64,000 bases of DNA from Lasiodiplodia sp. COLG20. Taxonomy: Eukaryota > Ascomycota > Dothideomycetes > Botryosphaeriales > Botryosphaeriaceae. Made by a program: the position numbers and the translations under genes. The stretch spans positions 992,001-1,056,000 of the forward strand of contig VNWV01000008.1 of the NCBI GenBank assembly GCA_009801085.1. The letters are read 5' to 3'. Numbering within the stretch: the stretch's first letter is position 1; every line of letters begins with the position of its first letter. This document shows, piece by piece, positions 1-64,000 of the stretch. Below the pieces are notes generated by a model that did not search any database, was not told the origin of the DNA, and saw only the letters and a list, made by a program, of their open reading frames with translations.

Positions 1-1171
1 TGCGCGAACTAGAGGCGGCGGGGAGAAGGCGGCGCTTCTTGTGTGGATGGGGAGGCACCGGGATGTTGGTCCTCTTCGTGATGTGGCCGGAGAGCGGGCT
101 GGAGGGGAGTGTCTGCTGGGAAGGAAGGTATGGCGGGAGAGCTGCGGACACGGGAGGAGGGGAGGAGGCTAGGTCGGGAGATGGCGGATTACGAGAATTG
201 GTATGTGTGACTGCTCTCCGGCTGGGTGCGATGGGAAGCCCGTCTTCATCCTCGTTGTTGGAGATAGTTATGATACGGCGGCCATTTTCGTCAATCATGC
301 CCAGACGCTGGAGCTCGGCTGCACACGTATTAATCTCCTTAAGTCTTCTCGGAATGGAGGAACATACTCCGATGACGGTAGCGGAACTCAAAGTTGAAGC
401 GTTCTCCATGGTGTCCGGCTACCCGCTTGAAGAGCGTGGACTTGTCACTGTCAAGCGCGTCGATGACGCGGTTGTTAACAGTCCTGTGAGGCGGAGTTAA
501 ATATATAGCTTCCTGTCAGATGAGGATAGTTCTGGACTCACTTCACGTAATGGCTGATGCCATTGAGGTGATCAGTCGACGTGATTTTACCATCCAGCGC
601 AAGGGATTCCGGATCGTCCTCTTCAACGCGATCGGCGTCCTGACGACCGCGCTGAACGGAGACGCGGATGGCACCGAGCTTTCTGGCGCGGTCCATGAGG
701 TCCGCCTTTCTATAGCGCTTTTCCTTATCGTTATCTGTATTGTCAAAAGTGTTAGCTCGGCAATACAGCTAAACCGACAGCACGATGGGTTCACTGACCA
801 ATTTGGACCTTTCCGAAACAGAGATCGCCGTTCTCCCAGTGATCTCCGACCTGGACTGCGAAGTCCTTGAGGACGAAGTCGACGTACTTGAGACCGTTGG
901 CGGGAATGTGGACCTTCCTGCGGAGGTAGACGTCAGGCTCGTCGTGCGCGTCGAGCCAGAGGCGGATCTCCAGGCAGGTGGCCGTGAAGTACCTGAAGCC
1001 GTGGTGCAGGCGCACGTGAATCTGGAAGCGCTCCTCAGTCGTGGCCGCGACGTAGCATTGCATGTCCTGCGACTGGAACTTCTGCTCGTGGCCGGGGCGA
1101 ACGTATTCTAGATACCTCGTCGGCCGCGGGCCTACGCGCCGGAGGAATACCTCGACGTTGTCGTTGAGCAT
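1..1171 (-). CDS. DUF7918 family protein, 3' end cut by window edge
   Basis: Four exons (1171-799, 734-542, 483-368, 318-1) join in frame over three short GT-AG introns. The ATG at 1171 opens directly into the domain. The product starts MLNDNVEVFLRR and carries the pattern I associate with the fungal DUF7918 family: a YLEYVRPG strand, an AATTEERFQIHV strand, a KADLMDRARKLGAIRVSV helix-strand, and FNFEFRYRHRTAELQRLG near the end. The function of DUF7918 is unknown. The tail is proline-rich and basic (HPHKKRRLLP), a possible nuclear signal, and is still open at base 1, so the C-terminus lies outside the window. The longer open frame upstream of 1171 has no supporting domain and is probably leader. 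The family call comes from pattern memory; the exon structure is seen directly. Confidence 0.72.
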
Positions 1172-2873
1172 GTTGCGGGTTTCGTTGTTGTTGTTTGTTC
1201 TTGAGCGGACAAGGGTTGGAGTCGGGTGAAGAGGGTTTGGTGTCAGCGCGGAGAAGAAAGTGTGGTGGAGTGTCGTGGAGAAGCAGAGAAATGGCAGACG
1301 CGGCAGCGCAGAAGATGTCTTCGCATGGGCAGTAGCTGGCAGGGCAACCGCTAACCCAAAGCGGAGAAGGTGATGCCATGAGGGAACCGCACCTTGCAGC
1401 ATGTGTAAATAACGTCGAGCCTCATCCTGACTTTCGCTCACATTCAGGTAGAATGTTCTACGCCAGTGGCCGATAATGGCGCAAAGCTGAAGAAGGGAAG
1501 GCGCAGAGAGTCCGAGAACGTTATCCCGCACTTCTCCAGACCGTTCGAAATCTGAGAGAACTTGTGGTCACCGGGATTCCGAGATCCCCAGCAGACACCG
1601 AGTGCCGCGTCTCTAACCTGGAATATTACCCTGAGTAGTCCAACCTGAGCTACGTTAAACGACGTTCTGTACGAGCAGGTCCAAGCCGGGGACTTCGCAT
1701 TCTCTACCTATATACACATTTTAATCGTCAGCTTTCAAATAGAAGCGCAAATAGTCCAAATCAATCTGAAAAACTCCGGCATCGCACCGGCGAGAAAGCG
1801 ACTCATTGCAATTTTACTGGCGTCTCAACGTTATAAGGCCAGGCTACATCATCAACTGACTGCCCACCAAACAGAGGAATAAACCGTCAAGCAGCAAACT
1901 TTTGCCGGAAACCCAAATCACCCAAGCGCCTTGTACAAAGACAATCCATCTTCAATGACAATCTGTTACCACGCGCCCTGCTACCGTGCACCCGTACTTT
2001 TTTTGTTCATCACTTTTGTAAGAGCACATAATGCCAACATCATTAACCTAGTCAACACCACAACGTTATAAAGCGCTACCCAGAAGTGAAATTGGAAGAG
2101 AGAAAATCTTGTCGGTCCAGATTAAGTAGTCGTGAAGATTTCGTGGCGAGCGTTTCTCAGCAACGTACGTCGCATCGTCCGTTTCTGTTCATCCCTTCGC
2201 CACCGTTCTATTCGCTCCAACAGGTCCAAGAGAAAAGATGGCAGTATCAAACGCTATTGAATTAAATGAAAAGAAGCACCAGTGCGGGATGAGTGTGATG
2301 GGGTTTGTGGTAGGAGAATGACATGATTGTTGGGTTTACAGTAAGTCAGCAAAAGCTTGAAGCACAATTAACGCGCATCCGCTATGCCAAGTGATTTCCG
2401 TGAGGTGATAAGACGGGCAACAGAAAGGTGTAAAAAGAGAAAATAGGCGAGGAAAAGAAGAATGAAATAAAAAGAAATAGAGTAAAAGGGCGTGTGAGCA
2501 TGCGCGAGTATAGACACGTGCGGACTCTGCAAATGTTGGTCAAAACCTTGCTAAGCAAACTGCCAATTCTAAGTTTATCTCTATCTAGCCTACGGTGCTC
2601 AAGCACCGCAAAGGCAAGGCGAAAAGAGACAAGAAAAGACATTAGCCCAAGGCAAAAACAAAGAACAAACCCGGGGGAAAATAAACAAGGGGGATGGAGT
2701 ACACTCCAATATGTTCTCTGTGCAGGGGAAAATTTGGGAAGCTTGTGCGGGTGGGGAGGGTAAGTCTGGGTATCTGAGATTTCAATGGCGGAAGAAAACC
2801 AGAACGTGGAGATGCGCGGAACGAACAGGAAAAGGGTATCGTGGAAATTACAGCGCCGCGAACATCTCCAAAA
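1172..2873. other. Intergenic: DUF7918 promoter and formin 3' region
   Basis: No gene is supported. The half next to 1171 is the upstream region of the DUF7918 gene, and the other end is the 3' flank of the formin. It is AT-richer than its neighbours and its short open frames lack recognisable protein. Confidence 0.6.
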
Positions 2874-5800
2874 TTATTCGTCGTCCTTCGATACCGCCGG
2901 TGCTTCGCTCTTGTCCTCCTTGCCGGGGCTAGGTGGGCTGATAATCGTGACTGGGGTTGGGAGCGGCGACTCGGGACGGTCACTGTCCTTCTCCGCATCG
3001 CCCTCCTCCGCGTCCTCCTTCGGCCCATCAGTGTCATCGTCTGCATCGGCATCGGCATCCGGCATTGGCTCATCCTCGTCTTTCTCTGGCGGCGGGCTTG
3101 GTAGCGCAGTCCTCTCGCCATCTGCCTCCGACTCCGTCTTCGTTTGCTCTGATTCAGCCACCGAATCAGTCGTCGTCGCCTCCGTGTGTGCAGTTCCTGG
3201 CCTCGAGTAACCGGTACCCGGGCGCGAATCCGTCCCGTTTTCACCGTCACCTGCGCCAGGTTCCTCCTTGATCGACTCGTCCGCCGTGCTACCGCCTTGG
3301 CGCGCGCGCCTTCTTCTCCTTGCTTCCCGCTCGGTTCCGGCGTTTTCCCTCCTTCTGCGAACACGAATGCTGTCTTCCCTACCGGGTGAATCCGAAACCT
3401 CCGTTCCGTCGCCCCGAAGACCTTGCAGCATGACGGCCGCACGGTCGGCAATGTCCTCGCCCTCGCTGGTTCCGCCATCCTTCTTGTCCTTCTCCTCGCC
3501 ATCGGCCCCGGTATCGCCACTGGCTTCGCCTGACGCAATGCTGTTGGGACTGAGAAGGCCGTTGGCCGCGCTGCTGCCTTCTTCGTCGCCTCCGACTCCC
3601 GGGAGCTCGGGCATCTTCTGCCCACTTGCCACGCGAACCTGGTGACGATCCTTGAGACGGGCGCGGCGGCGACGATCGCGCTGATCGCGGGCCTGTGGTG
3701 CAGCAGCACGCAGCTTCTCCAGCAGAGTGTCCATGGCACCGGTTGACGCAGGGCTGAGCAGCGGGCCATCTGCTGTTGGCGAGCGCGGAGCAGCTTGCGC
3801 AGCCTTGCGGCGCATGGCTTCCTCGTTCCGGCGACGCTGCTCCTCCCATCTGATGTTCTTCTCCCTCGATTTCTGCGCACGGACGTCAGTCAATTCGTCA
3901 ACGAAATAGAATCCACGCAGCAACTTACCTTCCACTCATTAACAAAGACGGCCAGCTTGCTGAAGAAATCCCTCCGTGCATTTTCGTCCGTCGGGTCCTC
4001 ACCATAAAACGTCAGAATGTCGTTATACGTCTTCTTCATGTCCTCGAGGTAGTCCTCCATCGCTTCAGCCTTGCGGCGGGCATCCTTCATGCTGCGCTGA
4101 ACTATGATGCTAACACGATCCTCAGGGTGGAACTTCTTTGGATCACTCAAGTTACCTGAATCCAAACTGGCCTGCACGTTCTTGATGTTGTCGATGTATT
4201 TCTTGGCGTCAGTGCTGAGCTGCTCCACGTTAATCTTCTGCGCAGGAATGACGCCGGCGATTTCTTCCACAAAGCTTTCCCACTCAGAGTACTGGGTGCG
4301 CACGATACGCTCCACGAGATCGGCAAACGTAGACTCGTTCTTGTCATCCTTGACCATTCCAAGACGTGCGAGCGATGACAGCTTGAAACCAGTGGCCTGC
4401 TTGTTTGCGTCGTTCATGTAGTTACCGATATCCAAAATCAGGCCGAGAACGTTCATCAACGCGACGGAATCGCGCAGGGAATCAGAGACACGGACGACTT
4501 CCTGAAGCTTGGTGAAGATGTCGTCATACTCGCTCTCGTACGTCCTGGTAAGGTCGAGAGCCCGCATACGCGCCTTCCAGTAGTGGTGCAACTCGTAGGC
4601 AGTGTACAGATAGATCTGATCTTCCCTGGTGAGCTCATCTGGATTCGATTCGCGCGTAGCATTGGCAGCATCTGGGCCAGTCCAATCCTTGGCATACGGC
4701 GCCATTGACTTCGCGACTTGCTCGGGAATGACACAGAGCTCAGTCCTCTGCAAAAACTCTATGACCACATCGCTCTCGAGGATTGGCTTGTCACAGTGAA
4801 TGATCATGCGGACAAGATCATCGGCGGAAAGCTGGTTGAACTTGGCAAATGCGACGTGGAAGCCCTTGACAAGGTCGTTCGAAATCAGCTGCTTCTTGTC
4901 GTTCTTCGCCGACTGCTTCTTCGCAATCTGTTTGATCTCCTTGGCCAAGAACAACTTCTCAACTTCGTCAAGCACACCCTTCTTGGACAATTCGCGGTAC
5001 TTTTCTTCCTTGGCCTCGTAGGTGGGAGCATGCGCCGCCCACATGGTAACTTGAGGAGTGTCGACCTTCTCCCAATGCAACGCCTTGAGCTTCTTCTTCG
5101 GCCTTGCAACGGCAAGACCAATCTTTTGCGTAGGAGCATAGCCAGGCTGAGGCAAGAATCCAGGTCCACGGCGGGCGCCAGGCATCGGCGGTGCTCCTGG
5201 CGGCGGAGGAGGCGGTGGCGGCCCACCCATTCCTGGCATTGGCGGCGGAGGAGGTGCACCACCCGCAAATCCAGGCATCGGTGGCGGCGGAGGAGCTCCG
5301 CCTGCAAATCCAGGCATTGGCGGAGGTGGCGGAGGAGCGCCACCTGTGAATCCAGGCATGGGCGGCGGCGGCGGCGGAGGCGGGCCATTCATACCAGGCA
5401 TGGGCGGTGGGGGCGGCGGTGGAGGAGCACCATTTTCGAAGCCTGGCATGGACGGGGCGCCATCCATGCCGGGCATTGGAGGCGGAGGAGGCGGCGGGGG
5501 ACCGCTGAACTGCTCAGCGCCGTCTTCAGGCTTCTCGGCAGACTCGGGCTTCTCGCCCTCGGCCTCGTCGTCGCTCTCATCCAGTTTCTTGACCTTCGAA
5601 GCGATCTCTCCAAGAAGAGCACCCTGTTGGGTCGACGACATCTTGGGACGCCTGAGCTCAACGAGACGCGGCTTCTCGACAATCATCTCTTCATCATCGG
5701 CATCCGTGTCATCGTCTCCAGCTCTCTTCGGGACGGGCTTGCGGTTGACGGATCCGAGGAAACTGTTGGTGTAGTCGGCGCGAGCGAATTCTTGCCTGTT

Positions 5801-8470
5801 GCGCTCCTCGTCAAGACCGTCCATCCTCTCACGAAGTTCACGTAGCTTGTCTTCAGGCTCGACCGCCTGCCAGACCTTGCCCTCGAGCTTCGCTTGAGTC
5901 TTGGAGCGCTCGAGCTGCATCTCAAGCTTGTCAAGGAGTTTCTCGCGATCGAGAATGCCTTGCATGAGAGCGGGATCAGTCTGGCCAAGCTTGCCATCCT
6001 TGCCCTTCTTTGCGGCGGCAGAAGCCGCAACGTCCTGAGCATCGCGCAGCATGAGGTAGAGCTCTCTCGTCTCGAGCTCGTTTCGCTGGAGTTCCTTGGC
6101 ACGCACGGTCTGCAGATCTGACAGTTCAGCTTTGAGCTGCTTGATCTGTCTTCCACGAAGCTCCAACAGGGCATTCTGCTCCTCCAGTTGTTTTTGGAGC
6201 TTGCCAACCAGGCCATCTGCGCCCAGCTCGAGCTGTGCTCGCATCTCATCACGCTCCGCAACTGCAGCATCTGCAATCTGTCTAGCCTCGATTGCCTCGT
6301 CTCGAGCCTGGCGTGCCTCCGAGTCTGTGTAAAGCTTGTCCAGCAGACTCTGCACGGTGAAGTTCAGGCTTTGCTTGAGATCCATGTCGGGCAAGCGGCG
6401 GTCCATGGCAACGTAGCTTAGCATGGAGTCGACAAGCTGGAACAACCGAAGTCTATCCTCTCCCTCATTGTCCCGAATGAGCAAGAAATGCTGCATAGCA
6501 GAGACGAAGTAGTCTTGTGCTCTGGTGCCCGAAATCTTGTTTTGGATGGCGTCCACGATCTGGCTCGGGTCATTCATATCCTTTACCTCCCCTTCGATGC
6601 TGTCCACCATACTACTGTTCTCCCTCTCCAACAGATCCTCATAGTCGATGGCCTCATTCGTCCGGTATCTCTCGATCTGCTTGTCAATGACATCGTATTG
6701 GAAGCCTTCCATCTTATTCAAGATGCGCTTGATGCCACATGCTGTGAACTGTGCGCGCAGATGCACACGCAGCTGCAGGTCTCTTTCCGGGGCATCCACG
6801 ATCATGTTGACGAGGAACAGCGATGCGACGGCGTATTCCATGAGCAAGTTCTCGAAGCCAATACCTCCACTCCGAGCTTCGTCGCTGGCCCCGACCAAAC
6901 TGCCCATCTTTCCGCGACCGTCAACGGTAACTTCCACAATACGCATCCAAGCATCGAACCGTCCATTTTCACCTTGTGCCTGTTTCAGTTGATCCAATGC
7001 TTGCAAGACCTTCTCATGGCCCTGGCCGTTCGCCCAGTGGCACAAGAATGTGAGGACTTCGCTGACGAGTTTCCGGGTGTTCAGGCGGGGAGAAACGAGA
7101 GAGCTGGCGAGAGAAGTGACGATTTGAGGGTAGGCCAAGGCATTATCGGCGCCGTATTTGTTGTTCATCAAAGCCTTCAAACATTTGACAATGTCGTACT
7201 CGCGGTCGAGGTCCTTTTCCTGGGTGTTCTGCGATCCTGGTGGTGGTGCTGGGCCCCCTCCTTGTCTCCGGTTGATCTTGTTCAGAACATTCGTGAGCGC
7301 AATTGAGCCCTGCGCCTCGACGAATGCCTTGACCCATCCAATCGGCTGTGTTCTCAAGCTGACACTCAGGGATTGCAGCTGCTTGGCTGTAATCGAGTTG
7401 TCTAGCACTTTCCGCACATACCATTCCGGGCTGCCCTCCTCATCGGAGCGGCCAAGGATCCCCGTCCCATCCACGCTGTACTGTGATTGCCTGGCATTTT
7501 GTCGCCTTCTTTGTTCGCCCTGCCATTCTGCTAGCCGATCTTGATGCACCAATGTCCACTTCTTTGAAATCGGATACGCCTCCATCTGCCGTCTTGCCTG
7601 CTCGGGCAAACTGTTCCAACCACGCTTTTGCATGAGAGCCATGAATTCGAACTCGATTTCCCGGTCATCGTTGGGTCTTTGTAAATGGAATCCAGCGGGG
7701 TCAAAGGAGGCGGCGTTGCCGGGGGCTGGGGCTGGTGCTATCGGTCTTCCATTGACACCAATGGTAGGAAGCAGGGTGTGTTGGTCCATGCCCACGCCCA
7801 GGGTGGCGAAGCTCATCTTTGTGTCGCGGTGGCCGGAGTGGTTCGAGTATACGCTGGCTTGGTCGGACGAGGCGCGAGTGTTGTAGGAGGCCTCGGTGGC
7901 GGCGTAGGATGATCCGTGAGCGTTCGGAGAATAAGGTCGTCCGGAGCTTGTGCTCGGGCGACCTGAACCCCATTGTTGAATGGACACACCTCTGTCGCCA
8001 GGCTGGCTGGAGGCCATGGCGGTGCCTGTAGAGTGTGGAGGGGGTCGCGGCGGGACCGCCACCCCAGGCGGCGGCGGTGCCGAGGGATTAAAGATGGGGT
8101 ATTGGTGAAAATCGGCGCCGCCCTTGTTTAGATGATGTGGTAGCGGCTCGCGGCGGGCGGCGGCTTGGGCAGCAGCTTGGCTGTTGGGCAGGAAATCGAC
8201 AGAGATAGGAGAACGGCCATCGGGAGGGACGCTGTCGTATGGTATGCTGGTCAACACGCCGGCAGTCTGCAGGTGCTCAGGCAGGTAGGAGATAGGCCGG
8301 TTGTTCGGCGAGCCGTTCAGCGAGTTCACGGAAGAGCGGGACTGATGGCGCGAGGAGCCTGCGCTGAGGTTTGATGGCAGGCCGGGCGTCTCGGGCACGT
8401 CGTCCCTGTTCTTGCGCCTCGAAAAGAACGACTTGCCGCCGGACGACTGACGCGACTTGTGGTCGGACAT
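2874..8470 (-). CDS. sepA: Formin (SepA/Bni1-type diaphanous-related formin)
   Basis: Actin nucleator for polarised hyphal growth and septation, inferred from the family. Two exons (8470-3929 and 3872-2874) flank a 56-nt intron with GTAAGT and CAG ends, giving 1846 aa. Visible in order: a disordered basic N-terminus; a Rho-binding/FH3 region from about residue 265 to 690; a long coiled coil at about 705-815; an FH1 region at about 989-1105 with repeated polyproline blocks separated by MPGF/MPGM; an FH2 domain at about 1115-1510 opening with KKKLKALHWEKVD. The second exon adds an autoinhibitory DAD at about 1559 (GAMDTLLEKLRAAAP followed by an arginine cluster). A second DAD-like stretch sits near 1660 (AAVMLQGLRGDG). 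The acidic tail is unstructured. The start ATG at 8470 has no in-frame competitor. Filamentous fungi usually carry one such formin. Confidence 0.95.
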
Positions 8471-9206
8471 GGCGGGCAGCAGCGTCTCTGCTTGGCGCGA
8501 GAATCCAGCGACCCCAGGGGGGTTCAGCAGCAGGTGCTGCGACGGTCTTCGGCGGCAAAGAACAGCGCGTCAGACCCTCGTTCCGGAGTATGTTGTGCCT
8601 GGAGTCCGCGGCGCTCGCCAATCGGCAAGACCGTTAGGCTGTCTGCAGGGCTCGAGCGCGGTGCTCAGCGCTGCGGTGCGGGCGTCGAGGGCGGCGTACT
8701 CGAAAAGGGCGATTCTTTCGAGCGAGGTTGGGCGGATGTGCGCGCGCGGTCAGCAGGTTCTGGGATGTGTCGGTGGAGGAGAATCACGGCGCATGGGCGC
8801 ACACTCGCATGGCCAGGCCGTTCGCCTTTTCGTATAGGGATGCGCGAGGAAGAGGGAGGGTCAGTGCAGGAGTGGTTGCTGCTTGTTTCAAAGTCAAAGG
8901 GGCAGCACGGGAAGGGAAACCCTGCACGCCGCGCCCAGCCATACAGAGAGCCGCGCCCTGTCTGACGCTTCTCGGCCGCCCAGCCCGACCTCAGCCTCCC
9001 GCAGCGACGCCGATGCGCTGAGCTCTCTTCCCAGTGCGCCGATGATTGCGCGTCAGCTCCAGTCGACACGGACACGGGCTGCTCGACCGCCGGGGCCTCC
9101 CAGCTATACATAGTACTGAACGTCCTCCTTACTGCTGGTCGCCCTGAGCCCAAATCGCTCGTTTCCCCGGACTCTCGCGTCCTCCCGCCTCCGAGTCGCA
9201 GCCGCC
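8471..9206. promoter_or_regulatory. Divergent promoter region: formin / small membrane protein
   Basis: A 736-nt stretch between two head-to-head start codons. It must hold both promoters and leaders. Overlapping open frames here code for nothing recognisable. Confidence 0.5.
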
Positions 9207-9948
9207 ATGTCCGGCCTCTCCTCCTTCGTGAAGGTATGACGCCTCGATCTCGCTTGTGTCGCCGTGGGAATCTGCCTCATTCCCTCTGTCGCGCCGCCGA
9301 CTGCCATCATGTCATCGCATTGCGACCCACGGAACCCAGAGCACCACGGATTCCTCAACCAGCCAATGCATCTTCTGTACACTCAACAAACAGCCCCGCC
9401 TCCGCTAACGTGCGCGCATTCCCTAGACCTTCCTCATCCCCCTCCTCGTCGCCGTCCTCCTCTACGTCTTCGTCTCCTTCGTGCTCCTCCCCCTGCATCG
9501 CCGCTACGTCCGCAAATACCAGCACTACCTCCCGCTGCACGGCGCCACCACCGACGCCGCTCTCCACAGCCTCTCCACCCACACGTCGCCTAGCTGGATC
9601 CGCGCTCGCTTCTCCGGCCTCTGGTCGTCGCTTTCTGCCCGCCTGCCCTTCGCTCTGCCCTTCGCGGCCACCCCGCGCACCGCCTCCGCCACCGGGATGG
9701 GCGCGTATGACGACGATGACGACGATGACTTTGACATCGAAGATGGTGAGGGCGAGGGCATGGTTGGGTTCGAGCCGATGGATCGCGAGAGGCGGCGTGA
9801 GGCGTTGGAGAGGCAGAGAGGTGCCGACGGTGCGAGCGAGCGCAGGTTGAGTCGAGAGCTGGAGGAGGGCTTTAGGGATAGCAGCAGCGACAGCGAAGAC
9901 GACGGTGCTGCTGTTGGGCGCCGCGTGGGAGCTATGATACACCGGTGA
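9207..9948 (+). CDS. Small single-pass membrane protein, uncharacterised
   Basis: Two exons (9207-9233 and 9427-9948) give 182 aa. The 27-nt first exon encodes MSGLSSFVK and is followed by a 193-nt intron with GTATGA and CTAG ends. A hydrophobic segment lies at about residues 11-30 (FLIPLLVAVLLYVFVSFVLL), followed at once by basic RRYVRKY, so the tail is probably cytosolic. The tail has an acidic run (YDDDDDDDFDIEDGEGEG) and an arginine-rich helix ending RRLSRELEEGFRDSSSDSEDD. I recall similar short conserved proteins in other ascomycetes but no assigned function. The tiny first exon is accepted because without it the transmembrane frame has no ATG. Its acidic patch followed by a possible phosphorylation cluster is the only functional hint. 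Confidence 0.7.
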
Positions 9949-10584
9949 TCATGTACAACATGCTTCATTCGAATAATTCTCCGATTGTTCTTTTTACCTT
10001 ACCTTTTTGGCATAGAGAGCAAGGCTTCTCGTCGGCTTTTTCCATCGCGTCTACAGTACAGGAGTTTCTCTTGCATGATTTTATCGGTGTGTAAAGACAC
10101 CTAATTCAACACCTTTTACCTTTGCGCCACCTAAAATCTCCACACAATTGGGGGCGAAGTCGGTCATAGACAAACCCACCCTCCTATGCCTTGACAAAAA
10201 ATTGCTCTCTTTGCATGTGCAGTTGCAGCAAATGTCTGGAAGTTGACGTAGCCCTAAAGATTACACAAAAACGTCCCGACGGAAGCAAGGTACACGATCT
10301 GTGTGACGGTTCAGATCTGCAACCCACTGAAGCACCGAGGAGCGGATGTGGCTGCGCAAGCACCACCGATGAGGCGCACAATCAAGGAGGATGGAAATTG
10401 AGAAAATTGTTGAAGGGAAAAGTCGTTTTGGGTTCTCATTCATCAGAAGTCACATACAAAAGACCCGCGTAAGGCCGCCCATCCTCGCTAAAATGATATC
10501 CGAGCCGGCAACAAGAATTCCTTCCACCGCCTAACTCCGGCGAGCGGATTCAACACCGTTTCCGTCCATGCAAGCAACCATTAT
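9949..10584. other. Intergenic between convergent genes
   Basis: It lies between two stop codons, so it holds two 3' untranslated regions. I see no gene or structured RNA in it. Confidence 0.5.
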
Positions 10585-12051
10585 TTATTTCTTCTCGCGC
10601 TGGCCGTAAGCCCTGGTGGCGTAGTCACCGCCGTGGACGATCAGGTCCTCAGGCCTGTAGTCGAAGCGCTTGGAGAAGTAGCTGTCCAGGATGGCCTTGG
10701 TGCCAGCGGCGTAGCGCTTCTGAGCGTCGATCGAGGTACCCGACATGTGGGGAACCATGGCGTTGCCGCCGCCCCACGGGTTCTTGGCGTAGCGCAGAGG
10801 GTGGTCCTTGGGGGCAGGCTGGGGGAACCAGACGTCACCACCGTAGCCGCGGAGGTGGCCGGACTTGAGCGCGTCGGCAACATCCTCCTTGACGACGATG
10901 GCGCCACGAGCGGTGTTGATCAGCCACGAGCCTGTGGGGAGTCGGGTGTTAGCGGGCGTGTCATGAGCATGGGATGAGGTGGGAGGGGAAGTGGGGTGAA
11001 TGCAGTGCGGGGTTGCCGGTTGCCGGGATTGATTTTCCTCCACTCACCCTTCTTCATCTTGGAGATCAGGTCCTTGTTGAAGAGACCGCGGGTCTTCTCG
11101 TGCAGCGGGCAGTTGATGGTGACAACATCGCACTGCGCAAGCATCTCCTCGAGGTTCTCAACGCGACGGCAGCCAATCTCCTTCTCCGCTTCGGCAGAGA
11201 GGGGCTGGTAGTCGAAGTAGAGCAGCTCCTTGCAGTCGAAGGGCTTGAGACGGCGCAGAACACGCTCGCCAATGCGGCCAACAGCGACGGTACCAACAAC
11301 CTTGTTCTCGAGGTCGTACTCGTTCTTGGCAACGGCGGCGACGTTCCAGTCACCAGCCTCGATCTGCTCGTGGGCAGGGACGAAGTTGCGGACGAGGGTC
11401 AGGATGGTCATGACGACGTGCTCAGCGACCGAGACGACGTTGGAGCCCGTGACCTCAGCGACGGTCAGACCGCCGTTGGTCTTGTTGGCGGCATCGAGGT
11501 CGACGTGGTCGGAACCGATACCGGCAGTCACGCAGAGCTTGAGGTTCTTGGCCTTGGCCAGACGCTCCTTGGTCAGGTAGCCAGGGTGGAAGCTAGGGGG
11601 CGTTAGCGGATGTGCTAACACGAGCAATTGGAGAGACGGCATACGGAGTGGTGATGATGACCTCAGCGTCAACGAGCTCCTTCTCGAAGACAGAGTCCTC
11701 GCCCTCCTTGTCGGAGGTGGTGACCAGAGTGTGGCCCTGCTCCTCGATCCACTTGCGGATACCCAGCTCGTTCTCAGTGGTTCCGAGGAGCTCGGGCTGT
11801 TGCTCGGCGTGGATACCGCCCTGAAGCAATTGACGTCAGCAGCACATCACGGTAAACAACAACATGCCATTGAGGCATTGGGGAGGACTTACGTCGTAGA
11901 GGCACAGAAGAACCTTGCCCTGTTGCCGCGAGGTTGCTGTTAGCGTTCTGACGCCGAGAGGTGCATGCGGGCGCAGCAGCGAGCTCCTGCCAGCCGACAG
12001 GACGGAGGAAGCGGGGCGCGCGAGGCGGGCAGCGGAGCGGATAAATACCAT
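10585..12051 (-). CDS. FDH1: NAD-dependent formate dehydrogenase
   Basis: Oxidises formate to CO2 with NAD. Four exons (12051-11893, 11820-11645, 11592-11048, 10931-10585) sum to 1227 nt, 408 aa. The first 45 residues are rich in Arg/Ser/Ala with no acids, a probable mitochondrial leader, before the conserved GKVLLCLYD strand. Family landmarks: [23 protein letters not shown], the nucleotide loop [11 protein letters not shown] followed by acidic YFDYQPL (NAD preference), [33 protein letters not shown] and the catalytic-histidine segment [13 protein letters not shown]. The first glycine of the usual GxGxxG is alanine; I believe this is common in mould FDHs. ATG 12051 has a strong context (CACCATGG), so the in-frame TTG further upstream is not needed. 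Other D-2-hydroxyacid dehydrogenases are excluded by the FDH-specific segments. Confidence 0.95.
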
Positions 12052-12113
12052 GGTGACAATTGATGAAGAGAATGAGGTGTGGAACAAGAGTCTCTTCGGC
12101 GCGAGGCACAGAG

Positions 12114-12121
12114 ATTATATG
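12114..12121 (-). promoter_or_regulatory. TATA-like box of FDH
   Basis: TATAATCT on the minus strand about 65 nt before the FDH ATG, followed by a CT-rich leader, which is usual fungal promoter geometry. Confidence 0.4.
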
Positions 12122-14495
12122 GGCTTCCGGACTGCAGCGGATCGTTCCAGGTCAGCCGTCTTGGTCATGCTCCGACGAGCCTCCAATCCCCGGGACAGTG
12201 GTTTCGCATGGGTTTGCTTACCTAGTTCGTCGGAAAAGCGGCAATGACGTCGCAGATGCTTGCCAGGTACGAGCGGGGTGGGGATGCGGCGGATGAGGAG
12301 GGTAAGAGGTGGAATGATGGATGGAAAAGTAGTCCGATGCAGGCCCCATTATATATATGGTTTCGCAGGCCCACAGGGCTTGGGCACAAAGTTGGTCATC
12401 TCCCTCCAGGCGCGCCTGGCTGGAAGGCGAGCGGGCGCAGCGTGCCATTTCCAGCAGTGACCCCACCCGTCGGAGCGCGCTCAAGCTTCTGACGTTGGCG
12501 GTTCTGAGGGGCAGCCAGGCATGGGCCAGGACGACTCGCACGCTACGCGGACGGCGTTGGATGCGGGGTCCATCGTGCATTGGCGAATGGCGGCGCACGC
12601 CAGGCCAACACAAGAGGCAATTGTCGTCCACGGCCGGACGGCGTTCTGCTCTCCCCCGCAAGCAAGCGCTTGGCTGCGGTGCGCTGGGCGCACGCTACAG
12701 GGTCATAGCTCCTTCTCGAGCTAGGAGCTTAGGCATCAGGTAGCGCCGAGACTGGAGGAAAAGGCGGGGAACCAGCTGCCACCGCGTGCTGCACCAGTGC
12801 AGGGGCCGCCTTGTTTCACGGTTGGCCGGGCGCGCGCGGGTGTGCTGTCCATGGTGCTGCCCCTCGAGCCTCGACGCCGCCGAAGCAGGGCCTGCGCGGC
12901 TGCTAGCGGCACCGTCTTGCAGCGGGCCTGAAGGCTGCCGGTGGCTGTCGCGTGAGGGGCAGCATCGCCCGCGCCCGTCCAGAATGGGAGAACTCGAAAA
13001 TGGCAGTCGTGGAATTTCTTGCCTACATTCGACGCGCCCAAAGCCCGCGCGCTCGACGGTGCGGCAGCTAAGCTTTTGCGCCGCGCTTGGCAACCCGCAA
13101 AGCTGAGTCGCGCGCGCTTCTTTACCCCAGACGCGGAGGGAATTGCCTTGGAACACCGCAAGCCCTCCCTCGTTCTGGGCAAAAGAACCCGCCGACCAAA
13201 ACTGCCGCGTACGCTAGCCTCGCCCGAATCCGAACCGTCTCCGAATGCTCGATGGAAACCCTGCGTGAAATTTGGGGACGGCGTCAGGCTACTGCCGCTC
13301 TGGCCGGCGGCGAGGCGGGGTCCACAGCCAAACCACCCGACATCGCCGCTCCTCATCACAAACGCCCCCGCGGAGAATATGCTCCTTTGCGTTCTGCCCA
13401 GCCGAGGATGGAAAGAAGCTCCCTGGTTCTTCCGGTACAGCCAGCCGAAGCCCGCCGTAAGTCGGTCGCCAGTTTCCGCCTGAAGCTTGCCTGAGCTTCA
13501 GCCCCCGGCAACAGATCCAACCGCATCTGCCGGAGATCTGACCTGTTCGATCTGCAACCCTGCGGTCCACTCGCGACCCAAACCTCCTCATCAGGGGCCA
13601 CGATGCTCGTCACCAAGTCATAATATCGATATTGCCTTTTTGTTACTGGCTGAGGTACTTTAACGCTTCCATACCCACATCACTCCCTAACGGCCCCACC
13701 ACGCGCCGCAACGTTCCCGTGTCTCTGCACGTAGCCCCGCTCATATTCGCCGTACGACGCTGGCGGCTCTGATAAACACCGCATCGTCCTGGTGCCTCGA
13801 AACGAGCAGCCTTGCCCCCTCCGGATGAAGCTCGTCATTCGACATTGCGACCAAGAGTTCGTTCAATGCTACGGCTGTCAAATTCCAGAATGCCATTTCA
13901 GTTCCCAGGGAGACCATGTGGCATCCGACCAGGACCTCTGGATAGACTCTCCTTGTCGCGCTCTAGGCCATGGAAAACACCGCACATATATCTCCGTTAA
14001 ATCCGATGACGCACTGCCCTGTCCGTTTGCGATAAGCATTGCATAATAATTGCAGCGCTGGATAAGGCTAATGCTCGGGAAGCGGAAGACTGTACCAGGA
14101 TCTTGAGGAGCATCGAGATCATGACGATGTGCCCTGCATGCAAGATTCCGATCCCATATGCTGGTAATTCTTCTTCCATCTCGGGACCCTGCAGACTTTC
14201 GGTTGTGTAGTCTGCACCCACAACCACACCAGCACGTCATGGACGGTACCACTTCCGACATCTACAGCGCATCCTGCTTCCACTCGTTTCGAAAGCTGTT
14301 CCGTCATCCATACGAGCACTGCATCGGTTGTCCAAGTCCGTTGAACGGTCTCTTTCTGCCAGGCGGTCCTTGCCATCCGGTGAATCCCGCCGGATGGGTT
14401 CGAGCACACGGCGCTTCCTGAGGCCAGAGTACGGTGGAGATTTCCATGCTACTCCTGAACCAAGGACTCCACCGACCAGGAGCTCTACCTGTGCT
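12122..14495. other. GC-rich intergenic region, no supported gene
   Basis: About 2.4 kb between the FDH promoter and the DHH-gene stop. From 12.4 to 13.6 kb several frames on both strands stay open at once because the sequence is GC-rich. None has an ATG-led frame with a recognisable domain or plausible introns. A run TATATATA lies at 12350-12357. A lineage-specific gene cannot be excluded. Confidence 0.45.
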
Positions 14496-16093
14496 TCATG
14501 TCTCTGCTTCCGGATTTGAGCCATTTTTCTTTCCAAAGTAATTCATCAGCGTGTTCGACTGGGCCGGCCTCTCTTCCTTCTTCTTTTTCTTCGGAGAATC
14601 TTCCTCAGGCTTCTTGCCCACCTCCAAACACGCCATCAGTTCCTCGAACTCTTGGACTCTCACGATGCCTCCGCTTGCCTCCTTGTGTCCGCGTGCAAAT
14701 GATTCCCCCAGCCTTGCACGCAACGTAGGGTCGGCTGCTCTGTCTGCCACTCCCTTCAGAACCTCAATGATGTTGACTGGTGGATCGCGTGCACGCGCAC
14801 TCCGTGGGACACGACAGGAAAAGTTCACAAGGCCTGGTAGGTATCCTTCATTTGCGACAAGCACAACCTCAAGCTTGGAGGATGATAGATGGCCGGCCCA
14901 TCGCGTGGCAATGAGCGGGTGAACCTGGGCCTCTGATCTGATGCGGAACACCGCAATCTTGCCATCCGCGCTGAATTTTGGTGCCGTGTGAGTGCATCGC
15001 GCAACTTCAGCATTGACTTCTTTGCGTGCAGCGAAGAGGTCGGGATTGTTGGCTACATCAGCCGGTGCCTCGGCTGCAGTCAGTGCTGCCCATGCCGCCG
15101 GTACATTGAAAGAGGCCGTCCTACGTGGCGCGTTGATCATGGTCACGGCTTCATTCAACGCTTTCTTAGTGTACCGCTTGAAAACGCCACGCATATCAGG
15201 GAAAGGTGGTTCCCATTTCAGCGTCGTACCCAGGTCGCCGTGTGTGCCTAGGACGCACAGCCAGGCACAGGTCTCCTGTACGTCGTCGTGCAGTGCGCTA
15301 CACAGGTGGTAGGTAAGCAGTGAGCTCGTTGCTACTGGAGGCGAATTGCACGCTGTGACATGTTCTGATCCTTCTGGGAAGTCATCCTCTTCGGCGAAAT
15401 GGTGGTCAATAACCAAAGACTTGTGCGGCTTGTCGATGACTGGAGGAGCTTTGCGTGATCCCTGGTCCAAGATGAAAATATACTCGGGATCGAGAGCCGC
15501 CATGGCCTGGCGCTCGCTCTCAGTGTGAACGTTGTTGCCTTTCTGCAACAGGTGAACAGAAATTAGCTCAGGTTTGAGCCCGAGGAGGACCAATGTCCTC
15601 TGGAGAATGGCGCCGGATGAGAGGCCGTCGGCGTCTTTGTCGGGGACGATCAAAGTGCTTCTACCGGCACCGGCGCTGTGGTACACTGCACGTCAGCCTG
15701 GCATACCCACCCCGTATCCGTGAGGCATATTTCCGATGGCTGAAACTTGCTTTGAGTCTTTCGGATTACTTACCATTCCAGTATGAAGCTCTTTGCCCGC
15801 TCGATCTGATCTTTTGGAGCTGGCCAGACAATCTCACCGGCATCGTCTTTCCGTGACGGAGTGAGATGATATTCGGGTATTTCGGCACGAGCCTTCTTGG
15901 TTCTGGGTGCGGCCTTGCTGCCGGCTGCAGGTGCGGAGCGCTTCATCTGAGACACCTTGCTGGCTGCCGTGGATGTGGTTGGTGGAGACTTTTGCCGCTT
16001 TGCCGCTGCAGCTGCAGATGCGCGTGCGCGGAAGATTATGGAAACAGACGTGGGGCCGGACGTGCGTCCACGTGCTATAACAGCGGAAAACAT
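14496..16093 (-). CDS. DHH-family phosphoesterase (RecJ-like) with PIP-like tail
   Basis: Two exons (16093-15774, 15675-14496) sum to 1500 nt, 499 aa. The acceptor at 15676 is the one that keeps the frame into the core. Motifs of the DHH superfamily: IVPDKDADGLSSG (about 116-128), LDQGS (176-180), VIDHH (195-199), then CVLGTHGDLG; these acids and histidines bind the catalytic metals. Substrate unknown; RecJ-like nuclease or small-nucleotide phosphatase are both possible. The C-terminus is a lysine run followed by SNTLMNYF (480-487), which resembles a PCNA-interacting peptide with the glutamine shifted. The N-terminus before the inner ATG (15946, MKRSAPAAG) is Arg/Ala/Ser-rich and acid-free, like a mitochondrial leader. 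Starting at 15946 would give 450 aa. Confidence 0.85.
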
Positions 16094-17016
16094 GGGTGTT
16101 GCAGTGAAAAGTCCGAACAATGGTGAGATGGTTGGTAGTCATTGTCTGCGCCAAGCAGCAGAACCGGAGCTAATTTTCAACTACATGACGTCATCACTTG
16201 TCGAGTCTTAGTATGTCTACGCCTTGGTCTTCTTAAGTGCTCTTCATCGAGATTTTGACTCCATCGGCATCACGAATGAGGCCTCCAGGACATTTATCAA
16301 CTCCGTCGGTCATACTATGCTAATTAAAGAGGCAACTTAGTAGAGCAATGGGTGAAGCAATTGCAAACTGGCTGATGAACCGCCAGTGCAGGCGTTGGAT
16401 GGAGACAGGAGACGCATAAAACAGTGAGGATAAAGTATCAACTGGAGTGTGGGACAGGAATCACTAGCAAAATCCGAGTTGGGAAATTCTTGCATTGGTG
16501 TTGCTTTTCTAGGCGAACTAACCTCACTATTATTATGCTGTGACACTTTCAACACTCCCTTGGGATAAGCAGTGGCTAAGCTCCACCCCTGGACGCTTAG
16601 CTTTTGGTTTCTCCACCAGACTAGTATGCATCTCAAAGAAGGGGTCCGGAGACTAATTTATCTCTTATCAGAAGGTGGATCTGACTCAACGGCACCACCT
16701 TGCTTGGCGGCCCTGTCCCTTTGCTTGGCTGCCGCACCGTGGCCTTGGCCGCACATACCGGATAGTGCGCCCGTGCATGATGGCCTACCAATGCTGAAAA
16801 CTAGAATCACGAATACATTATTCAAATGTTAAAGAGGATATGAACTGAGTTGAAGACTTGAAAAATTTCATAAAAAAACAGCAAAATCTAACTCGTTACA
16901 AATGCTGCTGCTTTTATATACATGACATAAAAGATTCGTTTAGTCGTCCAATAGATGCCTCCTTACCTTGGTTCTAAGCATTTTTAGGATACCTTTGCAG
17001 AACATCCAGCTGTCAC
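16094..17016. other. Intergenic, nothing recognised
   Basis: Upstream region of the DHH gene and 3' flank of the SH3-RBR gene. AT-rich from 16.8 to 17.0 kb. No gene or RNA seen. Confidence 0.5.
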
Positions 17017-18748
17017 TTACTCCACATTGTTGGTGTGATACTTACAAGATTTCCTATGTTTGCCATTTCCATACCTCCTGATCGGATCATATGGAGCCAG
17101 GCAGACCCAGCAGAACTCGTGCCTGCATTGCCGACATGTCATGTGGTCGCAACCATTGCGCTTCTCAATCATCCACCCACAGCTCTTACCCGGACACATC
17201 TTTGCCATCTTCTTTAGCATTTTTCGCGTTGCCTGCTCCTCCTCATCCTGCTTCTCGCGGCTTACTCGTTGGTCGTACTCATCGCATGTCTCTCCATGGT
17301 GCCATGGCATTTCATGTTGTGTGCAGAATTGCATGTCGCACCCCATGCATTTGAAGATGGGGCCGAATGAATCTTCGTGGATCTGTCCGCTCTCACAAGT
17401 TGGAGAAAGGCACCAACGGAAATTGGGCAGCTTGCCAAGGTGGGCACGGGTGGCAAGGGTATCGTATCTGTCAGATCCCGTTAGTGTCACTGAACACGAA
17501 AGCTGTGTGGTGGTTTGAAGGTGGTCTGACCTTTGAAATGTTGCACTGTCAGCGAGCTGTGAGATGTCGGCATGGCAGAGGGAGGCCTTGCACACTTCCT
17601 CTGGACAACTTATACGATCCCACCCTTTGCTTTCAAGCTCGGCGGCAATCCAAGCTTGGACGCATTCGCCGCACGTATTCCACACGTGCTTACACTGTAA
17701 CCGCCACTCCTCTGGAAAGTCGGTGAGTGATTTCATGTCTCCGCAGACGGCGCATTCGCGCACCGACAGGAGCTGATGGGTGATGTGACGGTAGAACTGC
17801 ATATCCTCTCCCGGTTCGAGCTCCGCTATGCCATAAATAGCGTGCCGCTTTACGGATCTCTTCTGACGTATAGCTGGTGTTCGCCGTGGTACACTTTTGA
17901 AAACTATTTCAGGAATAGGCCGGAGGTCAAGAAATGATGAGGGTACCCAACCGGCCTCATTAGTTGATTGCCGCTTAGCGTACCACCATCCTGGTTGAAA
18001 TTAGTTAGATCAATAATAGCGAGTGCACCTTGAACTCACCATCATCTTCTTTCCTGGAGATGAGGAGCACCTCACTCTCCTCGAAGCTGAGGAAGCCAGG
18101 TTCATTGATCTGATAAGAATAGATGGCGCGATGGGGTTCGTTGTTTGGCGGAGCTGGCTGCTCGATATCCTTCCAGTCTGGCTCAGCATCTTGCGTTGAG
18201 GGCAGAACAGGTGACCCGATAATTTCGAAGGATTTGTCGGTAGTAAATGGTATTCTCATTGAGTCAATGCGAGGTTTGCTTTCCAATAATTCCATCTCTT
18301 TCAAGGCGGACTGCGGAGCCGGGGACGACCCTCTTAAGACGGGGGCAGTCATGGCTCTGTCATCGCCTTTTGTGTAACTGTACGACCTTTGAACGGGCTT
18401 GCGGGGAACCATAGTAGAAGGCATGGTCGAAAGACCATTCTGCCCCTGTGTGGGCTGAGAGGAGACGTTCAGAGGGCGATAGGGCTCTGGTCTTCTCTTT
18501 GCAAAAGGGAGTAATTTTCTTGCCCAAGCTGAGAAGCCTCGTTTGTTGTCATCAAGCGGCGGAAAACGGGCGTTGAGATCGCCTGCAGATGTGAAACGGG
18601 GTTGTTGAAGCTGCTTCACCTCAACATGATGGTAGCCGGAATCAGAGAATGAGGGTGCGAAGTCATCGGGAGTCTCGTGGGGCCATGAATCGACATCATA
18701 GCCGGCGCCCCTTGAGGTTAAAAGGCTGCGTGGTGATTGTAGTGCCAT
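17017..18748 (-). CDS. SH3-domain RBR E3 ubiquitin ligase (fusion architecture)
   Basis: Three exons (18748-18040, 17990-17531, 17467-17017) sum to 1620 nt, 539 aa. Residues 1-200 are disordered and basic. An SH3 domain follows at about 205-260: AIYSYQINEPGFLSFEE, then across the first intron EDDGWWYAKRQ and GWVPSSFLDL, with the ALYDY-, WW- and PSNYV-equivalent positions present. The frame runs unbroken from the SH3 into an RBR module: RING1 from about 317 (CAVC ... CKHVWNTCGECVQAW), IBR (CMGCDMQFCTQHEMPWHHGETC), RING2 (CPGKSCGWMIEKRNGCDHM). Cys496 in NGCDHM is the expected thioester cysteine. The second intron is 63 nt and in frame, so unspliced RNA would still be open. The ligase reaction is family knowledge; the substrate is unknown. 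A start further upstream cannot be ruled out. Confidence 0.88.
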
Positions 18749-19225
18749 GAAGTTGGGGGTAGATTGTGCTAAAGCAAGGCAGCCCAAGGTGGTGAGGAAA
18801 GGGAGTACAGAGCTATTCGGGGCCGGAAGCTGCCGTGGGGTAACCAACACAGCCGCGGGGCAGAGGGACGGCCATGAATAGCCATCAGCCTTGCTGCTCC
18901 CTTGCGCGATCCTGCAGGCTCCCCTCAAGGCCGACTTCCTGACCTAAGCAGGTTAGCTGCAGGCAGCGGTTCAGCCTGCCAATCACGCATTATGCTTGGT
19001 GCGCACGAGTGCGGCTGGTGCGCGTGTGATGAAAACAGAGTAGTGCAAGGCTGATGTCCGCGGGCGGAGCAGTGGGGTTCACTAGGTAGGGCGGGAGCTT
19101 AAAATAAGTAGCCTGACACGTGACTGGGTGTCGCCAAGCTGCGGGCGATCCGCGCCGGGGGCAAGCGCGTCGGGCAACGTGTCTGACGCCATCCATCTCC
19201 ACGCCCGCCAGCGCCCTCCGCCAAA
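18749..19225. promoter_or_regulatory. Divergent promoter: SH3-RBR gene / COG1
   Basis: A 477-nt stretch between head-to-head start codons, which the two genes must share for initiation. Confidence 0.5.
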
Positions 19226-21738
19226 ATGGCGACCGCTGAAGCCGCCGACCCACGCTCGTTCAATTCCGCCGACGATGCTTTCCGGTACCCGGTTCCCGTC
19301 GTCCGCAAGCTCGAGCAGCAGCTCCGCCACAATGCAGACGAGAATCGCGAGAAGCTGCGGTCGTTGGTCGGGTGAGTGCATCCCTGATTTATGCTAGAGC
19401 TTTGCTGACCTCGCCAACTATAGCGCGAGCTACCGCGACCTGCTGGGCACTGCCGAGCGCATCATCGAGATGGATCGCCAAATGCAGCATGTCGAATCCA
19501 CCCTGGGCGTGATTGGTCAAAGATGCAACTCGCGGAGGCTCGATAGCATAAGCAAGAATTACCGGGGTCTAGCTGCCTACTCGCGCAAGCTCGGTGAGCT
19601 CTTTTCAGCATTGTCTGCTGTATGCCTTGGCTGATTTGATAGACGCCGACCGCTTCTCGTTCGCTGCCCAACTCGCCCTTCTCCAGACCTGTCCCACCGT
19701 CATCCGCCGCACGCTGAAGAAGGGCTCGACCCTGCTCGCCGCCAAGATCCTTGTCATCTCTCGCCTTTTGCACAAGAACCTCTCCGACACCTCTGATGTC
19801 CCTCCGTTCGTCGATTCTCTCAAAAACCAGCTCTCTTCGTTACGTCGAAAGCTGCTGCACACTGTCGATAAGCAATTCTCGCGCTTCAACTCGGAGACAA
19901 ATGATGTGCTTGAGAGCATGTGTGCTTTCTCGCTGGCAACGAGCTCCACTCCCAGTGATGTACTGCGTCATTTCCACCACGTCCGTTTGGAGTCAATGAC
20001 GAGGCTGGTCGATGAAGGCCGGACTTCTCAAGAACACCTTCCTCGCGCCCTGAAATTGTACGTGCGAACTTTGGTCGACACTCAGGCCATCTTCCCCAAA
20101 CGCCTTGCCGATGCTCTAGTGCGTCTGAAGGCCCGTCCACTTCTTCAGGACCCGGAGATCCAGGCCATTGCTGAACTCAACCTTGACGTTCATGAGCGCT
20201 GGATTGCCGATGAGGTGAGGAACTTTACTCCATGGCCTAGGCATGACGAGCTTTCCAAGCCAGATGCGGAGAAGATTTTGAAGGCTTGGGCAAGGCAGGC
20301 GGTAAAAGCCTTCCTTGACAGCACCCGCGGCGTCCTGGCCGAACATGATGACCCCAAAACGGTCCTCCACGTGAGAAGAGACATGTTGGAGACTTGGCTT
20401 TCGTCTTCGAATCGTGGCCTCGGCGTTGACCCATCTTCCGTGTTGGATGATCTCAGAGATGTTCTCAACGAGCGCCTCCGCACTCTGCTAACCTTGCGTG
20501 CGTCGCGACTTCGTCTGGTTACATCCGATCTCTCTCGCATACTTGACGCCTGCACTGGTGAAAGTGATAACCAAGCAGTGTCTTTGTGGGATCCTTCTAC
20601 AACCTCGATTGATACCTCCAACGGAGCTCCTGCCTTCAAGCGAGCAATCATTGAGCGAAGTCATGGCCTCAATGATGCTCTTCTGCAACTGATTGCCTCG
20701 TACGACTTGTGGGCTAGTTCCATAGAAGGCGCTTATGCCGTGATCAAAGAGATGAAGGATACCAGATGGGATGACGATCTTGAGGCCGAAGATGTCGATG
20801 ATGACTTCGAGTTTGAATCCAAGCAAGCCTTACTCAGCGAGGACGACCCCCGCTCACTCGAGGACTCGTTGAAAGAGGCTCTCTCCACCGCTTTTGCAGA
20901 ACTACAAAAGGACGTAGATTCTCTCGTCGCGAAGACGTTGGAAGATTCGGAGCTCGCTGCACCCAAAACTTTCTTGATCATCCGTGCTCTTCGGGAGGTT
21001 AGCCACCGTCTTGGAGCTCTGTCGACGGCGAACAGACGCATCGTTGGCTCGTCTACAGTTTTCCCTCCTTCGGTTACACACCCGCTTCACCTTGGTATCG
21101 CAAAACATGTCTCCAAGTCGCCCCTTTCGGTCTATGGCAACGCAACACAAAAGTTGGCAAGGTCTCGGCGGGCAAGGGCAAGGGCGTTGTGGGAAGGGAA
21201 TCCGCAGTTGCCAGTGCAACCGTCGGTAAGCACCTTCAAGTTCCTCAGTGCACTTCACCAGGAGATGATGGTGTGCGGTGGAGATCTGTGGTCTCCAGGA
21301 GCTGTGGATGTCCTCAAGAAAGAGATGTCGGATGAGAGTGTGGCCGTTCTGCGCGGATGCATTGAAGCAATCAAGAGCGTGGACGGTGCCACAAACGGAG
21401 AAACCGAGAAGCCCGCAAAGGAACCAGCGGACGAGGGAGAATCGAAGGAAGAAGAGGCCGCCAAGGAAGAAACTACCACGAACGGCGAGAAGACGGCGGA
21501 AAAAGCAAACGCTCCCAACGCCGAGGTTCAAAAAGACAAACTCACTCACCTGCTGTTCGATGTCTGCTACCTGCAGCGCGCATTCTCTCAGAAGAACGCG
21601 GAGGGATCCTCCCTCGTGACACTGGAGAAGGAGCTACAAGAGGCGTCTGGAGCCGACGGAGCAGCATTGGAGCGTCTGAAGAAGAACGCGGGCGATTATT
21701 GGCGGAAGAGCTATCTTCTGTTTGCACTGCTTTCTTAG
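19226..21738 (+). CDS. COG1: Conserved oligomeric Golgi complex subunit 1
   Basis: Lobe A subunit of the COG tether for retrograde vesicles in the Golgi (family knowledge). Three exons (19226-19371, 19424-19593, 19643-21738) sum to 2412 nt, 803 aa, a normal length for fungal COG1. The N-terminus has the COG1 signature: PVPVVRKLEQQLRHNADENR, then SYRDLLGTAERIIEMDRQM, a short coiled coil used for complex assembly. The remainder is helical, without catalytic motifs. A Glu/Lys/Ala-rich low-complexity insert lies at about residues 690-740 before the last conserved block (LTHLLFDVCYLQRAF). The extra early introns hide the true start, since the large third exon alone looks like a complete open frame. 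It is divergent from the SH3-RBR gene. Confidence 0.92.
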
Positions 21739-22180
21739 ATGCATTTTGGTTCGTTATCGTGAGATACCATCTTCATTTTCTGCATAAACTAATACCTTAA
21801 TGGTCTATTGTTGTCCTTTTCTGTGTCCCTTTTGTTCGCAAAGTGTGTTGAACCAAACCAGATTGTGCCTTGCCCACCAAAAAGCCAAATACTCTTTAAT
21901 CTACCCCCAAGTGGCCCAATTGCCGGCCGTTTTGACGCTTACGCTAATGTCGATATTTGTAGTTCGCCTAGCTGAGCCTTGCCAGGCAACTACCGACGAG
22001 GCTGATTTCACGGCTCCTTTCATATGCCATGCAAAAAGTGGACCTCTATCCAATCCGAATGAACCAACCAAGCGCGGTGGGTTCGCCTTGTGCCGCCTTA
22101 ATTGCTGTTAGTGTCTTCCAGTTCCAAGTTTACCTCGAGGCATGTGTGTGTGGCAAGCCACATTCCAATCAATCAATCAA
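21739..22180. other. Intergenic between convergent genes
   Basis: 3' flanks of COG1 and of the low-complexity protein gene. No feature seen. Confidence 0.5.
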
Positions 22181-24429
22181 TTAGCGGATTTGCTTGTCGT
22201 GGTCGTCGTCGCCGGCATTGGAGCGCGGCTGCTTCGACCTCGATCCGAAGCTCCTCTTCGGCCGAAGGTGCTGACGCCTGGCCGCCGACCGCGAGTGCTG
22301 CTGCTGCTGCTGCTGCTGAATGGTCGCCCCGTTGCCACCGTTGTTCTCACCACCGTGATCATCAGCCATCATCCTCGACGACGCGTTGTTCTGCTGCTTC
22401 TGCCACGTCACGCGCTGCTGGTCGAGCTCTTGGCGCAGCTGCGCCTGGCGTTGTTGTTCTTCTAGCTGGCGCTCTTGTTCCTGGCGCTGCAGCCGGATGC
22501 GGTCCGCCTCTTGGGCTGCGATTAGCTCCTCGAGGAAGTCATCGACGTCGTCCCAGACTGTCCTCTTCTTCGGCTTCTTCGATTTCTTCTTCGGCTTCTC
22601 CGTGGTCTCTGTGGTATCCGTGGTATCCTTCGGACGGTTCTCCTCTCGGGCTTCACTGTTGCTGCTCGAAGGTGCCGCAGCCGCTGCTGAAGAAGAACCG
22701 GCGGTCACGTTGTTGCTGTCGGATCGGCTTGGTTGTAGGGTAGCACTAGCAGCAGTAGCAACGGGCTTACGCTGCAGGCGCTGCACCGCAGGGGGAGGAG
22801 GAGCGGCAGAAACAGAGGCAGAGGGCACCGTGATACCGTAGTTACTGTTGTTGCCGTTAGTGTTGGCTTTGCTTATGTTGAGGCCGGGGACCCTCAAGGC
22901 GGACGGTGCGAGAGCGGTGTTGGTCGTCGTGCGTGCAGGAGGATTCCTTGTGGTCGTTGTTGTGCTCGCCATGGCCCGGTGGTGCGTTCCTCCTCCACCT
23001 GCAGCAGCTGCAGCATCTCTGGGCGCCACTCCTCTCCGTGGTGGCACCGTCAACATCGCCCTGCCGTGCCGCAGCTGATCCTCCTTCTCATCCTCGCGCC
23101 GATTGAGGTCACGCAAGGCCCTGCGCCATTGGCCGCCGCCGGCGGGCTGCTGCTGTTCCTGTTGCAGCCGTTGCTGGTCACGGATCCGCACCGGCGGGTC
23201 CCTCTCCGAGAATAGCTCGGGGCGGCGACGCTCGTTGTTCTGGCTGCTGCTTGCGTTACTGCTGTTACTGTTGCTCGCCATGCGCTCGCTGCCGAAGTGA
23301 AGAGGAGGAGGCCGCTGGCGCGGGCCGCGCGGACGGTCGGCGAGCGTCGTCGTCGCCATCATGGTCGAGAGCGAAGACGGCGTGGGTGAGAGCGGATTCA
23401 TCCTCAGGCCGACGCTGCCCATGATCATTTCTTCGTTTTGCTCTGCTCCATGTTCGGCGGTAGTAGCGCGGCCCTTGGGCGACGGCGACGGCGACGGGCC
23501 CTGGTCGGGGTCGAGGGTGTAGGTGGGGGGAGTCTTGGGCTCCTTGGCGTGGTGCCTGTGGTGTGTCATTATGTTGCCTAGCTTGTGCAGTGCTGAGGGC
23601 TTGCGTTCTTGCTGCTGATTTTGTTGCCTGGACGGCGTGCGGTCCATTGTCACCTGTGTTTGCTCTTGTTGTTGAGTCTTTGGGGCTTCGGGTTCTTGTT
23701 CTTGCTGAGCAGGCTGCTCGCGCTGGCGGCGGAGGAAGGGTGTCAGTCTGGTCGTGAGCGAGCGCTTTGGAGTGGGTGAGTCGAGGTGAGGTGGGATGTC
23801 TGGCATCGGAGGAGGGCTGAGGAGCTCAGCCTGAGTGAGACCTGGGCCTGGCGGCGCGGTCGAGGGTCTGGCGGTGCTCGCGCTGGAGTTTGATGAGGTA
23901 GCGCGCGAGCTCTGTGAGCGGGCGGCGGTGATGTTGGCTGAGCTCGCGCGCGGAGTCGGCGAGGAGGGCGTCCGCGGGCTGCTGCTGCTGTTGGCGTTGG
24001 GGTTGTTGACCAGCATGCGCCGCGGGGTGCGAGCAGAGATGTAGACTAGAACTCTGGGGTCAAGGTTATCTTGGCTCGTCTCTTGATCGGGTGACGGGTG
24101 TGGGCCTTACCGGGAATCGGTGCCAGCGCTGCCGGCTGCTGCTGCTGGACTGTCTGCGTCGCCTCCTGCTCCAGCTGTTCGGCCAGAGCGTCGACCGCCT
24201 CGCGATAGCTCGGCTTCGCCGGTCCCACCAGAGCCAGCAGGCAGCGGAGGCTGGTGTCGCCCACGCGGTGCCATTGGAGCAGACGCGCGCGGATGCCTTG
24301 GTGGTCTGTTGCGGCGACGATGTCAAAGTAGCTCGTGGACGTCGCGAAGTTCGGCACGGCCGAGGCAAACAGGACGTTTGCGGCGTCGATTATGCGTGCG
24401 CGTGTGGACTCGTCTCTGCGAGCGGACAT
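22181..24429 (-). CDS. Low-complexity Q/S/P-rich protein, unrecognised
   Basis: Two open frames that look separate join into one gene. Exon 1 (24429-24111) ends in phase 1 at a GTAAGG donor, and exon 2 (24045-22181) follows a TTCTAG acceptor 65 nt later. The junction reads APIPVYISARTPRRMLV in frame. Total 727 aa. Residues 1-90 look folded (RIIDAANVLFASAVPNFATS, LLQWHRVGDTSLRCLLALVG). The rest is mostly disordered, with poly-Q, poly-S, poly-P and poly-A runs. A basic patch KKKSKKPKKR precedes an acidic WDDVDDFLEEL and a glutamine-rich coiled coil (about 610-670). No known domain is recognised. The ATG at 24429 is preferred over an upstream TTG. Its repeats make it prone to fast length change between strains. 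Confidence 0.62.
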
Positions 24430-24655
24430 GGCGCGAGCGAAGACGCGTCGGGGGGTTGGCAATGTGGACGCGTCGTCGTTGGTGTTGAAGGTGGAGGTGT
24501 GGTGTTGAGCGGCCGGGTGAGCATCACTTTACCTTTCTAGATCTTCTGGCCAGTTTGGCGGGGCAACTGCCCTATCCGCACTCATATGTGGTCCCTGAGA
24601 TCTCCGTTCGCGCGCGTATTCTTCATTAGCTACCTGTTGAACCTACTTACAGCTC

Positions 24656-25792
24656 TCACGACACTTCCGGCTTCTGCCCCCACACAATCCAGAAATTGAT
24701 CAAGGCGTGGACACCCTTCTTTGCAAGCTCCTTCCTGACCTTTGCATTGAAGACATCCACCTCCTCCTTGGTCCAGCCCAGAATACGAGTGAAGATGGCG
24801 AGATCGTACGCCTCCAATCCCTCGACGGTTTGCACCATATTGAACGAGCCCATCTGCTTCAACACGGGATCTTTCGGCCAAGCTCCCATCGGCAGTTTCA
24901 CCACACGGTGATCAACGTTTACGAAACCTGCATCCTTGACCCACTGCAGCAGCGACGGTCCCGGTGACACATTGCGGCCAATCTTCGAGCAGCCTTCTAT
25001 CATGAGCTCGCTCATCTTGATCAGCTGGCTGTCTTCGGGGAGACTGCCGTCATCTGAGTAGTAGCGGTACTCGTAATCCTGGAACTCGACCCATCCGCCC
25101 GGCTCCAGGTTTTCGAAACAGCGCCTCATCAATTGTGGCCAGTCGCCGAGCGAGCCCGCCATATATCGCGAGTGGATGAAGTCGAACTTGGGCCGGTCCG
25201 GCCATTCCGCTTCTACGTCGTCGACCTCAAACGTCACATTTGGAGGGAGCCATTCCGGTTGGATAGGCGAGAGATCGTTACCGATGATCGTGGCTGACGG
25301 CCAAGTGTCGCCTGCTTCAATTGCCCAGATTCCTGTGCCTGCACTTTGCTTAGCCGTTAGGCCGCATTAAAACGGATCACCGCCCCTTACCTGTTCCAAT
25401 ATCGAGTACGCGCTGTGGAGGCTTAGGGAGCGGGCATAGATGGAGCTTTCCTCCCAGTGCAAGCGTGTTCAAATGATGCACCATATCCAATCGGTCTTGC
25501 TCTTTTTCATCGTTTGGGAAATTGTAGGCTACGCGAGTGAGCTTTTACCGTTTCCCGTGACGGCCGCGGCCGAGCACTTACAACCGTCTTTGTATGCGTG
25601 GAAGCGGCGGCCGTATTCATTGCGGTAGTGTTTGACGCTGCTGCTGATAGAAGTGGCGTAACTCAACCTGCCAGCAGTGAGCGAATGATCTCTTAATCCC
25701 GTATAATCAATGCAAACTAACATATCACCACTGTACGCAGAGTCACTCTCCACCGAGGAGTCGACTTCGACTTCTGGTCCATTGCCGCACAT
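24656..25792 (-). CDS. LaeA-like SAM-dependent methyltransferase
   Basis: Four exons (25792-25722, 25667-25582, 25528-25391, 25338-24656) sum to 978 nt, 325 aa. The layout matches fungal LaeA-like methyltransferases: a short disordered N-terminus with SDSAYSGD, then SSSVKHYRNEYGRRFHAYKDG and a PNDEKEQDRLDMVHHL helix. Motif I is VLDIGTGTGIWAI (about 93-105), followed by DLSPIQPEWLPPNV, EVDDVEAEW, FDFIHSRYMAGSLGDW and LEPGGWVEFQDY. Such proteins bind S-adenosylmethionine; many act in secondary metabolism or development, but most paralogues have no known substrate. No biosynthetic cluster lies next to it, so it is more likely a general member than a pathway enzyme. It lies 226 nt upstream of the low-complexity gene, on the same strand. 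Confidence 0.9.
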
Positions 25793-27068
25793 TGTTGTTG
25801 AGTCTGTCGTGAGGGAATGGGCGCCGCCTTGGGGGTTGAATGAGAGTTGCTATCGCGGGGCAGCGGATGGAGGACCGGGATCGTTTTTCTTCACTGCTGT
25901 GCCTCACCCTCGGCACCTTCGCTGCCCCACAGTGTGGAGCGCGGCACAGCTGAGAATCACGCGCAGAAGAAACGCCGCGATGCACAGACTCTGTTGTTGT
26001 ACCGGCATCTTGGTTCGATCGTACAGAATGGGCGATATTTCTCCCAGTTTGGCCGAACCGCCCCTCCGATCAACGCCATTTGTTCCCTGTCCAGGAGAAA
26101 CTTCTCACACCATCGTCCGCGAATTCGGATCTCGCCCTGTTCGACACAAATTTCGATGTTCGTTAGGGCTGTCATTCCCCATTCATTAACTCGATTGGGG
26201 ATCGACGTCAGCACGTGAAAAGCGCGACCCGGGCAGGGAGTGAATCCAGGTCTAGAATCCTCCAGGCTATACTAATCCCTGTTGACAAACAAGGTATGCT
26301 TAAGGATCCGGACTCACGGTATGGCTGCCCGGAGTAACTCTGTCCGTGCAAAACTCCTTCCGCTTCCGGACCTCTATACTTGGAGCCATCTCGTTTAAAG
26401 TATAAACTCCGTCTCGTTCCTGTACTTGCCATTACCTCTAGTATATCATTGGTCCTCAATGGACCACTTACTCATGCCCTTCCCAGTGTGATTCTCATGT
26501 TTACTAATCCTTCAGGCCTGCGTACATTTTCAACTAAATCAACCAACCCGAATGTACATTCGATTTCTGTCCAAAAGCTTACAGCAGCAACACGCGTACT
26601 TGGCCCCTCATTATAGTTTTGCCGCGATTTATCTTCTTCTGATAATTCTTTGGCGGTGAATTCGAGGCTTTGGCGAATCCGGACGCCCTTGCGTTTACAT
26701 ATTACCAACTCCACAGAGGCCACACAGAGCACGAAAAGCTCTCACGGCGGATCGAAAACCGAATATCTTCTGTTGAGACATAAACTTATATCTTGAACCA
26801 AAACGAATCGATATCCCACTGAGCGTGATGAAAGACAATTTCCGTCTTCCTATTCACGCAGAGCTTCCCTTTCATTTTATGCAGAGGCTCCCAAGGCGCC
26901 AACCCCAGTTCAAATCGCAAAACGTCTATTAATTACTCGGCTACATCTATCATTACAGCCACTCACCCATGTACCATTAATCATATTCACTCCATAAGTC
27001 ATCACCACCACCCATTTCCACCTATTCCCATTCCCCACCCCACAATCAAACCCAATCGCCTCCCAAAC
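25793..27068. other. Intergenic, nothing recognised
   Basis: Upstream region of the methyltransferase and 3' flank of LAA1. AT-richer than surrounding genes. Short open frames show no protein signature. Confidence 0.5.
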
Positions 27069-30000
27069 TTACGAACCAAAATCCATCTTCAACGCAATCG
27101 TCGGCTCACTCTGACTATCCTGCCTAACCGGCACCTTCCTCGCCGGCTGCCCACCACTCCTCACGACGCCCTCCATGAAAGCCCGCTGCTCCGGACTCAA
27201 CCCACCACCCACAACAGCCCTGAAGCTATCCTGCCCGGCGCCGGCCAACTCGATCAGCCGCAACGCCGTCTCCCTGTAACAGCCCTCGCCCTCCTTCGAC
27301 GCGCGCGCTAGCAGCGTCGGCAAGACGAGCGCCATGGCGACGGGGACCTGGTTGGGCTGGAGCGTGCCGACGAGGTTGACGAGGGCGAGCGAGACGACGG
27401 AGCGTGACTCCTCGAGGCCCTCGAGGTCCTCGGGCGGTGGCGACGCGAGGAAGCCGACGCACGTCGGCAGCAGCGCCTTGGCGAGCGCGCCGGCCGTTGC
27501 GGACGCGCTGTCGTCGGTGCGCTTGGGCAGGATTAGCAGCGAGCGGCAGCAGTTGGACGCGACCTTGCTCGTGACGCGGTTCTGCAGGCAGTCGGCGAGC
27601 AGGTCCGTGTAGCGCTTCAAGAGCGGGTCCGATGGGTCGAAGATGCCCGTGGCGTTGGTGAGCAGGATCGTCGTGGCCAGGAGTGTGTTCTTCTCGCATT
27701 GCGGCGCCGCGTCGAATCCGCGCTTCTGGGCGTGCATGATGATCATGAGGAAGCGTTCGAGCGTGCTGCGGAGCTGTGATTGGGTCTCGGGCAACGAGGT
27801 AGTGGCGAGGCTGGATACGAAGCGGCGGAAGATCGGAAGGACCTGTGGAACGACCAGCGTTTGCGTAGACGGCGTTCCGAGGACCTGAATGAAGATCTGA
27901 AGCAGACATGCGTGAAGATCGGTGCGGATGATGGTCGGGAAGACATCAGCAGCATCCACAAGTGCCGACAGGGCGAGCGTGATGAGCTGCACCGACTCGT
28001 CTGTCAAAGAGTGGCGTGCTACAAAAGCGTCAGTATCGAGCCTTTGCGGAAAAGAGATGGAACAAACCTTGTGTGTTGTTATCGCCTAAGCCCGGCACCA
28101 GGCCAGCCAGAACCAGCACCATGATTCGCGTAAGTTCGAAGAGCTGCTCGATGTCGTCCGAAAGTGTCTCTTCGCCGTTCGGCGCACTATGAAGCCCTGT
28201 TAGCAATATTCAGGAAGCTGTGTTGTCCAGTACTGACCTCTGAGTACGCAGGGCACTTGGGTGTGCGAGACACAAGTTCCTGGCGATTTTCACAATGACC
28301 TCCTGCACGTCCAAGCCTTCCGTCAACACCAGTCTGTCCAGCATATCCATCGTCTCCGAGAAAACAACTTCCTGGTAGATGGCATGGCCGCTGACGCTGG
28401 GCTTGAGGATGTTCTTGAGCGCCCTCAGAATCTCCAGCGTATGCTCCTTGTTCGACTGTGAGTCACCCGATGCCGGCCTGCCAGTGGTGACAAGAGCCTC
28501 GAAAGCAAGGCCAAATAGCACGAAAAAGAAGGCGACCGGCTCGTCGCGGTAGTTGATGTCTGCAGCGGGCTTCTTCTCCTTCGACCCATCACCGGACTCT
28601 TCTTCATCGAATTCCTTGCCATCCAGTGCGTCGAACACAAATTCAGCATCTTCATCGATAAGGGAAGCGATGGCATCGACGAGGTTGAGCCAGGAGTCTT
28701 GGTAGAACTACGACAATGTTAGTCACGGCGCCTATTTTCTTCCTTGATAAACTTACCTTTAGCAGCGTTTCCCGGTTCAGTGCGGCGTAGATAGTATCCA
28801 AGCTACCGCTCAAGCTGCCAGCGGCAGCAGTCGTCGAAATGTCAGGCTCAAATCTCAATCGCGCGAACTCTCGAAGTGAGCTCAGCCAGAGCGGTGTCAG
28901 CTTCGCAATGTACGGGCGCAGGACATCAACGAGGTATTTCTGTTCCTTGCTTGCAATTTGCAGCTCGGCCCATGCGCTGAATACAGCCATCTTGACCATG
29001 ACCTGTGCGTTCGAGCTGAGTCCCTTGAGATCGCCGATACTTGCTGTTTCCGAATCGGCAGAGAAATTCTCCAGTGCCTGAACGAGGAGCTTGAGGATAC
29101 GGCCCATGCGATCAACGTCGGTAACGATTCCAGTCGCGATGAAAGTTGCACAGACGTTGACAGCTTCAGCTGCAAGCTCAGGGCTAGAGTCGGCTGCAAA
29201 TGCCGGCGTCAGTGCCGAGCCAATCTGCGCCTGGTACTGCTCCAGAAGCGTAGCCTCCGGGAAGTCGGGATCGGGCGTCTTGCCGAAAGTCTTGAGAACT
29301 TGGTCGACGATTCGCAAGCCTCGAAGACGCAAACCCACAACACCAGCGGTCGACGCTGAGAAGGAAATCCGGACAACATCTGCAATGTGAGCCTGCAGAG
29401 CTTGCTGTGATTTACAATCCTCGCCCTTGAGCGCATAGTCGCGACCAACGATGGTGAGGAGCTCTGACAAGAGGTCCATTGCGAATGTGCGGACTTGCCA
29501 ATTCAGGAGTTCCTGCGTTTGAGAGGTGGAACCACCGTCGTCGCCCTGCGCTCCCGCAGAGGCGGCAAATCCAGCAACCTCCTCGTCTTGCAGCTCCGGC
29601 ACACCGCCTGTATGCGCAGTCTTTGGCTTCGAAGGGGGTGCATTCTCCTTGTTTTCAGGCTGCTTCATGATCTTGGTAAGGGCAGTGTTGCAACGCTGGA
29701 CCCATTCGAGAGTATTGGAGAGTGCAGTCTGATGAAACCAGTTACGGAGGATGCTACGAATAACCTCGTGATGAGGGTTCTGATTGAGAATGAGCCAGAG
29801 CTGATCTTCCAGACCCGGGTCCGCAGTGCGGATAATTTCCTCGGCGTTACGCCGCATGAGGTTGTGGAGACCGTCAATGGCCATGTCTCGGATACGCGAT
29901 GACGGAGAGTCCAGGTCCTTCTGCAGCCCCTTGACATAAGCGGCAAAGTCCATATGCCCAGGTGCGTAGAGGGAGAGATGCTCCTGACACCGGAGGCTCT

Positions 30001-33000
30001 CAACGAGAACCAAAAGTTCCGACTCGTGCAGGAACTGAGAGATGAGCGTCATGATGAGATCGCGAGCCTTGGACATGTCTTGAAGATCCGGACCAAGCAC
30101 GTTGATGATGCTATCGACGCAGCGAGTGATGACGGCAGGTGTCGGAAGATCAACTTCCATGTTGGATGACGCAAGAGACGCAATTTCCTCGCTGTGTGTT
30201 TCCGCCATGTACAGCTGGGCCAGCATTCCGAGAGAGCTGGTGACAAATCCGGAGAAACTCAGACCAGCCGAGTCGGCCACGCGCGAAAGACTATCCAGAG
30301 CCCAGAAGTGGACAGAAGGATGGGGATCGCTGGCCAAAGACATGAGGATGCTGAGGATATTCTTGAGATGAAAGCCAGCTGCCATGCCACCGAGCTGTGA
30401 ATGGATAGAACCGAGTGCTACAGCACATCCAGCGCGTACATTAGGCTCACGGTTGGCAACGATCTGTTCCACAAGGAAATTGACTTCTGCACTGGTGAAA
30501 GTGTTTCCAGAGCTGGCGCAGAGGCGGCCCAGAGCTTCACAGGCTACGTGGCGCACGTATTGATCCGTGTCGATAATGAGGGTCTGTATCTGGTTAGTTT
30601 ATATGTATTTGCCACAATTGAGGCACTCACATGTAGCATCTCCTCCATGACCTTCTCCACCGCCTGTCCCTTGAGATCGCCAGGAGCAGAAAGCGTTTCC
30701 TTGTTTGCAACCTTGAGAGCGCCAAGAAGGGCCGTAGCAACGTTGACAGTTATAGCAGCCTTTCTAGCAGGATCTCTGATCAAGCTGTTTGCGGACATGA
30801 AAGATGTCATCTGCTCTAATATACTCTCTTGAACCTTTGGTGTCTGCAGAGGAAGCAAGATGGCAAACAGGTTGAGGGCGGCATTGACAACTTCAGTGGC
30901 AGGCGGGTCGGGAAGCTCATCATTATCGGTATCCTTGCCAATGTAGAGCGATATAGAGTCGTGCTCTCTGGCATTGCAAATAGGGGACAGAAGCTGACAG
31001 ACTTAGCAAAATTCTTGTATGGATGGGGATCCTGCACTTACAGCAGCATCAGCCGCGTACTCGGGGCCCGGCTTCGAGGTCCAGTGTTTCCTGCCTGATT
31101 CTCCAAGCTCACCCGCTAGCGGCTTGAGATCAAAGCCCTGTACCAGACCAGTGACACCAAAGCCGTAGTTGTCACCAACATCCCAAATGCTCTCGAAAGT
31201 GCTGGCTGAGCTGGCAATCGACACGCTCAACGAACTCGGTGCGTAGTTATCGGGGTCAGCAAAAGAGGAGACAGCAAAAGGAAGCAGGTTGGTCTGCAAC
31301 AGCATTTCGTTGTTTCCGGCTGGGCTGAGGTTGACGAGCTTCGTGTAGCATTGCAGCACCCGGCGACGCACCATCAGATCAAAGTCGTGCAGCTGGAGAG
31401 CCGAAGACAAGCGCTGGGAGATATCATCCGTGGTCTTCTTAGCGGGAAGGCTGTTCAGGAACATGGTTGTGTTTTGCAGCATGGCGGCCAGACGCTTCGT
31501 GACATCGGTCGTGAGGAGGCGGTTGTTGAATTCGAGGAAGGTCAGAACGGAGCCAAGAGCGCACTCGCGGACATGAGCGAGGAAGCTGAGGTCAAGAAGG
31601 TTCCTGGATGTCATGCTGTCCTTGTTCAGCGGCTTGGGCAAGGCGTTCTTCCACAACAGAAGCAGCTGCGAGAGATGAATCTTGACAAAGTTTGGTCCAA
31701 GAGTCATCAAGCCTCCGATGAGGATCCACGCGACCTGAATCTGAGTGCTGGAGATCCTGATATCGGAGCTGCTGCTGCTCTTAAGCAGGGTTGTGGCCTG
31801 CTGAAGGACTCTCGAGTTGACGTCGACAGAGCCGTACAAAGGCTGAGCGGAGCTGGTACTGAGCACAGCGGAAAGACCATTTGCAAAGCCAACGCACTTC
31901 CTCGGTGATGGACGGGGACCAGTGAGTTGCCCCAATTCGCGATTGACGCTGTTCATACAGATTGTGACAGCCGGGATCAATTGCTGAGGGCATGCAAGGA
32001 CGAATGCGCGGAGGCACGAAGAGGCGTGCACCTGCACGGTGTAGCTGGGGTGTTGCAGAACACCAATCAACGCCTCTCTGCAGAGTTCGGCGATGGAGTT
32101 TGTAGCTGAGCCGAGATTCCGGATCAGAGATGTCAAGGCCGTCAATGCGCCCGTCAGGGTCTGCTTGCTCGGCTCAGGACGCTCCTTCAGGGCCGGAGGA
32201 TAGTCCTTCAGGATTTCATTGAGCAGGTATTTAGCGGCATTGAGCTGGGCGGTTTCACCCAAAATCTGGCGTCCGACCACATCCTCCAGAATGAGGCGCA
32301 CAAAACGGCGGGTGATGAGTTGACGGTACCGGTTGTTGACAATGGGTGCAGCACTCAGTACATCGACGAAGAGGCTCTTTGCAACGTCACCGTACTTGTT
32401 CTCAATCACGCTTTTGGGGAGACCCCTCATGATCTTCATGTAGCAGACCGCAATAGCCGTACGAGCACGATTGCTTGTAGCGGTCTTGGTATAATGCGTG
32501 GACAGCTGCTTCAGCAACTCGGGAAGCGCAAAAGCCAATTGAGTAATGGGCTTGGTCGGTGCGGGAGATCCGGGCCTCTCTGCCATTTCTTCGTCGGCAT
32601 CTTGCACAACCGACTGCCTCTTGGACTTCTTCGGCTTCTTGATCCGGGGCACAGGGTCCGTCACGGGGAATTCCGAGTAGCTCTTGACCAACGAAGCCGC
32701 CAGGGCTGAGGCTGCAGCGTGCCTCACGGTCGGGGAAGAGTTGTCGACGGCCTTCCAGATGACAGTTTGTAGCTTGTCGAAGTCGTTCGAGTTGTCAAAG
32801 TACGGGGTATGGCGGACCAATTGCTCAAGGCACCAGCAAGCAGCACTCTGCACAGCATGACTCTTGTCACCGGAGGCCGCAGTTCGCGCCTGCTTCCAGG
32901 TATCACGAGCAACTTGCTCATCCAACAGCCTCGAAACGCCCTTCGCGATGCGACCGAGCGCGCGAAAGACGGCGGCGCGGAAACCGGTGTGGTTCTGGGC

Positions 33001-33528
33001 ATTGGCCTTGAGCTGTCGGAGCAGCGTCAAAGTCGCGAGGCCTGAAGGGCCAATGGCGCTGTCGCCAGCGGACTCCATTATGGCGCCCAGGCAGTGCACA
33101 GCGGCGTGCTTGGCCTTGAGCTCCTTGTCGCCCTTGCTCGAACTGCTCATGATGGCGACCAGCTCGTTGATGCTCTCGAACAGCAACTTGCGGTCGCCCT
33201 TGGCGAAGACATCGGCGAGCGCGCGGCCAACATTGCTGCGGATTACGCGGGTGGGTGCAGGCGACGAAAGGTTTATGACCTTGAAAGCCTCCTTTTTGAC
33301 GTAGATCTGGTGTGCGGAGGCGCCGTCAGCGTCAAGGCTGGCCGCATGACGGGCGAGATCGGCGGTGAAGGTGAGCAGGTAGAGCTCCTGCTGCTCCGAC
33401 GGAAGCGCATGCAGCTTCGTAACATCGAGGTCGGGGTTGGTCTCGTGGCCGGAGTTTGGGAGCGACGGAGGGGGGGCGATGCTGCCGCTGTCGCTCGAGG
33501 GAGGGGGAGGCGCGTCGGTGGAAGCCAT
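27069..33528 (-). CDS. LAA1: HEAT-repeat protein, Laa1/HEATR5 family
   Basis: Six exons (33528-31042, 30993-30631, 30589-28757, 28707-28238, 28186-28068, 28018-27069) sum to 6222 nt, 2073 aa, close to yeast Laa1. At the fifth exon the acceptor at 28187 is required, because the nearer CAG would bring in a stop. The whole product is HEAT/ARM-type helices with no catalytic motif. Family-typical stretches include the early AIMSSSSKGDKELKAKHAAVHCLG-type repeat, VRHVACEALGRLCASSG, and the late KARDLIMTLISQFLHESE. Laa1/HEATR5 proteins accompany the AP-1 clathrin adaptor at the trans-Golgi and endosomes. A basic and acidic loop (RIKKPKKSKRQ, then DADEEMAERP) near residue 300 is probably exposed. It sits head-to-head with TACO1 across under 260 nt. 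Confidence 0.88.
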
Positions 33529-33783
33529 TGCGGGCTTGGGGGACGAGAGAGCTGCGGGAGGGGTATCTCAAGGGCGGTCGCTCATTCGGACGTCGTAACC
33601 ATGTCTCGCGCAGGGATTCGGAGGTGGGATGCAGGGATGGAGGGGACACTTGGATGGTGTTGAAGTGCGGGCGGATGCAGGCACACCTCCGAGCTGCTTG
33701 CCGCACTTGCGGTACGGCGGACGATGCGCCTCACCCCAGTCAAAACCTTGACCGCTTCGCGCCGCAGCACATCCACGCCCAAA

Positions 33784-34723
33784 ATGTCGCTGCCCTTTGC
33801 TCCCCGCGCCGTTTCCCGCGCTCTGCGCTCTCCGAACTATGTCTGCGGCGCGTGCCGGCGCGGGTTGACCACCTCGACGCGTCTTCAGTCGGGTCACAGC
33901 AAATGGGCGACGATCAAGCATGACAAGGCCAAGAACGATGCCGCTAAGAACAGACAGCGCTCAGTCTTCTCCCACGAAATCATCTTGGCGACGAAGCGTG
34001 AGTCCCTGGTCCTCTTTTTGCCCTCAATTGACTAACCGTCTTGCAGTGGGCGGTCCTGAACCAAGCTTGAACCCTCGGCTCGCCCTTGCAATCGACCGAG
34101 CGAAAAAGGCGTCATTCCCCAAGCAAGGCATTGAGAGCGCAATCAAACGCGGCCAGGGTATCTCCTCGACCGGCGCTGCTCTCGAGGTTGTCACAGTCGA
34201 AGCCATCTTTCCGCCGTCTGTTGCCATGGTCATCGAGATTGAAACCGAAAGCAAGCTCCGCTCCCTTGCAGACACCCGCATGTGGATCAAGAAAAATGGC
34301 GGCAATGCCACGCCTGTAGCATACATGTTCGAGAGGAAGGGCATGGTCGTGTTCGAGGGAAAGGAAGGCTGGGGCCCCGATGAGGTGCTCGAACCGGCAT
34401 TGGAAGCTGGCGCGCTGGACGTCGAGGATGCCGAAGAGGGCGCAATCATTGTCTACACGGACCCGGCTGATACCAAGAAGGCTGCCGAGAGCATAGGATC
34501 TGCAACCGGACTGGACATTGCCTCAATGGACATTGTGTGGGTACCCAACGACGACACAAAGGTGCCGCTGGAGGGCAATGAGAACGTCGAAAAGATCTCC
34601 AGATTTCTGGACCAACTGAAGGAAGTGTCGGGAGTGCAAGCAGTGTACTGGAACGCGACTCAAGGCAGTGTGGAAGACAGCGCGTGGGAGGAATTGCTCA
34701 ACAAGATCGATGACTTTGAATAG
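33784..34723 (+). CDS. TACO1: TACO1/YebC-family mitochondrial translation factor
   Basis: Two exons (33784-33997, 34047-34723) give 296 aa. An in-frame ATG at 33724 would add 20 residues and is also plausible. Residues 1-40 form a mitochondrial leader (MSLPFAPRAVSRALRS, arginine-rich). The YebC signature follows: GHSKWATIKHDKAKNDAAKNRQ at the start of the mature protein, then GGPEPSLNPRLALAIDRAK, IESAIKRGQG, and a central FERKGMVVFEGKEGWG. TACO1 relatives bind the mitochondrial ribosome and help translation of particular messages (Dpc29 in yeast). Bacterial YebC was first called a transcription regulator, so older names mislead. The single 49-nt intron splits the conserved region. Its short divergent promoter is shared with LAA1. 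Confidence 0.92.
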
Positions 34724-34938
34724 ACGGATGAGTGTAGAATACTGTGCAATACTGTAGACATCCCAGGTACCGCAATACCACGCGGGCGCCCACCAAGACT
34801 CCCATTCCATGCTGCTGGCCAAATTTCTCCCATGAACGCCTTGAATGCAATTTTTCTCTAGCCATTCCGCCTCCTCCCGGCATATCAATGTACCATCAAT
34901 TGGCTCGGGCTACGCTCGGCGGAATCCAAATGGGTATC

Positions 34939-35257
34939 TCACGACTCCTGCGACGCGTTCTCGCCCTGGTGCTGTGCCAGCCTCTGGTCGCGCAGAGCCA
35001 GACGCCTCGCCTTCAACCTCGCCAGCTCCGACTGGATTTCATCCTTCTCGTAGGGAATCTTATGGGTCTGGCCCTCCTTGGGCCAGAAGTCGGGGACGGT
35101 GAAGCGTTCCTCGAGGTTGGTGCCGAAGTAGTACATGTATCCGATGGGGAAAAGGATGTAGAGGCCGAACTGCAATTACTCGTTAGCCCGAGCATAGCGG
35201 TTGGCATGTGATAGAGGGCGGCCATGCCTTGAAAACCTCGAGATTGGGACCGGCCAT
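34939..35257 (-). CDS. PET100: PET100 cytochrome c oxidase assembly factor
   Basis: Two exons (35257-35228 and 35169-34939) give 86 aa. Exon 1 encodes only MAGPNLEVFK. Exon 2 continues FGLYILFPIGYMYYFGTN, the single membrane segment, then LEERFTVPDFWPK and a charged helix. This is the PET100 pattern, an inner-membrane chaperone for complex IV assembly. The intron starts GCATGG, not GT, and ends TTGCAG with a GCTAACG branch site; a GT donor six bases earlier would delete the conserved VFK. The protein is slightly shorter than the yeast one. Its start codon is divergent from ECI1. Confidence 0.88.
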
Positions 35258-35405
35258 TGTTGCGGTTTGGAGGCGATTGTGGTGGGTGGTTTGTTCGACT
35301 TGTCGAGCGGCGGCGAATGACAGCGTCGGTGATGCGCCTGGCGTCGAATGATCTCGCGCGCATCAGCGCCGCACATGCCGCAGCGTTCGGCAGCGGGCTG
35401 ATAAG

Positions 35406-35411
35406 CCTCGG
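35406..35411 (+). promoter_or_regulatory. CCTCGG site (FarA/FarB core), first
   Basis: CCTCGG 228 nt before the ECI1 ATG. This is the core bound by fungal Far fatty-acid regulators. It directly follows a GATAAG. Confidence 0.5.
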
Positions 35412-35452
35412 GAAAACAATGATGCGCGGCGATAAGCTTATTCTGCGGATTG

Positions 35453-35458
35453 CCTCGG
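35453..35458 (+). promoter_or_regulatory. CCTCGG site (FarA/FarB core), second
   Basis: Second CCTCGG 181 nt before the ECI1 ATG, also downstream of a GATAAG (35431-35436). Confidence 0.5.
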
Positions 35459-35638
35459 TTCTCCACGCTTCACTAATCCCGCTCGGTTGACGGCTGTCCT
35501 GGCGCGTCACCTCCGCCAGACATGTAGCCGGACTCCACAAGTCCTCATTTAATCCCCGGTTTCCCCAGATTTCGCTCCTTTTGTGCCTCCTGCCGCCTCA
35601 CACCCTGAACCAGCCTGACTTCCCACGCGTCTTTCACC

Positions 35639-36518
35639 ATGTCTGTCGATCCCGTTCAAGCCGTGACCCTTGAGATCCGCGGAAAGATCGCCATCATCAC
35701 TCTCAACCAGGAGAAGAAGCTCAATGCCCTGTCCCAGGACCTATACTACCGCATCGCCCAGCTGCTCAACGACATCGCCCAGCGCGACGACATCTACATC
35801 ACCCTCCTAACCGCCAAGGGCCGTTTCTTCTCTGCGTACATCTCTCTTACTTCCCTTCCACATGTAAACCCTCACTAACCTTCTTGCTTCTAGCGGCGCC
35901 GATGTTTCCATTTCGCGTTCCACCCCTGACGCTGAAACCGAAGTCAGACGTCACTGGCTGAAGAACTTTGTCGCCAACAACCTCTTCGTGACGCGCGCCT
36001 TCTACACCCACCCCAAGATCTTGATCACCGCCCTCAACGGCCCTGCCGTTGGCCTCTCCGCGGCCCTCATTGCCTTTTCCGACTTCATTTACGCCACGCC
36101 CTCTGCCTACATTCTTACCCCTTTCTCCTCTCTCGGCCTTGTTGCCGAGGGCGGCGCCTCCCGGGCTTTTGTGCAGCGCCTCGGAATTTCCAAGGCCAAC
36201 GAGGCTCTCATTATGAGCAAGAAGATCACGGCTGAAGAGTTGGAACGGACAGGCTTTGTGAACAAGGTTATCGATACCAAGGGCGACAGCGACAAGTTCA
36301 GGGATGCGGTGCTCGCGGAGATTGATGACCGGCTGGGCAGCCACTTGAACCAGGACAGTCTGCTGGGGATCAAGGCCCTGATCCGGAAGCCGGAGAGGGA
36401 AGCTTTTGATAAGCAGAATGTGGAAGAGGTGTTCGGCGGACTGGAGAGATTTGCGGCAGGGATTCCGCAAGAGGAGTTCCGGAAGCTGGCGAGTGGTGAG
36501 AAGAAGCACAAGCTGTAA
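35639..36518 (+). CDS. ECI1: Peroxisomal delta3,delta2-enoyl-CoA isomerase
   Basis: Moves double bonds of enoyl-CoA so unsaturated fatty acids can enter beta-oxidation. Two exons (35639-35835, 35894-36518) give 273 aa, the usual length. Crotonase-fold landmarks: VTLEIRGKIAIITLNQEKKLNAL, the oxyanion strand GRFFSAGADVS built across the intron, TALNGPAVGLSAALIAFSDF, and FSSLGLVAEGGAS, where the glutamate is the expected catalytic base. The last three residues are HKL, a variant PTS1 signal; yeast Eci1 ends HRL, so peroxisomal import is likely. Two CCTCGG sites upstream fit fatty-acid induction. An enoyl-CoA hydratase is less likely because only the isomerase-type LVAEGG glutamate is present. 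Confidence 0.92.
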
Positions 36519-36659
36519 GTGGATTTAGATGGCGTTAAGAGAAGGGTTTGGAGAGCTGCCATTAGATTTAGGCAGGGATTCTGAATGATATTACGCAAGT
36601 ATCTACCTCTATTTCTATCCCAGTATCCTTTATTTCCGTGTCTATCCCACATCCAAGCT

Positions 36660-38495
36660 CTATACCTTGCTCCATCCCCGGTATTCCGTTCCGCAATCGC
36701 CCATGGCCTCAAACATTTTATCCCGATGGCTTTGTGCCAGTACTTGCTCGATGGCATTCCTGTCCTCTTCATCCAGTCTCCAACCGTATGCGGCGAAATT
36801 GTCGTCTGCCCTTTCGCTGATCCCCATTCTCGACCCAACAACCACAGCACCAACATACGGGAAATCTAGCACCCAACGCGTAGCGACGTTGGAAATGCTT
36901 ACGCCATGCTTGGCACCGATGGCCGAGAGCGTTTGCAGTAGCGTCTGGAAAAGTGACCAGCCGCCCCACGTGAGGATGGCCTCGAAATATTTCCGCTGGC
37001 TTGGCGTTATATCACATGAAAACGGCTCCGGTTCCGGCTGATCTAGCCATTGATCGGCAAGGAATCCGCCACACTGTTTTTCTCATGTCAGATCAGCCAG
37101 GAAGAATTTGAATCAGGGTAGCATACCAGAGTGCCGTAAGTCAGGAGTTTGACTCCGTATCTTTCACAGACTGCGGCCATTTTGACAGTAGGCCGGGAGT
37201 CAACGAGGGAGAACTGTGGCTCTGATGAGTGGAAGTTTAACCCCAAGGAAGAGAAGAAGAATACCTGAACTTGGTTTGTCTGTATCTTGATTCCTTCGCG
37301 GAGGACAATCTCCATATGCTCGGTATCGAAGTTGCAGAGTCCAAGGTTCGAGACGCGATCATCAATCTGGAGTAGCTTCAGGGCTTCAACGTATTGAGGA
37401 TCGAGGTACTGATAAATAGTCAAAGGTCTGTCCGCGAATCCATATTCCTGCTCAACTTACGTTTTGCCAGTGGAATTGGAGCAGATCCAACTTATCACTC
37501 TCCAACCTGCGGCATCTCTCGGACACATTCGCGTGTACGACTGCTGGCGTTATCACCACAGGATTGAAAACGCAGTATTTTGTGGCGGCGAAGAGGATTT
37601 CGGGATGCGAGCAGGCTGAACGGAATTTTCCCTGATGGGGCTGTTAGTGCTCCTCTGTCAGTCGCGTATCGACAAAGCGTACAAATACAATCTCGGCATC
37701 TCCATAGTGGTCTGCCATATCGTAGGCAGTAAAACCCCAGTTGACGTAGTTTGTGAAGTGCTCGACGATCTTGGACTGCGGCGCCGTCCCCCACCCCGGA
37801 CTGGATAGTTGCCAGAGCCCACCAAAAAGCCGTGGCACAACGCGCTGACCAATCTTGAAGGTTTCGAGCTTGCTGGGGTCACCATACGCGAATGGCGTAA
37901 GTACGATCTTGCCCAATTCCTCAGCGTGGTGTGCCTCGTCCTCGGCATCCAGCGCCTTCAAAGCAGCCAGTCCCCTCGCGAACGGGAAGGCCTTGCCCGC
38001 GTGCACGAAAGCGATGCGGCAAGACTGCAAACTGCTGATCAGACCCTGCACGAAGTGTTTTTCGTATTCAGACAATGTGCGTGAACCCTCGGCGGTAACG
38101 AGCTCCTTTTCCATGGCCGTCGTCGCCTGGATGAGGTCACCCTCGACGGACACTGAACTCGCTTCGCCTTCCAGATCCTCCTCCTGCCCGGTCTCGACCT
38201 GCTTCTTGAAGTAGTCCACGAGCGTGGTCAACGCGGAAACGCTCTCGAAGGCCAAGCCGCATCCGAGCATGCAACGCACGCGCTTCTGAAGCTCAGACAT
38301 TGACCCGTCGAAGGCGTCATTGGTGCGCAGCAGGTACTTTTCCGTCTCCAATTCCAGGCCCGACGTGAGCTCCGGGTGGAAACTCATCAACGCGCGCATG
38401 ACGGAACGCAGGCCGGCCTCGGGCAGGTTGGCGATGATGGTGTCGGTCATCATGTTGACGTGCGCTCGTCTCTCGAATCCATATCCCACTGACAT
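36660..38495 (-). CDS. Aldo-keto reductase with extra N-terminal domain
   Basis: Five exons (38495-37683, 37631-37461, 37408-37265, 37213-37127, 37073-36660) sum to 1629 nt, 542 aa. Residues from about 220 form an aldo-keto reductase barrel: LFGGLWQLSSPGWG, then GFTAYDMADHYGDAE with Asp259 and Tyr264, ATKYCVFN with Lys289, and LLQFHWQNY with His325, the full catalytic tetrad. VVVGSRMG near the end binds NADPH phosphate. Residues 1-210 are an unrelated helical region (MTDTIIANLPEAGLRSVMRA, RVRCMLGCGLAFESVSALTT) that I cannot name. Normal AKRs are about 330 aa, so this is a real extension. Both parts lie in one 813-nt exon, so it is not an artefact of joining. Start ATG 38495 is the first in-frame ATG I find. 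Confidence 0.85.
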
Positions 38496-39645
38496 GTTGA
38501 AGTTTTGGGTGATCCCTAGCTCTTGATTGAATTTCCAGATACTTTTTTCTTTTTTCTCGGGGTGGTCTGATATGCCGTTTCTCGGATATGGTCGTACCCA
38601 ATGGCCAGGGGCTCGGTAGAACAAGCACCTCTCAAGCCGTTCTTTTGGCTTCTCTCGGTAACGGGGAAGAAAGCAAGCACTTCGGCTTGGCGGTGAATCG
38701 AAAAAGGGAGAGACGGGCAGATGCGGATTGCTTAATATGCAAGATGCGATGACGCGCGCGGCCGCACGATTCAGCCAGCTCACACCGAGTGGGGCTGCCG
38801 AGTGTCACCCGGAAACATCTGCTTCAACGTGAGGTCAGCCCACTTCATTTCAGCTCCTCAGGCAAACTTGCACGCACCCCCAATCGACCGTCCGACCATC
38901 GGAAGCGGCAGCCACCGTGGCTCGGGCCGCGACGCGGTGGTTTGATCGCGAGCCAGAGCCGCGCGCCTGGCCTACGAGGTCGGCCCGCTTAGCGCTCTCT
39001 CCGATACGATCGGCCGAGTCGAGACTCTTGTTTCTGGTCAATCTTGTCTGCATTTGTCTGTTTTGTACTCATGCTTCGCCTCAAGCTGCGCCTTGCCGAG
39101 CGCTTCGATTACTACAGTAGGGATGAGCCGACGTAACATCTATCTGAATGTGACATCGTCCGCTACGAGTCTTGCCTTTCATCGCAGGGTAGCCGATTCG
39201 CGGAATGTCCAACAGAAACACCACCCGTCGTGTACCCGTTGTAGAAAGGGCTGAAGATGACTTGATGGGGTCAAACTTTTTTTTGTATTTTCGCTTGTGT
39301 CTGAGCCAATCGGATGCAAAGCGGAATTGGGGAGTGACTGATATTGCAATGCGAGAATCTTTATCTCCGTGGGTTGGTCTCTTAGGCCCAGAAGGTGGCT
39401 GAGAGATTGAAGGCTAAGTTTGTATGCGCCATCTTGGATGACCATTATTCGCTTCAGCTGGAGATGCCAGCAGCGGATACAGCCATTTTTCCGTTCCCTT
39501 TTCCCTGAGGCTGGCCGTAGGAAATTTAAAGCTCGGCTGGTGAGCATTGCTGACTTGCCAAGCTTCCCCGCATCGACATGAGTCTTGGATCACTAAATTT
39601 CCCACGGCAACCTTACATCAACCTCAAACACATAAGAAAGTTACA
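38496..39645. other. Divergent intergenic region: AKR / nitrilase
   Basis: About 1.15 kb between two divergent start codons. It holds both promoters. No gene or RNA seen. Confidence 0.5.
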
Positions 39646-40677
39646 ATGAGCCAGACAATCAGAGTTGCAGCTTGTCACGCATCGCCCGTGGTTCTGTCGG
39701 CAGCGGAAACGACAAAGAAATGCATTCGTCTCATCCACGAAGCCGCCAGCAACGGTGCCAACCTCGTCGTCTTCCCAGAAACCTACATTCCCGCCTTCCC
39801 AGTCTGGAGCTCGATGCTGCCGCCGACAGAAAACCATAATTTCTTCGCTCGCATGGCGCGAGAGTCGGTTTATGTCGACGGAGATGAAGTGAAATCCATC
39901 CGCAACGCCGCCAAGGAGAAGCGCATCTTCGTCAGCGTCGGCATCTCAGAAAAGGTACGGTACAGCAGCGCGACGCTGTTTAACACGAATCTCATTATCG
40001 GCGACGACGGAACGCTGCTCGTGCACCACCGCAAGATGGTGCCGACCTTTTTCGAGAAGCTCACGTGGAGTCCTGGCGACGGCCACGGTCTGCGCGTCGT
40101 CGATGTTGCTCCTTCCGGTTGCAAGTCGGGCGCTCTGATCTGTGGCGAGAACACAAACCCGCTGGCGCGGTACTCGCTCATGGCGCAGGGCGAGCAGCTG
40201 CACATCTCAGCCTGGCCGCCTATCTGGCCCACCAGGGACCCAACAACGGCGGAGACGGGCGCCAATTATGACAATGTTGCAGCCAACAGGACTCGTGCAG
40301 CGGCCCACTGCTTCGAAGCGAAGTGCTTTGGCGTGCTGTGTGCCGGTCATCTGGACGGCGCTGCGGTCGAGGCCATCGTATCGGCCTGCAGTGATCCGGA
40401 ATTGGTGCGCAAAATAATCGATCACTCGCCTCGCGGTGCGTCCATGTTCTTGGACCCCACAGGAGCTATGATCACCGGCTTCACCATCCAGAATGGCGAG
40501 AAAGAAGAGAAGGATTATCTGCAAGCTGATGAAGGAATATTGTACGCTGACCTGGACCTCGGCAAGTGCATTGAGGGTAAGCAGTTTCACGATGTGGTGG
40601 GCGGGTATCAGCGGCTTGATATTTTCGACCTGAGGGTGGACAGGACTCGAAGAGAGCCTGTCGTACTGCGGGATTGA
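39646..40677 (+). CDS. Nitrilase / cyanide-hydratase-like enzyme
   Basis: Single exon of 343 aa. The nitrilase catalytic triad is complete: Glu45 in VVFPETYIPAFP, Lys130 in HHRKMVPT, and nucleophile Cys166 in LICGENTN. These enzymes hydrolyse nitriles to acids plus ammonia or, in the cyanide hydratase branch, to amides. The sequence alone does not fix the substrate; CGEN, where many aliphatic nitrilases have CWEN, suggests a separate branch. The C-terminal RTRREPVVLRD is typical of the spiral-forming class. It lies about 530 nt before an amino-acid permease on the same strand. Length and absence of introns match other fungal members. Confidence 0.9.
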   Translation: MSQTIRVAACHASPVVLSAAETTKKCIRLIHEAASNGANLVVFPETYIPAFPVWSSMLPPTENHNFFARMARESVYVDGDEVKSIRNAAKEKRIFVSVGISEKVRYSSATLFNTNLIIGDDGTLLVHHRKMVPTFFEKLTWSPGDGHGLRVVDVAPSGCKSGALICGENTNPLARYSLMAQGEQLHISAWPPIWPTRDPTTAETGANYDNVAANRTRAAAHCFEAKCFGVLCAGHLDGAAVEAIVSACSDPELVRKIIDHSPRGASMFLDPTGAMITGFTIQNGEKEEKDYLQADEGILYADLDLGKCIEGKQFHDVVGGYQRLDIFDLRVDRTRREPVVLRD

Positions 40678-41208
40678 GGGGTTGCACAGCATCAGCCAAG
40701 CTGGATGGGGAAGCTGGCCGAGAAAGGTATGCTAAGCACCATGCGTCGATACACATCTGCAGCGGAAATCCTTCCACTGTTGCTTGTTCGTATTTATGCC
40801 GCGCTGCGTGTGTGCGAAAGGCAAAGATGGTGCGTCCAGTGCCCGATCATGACGTCCCTGATCCACAGGCGATCCTTGCCCCACTCCCTGCTATCTATGC
40901 TCGCAGATAAATAGAACCTCGCACTTATCTTGCACCACTTCCACCGCACCCGGTTGGCTCGTTCCAGGCCTGCGGTTCCGTGTCACGAATCAGCCAATGT
41001 CAGAAACAGTTGCGCGAGAATCATTACTCCAGTCGATAAGACATTGCCAGACACGGCAGGTGCGAGCACAGCAGGGTCCCGCCGACCGCTACCCTTCATA
41101 TTTGACGCGTGTTCCCTGCGCGGCCATGTCGCCTCCCCCATCTTCTCGCGTGCTCGCCTGTCACCCCTCCTGTGTAGCCAAGCTTTCTTGGCGATCTCGC
41201 ATTCCACC
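40678..41208. other. Intergenic: permease promoter
   Basis: A 531-nt spacer between nitrilase and permease on the same strand. GATAAATA at 40906-40913 and a GATAAG at 41035-41040 are visible. No gene seen. Confidence 0.45.
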
Positions 41209-43198
41209 ATGGCGACGAGCTTGGCAACGGTTGCGGATGCTCGGGACCCACGTCTGAGCAAGGAGGCCCGTGAGACGACCCAGCAGCCCACAGACGTGCA
41301 GATCGAGCAGTCGATCCTGCATGCCGACTACGGCCACGACCCAAATGTCTCATTCGAGGAGTACCTGTACTACGCCAACTGGACCCGCGACTACGAGAAG
41401 ACCCTTTCTACCAAGGGACGCGGAATGAGCTCGCTGCTTTCTGTTCTCAGCGGGAAGAAGCAGGAAGTTGTCACTTCGGACGCTCAAGCGCCTGTCGCTG
41501 CGCCCGCTGTTCAGGCGCAGACTGAGAAAGACAGCAAGGAATCTGCAGCCGCCCCTCCAGACTCATTCGGCATCATTTCTGACTACGAGTGGCATCATGC
41601 CTCTCGTGCAGCTCGGACGGCTACCTGGGGTACTGTTCTATCCTTATTGTAGGCCGGACAATGACTGACATGCCGCAGGCGCCGTATTCTACCTCATCAC
41701 CACCGATATCCTGGGTCCATTCTCGGTCCCATGGGCATTCACTCAGCTCGGGTATGGCCCGGGTATTTCCCTGTATTTCGTGTTTGCTGCCATGGCTGGA
41801 TTGTAAGTGCCCCCGTTATGCTCAAAATTTAATTTACTAACGCTTTTAGCTCCGGGGTTCTTCTCTGGTGGCAGTTTCTTGGCCTCGATTCAGACAAGTA
41901 CCCCGTCAAAAACTACGGCGATCTAGGTTTTCGTATCTACGGCAACTGGCTCCGCTACATTATCAACATCTTGCAGAGCGGCCAATTCTTCCTTGGAGTT
42001 ACGCTGTTAATTGTCACAAACGGGCAGAGCTTGTCTCAGTTATCTCAAGGGCCGCACGGCTCAAAAGCACTTTGCTGTAAGTGACTCGGATTGTGAATAG
42101 TATCCAAGTCCATGACTGATGAAAGCCATTTAGTCACGGCATGCTTGATTATCTTCACCGTGGCAGGCTTCATTGTCGGTCAAATTCGGACGATGCAGAA
42201 GTTTGGTTACATCGCCAACCTCTCCGTGTGGATGAACGTCTTCGTCATCCTCATGACGATGGGTATAGTTGCCAACAGCTCTCCAAACTACGAGGCTGTG
42301 TACGCAAGCTTTCAAATTCCGAAAGGCCCCATCAAAACGAGTGCAGGTGCTCCGGCGGGCCTGACTTTTATCGACAACATCAACGGCCTGATGCAAGCCG
42401 TCTACTCTTATGGAGGAGCGACAATGTTCTGCGAACTCATGGCCGAGATGCGTAGACCGTAAGTCTTTCACTCAGCGTCGCCATCGATGAGATCTGACGA
42501 GGCTCAGGTGGGATTTTTGGAAAGGCCTGATCGTAGCGGATACCTTCATATTCGTCTGCTACATCGTCTTCGGCTTGGTGGTATACAGCGAGCAAGGCCA
42601 ATTCGCATACAACCCAGCCTACCAGGGCATCAACCCATACGCGTGGCAGACCGTCGGCAACGTCTTCGCGATCATCACTGGTCTCATCGCCGCATGTCTC
42701 TACGGCAACATCGGTATCAAAGTCCTGTACGCCAACGTCGGCCGCAGCGTCTTCAAATTCCCGGCGCTTGAGTCCCGCGTCGGCAAGTGGATCTTCGTCG
42801 CCCTCGTGCCCGTCTACTGGGGTCTGGCCTTCATCATCGCTGCCGCCGTGCCGCAGGTTTCGTATCTCTCAGCCTTTGTTGGAGCAGCTATGATCCTGCA
42901 GTTCTCATACACTTTTCCACCAATTCTTGCCATCGGCTTCAACTGCCTGAAAGACGCCATCGGTCCTGATGAAGGCTTCGATCCTATCACCGGTCGTGTA
43001 GTGCGCCACGACGAGGGGTTGAAGAGGTGGGTTCGTGGGTATAAGAAGCAATTTCTCGTCAATTCGTTCAATGTCGTTTATTTCCTCGGCGCGGCTACAA
43101 CGGCGATCCTGGGCATCTACGCAAGTATCTATTCGATGCATCAGCAGTACGCCGACGCGAACATCAAGCCCTTCTCGTGCGATTCCCCGACTGGATGA
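41209..43198 (+). CDS. Amino-acid permease (AAAP/transmembrane amino acid transporter family)
   Basis: Five exons (41209-41629, 41679-41802, 41850-42076, 42134-42458, 42508-43198) sum to 1788 nt, 595 aa. Residues 1-135 are cytosolic and hydrophilic, then about eleven hydrophobic segments follow. The first is FYLITTDILGPFSVPWAF, whose TDILGPFSVPWA matches the AAAP helix-1 signature in fungal Mtr-type neutral/aromatic amino-acid carriers. Later markers: VLLWWQFLGLDSDKYP, FTACLIIFTVAGFIVGQI, and NINGLMQAVYSYGGATMFCELMAEMRRPWDFWKG around the fourth intron. Substrate cannot be read from sequence; family members carry neutral amino acids with protons. The exon junctions keep phase throughout. Whether it handles nitrilase substrates or products is only a guess from adjacency. 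Confidence 0.88.
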
Positions 43199-45430
43199 TG
43201 GGCCGAACCACAATAAGACAGAGAGAATTGAGCGTTGGAGGAGGTGTTGGGAGGGGTGTTGCGTGCGAAAGATTAACGACATGGATTGAAGATATGTCCA
43301 CTCTCGCTTCATTGCTGCAAGTTAAGGAACTGGCACTGAGGAACTTCCTGACTTACCACTATTCGCCAGTAGTCAGCCAATTTGAATAGCTTATCTGATT
43401 CCGTCTTTGTTGCGCTTTTCGCTCCTTTTCAGGATTTGTTGTCGCTGACATGTGCTGAGTTGATACAGCTTCCCGCAGAAGTGAATTGCTGCTTGTTAAG
43501 GGCGCGCTGGAGGCTCCAGGCAGACTCTGATCAAATACAGCTATTTCAAAGATTTGACACTCCGTTTAGCGGTTTTGAGAGTCCGTTCAAGCACTAGCGC
43601 TTCGTCCCGTTCTAGAACAGGCGTCAGTGAGCGTTGAAAAATGAGTGGCATCCACTAGGACTGCAAGGAGCCGTCTCGCTCGTGGAGGATGCAGGCCTGA
43701 CCAACGGCCAGTACCAGATCCCATCCACACGACCATCCGCTCATACTTTCATCATGACGCAATGTTACGCCGCCAACACCATGAAATATGACAAGATCTA
43801 GAGACTTCGCTGGCCAAACCGGTCATTGAACCCTCCCATCGCCTTCCATGTTCCGTGACATGGGTGTACTGTCCAAATGGAGCTCGAGGTTGGGAAAATT
43901 GGGTCGTCGTTTCGAGGCGCGGAGGTCAGGGTCGGCAGCTTACAAGCGAGCAGGCGTTCTTTGGCAGATAGAACCTACGACTGGCACAAGCGTCAGTGGG
44001 TGCCAAAGCTGCAATACCCCCTGCAAATGTGCTCACCTTGGACTCTCCTCAGCTCCTGACCAGAAGATGTGTGTGCAAGTGTGGTTAGCTCAGGAGCGTC
44101 TTGCGTCTGCAATCTGGTGTATGTGAGCTCCTGGATCGACTTTCGTGCGTGGCTCGAGAGCAACGATGACACACTTTTCTTCCTGCGTGACAGTGGTGCA
44201 CACTTGTAATGTAAGCATCGCGAGCAGTGTTATTTCGGCACGTATGATGCTGGGTTCCGCAAGGGGCAGCTAAAGTCAGCATGTCGCGCGTCTCTCCAAT
44301 GCAAGTTTGCTCCGACATGGAAGCTCATTGCAGAAGAGTCGCGAAAGCAGCCGCTATTATTGTGTTGATTGTGTCGTCCAACTTGGCGTCTGAGTCGTCC
44401 TACGCAGCCTTCTTGCCTCAGCCTTCTTGGATGCATTGTATCTAGTGTGTGGAGCGAAAGTGACACTGATTGTTGCGCCTGTGGTGGTGGGTGGAGCGAC
44501 CGCGCACGTCGAATTTTCGAGCCGTTGCCGTCTTCGCCGCCGTCAGGCTCCGATCGTTCGCGCGAGGAAGCTTGCTGTGGCGGAGTTGGCGACTGCGACG
44601 TCGAGCGCTGAGTTGTCAATGTCTGTTGCAAAGTCAGCTCAAACTTGCGTTCCGACGCCGGCATCAAAGTGTTCACCACTTACTGCGAGTTTCGCGGGCT
44701 TTAGTAAATCGAGTGGCGTCGCGGAAGCGGCAAACTGCATTGTGATCTGAGTTGGGTGTGGTGAGGGCGGGCGTCTCTCTCATAGAGGGTTGTCCAAGGA
44801 ATAGTGCGCGCAATCTCGAGCGCGTCATCGCGAGGCACATGGGACTTCTCTAGGATGACGCCTGTGGGCAAGTCAACTCACTTTGCGCGTGCTCTTGGGC
44901 GCTGCGCCGCCGGCATCCTGGCAAGCCGTCACTGTCATGGACGCTGCAAAGGTATCGCGTTCTTGCTTGTGGCGAGGCCAGCTTCCACCGCGTTCGTCTA
45001 TGGAGTGACGGCCCTCCACCAGCCCTTGCTGAAGCTGCTGTCCACCAACTCCGCTATCATCACTGCTGTTCCTGGTGCTATTAGACCACCCGCAGCCTAC
45101 GACGCGCTCACTCAGCGCTGTGGAATCTCGCGAGCATCGCGTTCAACTGCCGCTATGTCCTGCTGGACCTCAGCACTGCTGAGCCGCCAGACTCTGCTGC
45201 CACCCGCTGCCACCCGGGACGCCAACTACTCGCAGGAGAGAGCGCCTCCGCATCCACCTGCCCAGCTGATCACCCGGCGGTTCGGCTGCCTTCCACGGGG
45301 GCGCGTTTCCTGGATCACAGGCGTGTGGTCGCTGCCCCGAATGCCACCACCGGCCCGTTCGGGCTTAGCTAGAGCGTCGCCAGGCCAATCGATGCAGCCG
45401 ACCAGGCCAGCCCGCCAAGCCCGCCGACGC
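43199..45430. other. Gene-poor region before U2, nothing recognised
   Basis: Short open frames on both strands without domains. A small inverted repeat (GCTCCTGA / TCAGGAGC) lies near 44.05-44.10 kb. No transposase or reverse-transcriptase motifs are seen. Confidence 0.45.
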
Positions 45431-45437
45431 TTAAATA
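45431..45437 (+). promoter_or_regulatory. TATA box of U2 snRNA gene
   Basis: TTAAATA 41-47 nt before the predicted U2 5' end, followed by a CT-rich tract. The same spacing recurs in two of the U2-like units. Confidence 0.55.
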
Positions 45438-45477
45438 CGCGGCGATCCCTCGACCAAGGCTCCTCTTTTCTTCTTCA

Positions 45478-45626
45478 GCTCTCTTTGCCTTTTGGCTTAG
45501 ATCAAGTGTAGTAACTGTTCTTTCCAGCTTAATCTCTGGAACGTCCCTACGGGGGCTTGTTACCCAGAAAACCAAATTTTGGAACCGGGTGGCTGGTCAC
45601 TGAGCTCCGCTCATACTAGCTACCAC
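45478..45626 (+). ncRNA. U2 spliceosomal snRNA
   Basis: U2 pairs with the intron branch site during splicing. All parts of U2 are readable. The 5' domain TCTCTTTGCCTTTTGGCTTA followed by GATCAAGTGTAGTA matches yeast U2 over more than 30 nt, and stem-loop I is GCC-TTTT-GGC. The branch-site-recognition GTAGTA is at 45508-45513. Stem IIa is TTCCAG / CTGGAA with an eight-base loop, as in other U2s, and stem IIb is TCCC-TAC-GGGG. The Sm site AAATTTTGG is at 45574-45582. The 3' stem pairs 45588-45597 with 45615-45624 (ten pairs, two G-U) and encloses a smaller GAGC / GCTC stem. The base after GTAGTA is A where U is usual. Ends are estimated to a few bases. No other feature explains this block. Confidence 0.93.
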
Positions 45627-45671
45627 AGTGTCGCTCGTATTGCACTACTTCGGGCTGACGCGACCAATCCT

Positions 45672-45719
45672 TTTTTTCGTTGAGCAGCTTCGCCTTGAGC
45701 GGGCTCTTGAGGAAGAAGA
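45672..45719 (+). promoter_or_regulatory. Conserved snRNA downstream element, U2 copy
   Basis: About 48 nt after the U2 3' stem. It reads TTTTCGTTGA, a spacer, TTCGCCTTGAGCGGG, then GAGGAAGAAG. Four matching elements follow the other U2-like units, so it may direct 3'-end formation. Confidence 0.5.
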
Positions 45720-48047
45720 GTTTTCTGGTCTTATTTGACTTGACTTGGTACGCTGGCATCGCTTTGAGACACGTCGTTGCGCCGGTCGAGTCTTCTGTGC
45801 GTCATGCTGCGCGTCGCTAGTTGGTGCTGACGAGCACACATGGGCGCTCGCAGGCCATCACAGCAATAGTAGCAGTAAATAACTTCACTTTCATGGAACG
45901 TCTATTTTTCTATGTGCCCTGTCGGTGCACTGCGCGTTGCCTTTGTAGCTGTGAAGTGTCTGGTCGCAAAGTGACGCTGTTCGCCGTGCACTGCCCGCAA
46001 CTGCGCGGCCGCCCAGCCTTAGGCGTCGCGGAGAGCTTCTGAGTGAGGCTGTCCGTAACTGCGGGCCTTGATGCATTTTTGATCGTGATGACGTCCGCCG
46101 CTCTGCGCTGCCTGCAGGACAGAGCCTCTGTGTTCGACGAGCGACGGGCGGGCAGCCGCGCACCACGAAATGTACGCTCGACCCAGAGTGATTCGCATCT
46201 GGGGGTGACGCGACGTACGTGTGGCCTCCGACTTCAACTTGATCCGTATTCTGAGCGGGCGGGCATTCCTAGCGCAATGCCAATGTCCTTTCGATTCGAG
46301 GCATTCCGGCCTGGTCAGATGCGCAGCGCAGACATTTCTGCCTCAACGACACGGCTCACGATGCTTGGCCTGGTGTTGCAGCGCGCTCACCCCTACTCCG
46401 GCCGTCACGGGACCCCCGCCGCCCAGCAGAGGCAGCGCTGCATCAGAACCCCGGCGAGAAGCCGCCTCATGCGCCCGCCGCCTGTCGTGCTCGCTGTCTC
46501 CGTGGCCTCGGATTTCGCGTCAAAAGTGAGCCGCCGGAGGCGAAGGTCTTTGCGCACTTCGTCTCCCAACATTTAGCCACGTTTGCGTCACCTCTGGTGT
46601 CTTCTGTTGGGGTCGCGAGTGCGTCATGTTGAGAAACTTCAGTGAAAGCCATGTGCACCGGCGTTGGCGGACAAGGAATTGCGCGTGGAAGCAAACACCG
46701 TGCTCAAGCAGGCGATTGTTGTGCCCAAGCAAGCACGCAAATCGTGCAATGCCGGAAATGAGCAGATGTCCACTCCATGAATATGCCCCCTCCAGACCGT
46801 GGTCTTCCTGTTCTTTGTGCTTCCAAGAAGTCAAACGTGCGCGTTTCCACATGGTCGACGCACAGAGGCCGAGACCTGTGTCGCCGCTGATGCGCAAATT
46901 CATCGCCAGGTCAAATACGCAAGATTCCGTGTCCATGGGCAGAAATTGTGAGGTGAATGCTGTGGACATGGACACAAGTGCTCGCTTCACCCAGTCAAGC
47001 TTGAAATTTCTCTGGCGCGGCTGCATTGTTGTTGCGACTGAGCCTGGACGCTAAACGACCCCGCGGCGCTGCGCTAGAGGGCGCGCTGTCTACTCTTATT
47101 CCGACGAGGCTTGGTCCTCACTGTAGCTGTCTGTCGCGCAAGTCTGGCGCGCACAATGGCGTTCACTCTGAAGTGCGGTCGGGGTGATGTCTATTCATTC
47201 AACTACACGTCCGCTTGTGACTTTGTCATGCATGCGACATTATTTGAAGCTTCGCGTGTGAAACTTCGCCTAAGGCCTAGCAACGAATGCCTGTCCACTA
47301 TGAAACCCCCCAGAAGCTCCCTCCCATTATCTGTGACTTCCTTCTTCCTCCGGATCCGAGGCTGAGAAGATGTCTGTACGCTCGCAGTTATGATTGACGC
47401 AGGAAACCTCGAGTCAGAGAGTCGTGGAAGTGACGCGAGATCAGCAGAATACTTGCAAAGCTGTCGGAAAGAAGCGCTGAAGACACGCGCGGAGCGGGAT
47501 CGTGGTGGAGTCTGGGGAGGAGGACGCGTCTAGACCTGCAGCGATGTAGCATGCCTGGCGCTTGACGGGGGAGAGTGATGAAGAGCCTCACCGTGCTTGT
47601 ACATAGAGAGAGCGCATGCTCTGGAGGATGCTGGCGCGCGGCGATTCGTAGAGACTGCCCTCTGTTGCGATGCGCAGGTGTTGTTTGCCTCATTCTCCGC
47701 CAGATTTTATGCGCGCATGGCCGCCAATTGTCGCGCGTGTGTGAACTCTAGGAAATAAGCGCATCTGTCAGAAAACGATGGCGCGTTGGCGCGACTGGGA
47801 GGCAAGGCTGCTCAGCCGTGGCGGTCCAAGACGAAGCGCTCGCGCGTAGAATATCTGGTGGTGAAACAGCGCCGTTCGTCGTCGTGACCTGTCGAGCGCG
47901 CGTGAAGATATCGGTGGAGTCAGGATATTGCGCTGGGCGATTCAAAGGCAACGCTGCCTCGCATTTCGTCGTCTCACCCGCATACCAGAGACCGGATAAC
48001 GTCGTCTTGCTCACTGTGGACTTCAGCTTGTTTCAGTGCCACATGGC
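45720..48047. other. Gene-poor region between U2 and U2-like array
   Basis: No supported gene. Open frames are short, overlapping and domain-free on both strands. Confidence 0.45.
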
Positions 48048-48090
48048 TCTTCCTTGAGGATCCGCGCAAGGCGAAGCAATCAACGAAAAG
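48048..48090 (-). promoter_or_regulatory. Conserved snRNA downstream element, unit A
   Basis: On the minus strand: CTTTTCGTTGA, spacer, TTCGCCTTGCGCGGATCC, then AAGGAAGAG. Placed just after the second 3' hairpin of unit A. Confidence 0.45.
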
Positions 48091-48300
48091 AAAGGATCTC
48101 ATAGATCAAAGTTTCCAAAAATTCGAGGTAAAAACCCCATAGTAAAAAAGGGATCTCATGGATCCAGGTGCCAAAAATTCCCGGAGAAAACCCCGGAGCC
48201 GTCATTTCCCCCTAGTTCTTGGCTGACGTTGCCACCTCTCGGAAAGAAACAAGAGGAACAGTAACTACACCTGTGGAAGAGAGAAAGGATTTGAAGGAAG
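48091..48300 (-). ncRNA. U2-like snRNA unit A (degenerate, duplicated 3' part)
   Basis: Minus-strand unit with branch-recognition-like GTAGTTACTG (48268-48259). A hairpin at 48181-48196 (6 pairs, TTTT loop, one G-U only on the minus strand) is followed by Sm site AATTTTTGG (48179-48171) and a GGATC / GATCC hairpin. A second Sm site (48123-48115) and GATCT / AGATC hairpin follow, so the 3' part is duplicated. Stem-loop I is not recognisable, and the nearest TATA-like ACATAAG (48306-48312) is too close for a full 5' domain. Probably a decayed copy or pseudogene; transcription is unknown. Confidence 0.55.
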
Positions 48301-48490
48301 GAGGACTTATGTAGGCGAAGTTCGGCAGATGGAAGCACGGGCCCGATCAGCTCTCGTGAACCTGACGTCGCGAGGGGCAACCCACAGCCTTTTACACTCG
48401 AACACAAGCCGCGCATAGGCGGGCAAGTCTCCAGAAGGTTCTACGAAGGCAACAGCAAGGTCTGCAAGGACTGGCATTGCTGAAAATCTA

Positions 48491-48535
48491 GCTCTTCTTC
48501 GAAGTTCCGCGCAAGGCGAATTCATCAATGAAAAG
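48491..48535 (-). promoter_or_regulatory. Conserved snRNA downstream element, unit B
   Basis: Minus strand: CTTTTCATTGATGAATTCGC, then CTTGCGCGGA and GAAGAAGAG. It begins about 6 nt after the 3' hairpin of unit B. Confidence 0.45.
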
Positions 48536-48673
48536 AATGAGATCTTGTAGATCTGAAGGTTCCAAAAATTCCCCGGACGAGTCCGGAGCCGCCTTTCAGC
48601 ATTCAGTGGATTGGCTGGACGTTGCCAAGAACAGTTACAACAAGTTGATCTAAGCCCAAAGGCAAAGAGAGCT
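48536..48673 (-). ncRNA. U2-like snRNA unit B (variant branch-recognition)
   Basis: Minus-strand unit of about 138 nt. The 5' end TCTCTTTGCCTTTGGGCTTA then GATCAA is nearly identical to the intact U2. GTAGTA is replaced by GTTGTA (48641-48636), followed by the shared ACTGTTCTT. A stem IIa-like TTGGC / GCCAA follows, then a hairpin CCGGA-CTCG-TCCGG (48586-48573), a perfect Sm site AATTTTTGG (48570-48562) and a short AGATC / GATCT hairpin at the 3' end. The TATA box lies 40-47 nt before the 5' end, as in U2. The 3' domain is much shorter than in true U2. It could be a functional variant or a pseudogene still under a good promoter. Confidence 0.7.
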
Positions 48674-48712
48674 GAAGAAGAAGAGAGAAAGGACCAAAGG
48701 AAGGAAGGGTGC

Positions 48713-48720
48713 TATATATA
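48713..48720 (-). promoter_or_regulatory. TATA box of U2-like unit B
   Basis: TATATATA-type box followed by a CT-rich tract, at the same distance to the snRNA 5' end as in the intact U2. Confidence 0.55.
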
Positions 48721-48770
48721 GGCGAGGCCCGAGGTCCGATCGTAGTCAGCTGGAGCAAAGTGATTGCAGC

Positions 48771-48814
48771 CTCTTCCTCGAAGATCCGCGCAGAGGCGAA
48801 TTCATCAACGAAAA
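48771..48814 (-). promoter_or_regulatory. Conserved snRNA downstream element, unit C
   Basis: Minus strand: CTTTTCGTTGATGAATTCGC, then CTCTGCGCGGATC and GAGGAAGAG. It follows the unit C hairpin by a few bases. Confidence 0.45.
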
Positions 48815-48815
48815 G

Positions 48816-48923
48816 AATGAGATCTTGAAGATCTTGATGGTTCCAAAAATTCCCGATGGACGAATCCACCGAGGGAGAAAAAACAGTTACTACACAGAGC
48901 GAGCGGCCAGGGAGGGATGAAGA
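48816..48923 (-). ncRNA. U2-like snRNA unit C (short)
   Basis: Minus-strand unit of about 108 nt. Branch-recognition GTGTAGTAACTG is intact (GTAGTA 48893-48888). Stem-loop I is diverged (ATCCCTCCCTGGCC). Stem IIa is missing. A hairpin CGGTGGA-TTCG-TCCATCG (48871-48854) has a UUCG loop and one pair that is G-U only in the minus-strand RNA. The Sm site AATTTTTGG (48851-48843) and an AGATC / GATCT 3' hairpin follow. The TATA box lies 41-48 nt upstream of the 5' end. It is compact but has every element needed for an Sm-class RNA. Confidence 0.62.
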
Positions 48924-48963
48924 AGAAGAAGAAGAGGAGGAGGAAAGATCGAAGGAAGACAGG

Positions 48964-48971
48964 TTTATATA
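48964..48971 (-). promoter_or_regulatory. TATA box of U2-like unit C
   Basis: TATATAAA-type box on the minus strand with a CT-rich tract after it. Spacing to the unit C 5' end matches the other units. Confidence 0.55.
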
Positions 48972-49301
48972 GGTGGAAGGTAGGTGCCGATCACGCGCGG
49001 CCGGAGCACAGACGGATCACCCGGCAACAGGCAGCCACGGGAGGCCATCTGCCACAGCTTGATCTACCGTATGCGGAATCACCACCTCGCTTAGTTGATC
49101 TGCTGCACTGCGCTTTGCCCCGTTCGGACGGCAGCTCGCTCGGTGATCTGGCAGCGCGTCTGGACGCGTTGGGCGGCGTTGATCGATCAAGCAGCACGTT
49201 ATCTTTGCCGTTCAGCTTCGGCTCGCTCTTACTGCAACAAGTGCAGAGAGGCCTAGCTTCATGCTATGTCTACTCGGGAGAGCCCTTCGTCGGCGCCTGG
49301 G

Positions 49302-49382
49302 AATTTTTGGAAACCGCTGGCACTCAGCTGAATCGCTTTTCGTTGACTTGAACTCGCCTTGTGCGGGTCGTCAAGGAAGAGC
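49302..49382 (+). ncRNA. Partial U2-like snRNA unit D
   Basis: Plus strand, opposite to units A-C. Sm site AATTTTTGG (49302-49310), short GCTG / CAGC hairpin (49316-49328), then the conserved downstream element (49336-49382: CTTTTCGTTGA, CTCGCCTTGTGCGGG, AAGGAAGAG). No GTAGTA-like block or TATA box is found upstream, so only the 3' part is recognised. Probably a truncated copy. Confidence 0.45.
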
Positions 49383-50297
49383 TTCGAATTAGCAGCGTCG
49401 GGTGTTTTTGGGCGTCGAATAAGTAGCAATGGCGTGTTGGAGCTCGGCGCTCCCGTGGGTTTCGACGATGGCAACAGACACGGCTTGTTAGTGCCTACTT
49501 TGCGCTCGTCGTCGACACGATAGGCGCATGATTTTGCCTCACAATGTTGTAAGTTTGCTCTCCTTCACTTTGTCCGTCGTGAGTGGACCAATGTTGGCGG
49601 GGGCCTTCGCGGGCGGGCACTGTAGGCTTGCACGAACGCTCCCTTCGGAGTATATTTGGTTTTGCTTTGAGAACAATCGCTTGTCGTGGATCTGCAGCAG
49701 AGACAACTAGACATTCTGGTGCACTGAAAAAGTGAAAGAAGTCTGTCCTGAACGGGCATTCGTGGAGTTGCTGTCAAACCGCGACGGGTGCGCGAAACGA
49801 CATGACTATATTCCCAATAACGCTACCCACATAAGCACATGAAGCCATTAACAGGTCAATGTCTTTCAGTGTAGGCGTCTGCTAGATGCGACGTGGGGGT
49901 GCGGAATCAATGGTGCGTGATGACTTCGCAGCGCTTCAGTGACGCGCAGTTCTCTTTGTGACCCGACCCGCTGCCTCAGCCCGCCGCTCGCTCGCCACCA
50001 TTTCGTTCTATTTTTGCCGTGGTACGAAAAGCCGGCCTTCGCATGACACAATCAGACGGCGCGCCCCGGCCAGTTCAGCGATCGCCTGTCAGGATTTGAG
50101 TGGAAGCACTTCGAACAGGTGGGAAGAACAACAAAGAACCTAGCGGATGCCGAGTCGCGTGCCGCACACTGTCCGCACTTTCATAGGTCACCATCGCTTC
50201 TCATTTTTCTTTTCTCGTGTCTCAGCCGCCAACCCGGACCAACTCTTCCGTGACCAAGTCCAAGCATCCACCCCGAAAATCGCACAAAACAGACATA
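49383..50297. other. Intergenic, nothing recognised
   Basis: Includes the leader of the next gene. No domain-bearing frame seen. Confidence 0.45.
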
Positions 50298-51479
50298 ATG
50301 CCGTGGGATCCAGACAAAAGGCCAGGCCCATCCAGGCTCAAGATGACCGCGCATCATGACGACCCGCCCAGCCTTGGTCCACCTTGCCCAGTGCCCGCGG
50401 CTATCCAAGCTAATCCTACCGATGTCCATGACCCCGAAGACAATTTCAACAGCACCGCGCCTTTCCTGTTGAGCTACAAGGGATTTCAATGCTGCGCCGC
50501 CGAAGGCCACAAGATTCCATTCGATCCCATTGAGGCATACATGATTGCGTCCGAGACCAACATCCGCCACTGCGTTTGTCCTGTTTGCGCGCCGTTAATC
50601 GCCTCTCAAGTTGTCTACTATTACGCCCAGCAACACTACCTCATCTTGGGAGCTGCTTCCGAACAGGATTTCTCTGAGGCGTTGATTGCGGCCCGCCGCG
50701 GCGCCGAATTGACTGCAAAGAAAGCCAAGGTCGATGTCAAGATGCGGCAGGTAAGCCGTTGGAGGAATTCCGACCCCCAGACGACAGGCCCATCCATGGA
50801 TACGGACATACAGGACCAGCCACAGAAGAAAAGGGTGGAATGGGAAGAGTTCGCGTCCGAGTACGACGTCTGGCCGCAGGTCGAAGAGGATGAGGAAGAG
50901 GAGCCCATTGATAAGGAGGCTACGAGCGGACCCTTCGACCTCCTACCTATCAACCCCTCGCCGTCCTCAGCTACAATTGCTGCTGCTCTCTTGGTTGCGG
51001 CGCTTACTTTTGCTGCTGCGGAACCGTTGGAGCACAGGCGTCCTAAGAAAGTTCCGGGCTATGAGAGCATCTGCTGGTGCACCCATGACCTGCCGCACGA
51101 CCCTACCATCCCCTGTACTGACTTTGAGCGCATGGTCATGGAGTATGCGCCCCCTACCCACCTCTGCATGCCGTGCGCCAGGCTCATGTCTGCCAAGCGC
51201 GCCTACTTCGCTGCTCAGCAAGCACACCATGACTTGCTCAGCCACGATGGTGTCGATCTGGATGAAGGAAATGGCATGGAGAGTCTCCTTGTCACTTTGA
51301 AGCAGGCGGAGCAGCTCGTGAATTGGCGGGAGGAGGCCCGTGAGGCCATGATAAATTCAGATGAGCCCGGCAAGCATGTCAATTGTGACATTGTTGAGAA
51401 GAATCTTGTGTATGACAACTCGGTCTACGCACAGGGCTTTGAGGAATGGCGAGATAGGCTTCAGGTCTGGCCTAATTGA
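50298..51479 (+). CDS. Unrecognised protein with duplicated cysteine-rich domain
   Basis: ATG 50298 opens 393 aa; the frame continues upstream only to a GTG. Two copies of one domain are visible. Copy 1 (about 62-195) has FQCCAAEGHKIPFDP, HCVCPVCAPLIASQVVYYYA and ends EWEEFASEYDVWPQ. Copy 2 (about 256-393) has SICWCTHDLPHDPT, HLCMPCARLMSAKRAYFAAQ and ends GFEEWRDRLQVWPN. Cysteines 65, 66, 92, 94, 97 and 259, 261, 273, 290, 293 could bind metal. The linker is acidic and has an alanine/leucine stretch (227-241) that might be a membrane helix. A 63-nt block (50751-50813) bounded by GTAAGC and ATACAG could be an in-frame intron. I recognise no family. Function unknown; probably a lineage-specific gene beside the snRNA array. 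Confidence 0.65.
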   Translation: MPWDPDKRPGPSRLKMTAHHDDPPSLGPPCPVPAAIQANPTDVHDPEDNFNSTAPFLLSYKGFQCCAAEGHKIPFDPIEAYMIASETNIRHCVCPVCAPLIASQVVYYYAQQHYLILGAASEQDFSEALIAARRGAELTAKKAKVDVKMRQVSRWRNSDPQTTGPSMDTDIQDQPQKKRVEWEEFASEYDVWPQVEEDEEEEPIDKEATSGPFDLLPINPSPSSATIAAALLVAALTFAAAEPLEHRRPKKVPGYESICWCTHDLPHDPTIPCTDFERMVMEYAPPTHLCMPCARLMSAKRAYFAAQQAHHDLLSHDGVDLDEGNGMESLLVTLKQAEQLVNWREEAREAMINSDEPGKHVNCDIVEKNLVYDNSVYAQGFEEWRDRLQVWPN

Positions 51480-54400
51480 GCCAATACATGCCTAGAGCAT
51501 GTATATTGGCGCGGGAAACGACATTACCCCAGTGCACTTATACAGAGTAGTCATTCTAGACGATAAGAGCTACTTTTTCAAGCACGAAAATACAGTAATG
51601 TGAGGGGAGACTAAAAATATATTCAATGCCATAATTCATGTACGCTGAGATAAATGAAATGGGCCGTGAACAATAGCATTTCACGTGAAAAAGAAGCTGG
51701 ACTGTCACGGGTACACCGTACCTGGCAGCCTGTCACTGGATACCTATCAACGTCAAGATGAGTGAAAACAGGTGGTACAGCTAGGAATTGACTCCGCCGC
51801 ATTCCCTCAGTGTACCCTACACCAGCATCCAACGCAACTCCAGACTATACTCCGACAAACATTCAAGAATCCTCGCAACACCTAAAGCCCTCTCAGTAAA
51901 GCCGCGTTCAGCGACAGAAAGTTTCGTGAGTCTTAACCGCCCTCAGCGCAAGATCTTCCAGAAAACTGACAATCCCTAGCAGCAGATCCACGACATGCCA
52001 CCCAATTCTGCTCCTCCTCCGCACCATGGCGGCTCCAACGTCACCGCCGAAAACCTCCTTGCTCTTGGCACCATTGCTCCTGGTGCTTCTTCGCTCCACC
52101 TTAGTTTCCACTGCGTAGTCGTGCACGCCGGTGAAGTCTACACCTTCAACGAGAGCATCTCCCACGTTGTGGAGTGGGTGATGCTGCTCCCGGACGGCTT
52201 GTGAGATCTTCGCCGCCGATCTGCAACTCGCGTCTGTTTTGGCGAGCAACTTGGAGATGGCGGCCTCTGGCCTACTGGAGAGGCCGAAGGCCGCTTGCAG
52301 AGCAGTTTTACTCAGAATCAAGACCTTCACATGAACGAATCGTATATTTGCAGATGCTTGAATGACAAGTGGGAAGTAGCTTTAACTCGTCTGCATGGGT
52401 ATGGCTGGACAATCAGCAAACACTTGAATCAGAGTGAAATGATCCAGACGGGAGACAAGCAGTGGCACATTTGCGGTTGAATATTGACCTGGACGAACGA
52501 ACTCAGAAAGTTTCAGATACAGGCATCAAAGCACAATGTCCAGGGTTGCTGCAAGGTGGAGTGAACTTAGGTCTTCTTGTCCGTTGAACTCAACCGACCG
52601 TCGCTGTTTCGTACTTCCTCTACCACTGCTCGCCTTCTGCTCGTTCCATAAAACAAAATTTGCGCGCAACTGCAGGTTGGCTCTCTTTCTCAGACATGCC
52701 GAATATGAATGTGTTACTCGATGATGCACAATCCATGTTTGTGTTCGATGTGTATTAAACGGATTTCCAGCTTGAATCATTTCGCTTGGCTAGCAAATAA
52801 GTACAAAAGGTAGCTAGTCATTTGAGGAGAACATAGCTACAAGAGAGTTGGTAGCCCCATATCAGCTCTCAACAATACTTCGCAAGATTGTTTTCTCATG
52901 CGGATACAGAGGATGAGCAGAGTAACGACTAGACACATCGGAATCTATTCAACAAATCTACGTAGACTTTTATAGAATTGTGTGCTACTCCCCGCTTTTC
53001 AGACGTGAAACGTAGTCGCTCCAGAGTCCGCGTTGCATTAAGGGAGGGAAATCCTTCTGGCCAATTGGATAGAACAGGTTAAGGCCGGTGAAAGTGCCCC
53101 TGGGCTGGGCTGTGAAGGATTTCCAAAGACGAGGAAATCACCCTCTTTTCCACCATCAGTAAATCCTGGGTAATCCTTAACATTTCTGTCCAAGGCCTGT
53201 TCGTCTACTGACTGGTGGGCTTATAGCACGTATTTTGTTTGATATTGGACATATGATCACCAAACCGCGTATGGAGGTAGACAAAGCTGGCGAGTGCAAC
53301 GTCCGTAGGATTCTTCGGAAAGAATTCGGTAAAGTGGCGGGATTGTGGAATTCGGAGCTCGTGAAAATGTTTGGATGAGGAAGGACATGGCGGAAGCTGA
53401 TGTGTGTCGTCTGGTTTTGAATCAGTATCTACTCTGCATGTTTGTAAGCGTGTTGAAAATTTAATACAGAGGAGGGAAGGGACTGGCTTTACACGAGTTG
53501 CTCATAAGAGCCAAGGCGAGAGGGGCTTGATTTCTACAAGCAAGCATCGTATGGAAGTTGTAGCTCTGGAGATTCACGTTAGCTGTGCTAAAGACATGAA
53601 AGAATTCAACGAATTCGAACGTAAAGTGAAAGAAAAGGGAAAGGGTGATGGGAATGTCTGCGAGAATGGCGGCTCCTCCACTTGGGGTGTGAGACCGGGT
53701 CTCTCTGCGGGGCCTTTAACCACTGCGCTTTGAAGCCCCTGGAGTCCCCGAATCACGACCCCGGGTAGAAACCTTGCAGAGACTCCTGGGAATCCCCCGA
53801 CATTGCTGCCTGATAGGGGTCGAGTCTGCAATTGTCTCGCATATTACTCTTGGACTTTGCAGATAGGCAACACGTCATGGGTGAGGGCGTGCGCACAGGA
53901 GCATGTCCGTAAGAGGGTCGAATAGAATGAAGAATCAAGAGGAATCAACGTTACCTTCAAGCATGGTTTCTTGCGAGCCACCTTTGGTTGTCGGTGAGGG
54001 TGGCGGGGCATCTGTTTCTTTCATGGAAGACAATGAGGCTTCAAGCGATGCGGTGGTGTCTCACCCGTTTCGTGTCTTGCGGTCTAGCGATAATTTCCTG
54101 CGAACGAAGTGTTGAGGCATTTCGTGACTGAGTAGCAGGCGTCCAAGAAAGCAACTTACACAGCTTGTGCTCGATCGTAAGCAATGTGCTTGAAGCCACT
54201 CCATGCAAGGCAGACTTGAGGTGATGCGATCGCGCAATGCGACGCGAGGGGAATGTCGAAGGGCGGCTCGCGCAGATGTTGTTCGCGGACAAAACTGATG
54301 TAGTCAGCGTTGCAGCGTCACTCACAGAAGAAATATCTAAGCGATGAGAGTGAGCGACGCGTCGCGTGAGGTTGCACGTCATCTGTGCTGACCTGGGAGC

Positions 54401-56968
54401 TGCCTGTTTGGAGCGACACTGACCTGCACGGCGCGAAATGGCGGATGATGACACTGCTGAAGATCTGACACAGGACGCGCAGCTTGAATGATGCGCGACG
54501 GAGCAGTCAGATGGCTCACGAGTCACGCTGGAGAGTGCGATCGCGTCGGCGGCCATCGCTTTTTTTTGTCAGACGAAGCAGGAAATCTTGAGTTAGCGGC
54601 GGACGAGCGCGGTCGCCAAGACTTGGGGGTACTTACTTGCAGCGAGGCTGCATTAGTGTTGCAGACTCTACAAGCATTAACCACGAGAATTTGCGGGCTT
54701 GGGAGGTCATGGTCATGGTTTCGCGGTCGCGACGTGGAAGTGATGGCGGAGCAGGACGGGAGGAGGAGCGGGGCAGTGGATGCCACAACAACGCGCGAGC
54801 CCGCTCAACGCGCGACGCGCTCGCGGGATGGGCCAGCATATCAGTTTAGGAAGAGCGCACCTCTGGCGGGAGACACACGCCCCGCTGCGTCCTCGTCATG
54901 TCGCTGCTGCTCGATATCCATCTGCCCGATCGTGCTAATCATGTCAAGGGCCAGCGAAGCCAACTCCTGTCGCCGTTGGCCTCCAAGTGACCCTCTCCAG
55001 CATCATCAAGTACTATGTGCCAGGCTGCCGCGCCTAAAGCTGACGCGATTCTGGCGCGCACACCATCGAAGCGGCGTGGCATCAAAGGAAGCAGCTTCAT
55101 GCCAGAGGTCAAGTGAGGCGACTTCAGACGGACCTCATGAAGCGCGAGGAGTAGGTCCTCTTGTTAATCAACAGCGTCACTGATGCAAGGCATTGGCACT
55201 GCTAGGTGGAAGCGGCCTGATTGCGACAATTGGACTGATTCTTCCTCGAGCTCCCATTCTTGATGAGAGGATCAACGAGAAATAGTAATTGGAATGTCTG
55301 TGTGCTTATGATGGCACCTGAGTATAGAAAACTCGGATGTTGTCGCAAAGCTCACAATTTGCTCTCGGACCTTGCACTGCGATGAAGCCACATGAGGAAG
55401 ACAACATCGTGATTGAGCAGGTCCTGATGCTGCGAAAACATCAGTGTAGATGGTGTCTATAAGGAGGAGGGGGACTCACCTGATGAAGTGAGGGGAAGCA
55501 TGAAGGAAAGAAAAGTCAGAAAGGCAAAAGATGGGCGAAATAAATAGGGCGAGGAGGGTGTCCTGATCAACTACCAGCTGCTCGATCACCCAAGCGATCA
55601 CCTACGCTAAACCCTTTCCGTTTGTATGGCTACTAATCGTGCCAGATCACCAGCAGAGGGTCGTAAGCACGCCTGGATCATTCGCTAAATACGGTAGCTG
55701 CTGCCTGCCTGGCAGGGCGGAGAATTATGCAATGCATAGAGTTATGCAGGCTCGTCTGGCTCAGCCCCCCGACAAGAGGTGACAATGGCACAGCAGTGGG
55801 ACACAGCAAGGGTCGAGAAGGCTCTGAACTGCCTCATGCATGCAATCCTCTACATGCTCCTAAGTCTGTGCGCTGGAAATTGCTCTACTTAAGACAGCAT
55901 TCGCCGGGCTCCAGCTCATGACATCCACTGACATGAATAAAAGCGACAGGTCGATCATCAGAAGTGAATCCTCATCAATTGTTCCTCCTGCCGTCTAAAT
56001 TAGCTCCCGATCATGCCAGTGACAGGGTCGGCACAACAAGACTCGGTATCGACCATTCGCCTGGTCTCCACCCCTTCAAAAGGCTCTCTGCAGGTGGCAA
56101 GCCCCTCTTCGATCTTAAATGACCAATCGCGACGGCTTGCGCCCTGGTAGAGCGTGGGAATGGCAGCATCGTCGAAAAGTCCTCCACTGGCGGCTCATCG
56201 CTACGACACAATCCGCTCTGCCCGCCGCCACGACGCAGTCTCTCAGTGGAGCTTGGAAGTAGTGAATATGAGCGAGGGCACGGTGACAATGGAGATGGTA
56301 GCAGAAAGCACACAGCCAATGCTAAAGGGGGAGGAATAGTCATGGCGAGCAGGACAGTCATGATAGCAAGGAACCAATGGTGCGGCGTAATGAGTGAGCA
56401 TTCTGCTGCAATGCTTCACCTTGGCTTTCTTGCTCGCAGGATGTCAAGCAGTTGCTTTCTTGAATTGCTTTCGTGAGGTGAACTGTCTAACGTGAGGCGT
56501 ATGAAGCTGATGAAGGTTCACGTTTCAAGCACACGACTGAGCCTCCCAATGGACTTCCTCTGATTCATGACCCAGACCTCAGTAAATGTCGGCGTAACCA
56601 TGCCACAGCCCTCTCTCTCTTTTTCTTATGATAGACCATCCATGAAGGAAAAATTCACGCTGACCTTTGACTTCGATGCTCCATTGTATGATAGTTTTAC
56701 TAGGAGCCTGGCAGGATAAGACCTTATGCGCTCGTTCAGCAAAAAGGAAATGATAGTGCCAGGGTGAGGATTCACGGTTTTACTTTACGAAGGCTGGAAG
56801 AGATTTTTTTGAATTTGTCGTGAACTATGTGCATGGAATTTTTCCCTTTTTCATAATATTTCCTGGCTCCCTGAAACATGATCATAACTTCGAAGAGGGC
56901 TTTTGACTGTGCGGAGGTGTTGGCCATGGTGTCTTTTTTTCTTTTCATTGGAAGTGCGGACTATCTAC
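51480..56968. other. Gene-poor region, weak candidates only
   Basis: A 5.5-kb stretch ending at the RidA stop codon. Apart from the small frame at 51995, nothing recognisable. Longer frames at 54.0-55.2 kb overlap on both strands and lack domains. A TATA-like box with a CT-rich tract lies on the minus strand near 55.54 kb. Confidence 0.45.
51995..52204 (+). CDS. Candidate small gene, unrecognised
   Basis: ATG-led frame of 69 aa (MPPNSAPPPHHGG, later FHCVVVHAGEVYTFNES). A typical intron (GTGAGT at 51927, ACTGAC branch, CCCTAG) ends just before the ATG and could be a leader intron. The stop overlaps a possible GTGAGA donor. No family match; it could equally be chance. Confidence 0.25.
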   Translation: MPPNSAPPPHHGGSNVTAENLLALGTIAPGASSLHLSFHCVVVHAGEVYTFNESISHVVEWVMLLPDGL

Positions 56969-57598
56969 CTACGGCAGAACAGCAATGCACTCGATTTCGA
57001 CATCGGTGTTGAGAGGCAGGGTCTTGACGGCGACGCATCTGGGGTTTCGTTAGGTTCGAATTTTCTAATGAAGATTGCGGATAAACTCACGTCCTGCAGG
57101 GCTTGACATCACCCCAGTAGGTCATGTAGACCTCGTTCATGGCAGCAAAGTCATCCATGTTGGAAAGGAAGACGTTGACCTTGACGACGTTCTCGATGGT
57201 GGTGCCGGAGGCCTCGAGGACGGCCGTCAGGTTCTTGATGCATTGGTGCTGCAGGAAAACGTCAGCGAGCGTTTCTACGTGACAGGTCCCCTAATACCCC
57301 GCACACCCGGCCATTGCGAAGAATGCGCGTAAAATAGCTTTGAATGCCGTAGTTTTGAGTTGAAACAGCTCGGGGTGCTCTCACAAATGACGGCCTACAG
57401 CACTGGGGAGGAATAAGATAAGAGAGTTGTGCCACTTACGGTGTGAGCCTGGACGTCGCCATCAACGAGCTTCATGGTCACAGGGTCCATGGCGACAGCG
57501 CCGGAGCAGTAGACCATGCCATTGGCGACAATGGCCTGGGAGTAGATGCCAGGAAGAGGCTTGGGAGCCTTGTCGGTGAGAGTGGCGACCTTGGGCAT
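56969..57598 (-). CDS. RidA family (YjgF/YER057c/UK114) imine deaminase
   Basis: Three exons (57598-57440, 57248-57091, 57038-56969) sum to 387 nt, 128 aa, the normal family length. RidA proteins hydrolyse reactive enamine/imine intermediates such as 2-aminoacrylate, sparing PLP enzymes. Family landmarks: APKPLPGIYSQAIVANGMVYCSG at the start, HQCIKNLTAVLEASG after the first intron, VKVNVFLSNMDDFAAMN, then KPCRTCVAVKTLP with the substrate-binding arginine, and VEIECIAV with the conserved glutamate. No mitochondrial leader follows ATG 57598, so the cytosolic (Hmf1-like) form is likelier than Mmf1. The 191-nt first intron is unusually long for this window. It is divergent from the HSL-type hydrolase. 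Confidence 0.92.
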
Positions 57599-58243
57599 GT
57601 TTGCTCGTTTGGAGTAGATTGGAGAGGGGATGGAGGGGAAAGAGAAGAAGCGCAAGCTGTCGCTCAAGTACCCCTCCAACCCCTCGGCGGGGTCGCGTTG
57701 TCAGCGCGCTGGACCGGGCCGGGCACGGAGAACGACGGCATTAGCTGCAGCTGCAGTATCGGCGACGTTAGAACTGAGCCGTGGGTTCTATCGCAGGCTA
57801 TGCCGATTGCGATGTCAATCCGCCAGGGCCATCTCGGGCGATTGGCGACGCCAGCCGACCGAGACAAGCGGTGCCGAGCGCCCCCCGCTTCTTCGCACCG
57901 CGCATTTCCTGGCCAGACCCGACCCACTCCCACTCCCCTCAGCCGGCCAGCACTTTCATCCCACGCGCTCGTGAATACCCCCACGAGGTGCCCCCACGCA
58001 GCATCGGGGAAGCTCGAACCCCCGCCAGCACCGCCGGTCGGTATTGTAGCCGTATCTGCCACGGCGGGGCTCCAACACGACACGACATGGCCGCCAACGC
58101 GACGTGACCCCTCCCGCCCGCCGGTCGACTAGTCCGTGTTCTCATAGAAAGACCCAGCGAAACCGGCGCTCGTAGCTAGTGAGTCCTTCTCCTTCAATTC
58201 TTCCCTCCAGATACCCAAAAAATCCGAGAAGAAGCTCACCAAC
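57599..58243. promoter_or_regulatory. Divergent promoter: RidA / HSL-type hydrolase
   Basis: A 645-nt GC-rich stretch between two head-to-head start codons. Overlapping open frames here look like chance. Confidence 0.5.
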
Positions 58244-59345
58244 ATGTCCTCAGAAGCTACTACTCTCAAGTTCGACCCGTCGCGGACACAACCCCCCTAC
58301 CCTCTGCACCCGGACATCGAACCGCGCCTCGACCCCGTCTACCGCGACTTCTACAATGCCCACATCTTCGACAAGCAGCAGGTGCACCTGCAGCCCGTCG
58401 CCGCCTCGCGCACCTCGGGCGTGCTGATTCCCGGTGGCGGTGTTCCTCCTCCCGTCGGCAAGATTCAGGATTACAGCATCAAGCGGCGGGAGACGGAGGG
58501 CCCGGAGGTCAAGGTGCGGACATTCACGCCCGAAGGCGAGGCTCCTGCTGAGGGCTGGCCTATTGCCGTGTGGTACCACGGCGGCGGTTGGGTGCTGGGC
58601 AACATCGACACCGAGAATACGGTTTCGGCCAACTTGTGCAATAGGGCACGATGGGTGGTTGTGAGCCCTGATTATAGGTACGCTACTTCGAGTGCTGCAT
58701 GTTGTGCTAAGAGGTCTGCGGAATGCGCTAATTCGGTGACACAGGCTCGGTCCCGAACATCCTTATCCTGCTGCAGTGCATGATAGCTGGGAGACATTGC
58801 TATGGATACAAAATGAGGGCAAGGAGCTACTGAATCTCAACCTCAAGAAGCAGGTCGTCGCAGGCTCGTCTGCTGGTGGAAATCTGGCGGCTATCATGTC
58901 CCAGAGGGCTGTTGCAAGAGGCGGATCGCCACCTCTGCTCGCCCAATTCCTTTGCGTGCCCGTCACAGACAACACTGCGGACACCACGAACAGTACCTCC
59001 TGGAAGGAGTTGGAATATACGCCTGCCCTGCCGGCGGCGAAGATGCTCTGGTACAGGTACCACTACCTACCGAACAAGGAGGACTGGGCACATCCCGAGT
59101 CTTCGCCACTGTTGTGGGAGGGTGATTGGAGCAAGCTCCCGCCGGCAATTGTCACTGTTGGCGAGCTTGATGTGTTGAGAGACGAGGGCATCCAGTTTGC
59201 AGAAAAGCTGAGGAAGGCTGGTGTGGAGGCAGAGCTTCATATCATGAAGGGCATGCCCCATCCATTCCTGGCCATGGATGGTGTCATTCAACAGGGAAGA
59301 GACACCATTACCTTTATGGTTGAAGGGTTGAAGAGGTTGAACTAA
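58244..59345 (+). CDS. Alpha/beta hydrolase, hormone-sensitive-lipase family
   Basis: Two exons (58244-58677, 58745-59345) give 344 aa. The HSL-family oxyanion motif is WYHGGGWVLG (about 110-119). The nucleophile is Ser187 in AGSSAGGN. The acid is in GELDVLRDEG and the histidine in GMPHPFLAMDG, so the triad is complete. Such enzymes cleave short- or medium-chain esters, including lactones and carbamates in some fungi; the substrate cannot be read here. The intron splits DYR-LGPEHPYPAA, a conserved block that proves the junction. No signal peptide is seen, so it is probably cytosolic. It converges with the SMP-30 gene, with 215 nt between stops. Confidence 0.92.
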
Positions 59346-59560
59346 TCGACTAGAATCAATTCATTGGCATTTGGGTCATGATATCCGTGAGCAATTTTCA
59401 TCATTTAGCTTGCAATAACATGTCCCTTGTAATTTAAACGCAAAATACATCTTCTCATCTAGCTACTACTCCCTTGCTAATTGGACGTATATCGCAGTAA
59501 GCTCTCTGCCTAACTTCAACGCGAATATCTTGCAAATGGTCTTTTCCAATCCAGGAAATC

Positions 59561-60829
59561 TCAGCCAGCAAAGACGTGCTTTGCAAACCCCTTCACTCCT
59601 CCACCAGGTTTGAACATATACATGTGTCCGCCCCCATCCTTGTCGTCCGACTCTTTTGCCCAGTCCATCCCCGTTGCCATGTATAGGATGTCAAAGTCCT
59701 TTCCTCCCCACGCCGTGCACGACGGGTTCCTGGCTGGAAGCAGTATGTCCCTCAGATGCTCTCCCTGCGGCGAGAACACCATGACGCGATCCGAGGCCAA
59801 TCCGGCGACCCACAAGTTCCCCTCTGTATCCACCACCATCCCGTCCGGGTCTCCATAGCTGCTGCTCCTATCCACCAAGATCCGCTTATTCGCAATATTG
59901 CCGCTCTCGAGATCAAAATCGAAGGCGTACACCAGCCCCCGAGGCGAATCGTTCACATACATGACCTTGTTATCCGGGCTCCACGCCAGCCCATTTCCAC
60001 CTGCCAATCCTCCACTCAGAATCTCGTGCAACGATCCATCAGGGTCGAACCGCCACAACCTTGCCTTTGGCTCCTCTCCGCCCGTCTCCTCCTCCGACAA
60101 TCCGCCGTCGCCGCCACTGCTCTTCTTCTTCCTCATCGCCGCGAACCTCGTCATCGCCGCCCAATCGATCTCAACCACCCAAAACCTCCCCTTCGCATCC
60201 ACGCCCCCGTCATTCATCCGCCTCTCCCCCCGCTCGCCCTGCGGCACAATCTCCTTCACCACCTCCAACTTCCCCGTCTCCTCATCCATCCACGCGATGC
60301 CCGCATAATACGCGCAGACGTAACTCCCCGGCTTCCCCGCACGAAACGCAGCGACCGTCACGGACTCTTCGAGCGGCACCACGCGCGCAGCTTCTTTTTC
60401 TCCTGCCAACCCCGTCTCCAGATCGACGCGCAGGACGTGCAGGCTCGGCGGCGTGGGCGGCGTCGTGGATGGGTCCGGCAGGCACGAGAACCAGTGAAGC
60501 GTGCTGTCGCTGGCGCGGTAGATGGGGCCTTCGCCGAGGACCATGGGTCGCGGCGTGCTGCGGTGGAAGGGGGCTGTGTTGGTGAGGTCGGTGACGGTGC
60601 GCGCGGTGCTAGGGTGGAGGGGGACGGCGCGGGTTTTTTGTTGCTGCTCTGCCATTTTGCGTTTTTCTGGGAATGCGATTCTCTCTTCCTCGTCCGCGGA
60701 TAGTGAGGGGGGCTTTGTTCGTGTGCCTTGTGTTGGTCGTGCGCTTTTTGGAAAGTCGGGCCAGTTGAAGGGCCAGTCAAGTGTGTGGTGTCTGGCTTCT
60801 GCGAGCTTGAAGGGGGATTTCGGAGGCAT
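59561..60829 (-). CDS. SMP-30/gluconolactonase/regucalcin family protein
   Basis: Single exon, 422 aa from ATG 60829. A six-bladed propeller is expected. Family landmarks: VLGEGPIYR with the first metal-binding glutamate, NDGGVDAKGRFWV, GGNGLAWSPDNKVMYVNDS and YGDPDGMVVDTEGNLWV, which supply the metal-binding Asn and Asp. SMP-30 proteins hydrolyse sugar lactones or related esters. An insert rich in Ser/Gly/Glu (KKKSSGGDGGLSEEETGGEE) lies in the middle. A TATA box ends only one base before ATG 60829, so the real start may be the ATG at 60655 (MAEQQQKTR), giving 364 aa, closer to family size. Confidence 0.85.
   Translation of the reverse strand: MPPKSPFKLAEARHHTLDWPFNWPDFPKSARPTQGTRTKPPSLSADEEERIAFPEKRKMAEQQQKTRAVPLHPSTARTVTDLTNTAPFHRSTPRPMVLGEGPIYRASDSTLHWFSCLPDPSTTPPTPPSLHVLRVDLETGLAGEKEAARVVPLEESVTVAAFRAGKPGSYVCAYYAGIAWMDEETGKLEVVKEIVPQGERGERRMNDGGVDAKGRFWVVEIDWAAMTRFAAMRKKKSSGGDGGLSEEETGGEEPKARLWRFDPDGSLHEILSGGLAGGNGLAWSPDNKVMYVNDSPRGLVYAFDFDLESGNIANKRILVDRSSSYGDPDGMVVDTEGNLWVAGLASDRVMVFSPQGEHLRDILLPARNPSCTAWGGKDFDILYMATGMDWAKESDDKDGGGHMYMFKPGGGVKGFAKHVFAG
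60655..60657 (-). promoter_or_regulatory. Alternative, probably real, start of SMP-30 gene
   Basis: In-frame ATG (MAEQQQKTR) 174 nt inside the long frame. It would leave room for a leader between the TATA box and the start, unlike ATG 60829. Confidence 0.45.
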
Positions 60830-60837
60830 TATATATA
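60830..60837 (-). promoter_or_regulatory. TATA box abutting the SMP-30 long start
   Basis: TATATATA directly before ATG 60829. Transcription starting downstream of it would lose that ATG. Confidence 0.5.
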
Positions 60838-61789
60838 ATAATGGTGGCTGGGATAAGTAGTAAGCTAGAGCGGGGTTTGGTGGGGATGGTTGGTAGCTGA
60901 TCCTTGCAGATGCGTTGTGGCGTTGCGACGTGATCGGGGGCTATCGCGGGCTGCAGACGTGACGAATCGCGGGAGGAGTGGAGCTCGTCGGTCATCGAAA
61001 TGGCACCGTCAAGCATGATAACGCAAGGCCTGGCCTGCATCGGCACATCCAGGGGATTAGACGTCTTTCTTGTCTTCTATTAGAATCGTGTGTGTCAATG
61101 GTAGTACTCAGAACAAGATCGTGCGAGCCCATTGCCTCACTCTCCATGGCGACTCCTGTCCTCTACTTCTTGTAGCATTCGATGATCGACCAAATAATGT
61201 AGGAATTTACGGTAGAAAGCATGCTGAGACATTATTTGACGTGAAAGCTTGAAACAACTCTCATTAGTCCTGTCCACAATATGCTTCCACGTCCCTCGAT
61301 CACGGCGAACGTCTCTTGTGAACACACTCCCAAGCTAGACCACAGACATTTAGGATAGCAAAGGAATATACCGTGCCAGAGGTAGTTTTGCGCGCATGTG
61401 TCTCACTGTCACCCGCTTAAATTGGCGAGCCTAACGAGGCGATGAGGGAGAGTGACGGGCAAAATCGAGCAACCCTAAGCGATTCATATGCTTCTTCATT
61501 GGGCTTTTTGCTCCAGTGAGGCCGCCTTCACATCAGACACATCTTTGTGCATAGCGGTACTGATGCTGCTGCTTCCTAGAGCTTGGTAGATGAAGCTGAG
61601 CTGCACCTGCCTATCCGAGTAGATAGCACTAGGTAGAAGCGGATAGAACCACGCGTAGCTAATTCTACACACAGCGGCCGCTTAACTGCTGTGACGTGAC
61701 CCTCACCCTCCGAAATAGGTTTAGCACAGGGCGGTTTCCATGCCGACACGCGAGAGCCGGCAGCTGCAGCGGGTTCGATCACTCGCCTA

Positions 61790-61965
61790 CATAAACCCCT
61801 CTTCTGCTCCGTCGACTCTTCTTCTTCTTCTTCATCTGCTTTGAGCTTCGGCGTGGCCTACATCTGGACTCCAAGGTACCATCTCTTTTAGAGGTAAGTC
61901 GGTACCTACATGGAGTTTCAGTGCGGCATTCACCTGGTCCGGTTCCACCTTTCGGGGCGGAACCG
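61790..61965 (+). other. TATA-led element with two hairpins and a 5' splice site
   Basis: TACATAAA (61790-61797), then a CT-rich tract. A nested hairpin follows at 61874-61907: AGGTACC pairs with GGTACCT, and ATCTCT with AGAGGT inside it. The perfect donor AGGTAAGT lies in its 3' arm. A second hairpin (CGGTTCC / GGAACCG, 61940-61965) follows. No Sm site is found. RNA gene or leader unknown. Confidence 0.35.
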
Positions 61966-62156
61966 ACTGTGGTGAAAAGCGCCGAGAACAAAAGCCTTGG
62001 CTGAAAGACCCTCTTTGTTACTTCGGAGAGTGGCCAGAAACCAGGTCGACATATAGAAATTCTAGATATTTGAAATTGAGCTGAATTTTCCCCAATTGCT
62101 TTTCTTGTCGTGACCTGGCTCTGGTACTGACATTGTTCTGGTGAGGCCGTACGATT

Positions 62157-62396
62157 TTGCCACCGCCCCATCCTGTTGTACGCGTAGCGACCGTGGTGGA
62201 GGTCCTTGGGGTCCTAATTATTGCTGTGGCTATCTACGTCTGGTGTCGCGATCATCTTAGCCCCCGCAACGGCCAGCGACTCACGAAGGCATCTCTCGCA
62301 GAACACATCGTTGGCTCTGACATGCGACTGGTGGCTGCTGCGCTCTTGAGCTCTTCGGACAAGCAGATGTCGCTCTTCGGTGGCTTGCGGGGGTGA
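62157..62396 (+). other. Open frame with one membrane segment, doubtful
   Basis: 79-codon frame lacking an ATG (starts TTG). It has a clear hydrophobic segment VVEVLGVLIIAVAIYVW followed by a charged tail ending in GGLRG. It could be an exon or chance; no neighbour exon found. Confidence 0.2.
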
Positions 62397-62893
62397 GCGC
62401 TATGTGTCTGCATCACACGGTGAAGTTGACCATGACGCGCAGCTGCGCTCGCTGTGCAGCTTACGATCTTCCTTTGGCAGTTTGCGCTGCGACTTGAGTC
62501 TCCGCTGCGACAACTTGAAGATCTAAGCAACAATCGAGGCGCATCGCGCACGACGTCAACCAGCGCGGCCGAGACCTCACAACTTTGCCGCTCCGACCTG
62601 TCATCCACGCGTCTGGCACACGCACGACTGCAACAACGTTGATTCCGCGAGCCACCGCGCCTTGCGCCCACGTCCACGCCGACCCGAGCCCACACCACGT
62701 GGCGTCCAACAAGCTTTCCCTGTCCGCCGCCCTTGCGCCGATCCCTCTCACAGGAAACTTGAGCGACATCTTCGCGCAGCTCCAGCACATACTACTCACT
62801 CCATTGTGAGAAGTCAAAGCAGCAGCGCAGCTGTGTTTCTGCAGCGTCACAACAACCGCTTGCTTTTGTATCAACATTCCGAGTTTCGCGGTT

Positions 62894-63232
62894 TTGTGGC
62901 AGACATCGGACGTCAAAAGAAGCCTTGCAAGGCTGCTCAAAGGAGAGCTAGTCTCCGAAGGGGTAATAGTGGGTCTTGAGAAGGGGTGTCGATCCTTTTC
63001 CCTGCTAAGCAATACTCCAAGTCCCGGTGAGCAGCGGCCAACCTCGTCATATTCTACGTCACTAATAGTAGCTTGAAGGGATTCTAGAACCAGGCCGCTC
63101 CCTCAATGAAGATTCCGCGCCTCAGTCTCGATCCCACTCGACACTCAATGCCCATACCACAGCAGAAGCTTCGAATGAGGATTATGAGAACGACTGTTAC
63201 CAGATTAAGGATGCTCTGGAAAAGAAATTTGG
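62894..63232 (+). pseudogene. Two linked exon-like pieces, possible broken gene
   Basis: Piece 1 (62894-63026) reads SDVKRSLARLLKGELVSEGV. A GTGAGC donor, CACTAAT branch and TTCTAG acceptor (intron 63027-63087) join it in frame to piece 2 (63088-63232), ending NEDYENDCYQIKDALEKKFG at a GTGAGC donor. No ATG-led start or credible third exon is visible. Family unknown. Confidence 0.3.
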
Positions 63233-64000
63233 GTGAGCTACAATAAGGCTGAAATCACGAGAAGCATAAGGCTGCTGGGTCGTGCGTGGCAAAGTCTTGG
63301 AAGGAATGTTGCTTTCCCGGCCTGCCCCTTGATGCATTTTTGAGCCCTGAGCAAGGGACCCTTGCCACTTGCGTCACGTTTGCAGCAGGCTAACGGCAAT
63401 AGGTAGGAGTTGTCTACCAACGAAAGCGAGAAAAGCCTCATAGAACACGCGTTTTCATCCACGATTGAAGTTTCTTCAGAGCCGGCCTCTGTGCAACACG
63501 AAAGTTCATTGGAAGCTAGGTCATAGTTACATTTTCACATTCTCACGACTTCAGCGTCCAGACTGAAGTCTCGTATGACTACCCCGCATGCCAAAGTCAC
63601 TAGGGCTCAGCCAGATTGAACTACAACCAATCGATCGATCATCCATTGCCGGCACTTCCGCAAACGGGCTAAAGACAGGAAAGGGAATATTTCATACACC
63701 GCGAATAACTCTAAATGACAAGTATAGGACTGACGTCCGAACAGAGAAGAATGCCTACTGGTGGATTGCGACTGCAAACCCTAGACGATGAACCGCTCCT
63801 GGCAAAGCTTCTCTGAAACCAACAGTCGTGGATAAGTAGTTTGATTCGAATTCCATGCTGTGTAACGTGAGTATTACACGGAACACCAATGAGACACAAT
63901 GATTGCCAGAACGAATCGCTAAAGAGCTGACTCTTCCGGGCACAGTCTCTATTTAGGTGGATCTACTAATCTATGGAACGTGGCCCGCATTTCTCATGAA

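What the first reader, a model, noticed from the sequence alone, without database searches (positions are those of the whole stretch)
48048..48971. Tandem array of divergent U2-like snRNA genes
Units C, B and A lie head to tail on the minus strand. Each keeps a GTAGTA-like block, a hairpin, a perfect Sm site AATTTTTGG, a short 3' hairpin and the same downstream element; B and C also keep a correctly spaced TATA box. Their sequences differ a lot outside these elements, which is unlike recent neutral copies. They have a much shorter 3' domain than true U2. This could be a family of variant U2 or U2-derived Sm RNAs not yet described in fungi.
Basis: partly seen in the sequence, partly recalled or inferred. 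Interest (0 to 1): 0.85.

Follow-up and report, generated by a model that had tools for sequence, protein, structure and literature searches.

The report
Expanded fungal family of U2-like RNAs
The three tandem units are real copies derived from a splicing-RNA gene (U2) and belong to a large, scattered family in one fungus in which the part that reads introns has changed in many copies while the rest is kept; whether these variants are active is not yet known.

Summary
AATTTTTGG occurs 5 times in the window, all here (chance mean 0.41). A fourth, weaker unit, D, lies on the plus strand. The 3' element is a covarying RNA hairpin shared by this genome's U1, U2 and U4 genes, resembling fission-yeast Pac1 (RNase III) sites. 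The genome holds at least 33 dispersed U2-type genes (U4 2, U5 1, U6 1 found). Their flanks are nearly all unrelated, stems IIa/IIb are kept by compensatory change (0 of 5000 shuffles as good), and 18 of 33 have a non-GTAGTA branch box although the 5' end and Sm site barely vary. A-D belong to a group of 8 short units without stems III/IV. Best reading: expressed U2-derived snRNA-type genes, B a minimal U2, A and C 5'-truncated possible branch-site competitors. Against: no transcripts or relatives could be checked, and introns matching the commonest variant box are not abundant. New variant of a known kind; function unproven.

The parts
48965..48971 (-). unit C TATA box TATATAA
   Evidence: TATA to GCTCTC distance is 47-54, median 48, in the 27 of 31 loci where both were located
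48884..48893 (-). unit C branch-recognition box GTAGTAACTG
48852..48873 (-). unit C hairpin directly before the Sm site
   Evidence: fold (38 of 500 shuffles as low)
48843..48851 (-). unit C Sm site AATTTTTGG
48821..48833 (-). unit C short hairpin after the Sm site (GATCTTCAAGATC core)
   Evidence: (0 of 500 shuffles)
48771..48815 (-). unit C 3' hairpin element
   Evidence: model R1, 53.6 bits
48714..48720 (-). unit B TATA box
48661..48672 (-). unit B U2 5'-end block GCTCTCTTTGCC (U2/U6 helix II segment)
48632..48641 (-). unit B branch-recognition box GTTGTAACTG
48611..48628 (-). unit B stem IIa equivalent TTGGC/GCCAA
48571..48588 (-). unit B hairpin directly before the Sm site
   Evidence: fold (energy not unusual: 185 of 500 shuffles as low for the 45 nt)
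48562..48570 (-). unit B Sm site AATTTTTGG
48541..48553 (-). unit B short hairpin after the Sm site
   Evidence: (2 of 500 shuffles)
48492..48535 (-). unit B 3' hairpin element (the G.G mismatch of the aligned copies reads A.A)
   Evidence: model R1, 45.0 bits
48307..48313 (-). unit A TATA-like box TACATAA
48259..48268 (-). unit A branch-recognition box GTAGTTACTG, at or next to the predicted 5' end of the RNA
   Evidence: start site inferred from spacing
48180..48197 (-). unit A hairpin before the first Sm site
   Evidence: fold; not tested against shuffles on its own
48171..48179 (-). unit A first Sm site
48152..48164 (-). unit A hairpin after the first Sm site (GATCCATGAGATC)
48115..48123 (-). 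unit A second Sm site
48095..48107 (-). unit A hairpin after the second Sm site (GATCTATGAGATC)
   Evidence: (36 of 500 shuffles)
48047..48090 (-). unit A 3' hairpin element
   Evidence: model R1, 57.0 bits
49302..49310 (+). unit D Sm site AATTTTTGG
49316..49328 (+). unit D possible hairpin after the Sm site
   Evidence: weak, 89 of 500 shuffles as low
49336..49381 (+). unit D 3' hairpin element
   Evidence: model R1, 54.3 bits
45475..45669 (+). full-length U2 gene of the same family (GTAGTAACTG)
   Evidence: RF00004, 129.9 bits
45673..45717 (+). 3' hairpin element of that U2 gene
   Evidence: 59.5 bits (this copy was in the model)

Best explanation
Units A-C, and perhaps D, are snRNA-type genes derived from U2 and belong to a diversified U2 family of this fungus. 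Inferred working: RNA polymerase II starts about 47 nt after a TATA box; the RNA takes an Sm ring at AATTTTTGG; the downstream hairpin is cut by an RNase III (Rnt1/Pac1-like) enzyme and trimmed to the short hairpin after the Sm site. This gives small Sm RNPs that present a U2-type branch-recognition box. B keeps the U2 5' end, stem I, the U6-pairing segment and stem IIa and could work as a minimal U2 with an altered box. A and C keep the box at or near the 5' end but lack the sequence of the U6-pairing part and stems III/IV, so they could bind branch sites without catalysing: competitors or brakes on U2. Shown: elements, family, covariation. Inferred: transcription, processing, Sm binding, and the competitor role (about one chance in four on its own).
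For: Element counts against shuffles; 3' hairpin model hits A-D; that hairpin covaries (8 of 16 pairs with double changes in 26 sequences) and follows all 31 U2-type loci (28 by pattern, unit B among them; L029, L030 and L032 by model), 6 of 7 U1 matches and 2 of 2 U4 genes, but not U5 or U6. TATA spacing in 27 of 31 loci. Eight short units genome-wide against 2 with the reversed pattern (the pattern itself demands the Sm site). IIa and IIb pairing exceed all of 5000 shuffles. Flanks: similar in 2 of 465 pairs upstream, 0 of 465 downstream; transcribed parts of 33 genes have median identity 74%. RNase III domains are present. Pac1 binds U1, U2, U4 and U5 genes of fission yeast, with hairpins predicted directly downstream (PMC8421224, passages).
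Against: No expression data. D lacks a recognised TATA box and 5' part, and its folds are no better than shuffles. A and C are not reported by Rfam U2. The pre-Sm hairpin of B is not unusual by energy. Of the other short or related units, the pre-Sm 45 nt of L054, L058 and L072 are matched by 219, 426 and 133 of 500 shuffles. Related genomes could not be searched, so conservation is only between paralogs, where gene conversion can mimic constraint. The intron survey gives no clear target class for the commonest variant box.
Confidence: 0.55

Rival explanations
1. Units A-D are decaying U2 copies (pseudogenes) left by duplication and non-homologous recombination. They keep promoter, Sm site and 3' hairpin because they are fairly young or are refreshed by gene conversion from live snRNA genes.
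For: D has no recognised promoter or 5' part; A and C lack the U2/U6 region; L044 shows that broken snRNA copies exist here (inverted partial U1 beside L041); by eye, some full-length copies share blocks of stem III in a mosaic way; L038 is U2-type at both ends but has no TTTTGG Sm core.
Against: Each of A, B and C keeps TATA, Sm and 3' element together although their sequence between these has diverged; the 3' element of B changed both sides of its mismatch; flanks of family members are almost all unrelated (2 of 465 pairs upstream, 0 of 465 downstream), so most copies are not recent. That the 8 short units have perfect Sm sites is no argument here, as the pattern demanded it.
Confidence: 0.27
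2. The family is a set of working alternative U2 snRNAs whose branch boxes fit different branch sites; A-C are its most reduced members and act in splicing of special introns.
For: 18 of 33 full-length U2-type genes have a box other than GTAGTA, while the 5' end, GATCAAG, Sm site and stem IV stay nearly constant (mean minor-letter fraction 0.041, 0.055, 0.014, 0.085, against 0.204 in the box; 31 rows). U1 also has variants, whereas only 2 U4, 1 U5 and 1 U6 were found among the candidates scored. The dominant branch motif CTGAC would pair better (G-C instead of G-U) with the GCAGT- boxes.
Against: Introns with CTTAC, the fit for the commonest variant GAAGTA, are few: 204 pattern matches against 140 in the control, versus 900 against 147 for CTGAC; in the local 193 kb sample CTTAC has 3 matches against 27 in the control. 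SF3B1, the protein that holds the branch helix, gave a single match.
Confidence: 0.2
3. They are non-spliceosomal Sm RNAs that took over the U2 promoter, Sm and 3' cassette for another job, comparable in kind to nematode SmY or metazoan U7.
For: Eight short units share little more than Sm site, a short segment and the 3' element; I saw no branch box in L055 and L072, and by eye L054, L057 and L058 have a long-range stem closing directly before the Sm site.
Against: A, B and C do keep a recognisable branch box where U2 has it, and L054 and L057 have GAAGTA/GAAGTG-like boxes.
Confidence: 0.15

Closest known systems
U2 spliceosomal RNA (Rfam RF00004)
   Same: B: 5' end, stem I, GATCAA, branch-box position, IIa, Sm site. 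The full-length genes also have stems III and IV (L038 and L069 are too divergent to be sure).
   Different: A-D lack stems III/IV (the U2A'/U2B'' binding part, recalled); A and C lack stem I and the U6-pairing sequence; boxes are GTTGTA (B) and GTAGTT (A), only C has GTAGTA; B scores 35.2 bits against a cut-off of 46.
U12 snRNA and trypanosomatid U2 (recalled, not fetched)
   Same: Shorter U2-type RNAs with a reduced 3' part and, for U12, another branch box.
   Different: The sequence derives from this fungus's own U2; no U12 match was found in the window; the rest of the genome was not searched for U12.
Variant U1 snRNAs of human and planarian (PMC13172311 and PMC5159530, search listing only; PMC6312358, passages)
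   Different: Here it is mainly U2, in a fungus, with deep divergence and compensated stems.
Nematode SmY RNAs (recalled)
   Same: Small multi-copy Sm-class RNAs with short hairpins.
   Different: No trans-splicing link known; derived from U2.
Fission-yeast Pac1 3' processing hairpins (PMC8421224, passages) and budding-yeast Rnt1 sites (recalled)
   Same: A hairpin directly downstream of Pol II snRNA genes.
   Different: Here one conserved-sequence hairpin, with a G.G mismatch invariant in the 26 aligned copies, serves U1, U2 and U4; its 16 consensus pairs are fewer than the 23-32 nt stems reported for fission yeast, and it was not found at U5.

Membership tests
U2 snRNA (units A-C) | Score over the Rfam RF00004 cut-off (46 bits) | tested here: not met
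   B 35.2 bits, A and C not reported
U2 snRNA (units A-C) | GUAGUA branch box | tested here: inconclusive
   C GTAGTA; B GTTGTA; A GTAGTT
U2 snRNA (units A-C) | 5' end, stem I and U2/U6 segment | tested here: inconclusive
   B yes; A and C lack the sequence; RNA duplex energy with U6 -17.5 for the U2 5' end, -12.9 for C, -10.5 for A, no shuffle control
U2 snRNA (units A-C) | Stems III and IV after the Sm site | tested here: not met
   only 24-27 nt lie between the (last) Sm site and the 3' element in A, B and C (coordinates)
U2 snRNA (33 full-length genes) | Rfam cut-off, 5' block, Sm core, stems IIa, IIb, III | tested here: met
   30 of 31 matches over the cut-off (the other is unit B); 3 more read from 3'-element loci, not scored by Rfam; GCTCTCTTTGCC in 30 of 33 and TTTTGG in 31 of 33, L038 and L069 lacking it; IIa/IIb covariation; stem III folds lower than at least 190 of 200 shuffles in 21 of 32 located
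U2 snRNA (33 full-length genes) | GUAGUA branch box | tested here: inconclusive
   15 of 33 have it, 18 do not
Pol II snRNA gene class of this genome | TATA box about 48 nt upstream and 3' hairpin element | tested here: met
   A, B, C; in D only the 3' element was found
Sm-class RNA | Sm site flanked by hairpins | tested here: met
   (hairpins no better than chance in D, pre-Sm one also in B)
Sm-class RNA | Binding of Sm proteins, TMG cap | not testable with these tools
   needs immunoprecipitation
Pseudogene | Free decay of all functional elements | tested here: not met
   A-C keep TATA, Sm and 3' element; D is undecided

The most novel reading that the evidence does not exclude
This fungus runs a diversified U2 repertoire: dozens of U2 snRNAs that keep the spliceosomal scaffold but carry different branch-recognition boxes, plus miniature U2-derived Sm RNAs (A-D and four others) that bind branch sites without catalysing, so that branch-site choice is shared out and tuned among RNA paralogs.
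Probability: 0.27. Interest if true: 0.9.

Novelty: new variant of a known kind. Interest (0 to 1): 0.72.

Why it matters
The U2 branch box is generally regarded as one of the most constant sequences in eukaryotes (recalled). A genome where more than half of the U2-type genes found have changed exactly there, with promoter, Sm site, stems and 3' hairpin mostly kept, would be a natural experiment on how much branch recognition can vary, whether one cell can run several U2s, and how new Sm RNA classes arise from a spliceosomal RNA. Small-RNA sequencing would test it directly.

Tried and rejected
Chance: rejected. Recent tandem duplication only: rejected, the family is dispersed and the flanks are almost all unrelated. 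Retroposed copies or a SINE-like element: unlikely, since promoters and the downstream element travel with the genes (inferred). Minor-spliceosome U12: no match in the window.

Branch-site test: a home-made intron caller found only 18 and then 7 introns, too few; a motif count on 193 kb and two genome-wide pattern counts replaced it and gave no support for a large CTTAC class. Their reversed controls are imperfect: ACTTAC is the reverse complement of GTAAGT and inflates the CTTAC count with palindromic pairs.

A tree of 31 U2-type genes (L038 and L069 left out) has few supported branches (3 starred of 28); it needs 9 changes of box class at the least, but recombination makes this unsafe. One script was an empty placeholder. 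Searches for the U2 5' end in the bacterial/archaeal genome and viral contig collections found nothing. Rfam on 13 further loci gave, besides the known U1, U2 and U5 entries, only snoRNAs in L101. Where a locus had several TATA candidates the one nearest 47 nt was counted, which narrows the spread a little.

Full report
What is there. Each has a TATA box, a CT-rich leader, a GTAGTA-like box, a hairpin, AATTTTTGG, a short GATC hairpin and one common downstream element. All five AATTTTTGG sites of the window lie in these units; 100 shuffles give a mean of 0.41 and at most 3. The downstream element occurs 5 times, 4 in A-D and one behind a full-length U2 gene at 45475-45669, against none in 100 shuffles.

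The downstream element. I aligned 26 of the 35 copies then in hand from U1, U2 and U4 genes (the window's full-length U2 gene included, A-D left out; nine near-duplicate or long-looped U2 copies dropped). They form a hairpin of 16 consensus pairs, 8 of them with changes on both sides in at least one sequence, and a G.G mismatch invariant in these 26. Unit B has A.A there. The covariance model hits A, D, C and B at 57.0, 54.3, 53.6 and 45.0 bits, and a further site E at 55239-55282 at 39.9; the next match is 20.4. The element follows 31 of 31 U2-type loci (28 by pattern, unit B among them; L029, L030 and L032 by model), 6 of 7 U1 matches and 2 of 2 U4 genes (the match printed for L044 belongs to its neighbour L041), and not the single U5 or U6. 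One copy lies about 640 nt downstream of a C/D snoRNA cluster in L101. In fission yeast the RNase III Pac1 associates with the U1, U2, U4 and U5 genes, and hairpins are predicted directly downstream (PMC8421224, passages). The genome has 7 matches to the RNase III domain, one in a 386-aa open frame that is an Rnt1-like candidate by size only. That the hairpin is an RNase III site is inferred.

The family. Rfam U2 finds 31 places in the 43.5 Mb genome, 30 over the cut-off, with 46 of 483 candidates scored, so this is a lower bound. Unit B is the 31st. Three more full-length U2-type genes came from the 3' element pattern (loci L056, L069, L085); Rfam was not run on these three. That gives 33. 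For comparison, with 41-47 of 767-2400 candidates scored each time: U1 7 matches, all under the Rfam cut-off and one a broken inverted copy; U5 1; U4 2; U6 1. The U2-type genes lie on contigs C1, C12, C34, C56, C67 and C78. GCTCTCTTTGCC is present in 30 of 33 and the Sm core TTTTGG in 31 of 33; L038 has none and L069 reads TTTTTTG. Their transcribed parts have a median pairwise identity of 74% (33 rows; 2 of 528 pairs reach 95%). In the 31 loci the regions beyond the promoter are similar in 2 of 465 pairs upstream and 0 of 465 downstream, against 76 of 465 promoter pairs (blastn, E up to 1e-5).

Selection on structure. Distinct stem IIa sequences (13, L038 dropped) pair at 66 of 78 positions against 48.2 on average and 61 at most in 5000 shuffles of partners; distinct stem IIb sequences (17, L038 and gapped L029 dropped) at 75 of 85 against 56.7 and 70. 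L037 and L056 have replaced most of IIa and still pair at 6 of 6. Stem III folds lower than at least 190 of 200 mononucleotide shuffles in 21 of 32 genes where it was located; 11 do not reach that, and L038 was not located. Paralogs exchange sequence, so these figures show constraint on the family rather than 33 independent tests.

The branch box varies. In 31 rows (L038 and L069 left out as hard to align) the mean minor-letter fraction is 0.041 in the 5' end and stem I, 0.055 in GATCAAG, 0.204 in the branch box with its neighbouring bases, 0.097 in the TGTTCTT that follows, 0.014 in the Sm site, 0.085 in stem IV, 0.203 in IIb, 0.226 in the IIa stem, 0.265 in stem III and 0.325 in the free linker. 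Of 33 genes, 15 have GTAGTA; 5 GAAGTA, 2 GAAGTG, 3 GCAGTG, 1 GCAGTT, 2 GTAGCT, 1 GTATTT, 1 GCAGTA (L085, read by eye), and 3 (L037, L038, L069) cannot be assigned. Strong conservation upstream and moderate conservation downstream, with a box that varies as much as the compensated stems, is not what simple decay gives; relaxed constraint on the box alone would also fit.

The short subfamily. AATTTTTGG(A/C)A followed within 20-50 nt by TTTTC(G/A)T occurs 8 times in the genome against 2 for the reversed pattern: A, B, C, D, L055, L057, L058 and L072. They leave no room for stems III and IV (24-27 nt between the last Sm site and the 3' element in A-D). L057 and L058 are tandem neighbours; L055 is the neighbour of L054, a longer relative that keeps a stem IV-like block. 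L072 and A have two Sm-like sites. Post-Sm segments are matched by 36, 2, 0, 89, 34, 42, 10 and 1 of 500 shuffles for A, B, C, D, L055, L057, L058 and L072; the 45 nt before the last Sm site by 10, 185, 38, 366, 24, 8, 426 and 133. So D is weak at both, and several pre-Sm hairpins are not unusual by energy. By TATA spacing (27 of 31 loci located, 47-54 nt to GCTCTC), B would start at the U2 5' end, C some 25-31 nt before its box, and A at or next to its box. A and C thus lack the sequence that pairs with U6 in U2; predicted duplex energies with U6 are -17.5 for the U2 5' end, -12.9 for C and -10.5 for A, without a shuffle control. B has the U2 5' block unchanged.

Do introns match? By pairing rules GAAGTA would fit CTTAC branch sites and GCAGT- would fit CTGAC. 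Genome-wide, GTAAGT...RCTGAC...CAG has 900 matches against 147 in the reversed control; RCTTAC has 204 against 140, part of which are palindromic pairs. In 193 kb of held sequence CTGAC has 44 against 16, CTCAC 30 against 15, CTAAC 16 against 14 and CTTAC 3 against 27. CTGAC is the main branch motif; a large CTTAC class is not seen; a small GCTTAC class is not excluded. SF3B1 gave one match. So the alternative-branch-site reading has no positive intron evidence yet.

Organism. SF3B1 is closest, among the named hits in the best 120 listed, to Phyllosticta citriasiana (84%), Aplosporella prunicola (82%) and Coniosporium apollinis (81%), and to an unnamed sequence at 92%, which suggests a dothideomycete near Botryosphaeriales; for a HEAT-repeat protein of the window the closest organism-named hits in the best 120 were Coniosporium uncinatum and Geoglossum umbratile, both 64%. 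This rests on two proteins. No related genome could be searched here, so conservation across species is untested.

Literature. Eight searches of the held open-access library for U2 variants, fungal snRNA families and snRNAs in this group listed no report of such a family: 4 of 4 papers listed; 20 of 37; 20 of 20; 20 of 330; 20 of 21; 5 of 5; 10 of 756; 10 of 10. Variant U1 snRNAs in human (search listing only) and planarian (PMC6312358, passages) are the nearest idea. The passages I saw of a Neurospora snoRNA paper mention U2 as a methylation target (PMC2780460).

Verdict. That A-C make Sm RNAs is likely but unproven; what they do is open. I commit to snRNA-type genes, with A and C as possible branch-site competitors and B as a minimal alternative U2, and rate decay of once-working copies as the main rival.

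Noticed in passing
window 55239-55282 (-), with a TATA-like box at 55539-55546 and a GT-AG stretch at 55430-55479: A further 3' hairpin element (39.9 bits) behind a unit with a TATA-like box and a possible short intron; no AATTTTTGG and no Rfam match there.
   Followed up: partly
L101 (C12:4705000-4707000): The same 3' hairpin lies about 640 nt downstream of a cluster of C/D snoRNAs (Afu_300, Afu_513, snR75), so it may be a general Pol II small-RNA 3' element here.
   Followed up: partly
L096, L094 (1042-1085), L097, L098, L099, L100, L102: Strong 3' hairpin elements (46.8-61.8 bits) in stretches without an Rfam match; several follow units with a TATA-like box and no evident Sm site.
   Followed up: partly
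L045, L089/L046, L044 beside L041: U1 variants: one with 5' end AAACTTACCGG, one without a recognisable 5' splice-site box but with an Sm-like site and 3' hairpin, and a broken inverted partial U1 copy next to another U1 gene.
   Followed up: partly
L090 and L091 (C1 near 1496.8 kb and 1603 kb): Two further tandem pairs of U2-derived or snRNA-like units, L054 with L055 and L057 with L058; by eye L054, L057 and L058 share a long-range GGTTTCG/CGAAACC-type stem closing before the Sm site.
   Followed up: partly
genome G000: Branch motif is mainly RCTGAC among the motifs counted (900 against 147 control matches), so canonical U2 would pair by a G-U wobble at that position.
   Followed up: partly
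L049 and L048: Two rather different U4 genes, both with the 3' hairpin.
   Followed up: no
window 3890-8470 (-) and 28652-33528 (-): Ordinary protein genes in the window: a diaphanous-type formin and a HEATR5/Laa1-type HEAT-repeat protein.
   Followed up: no
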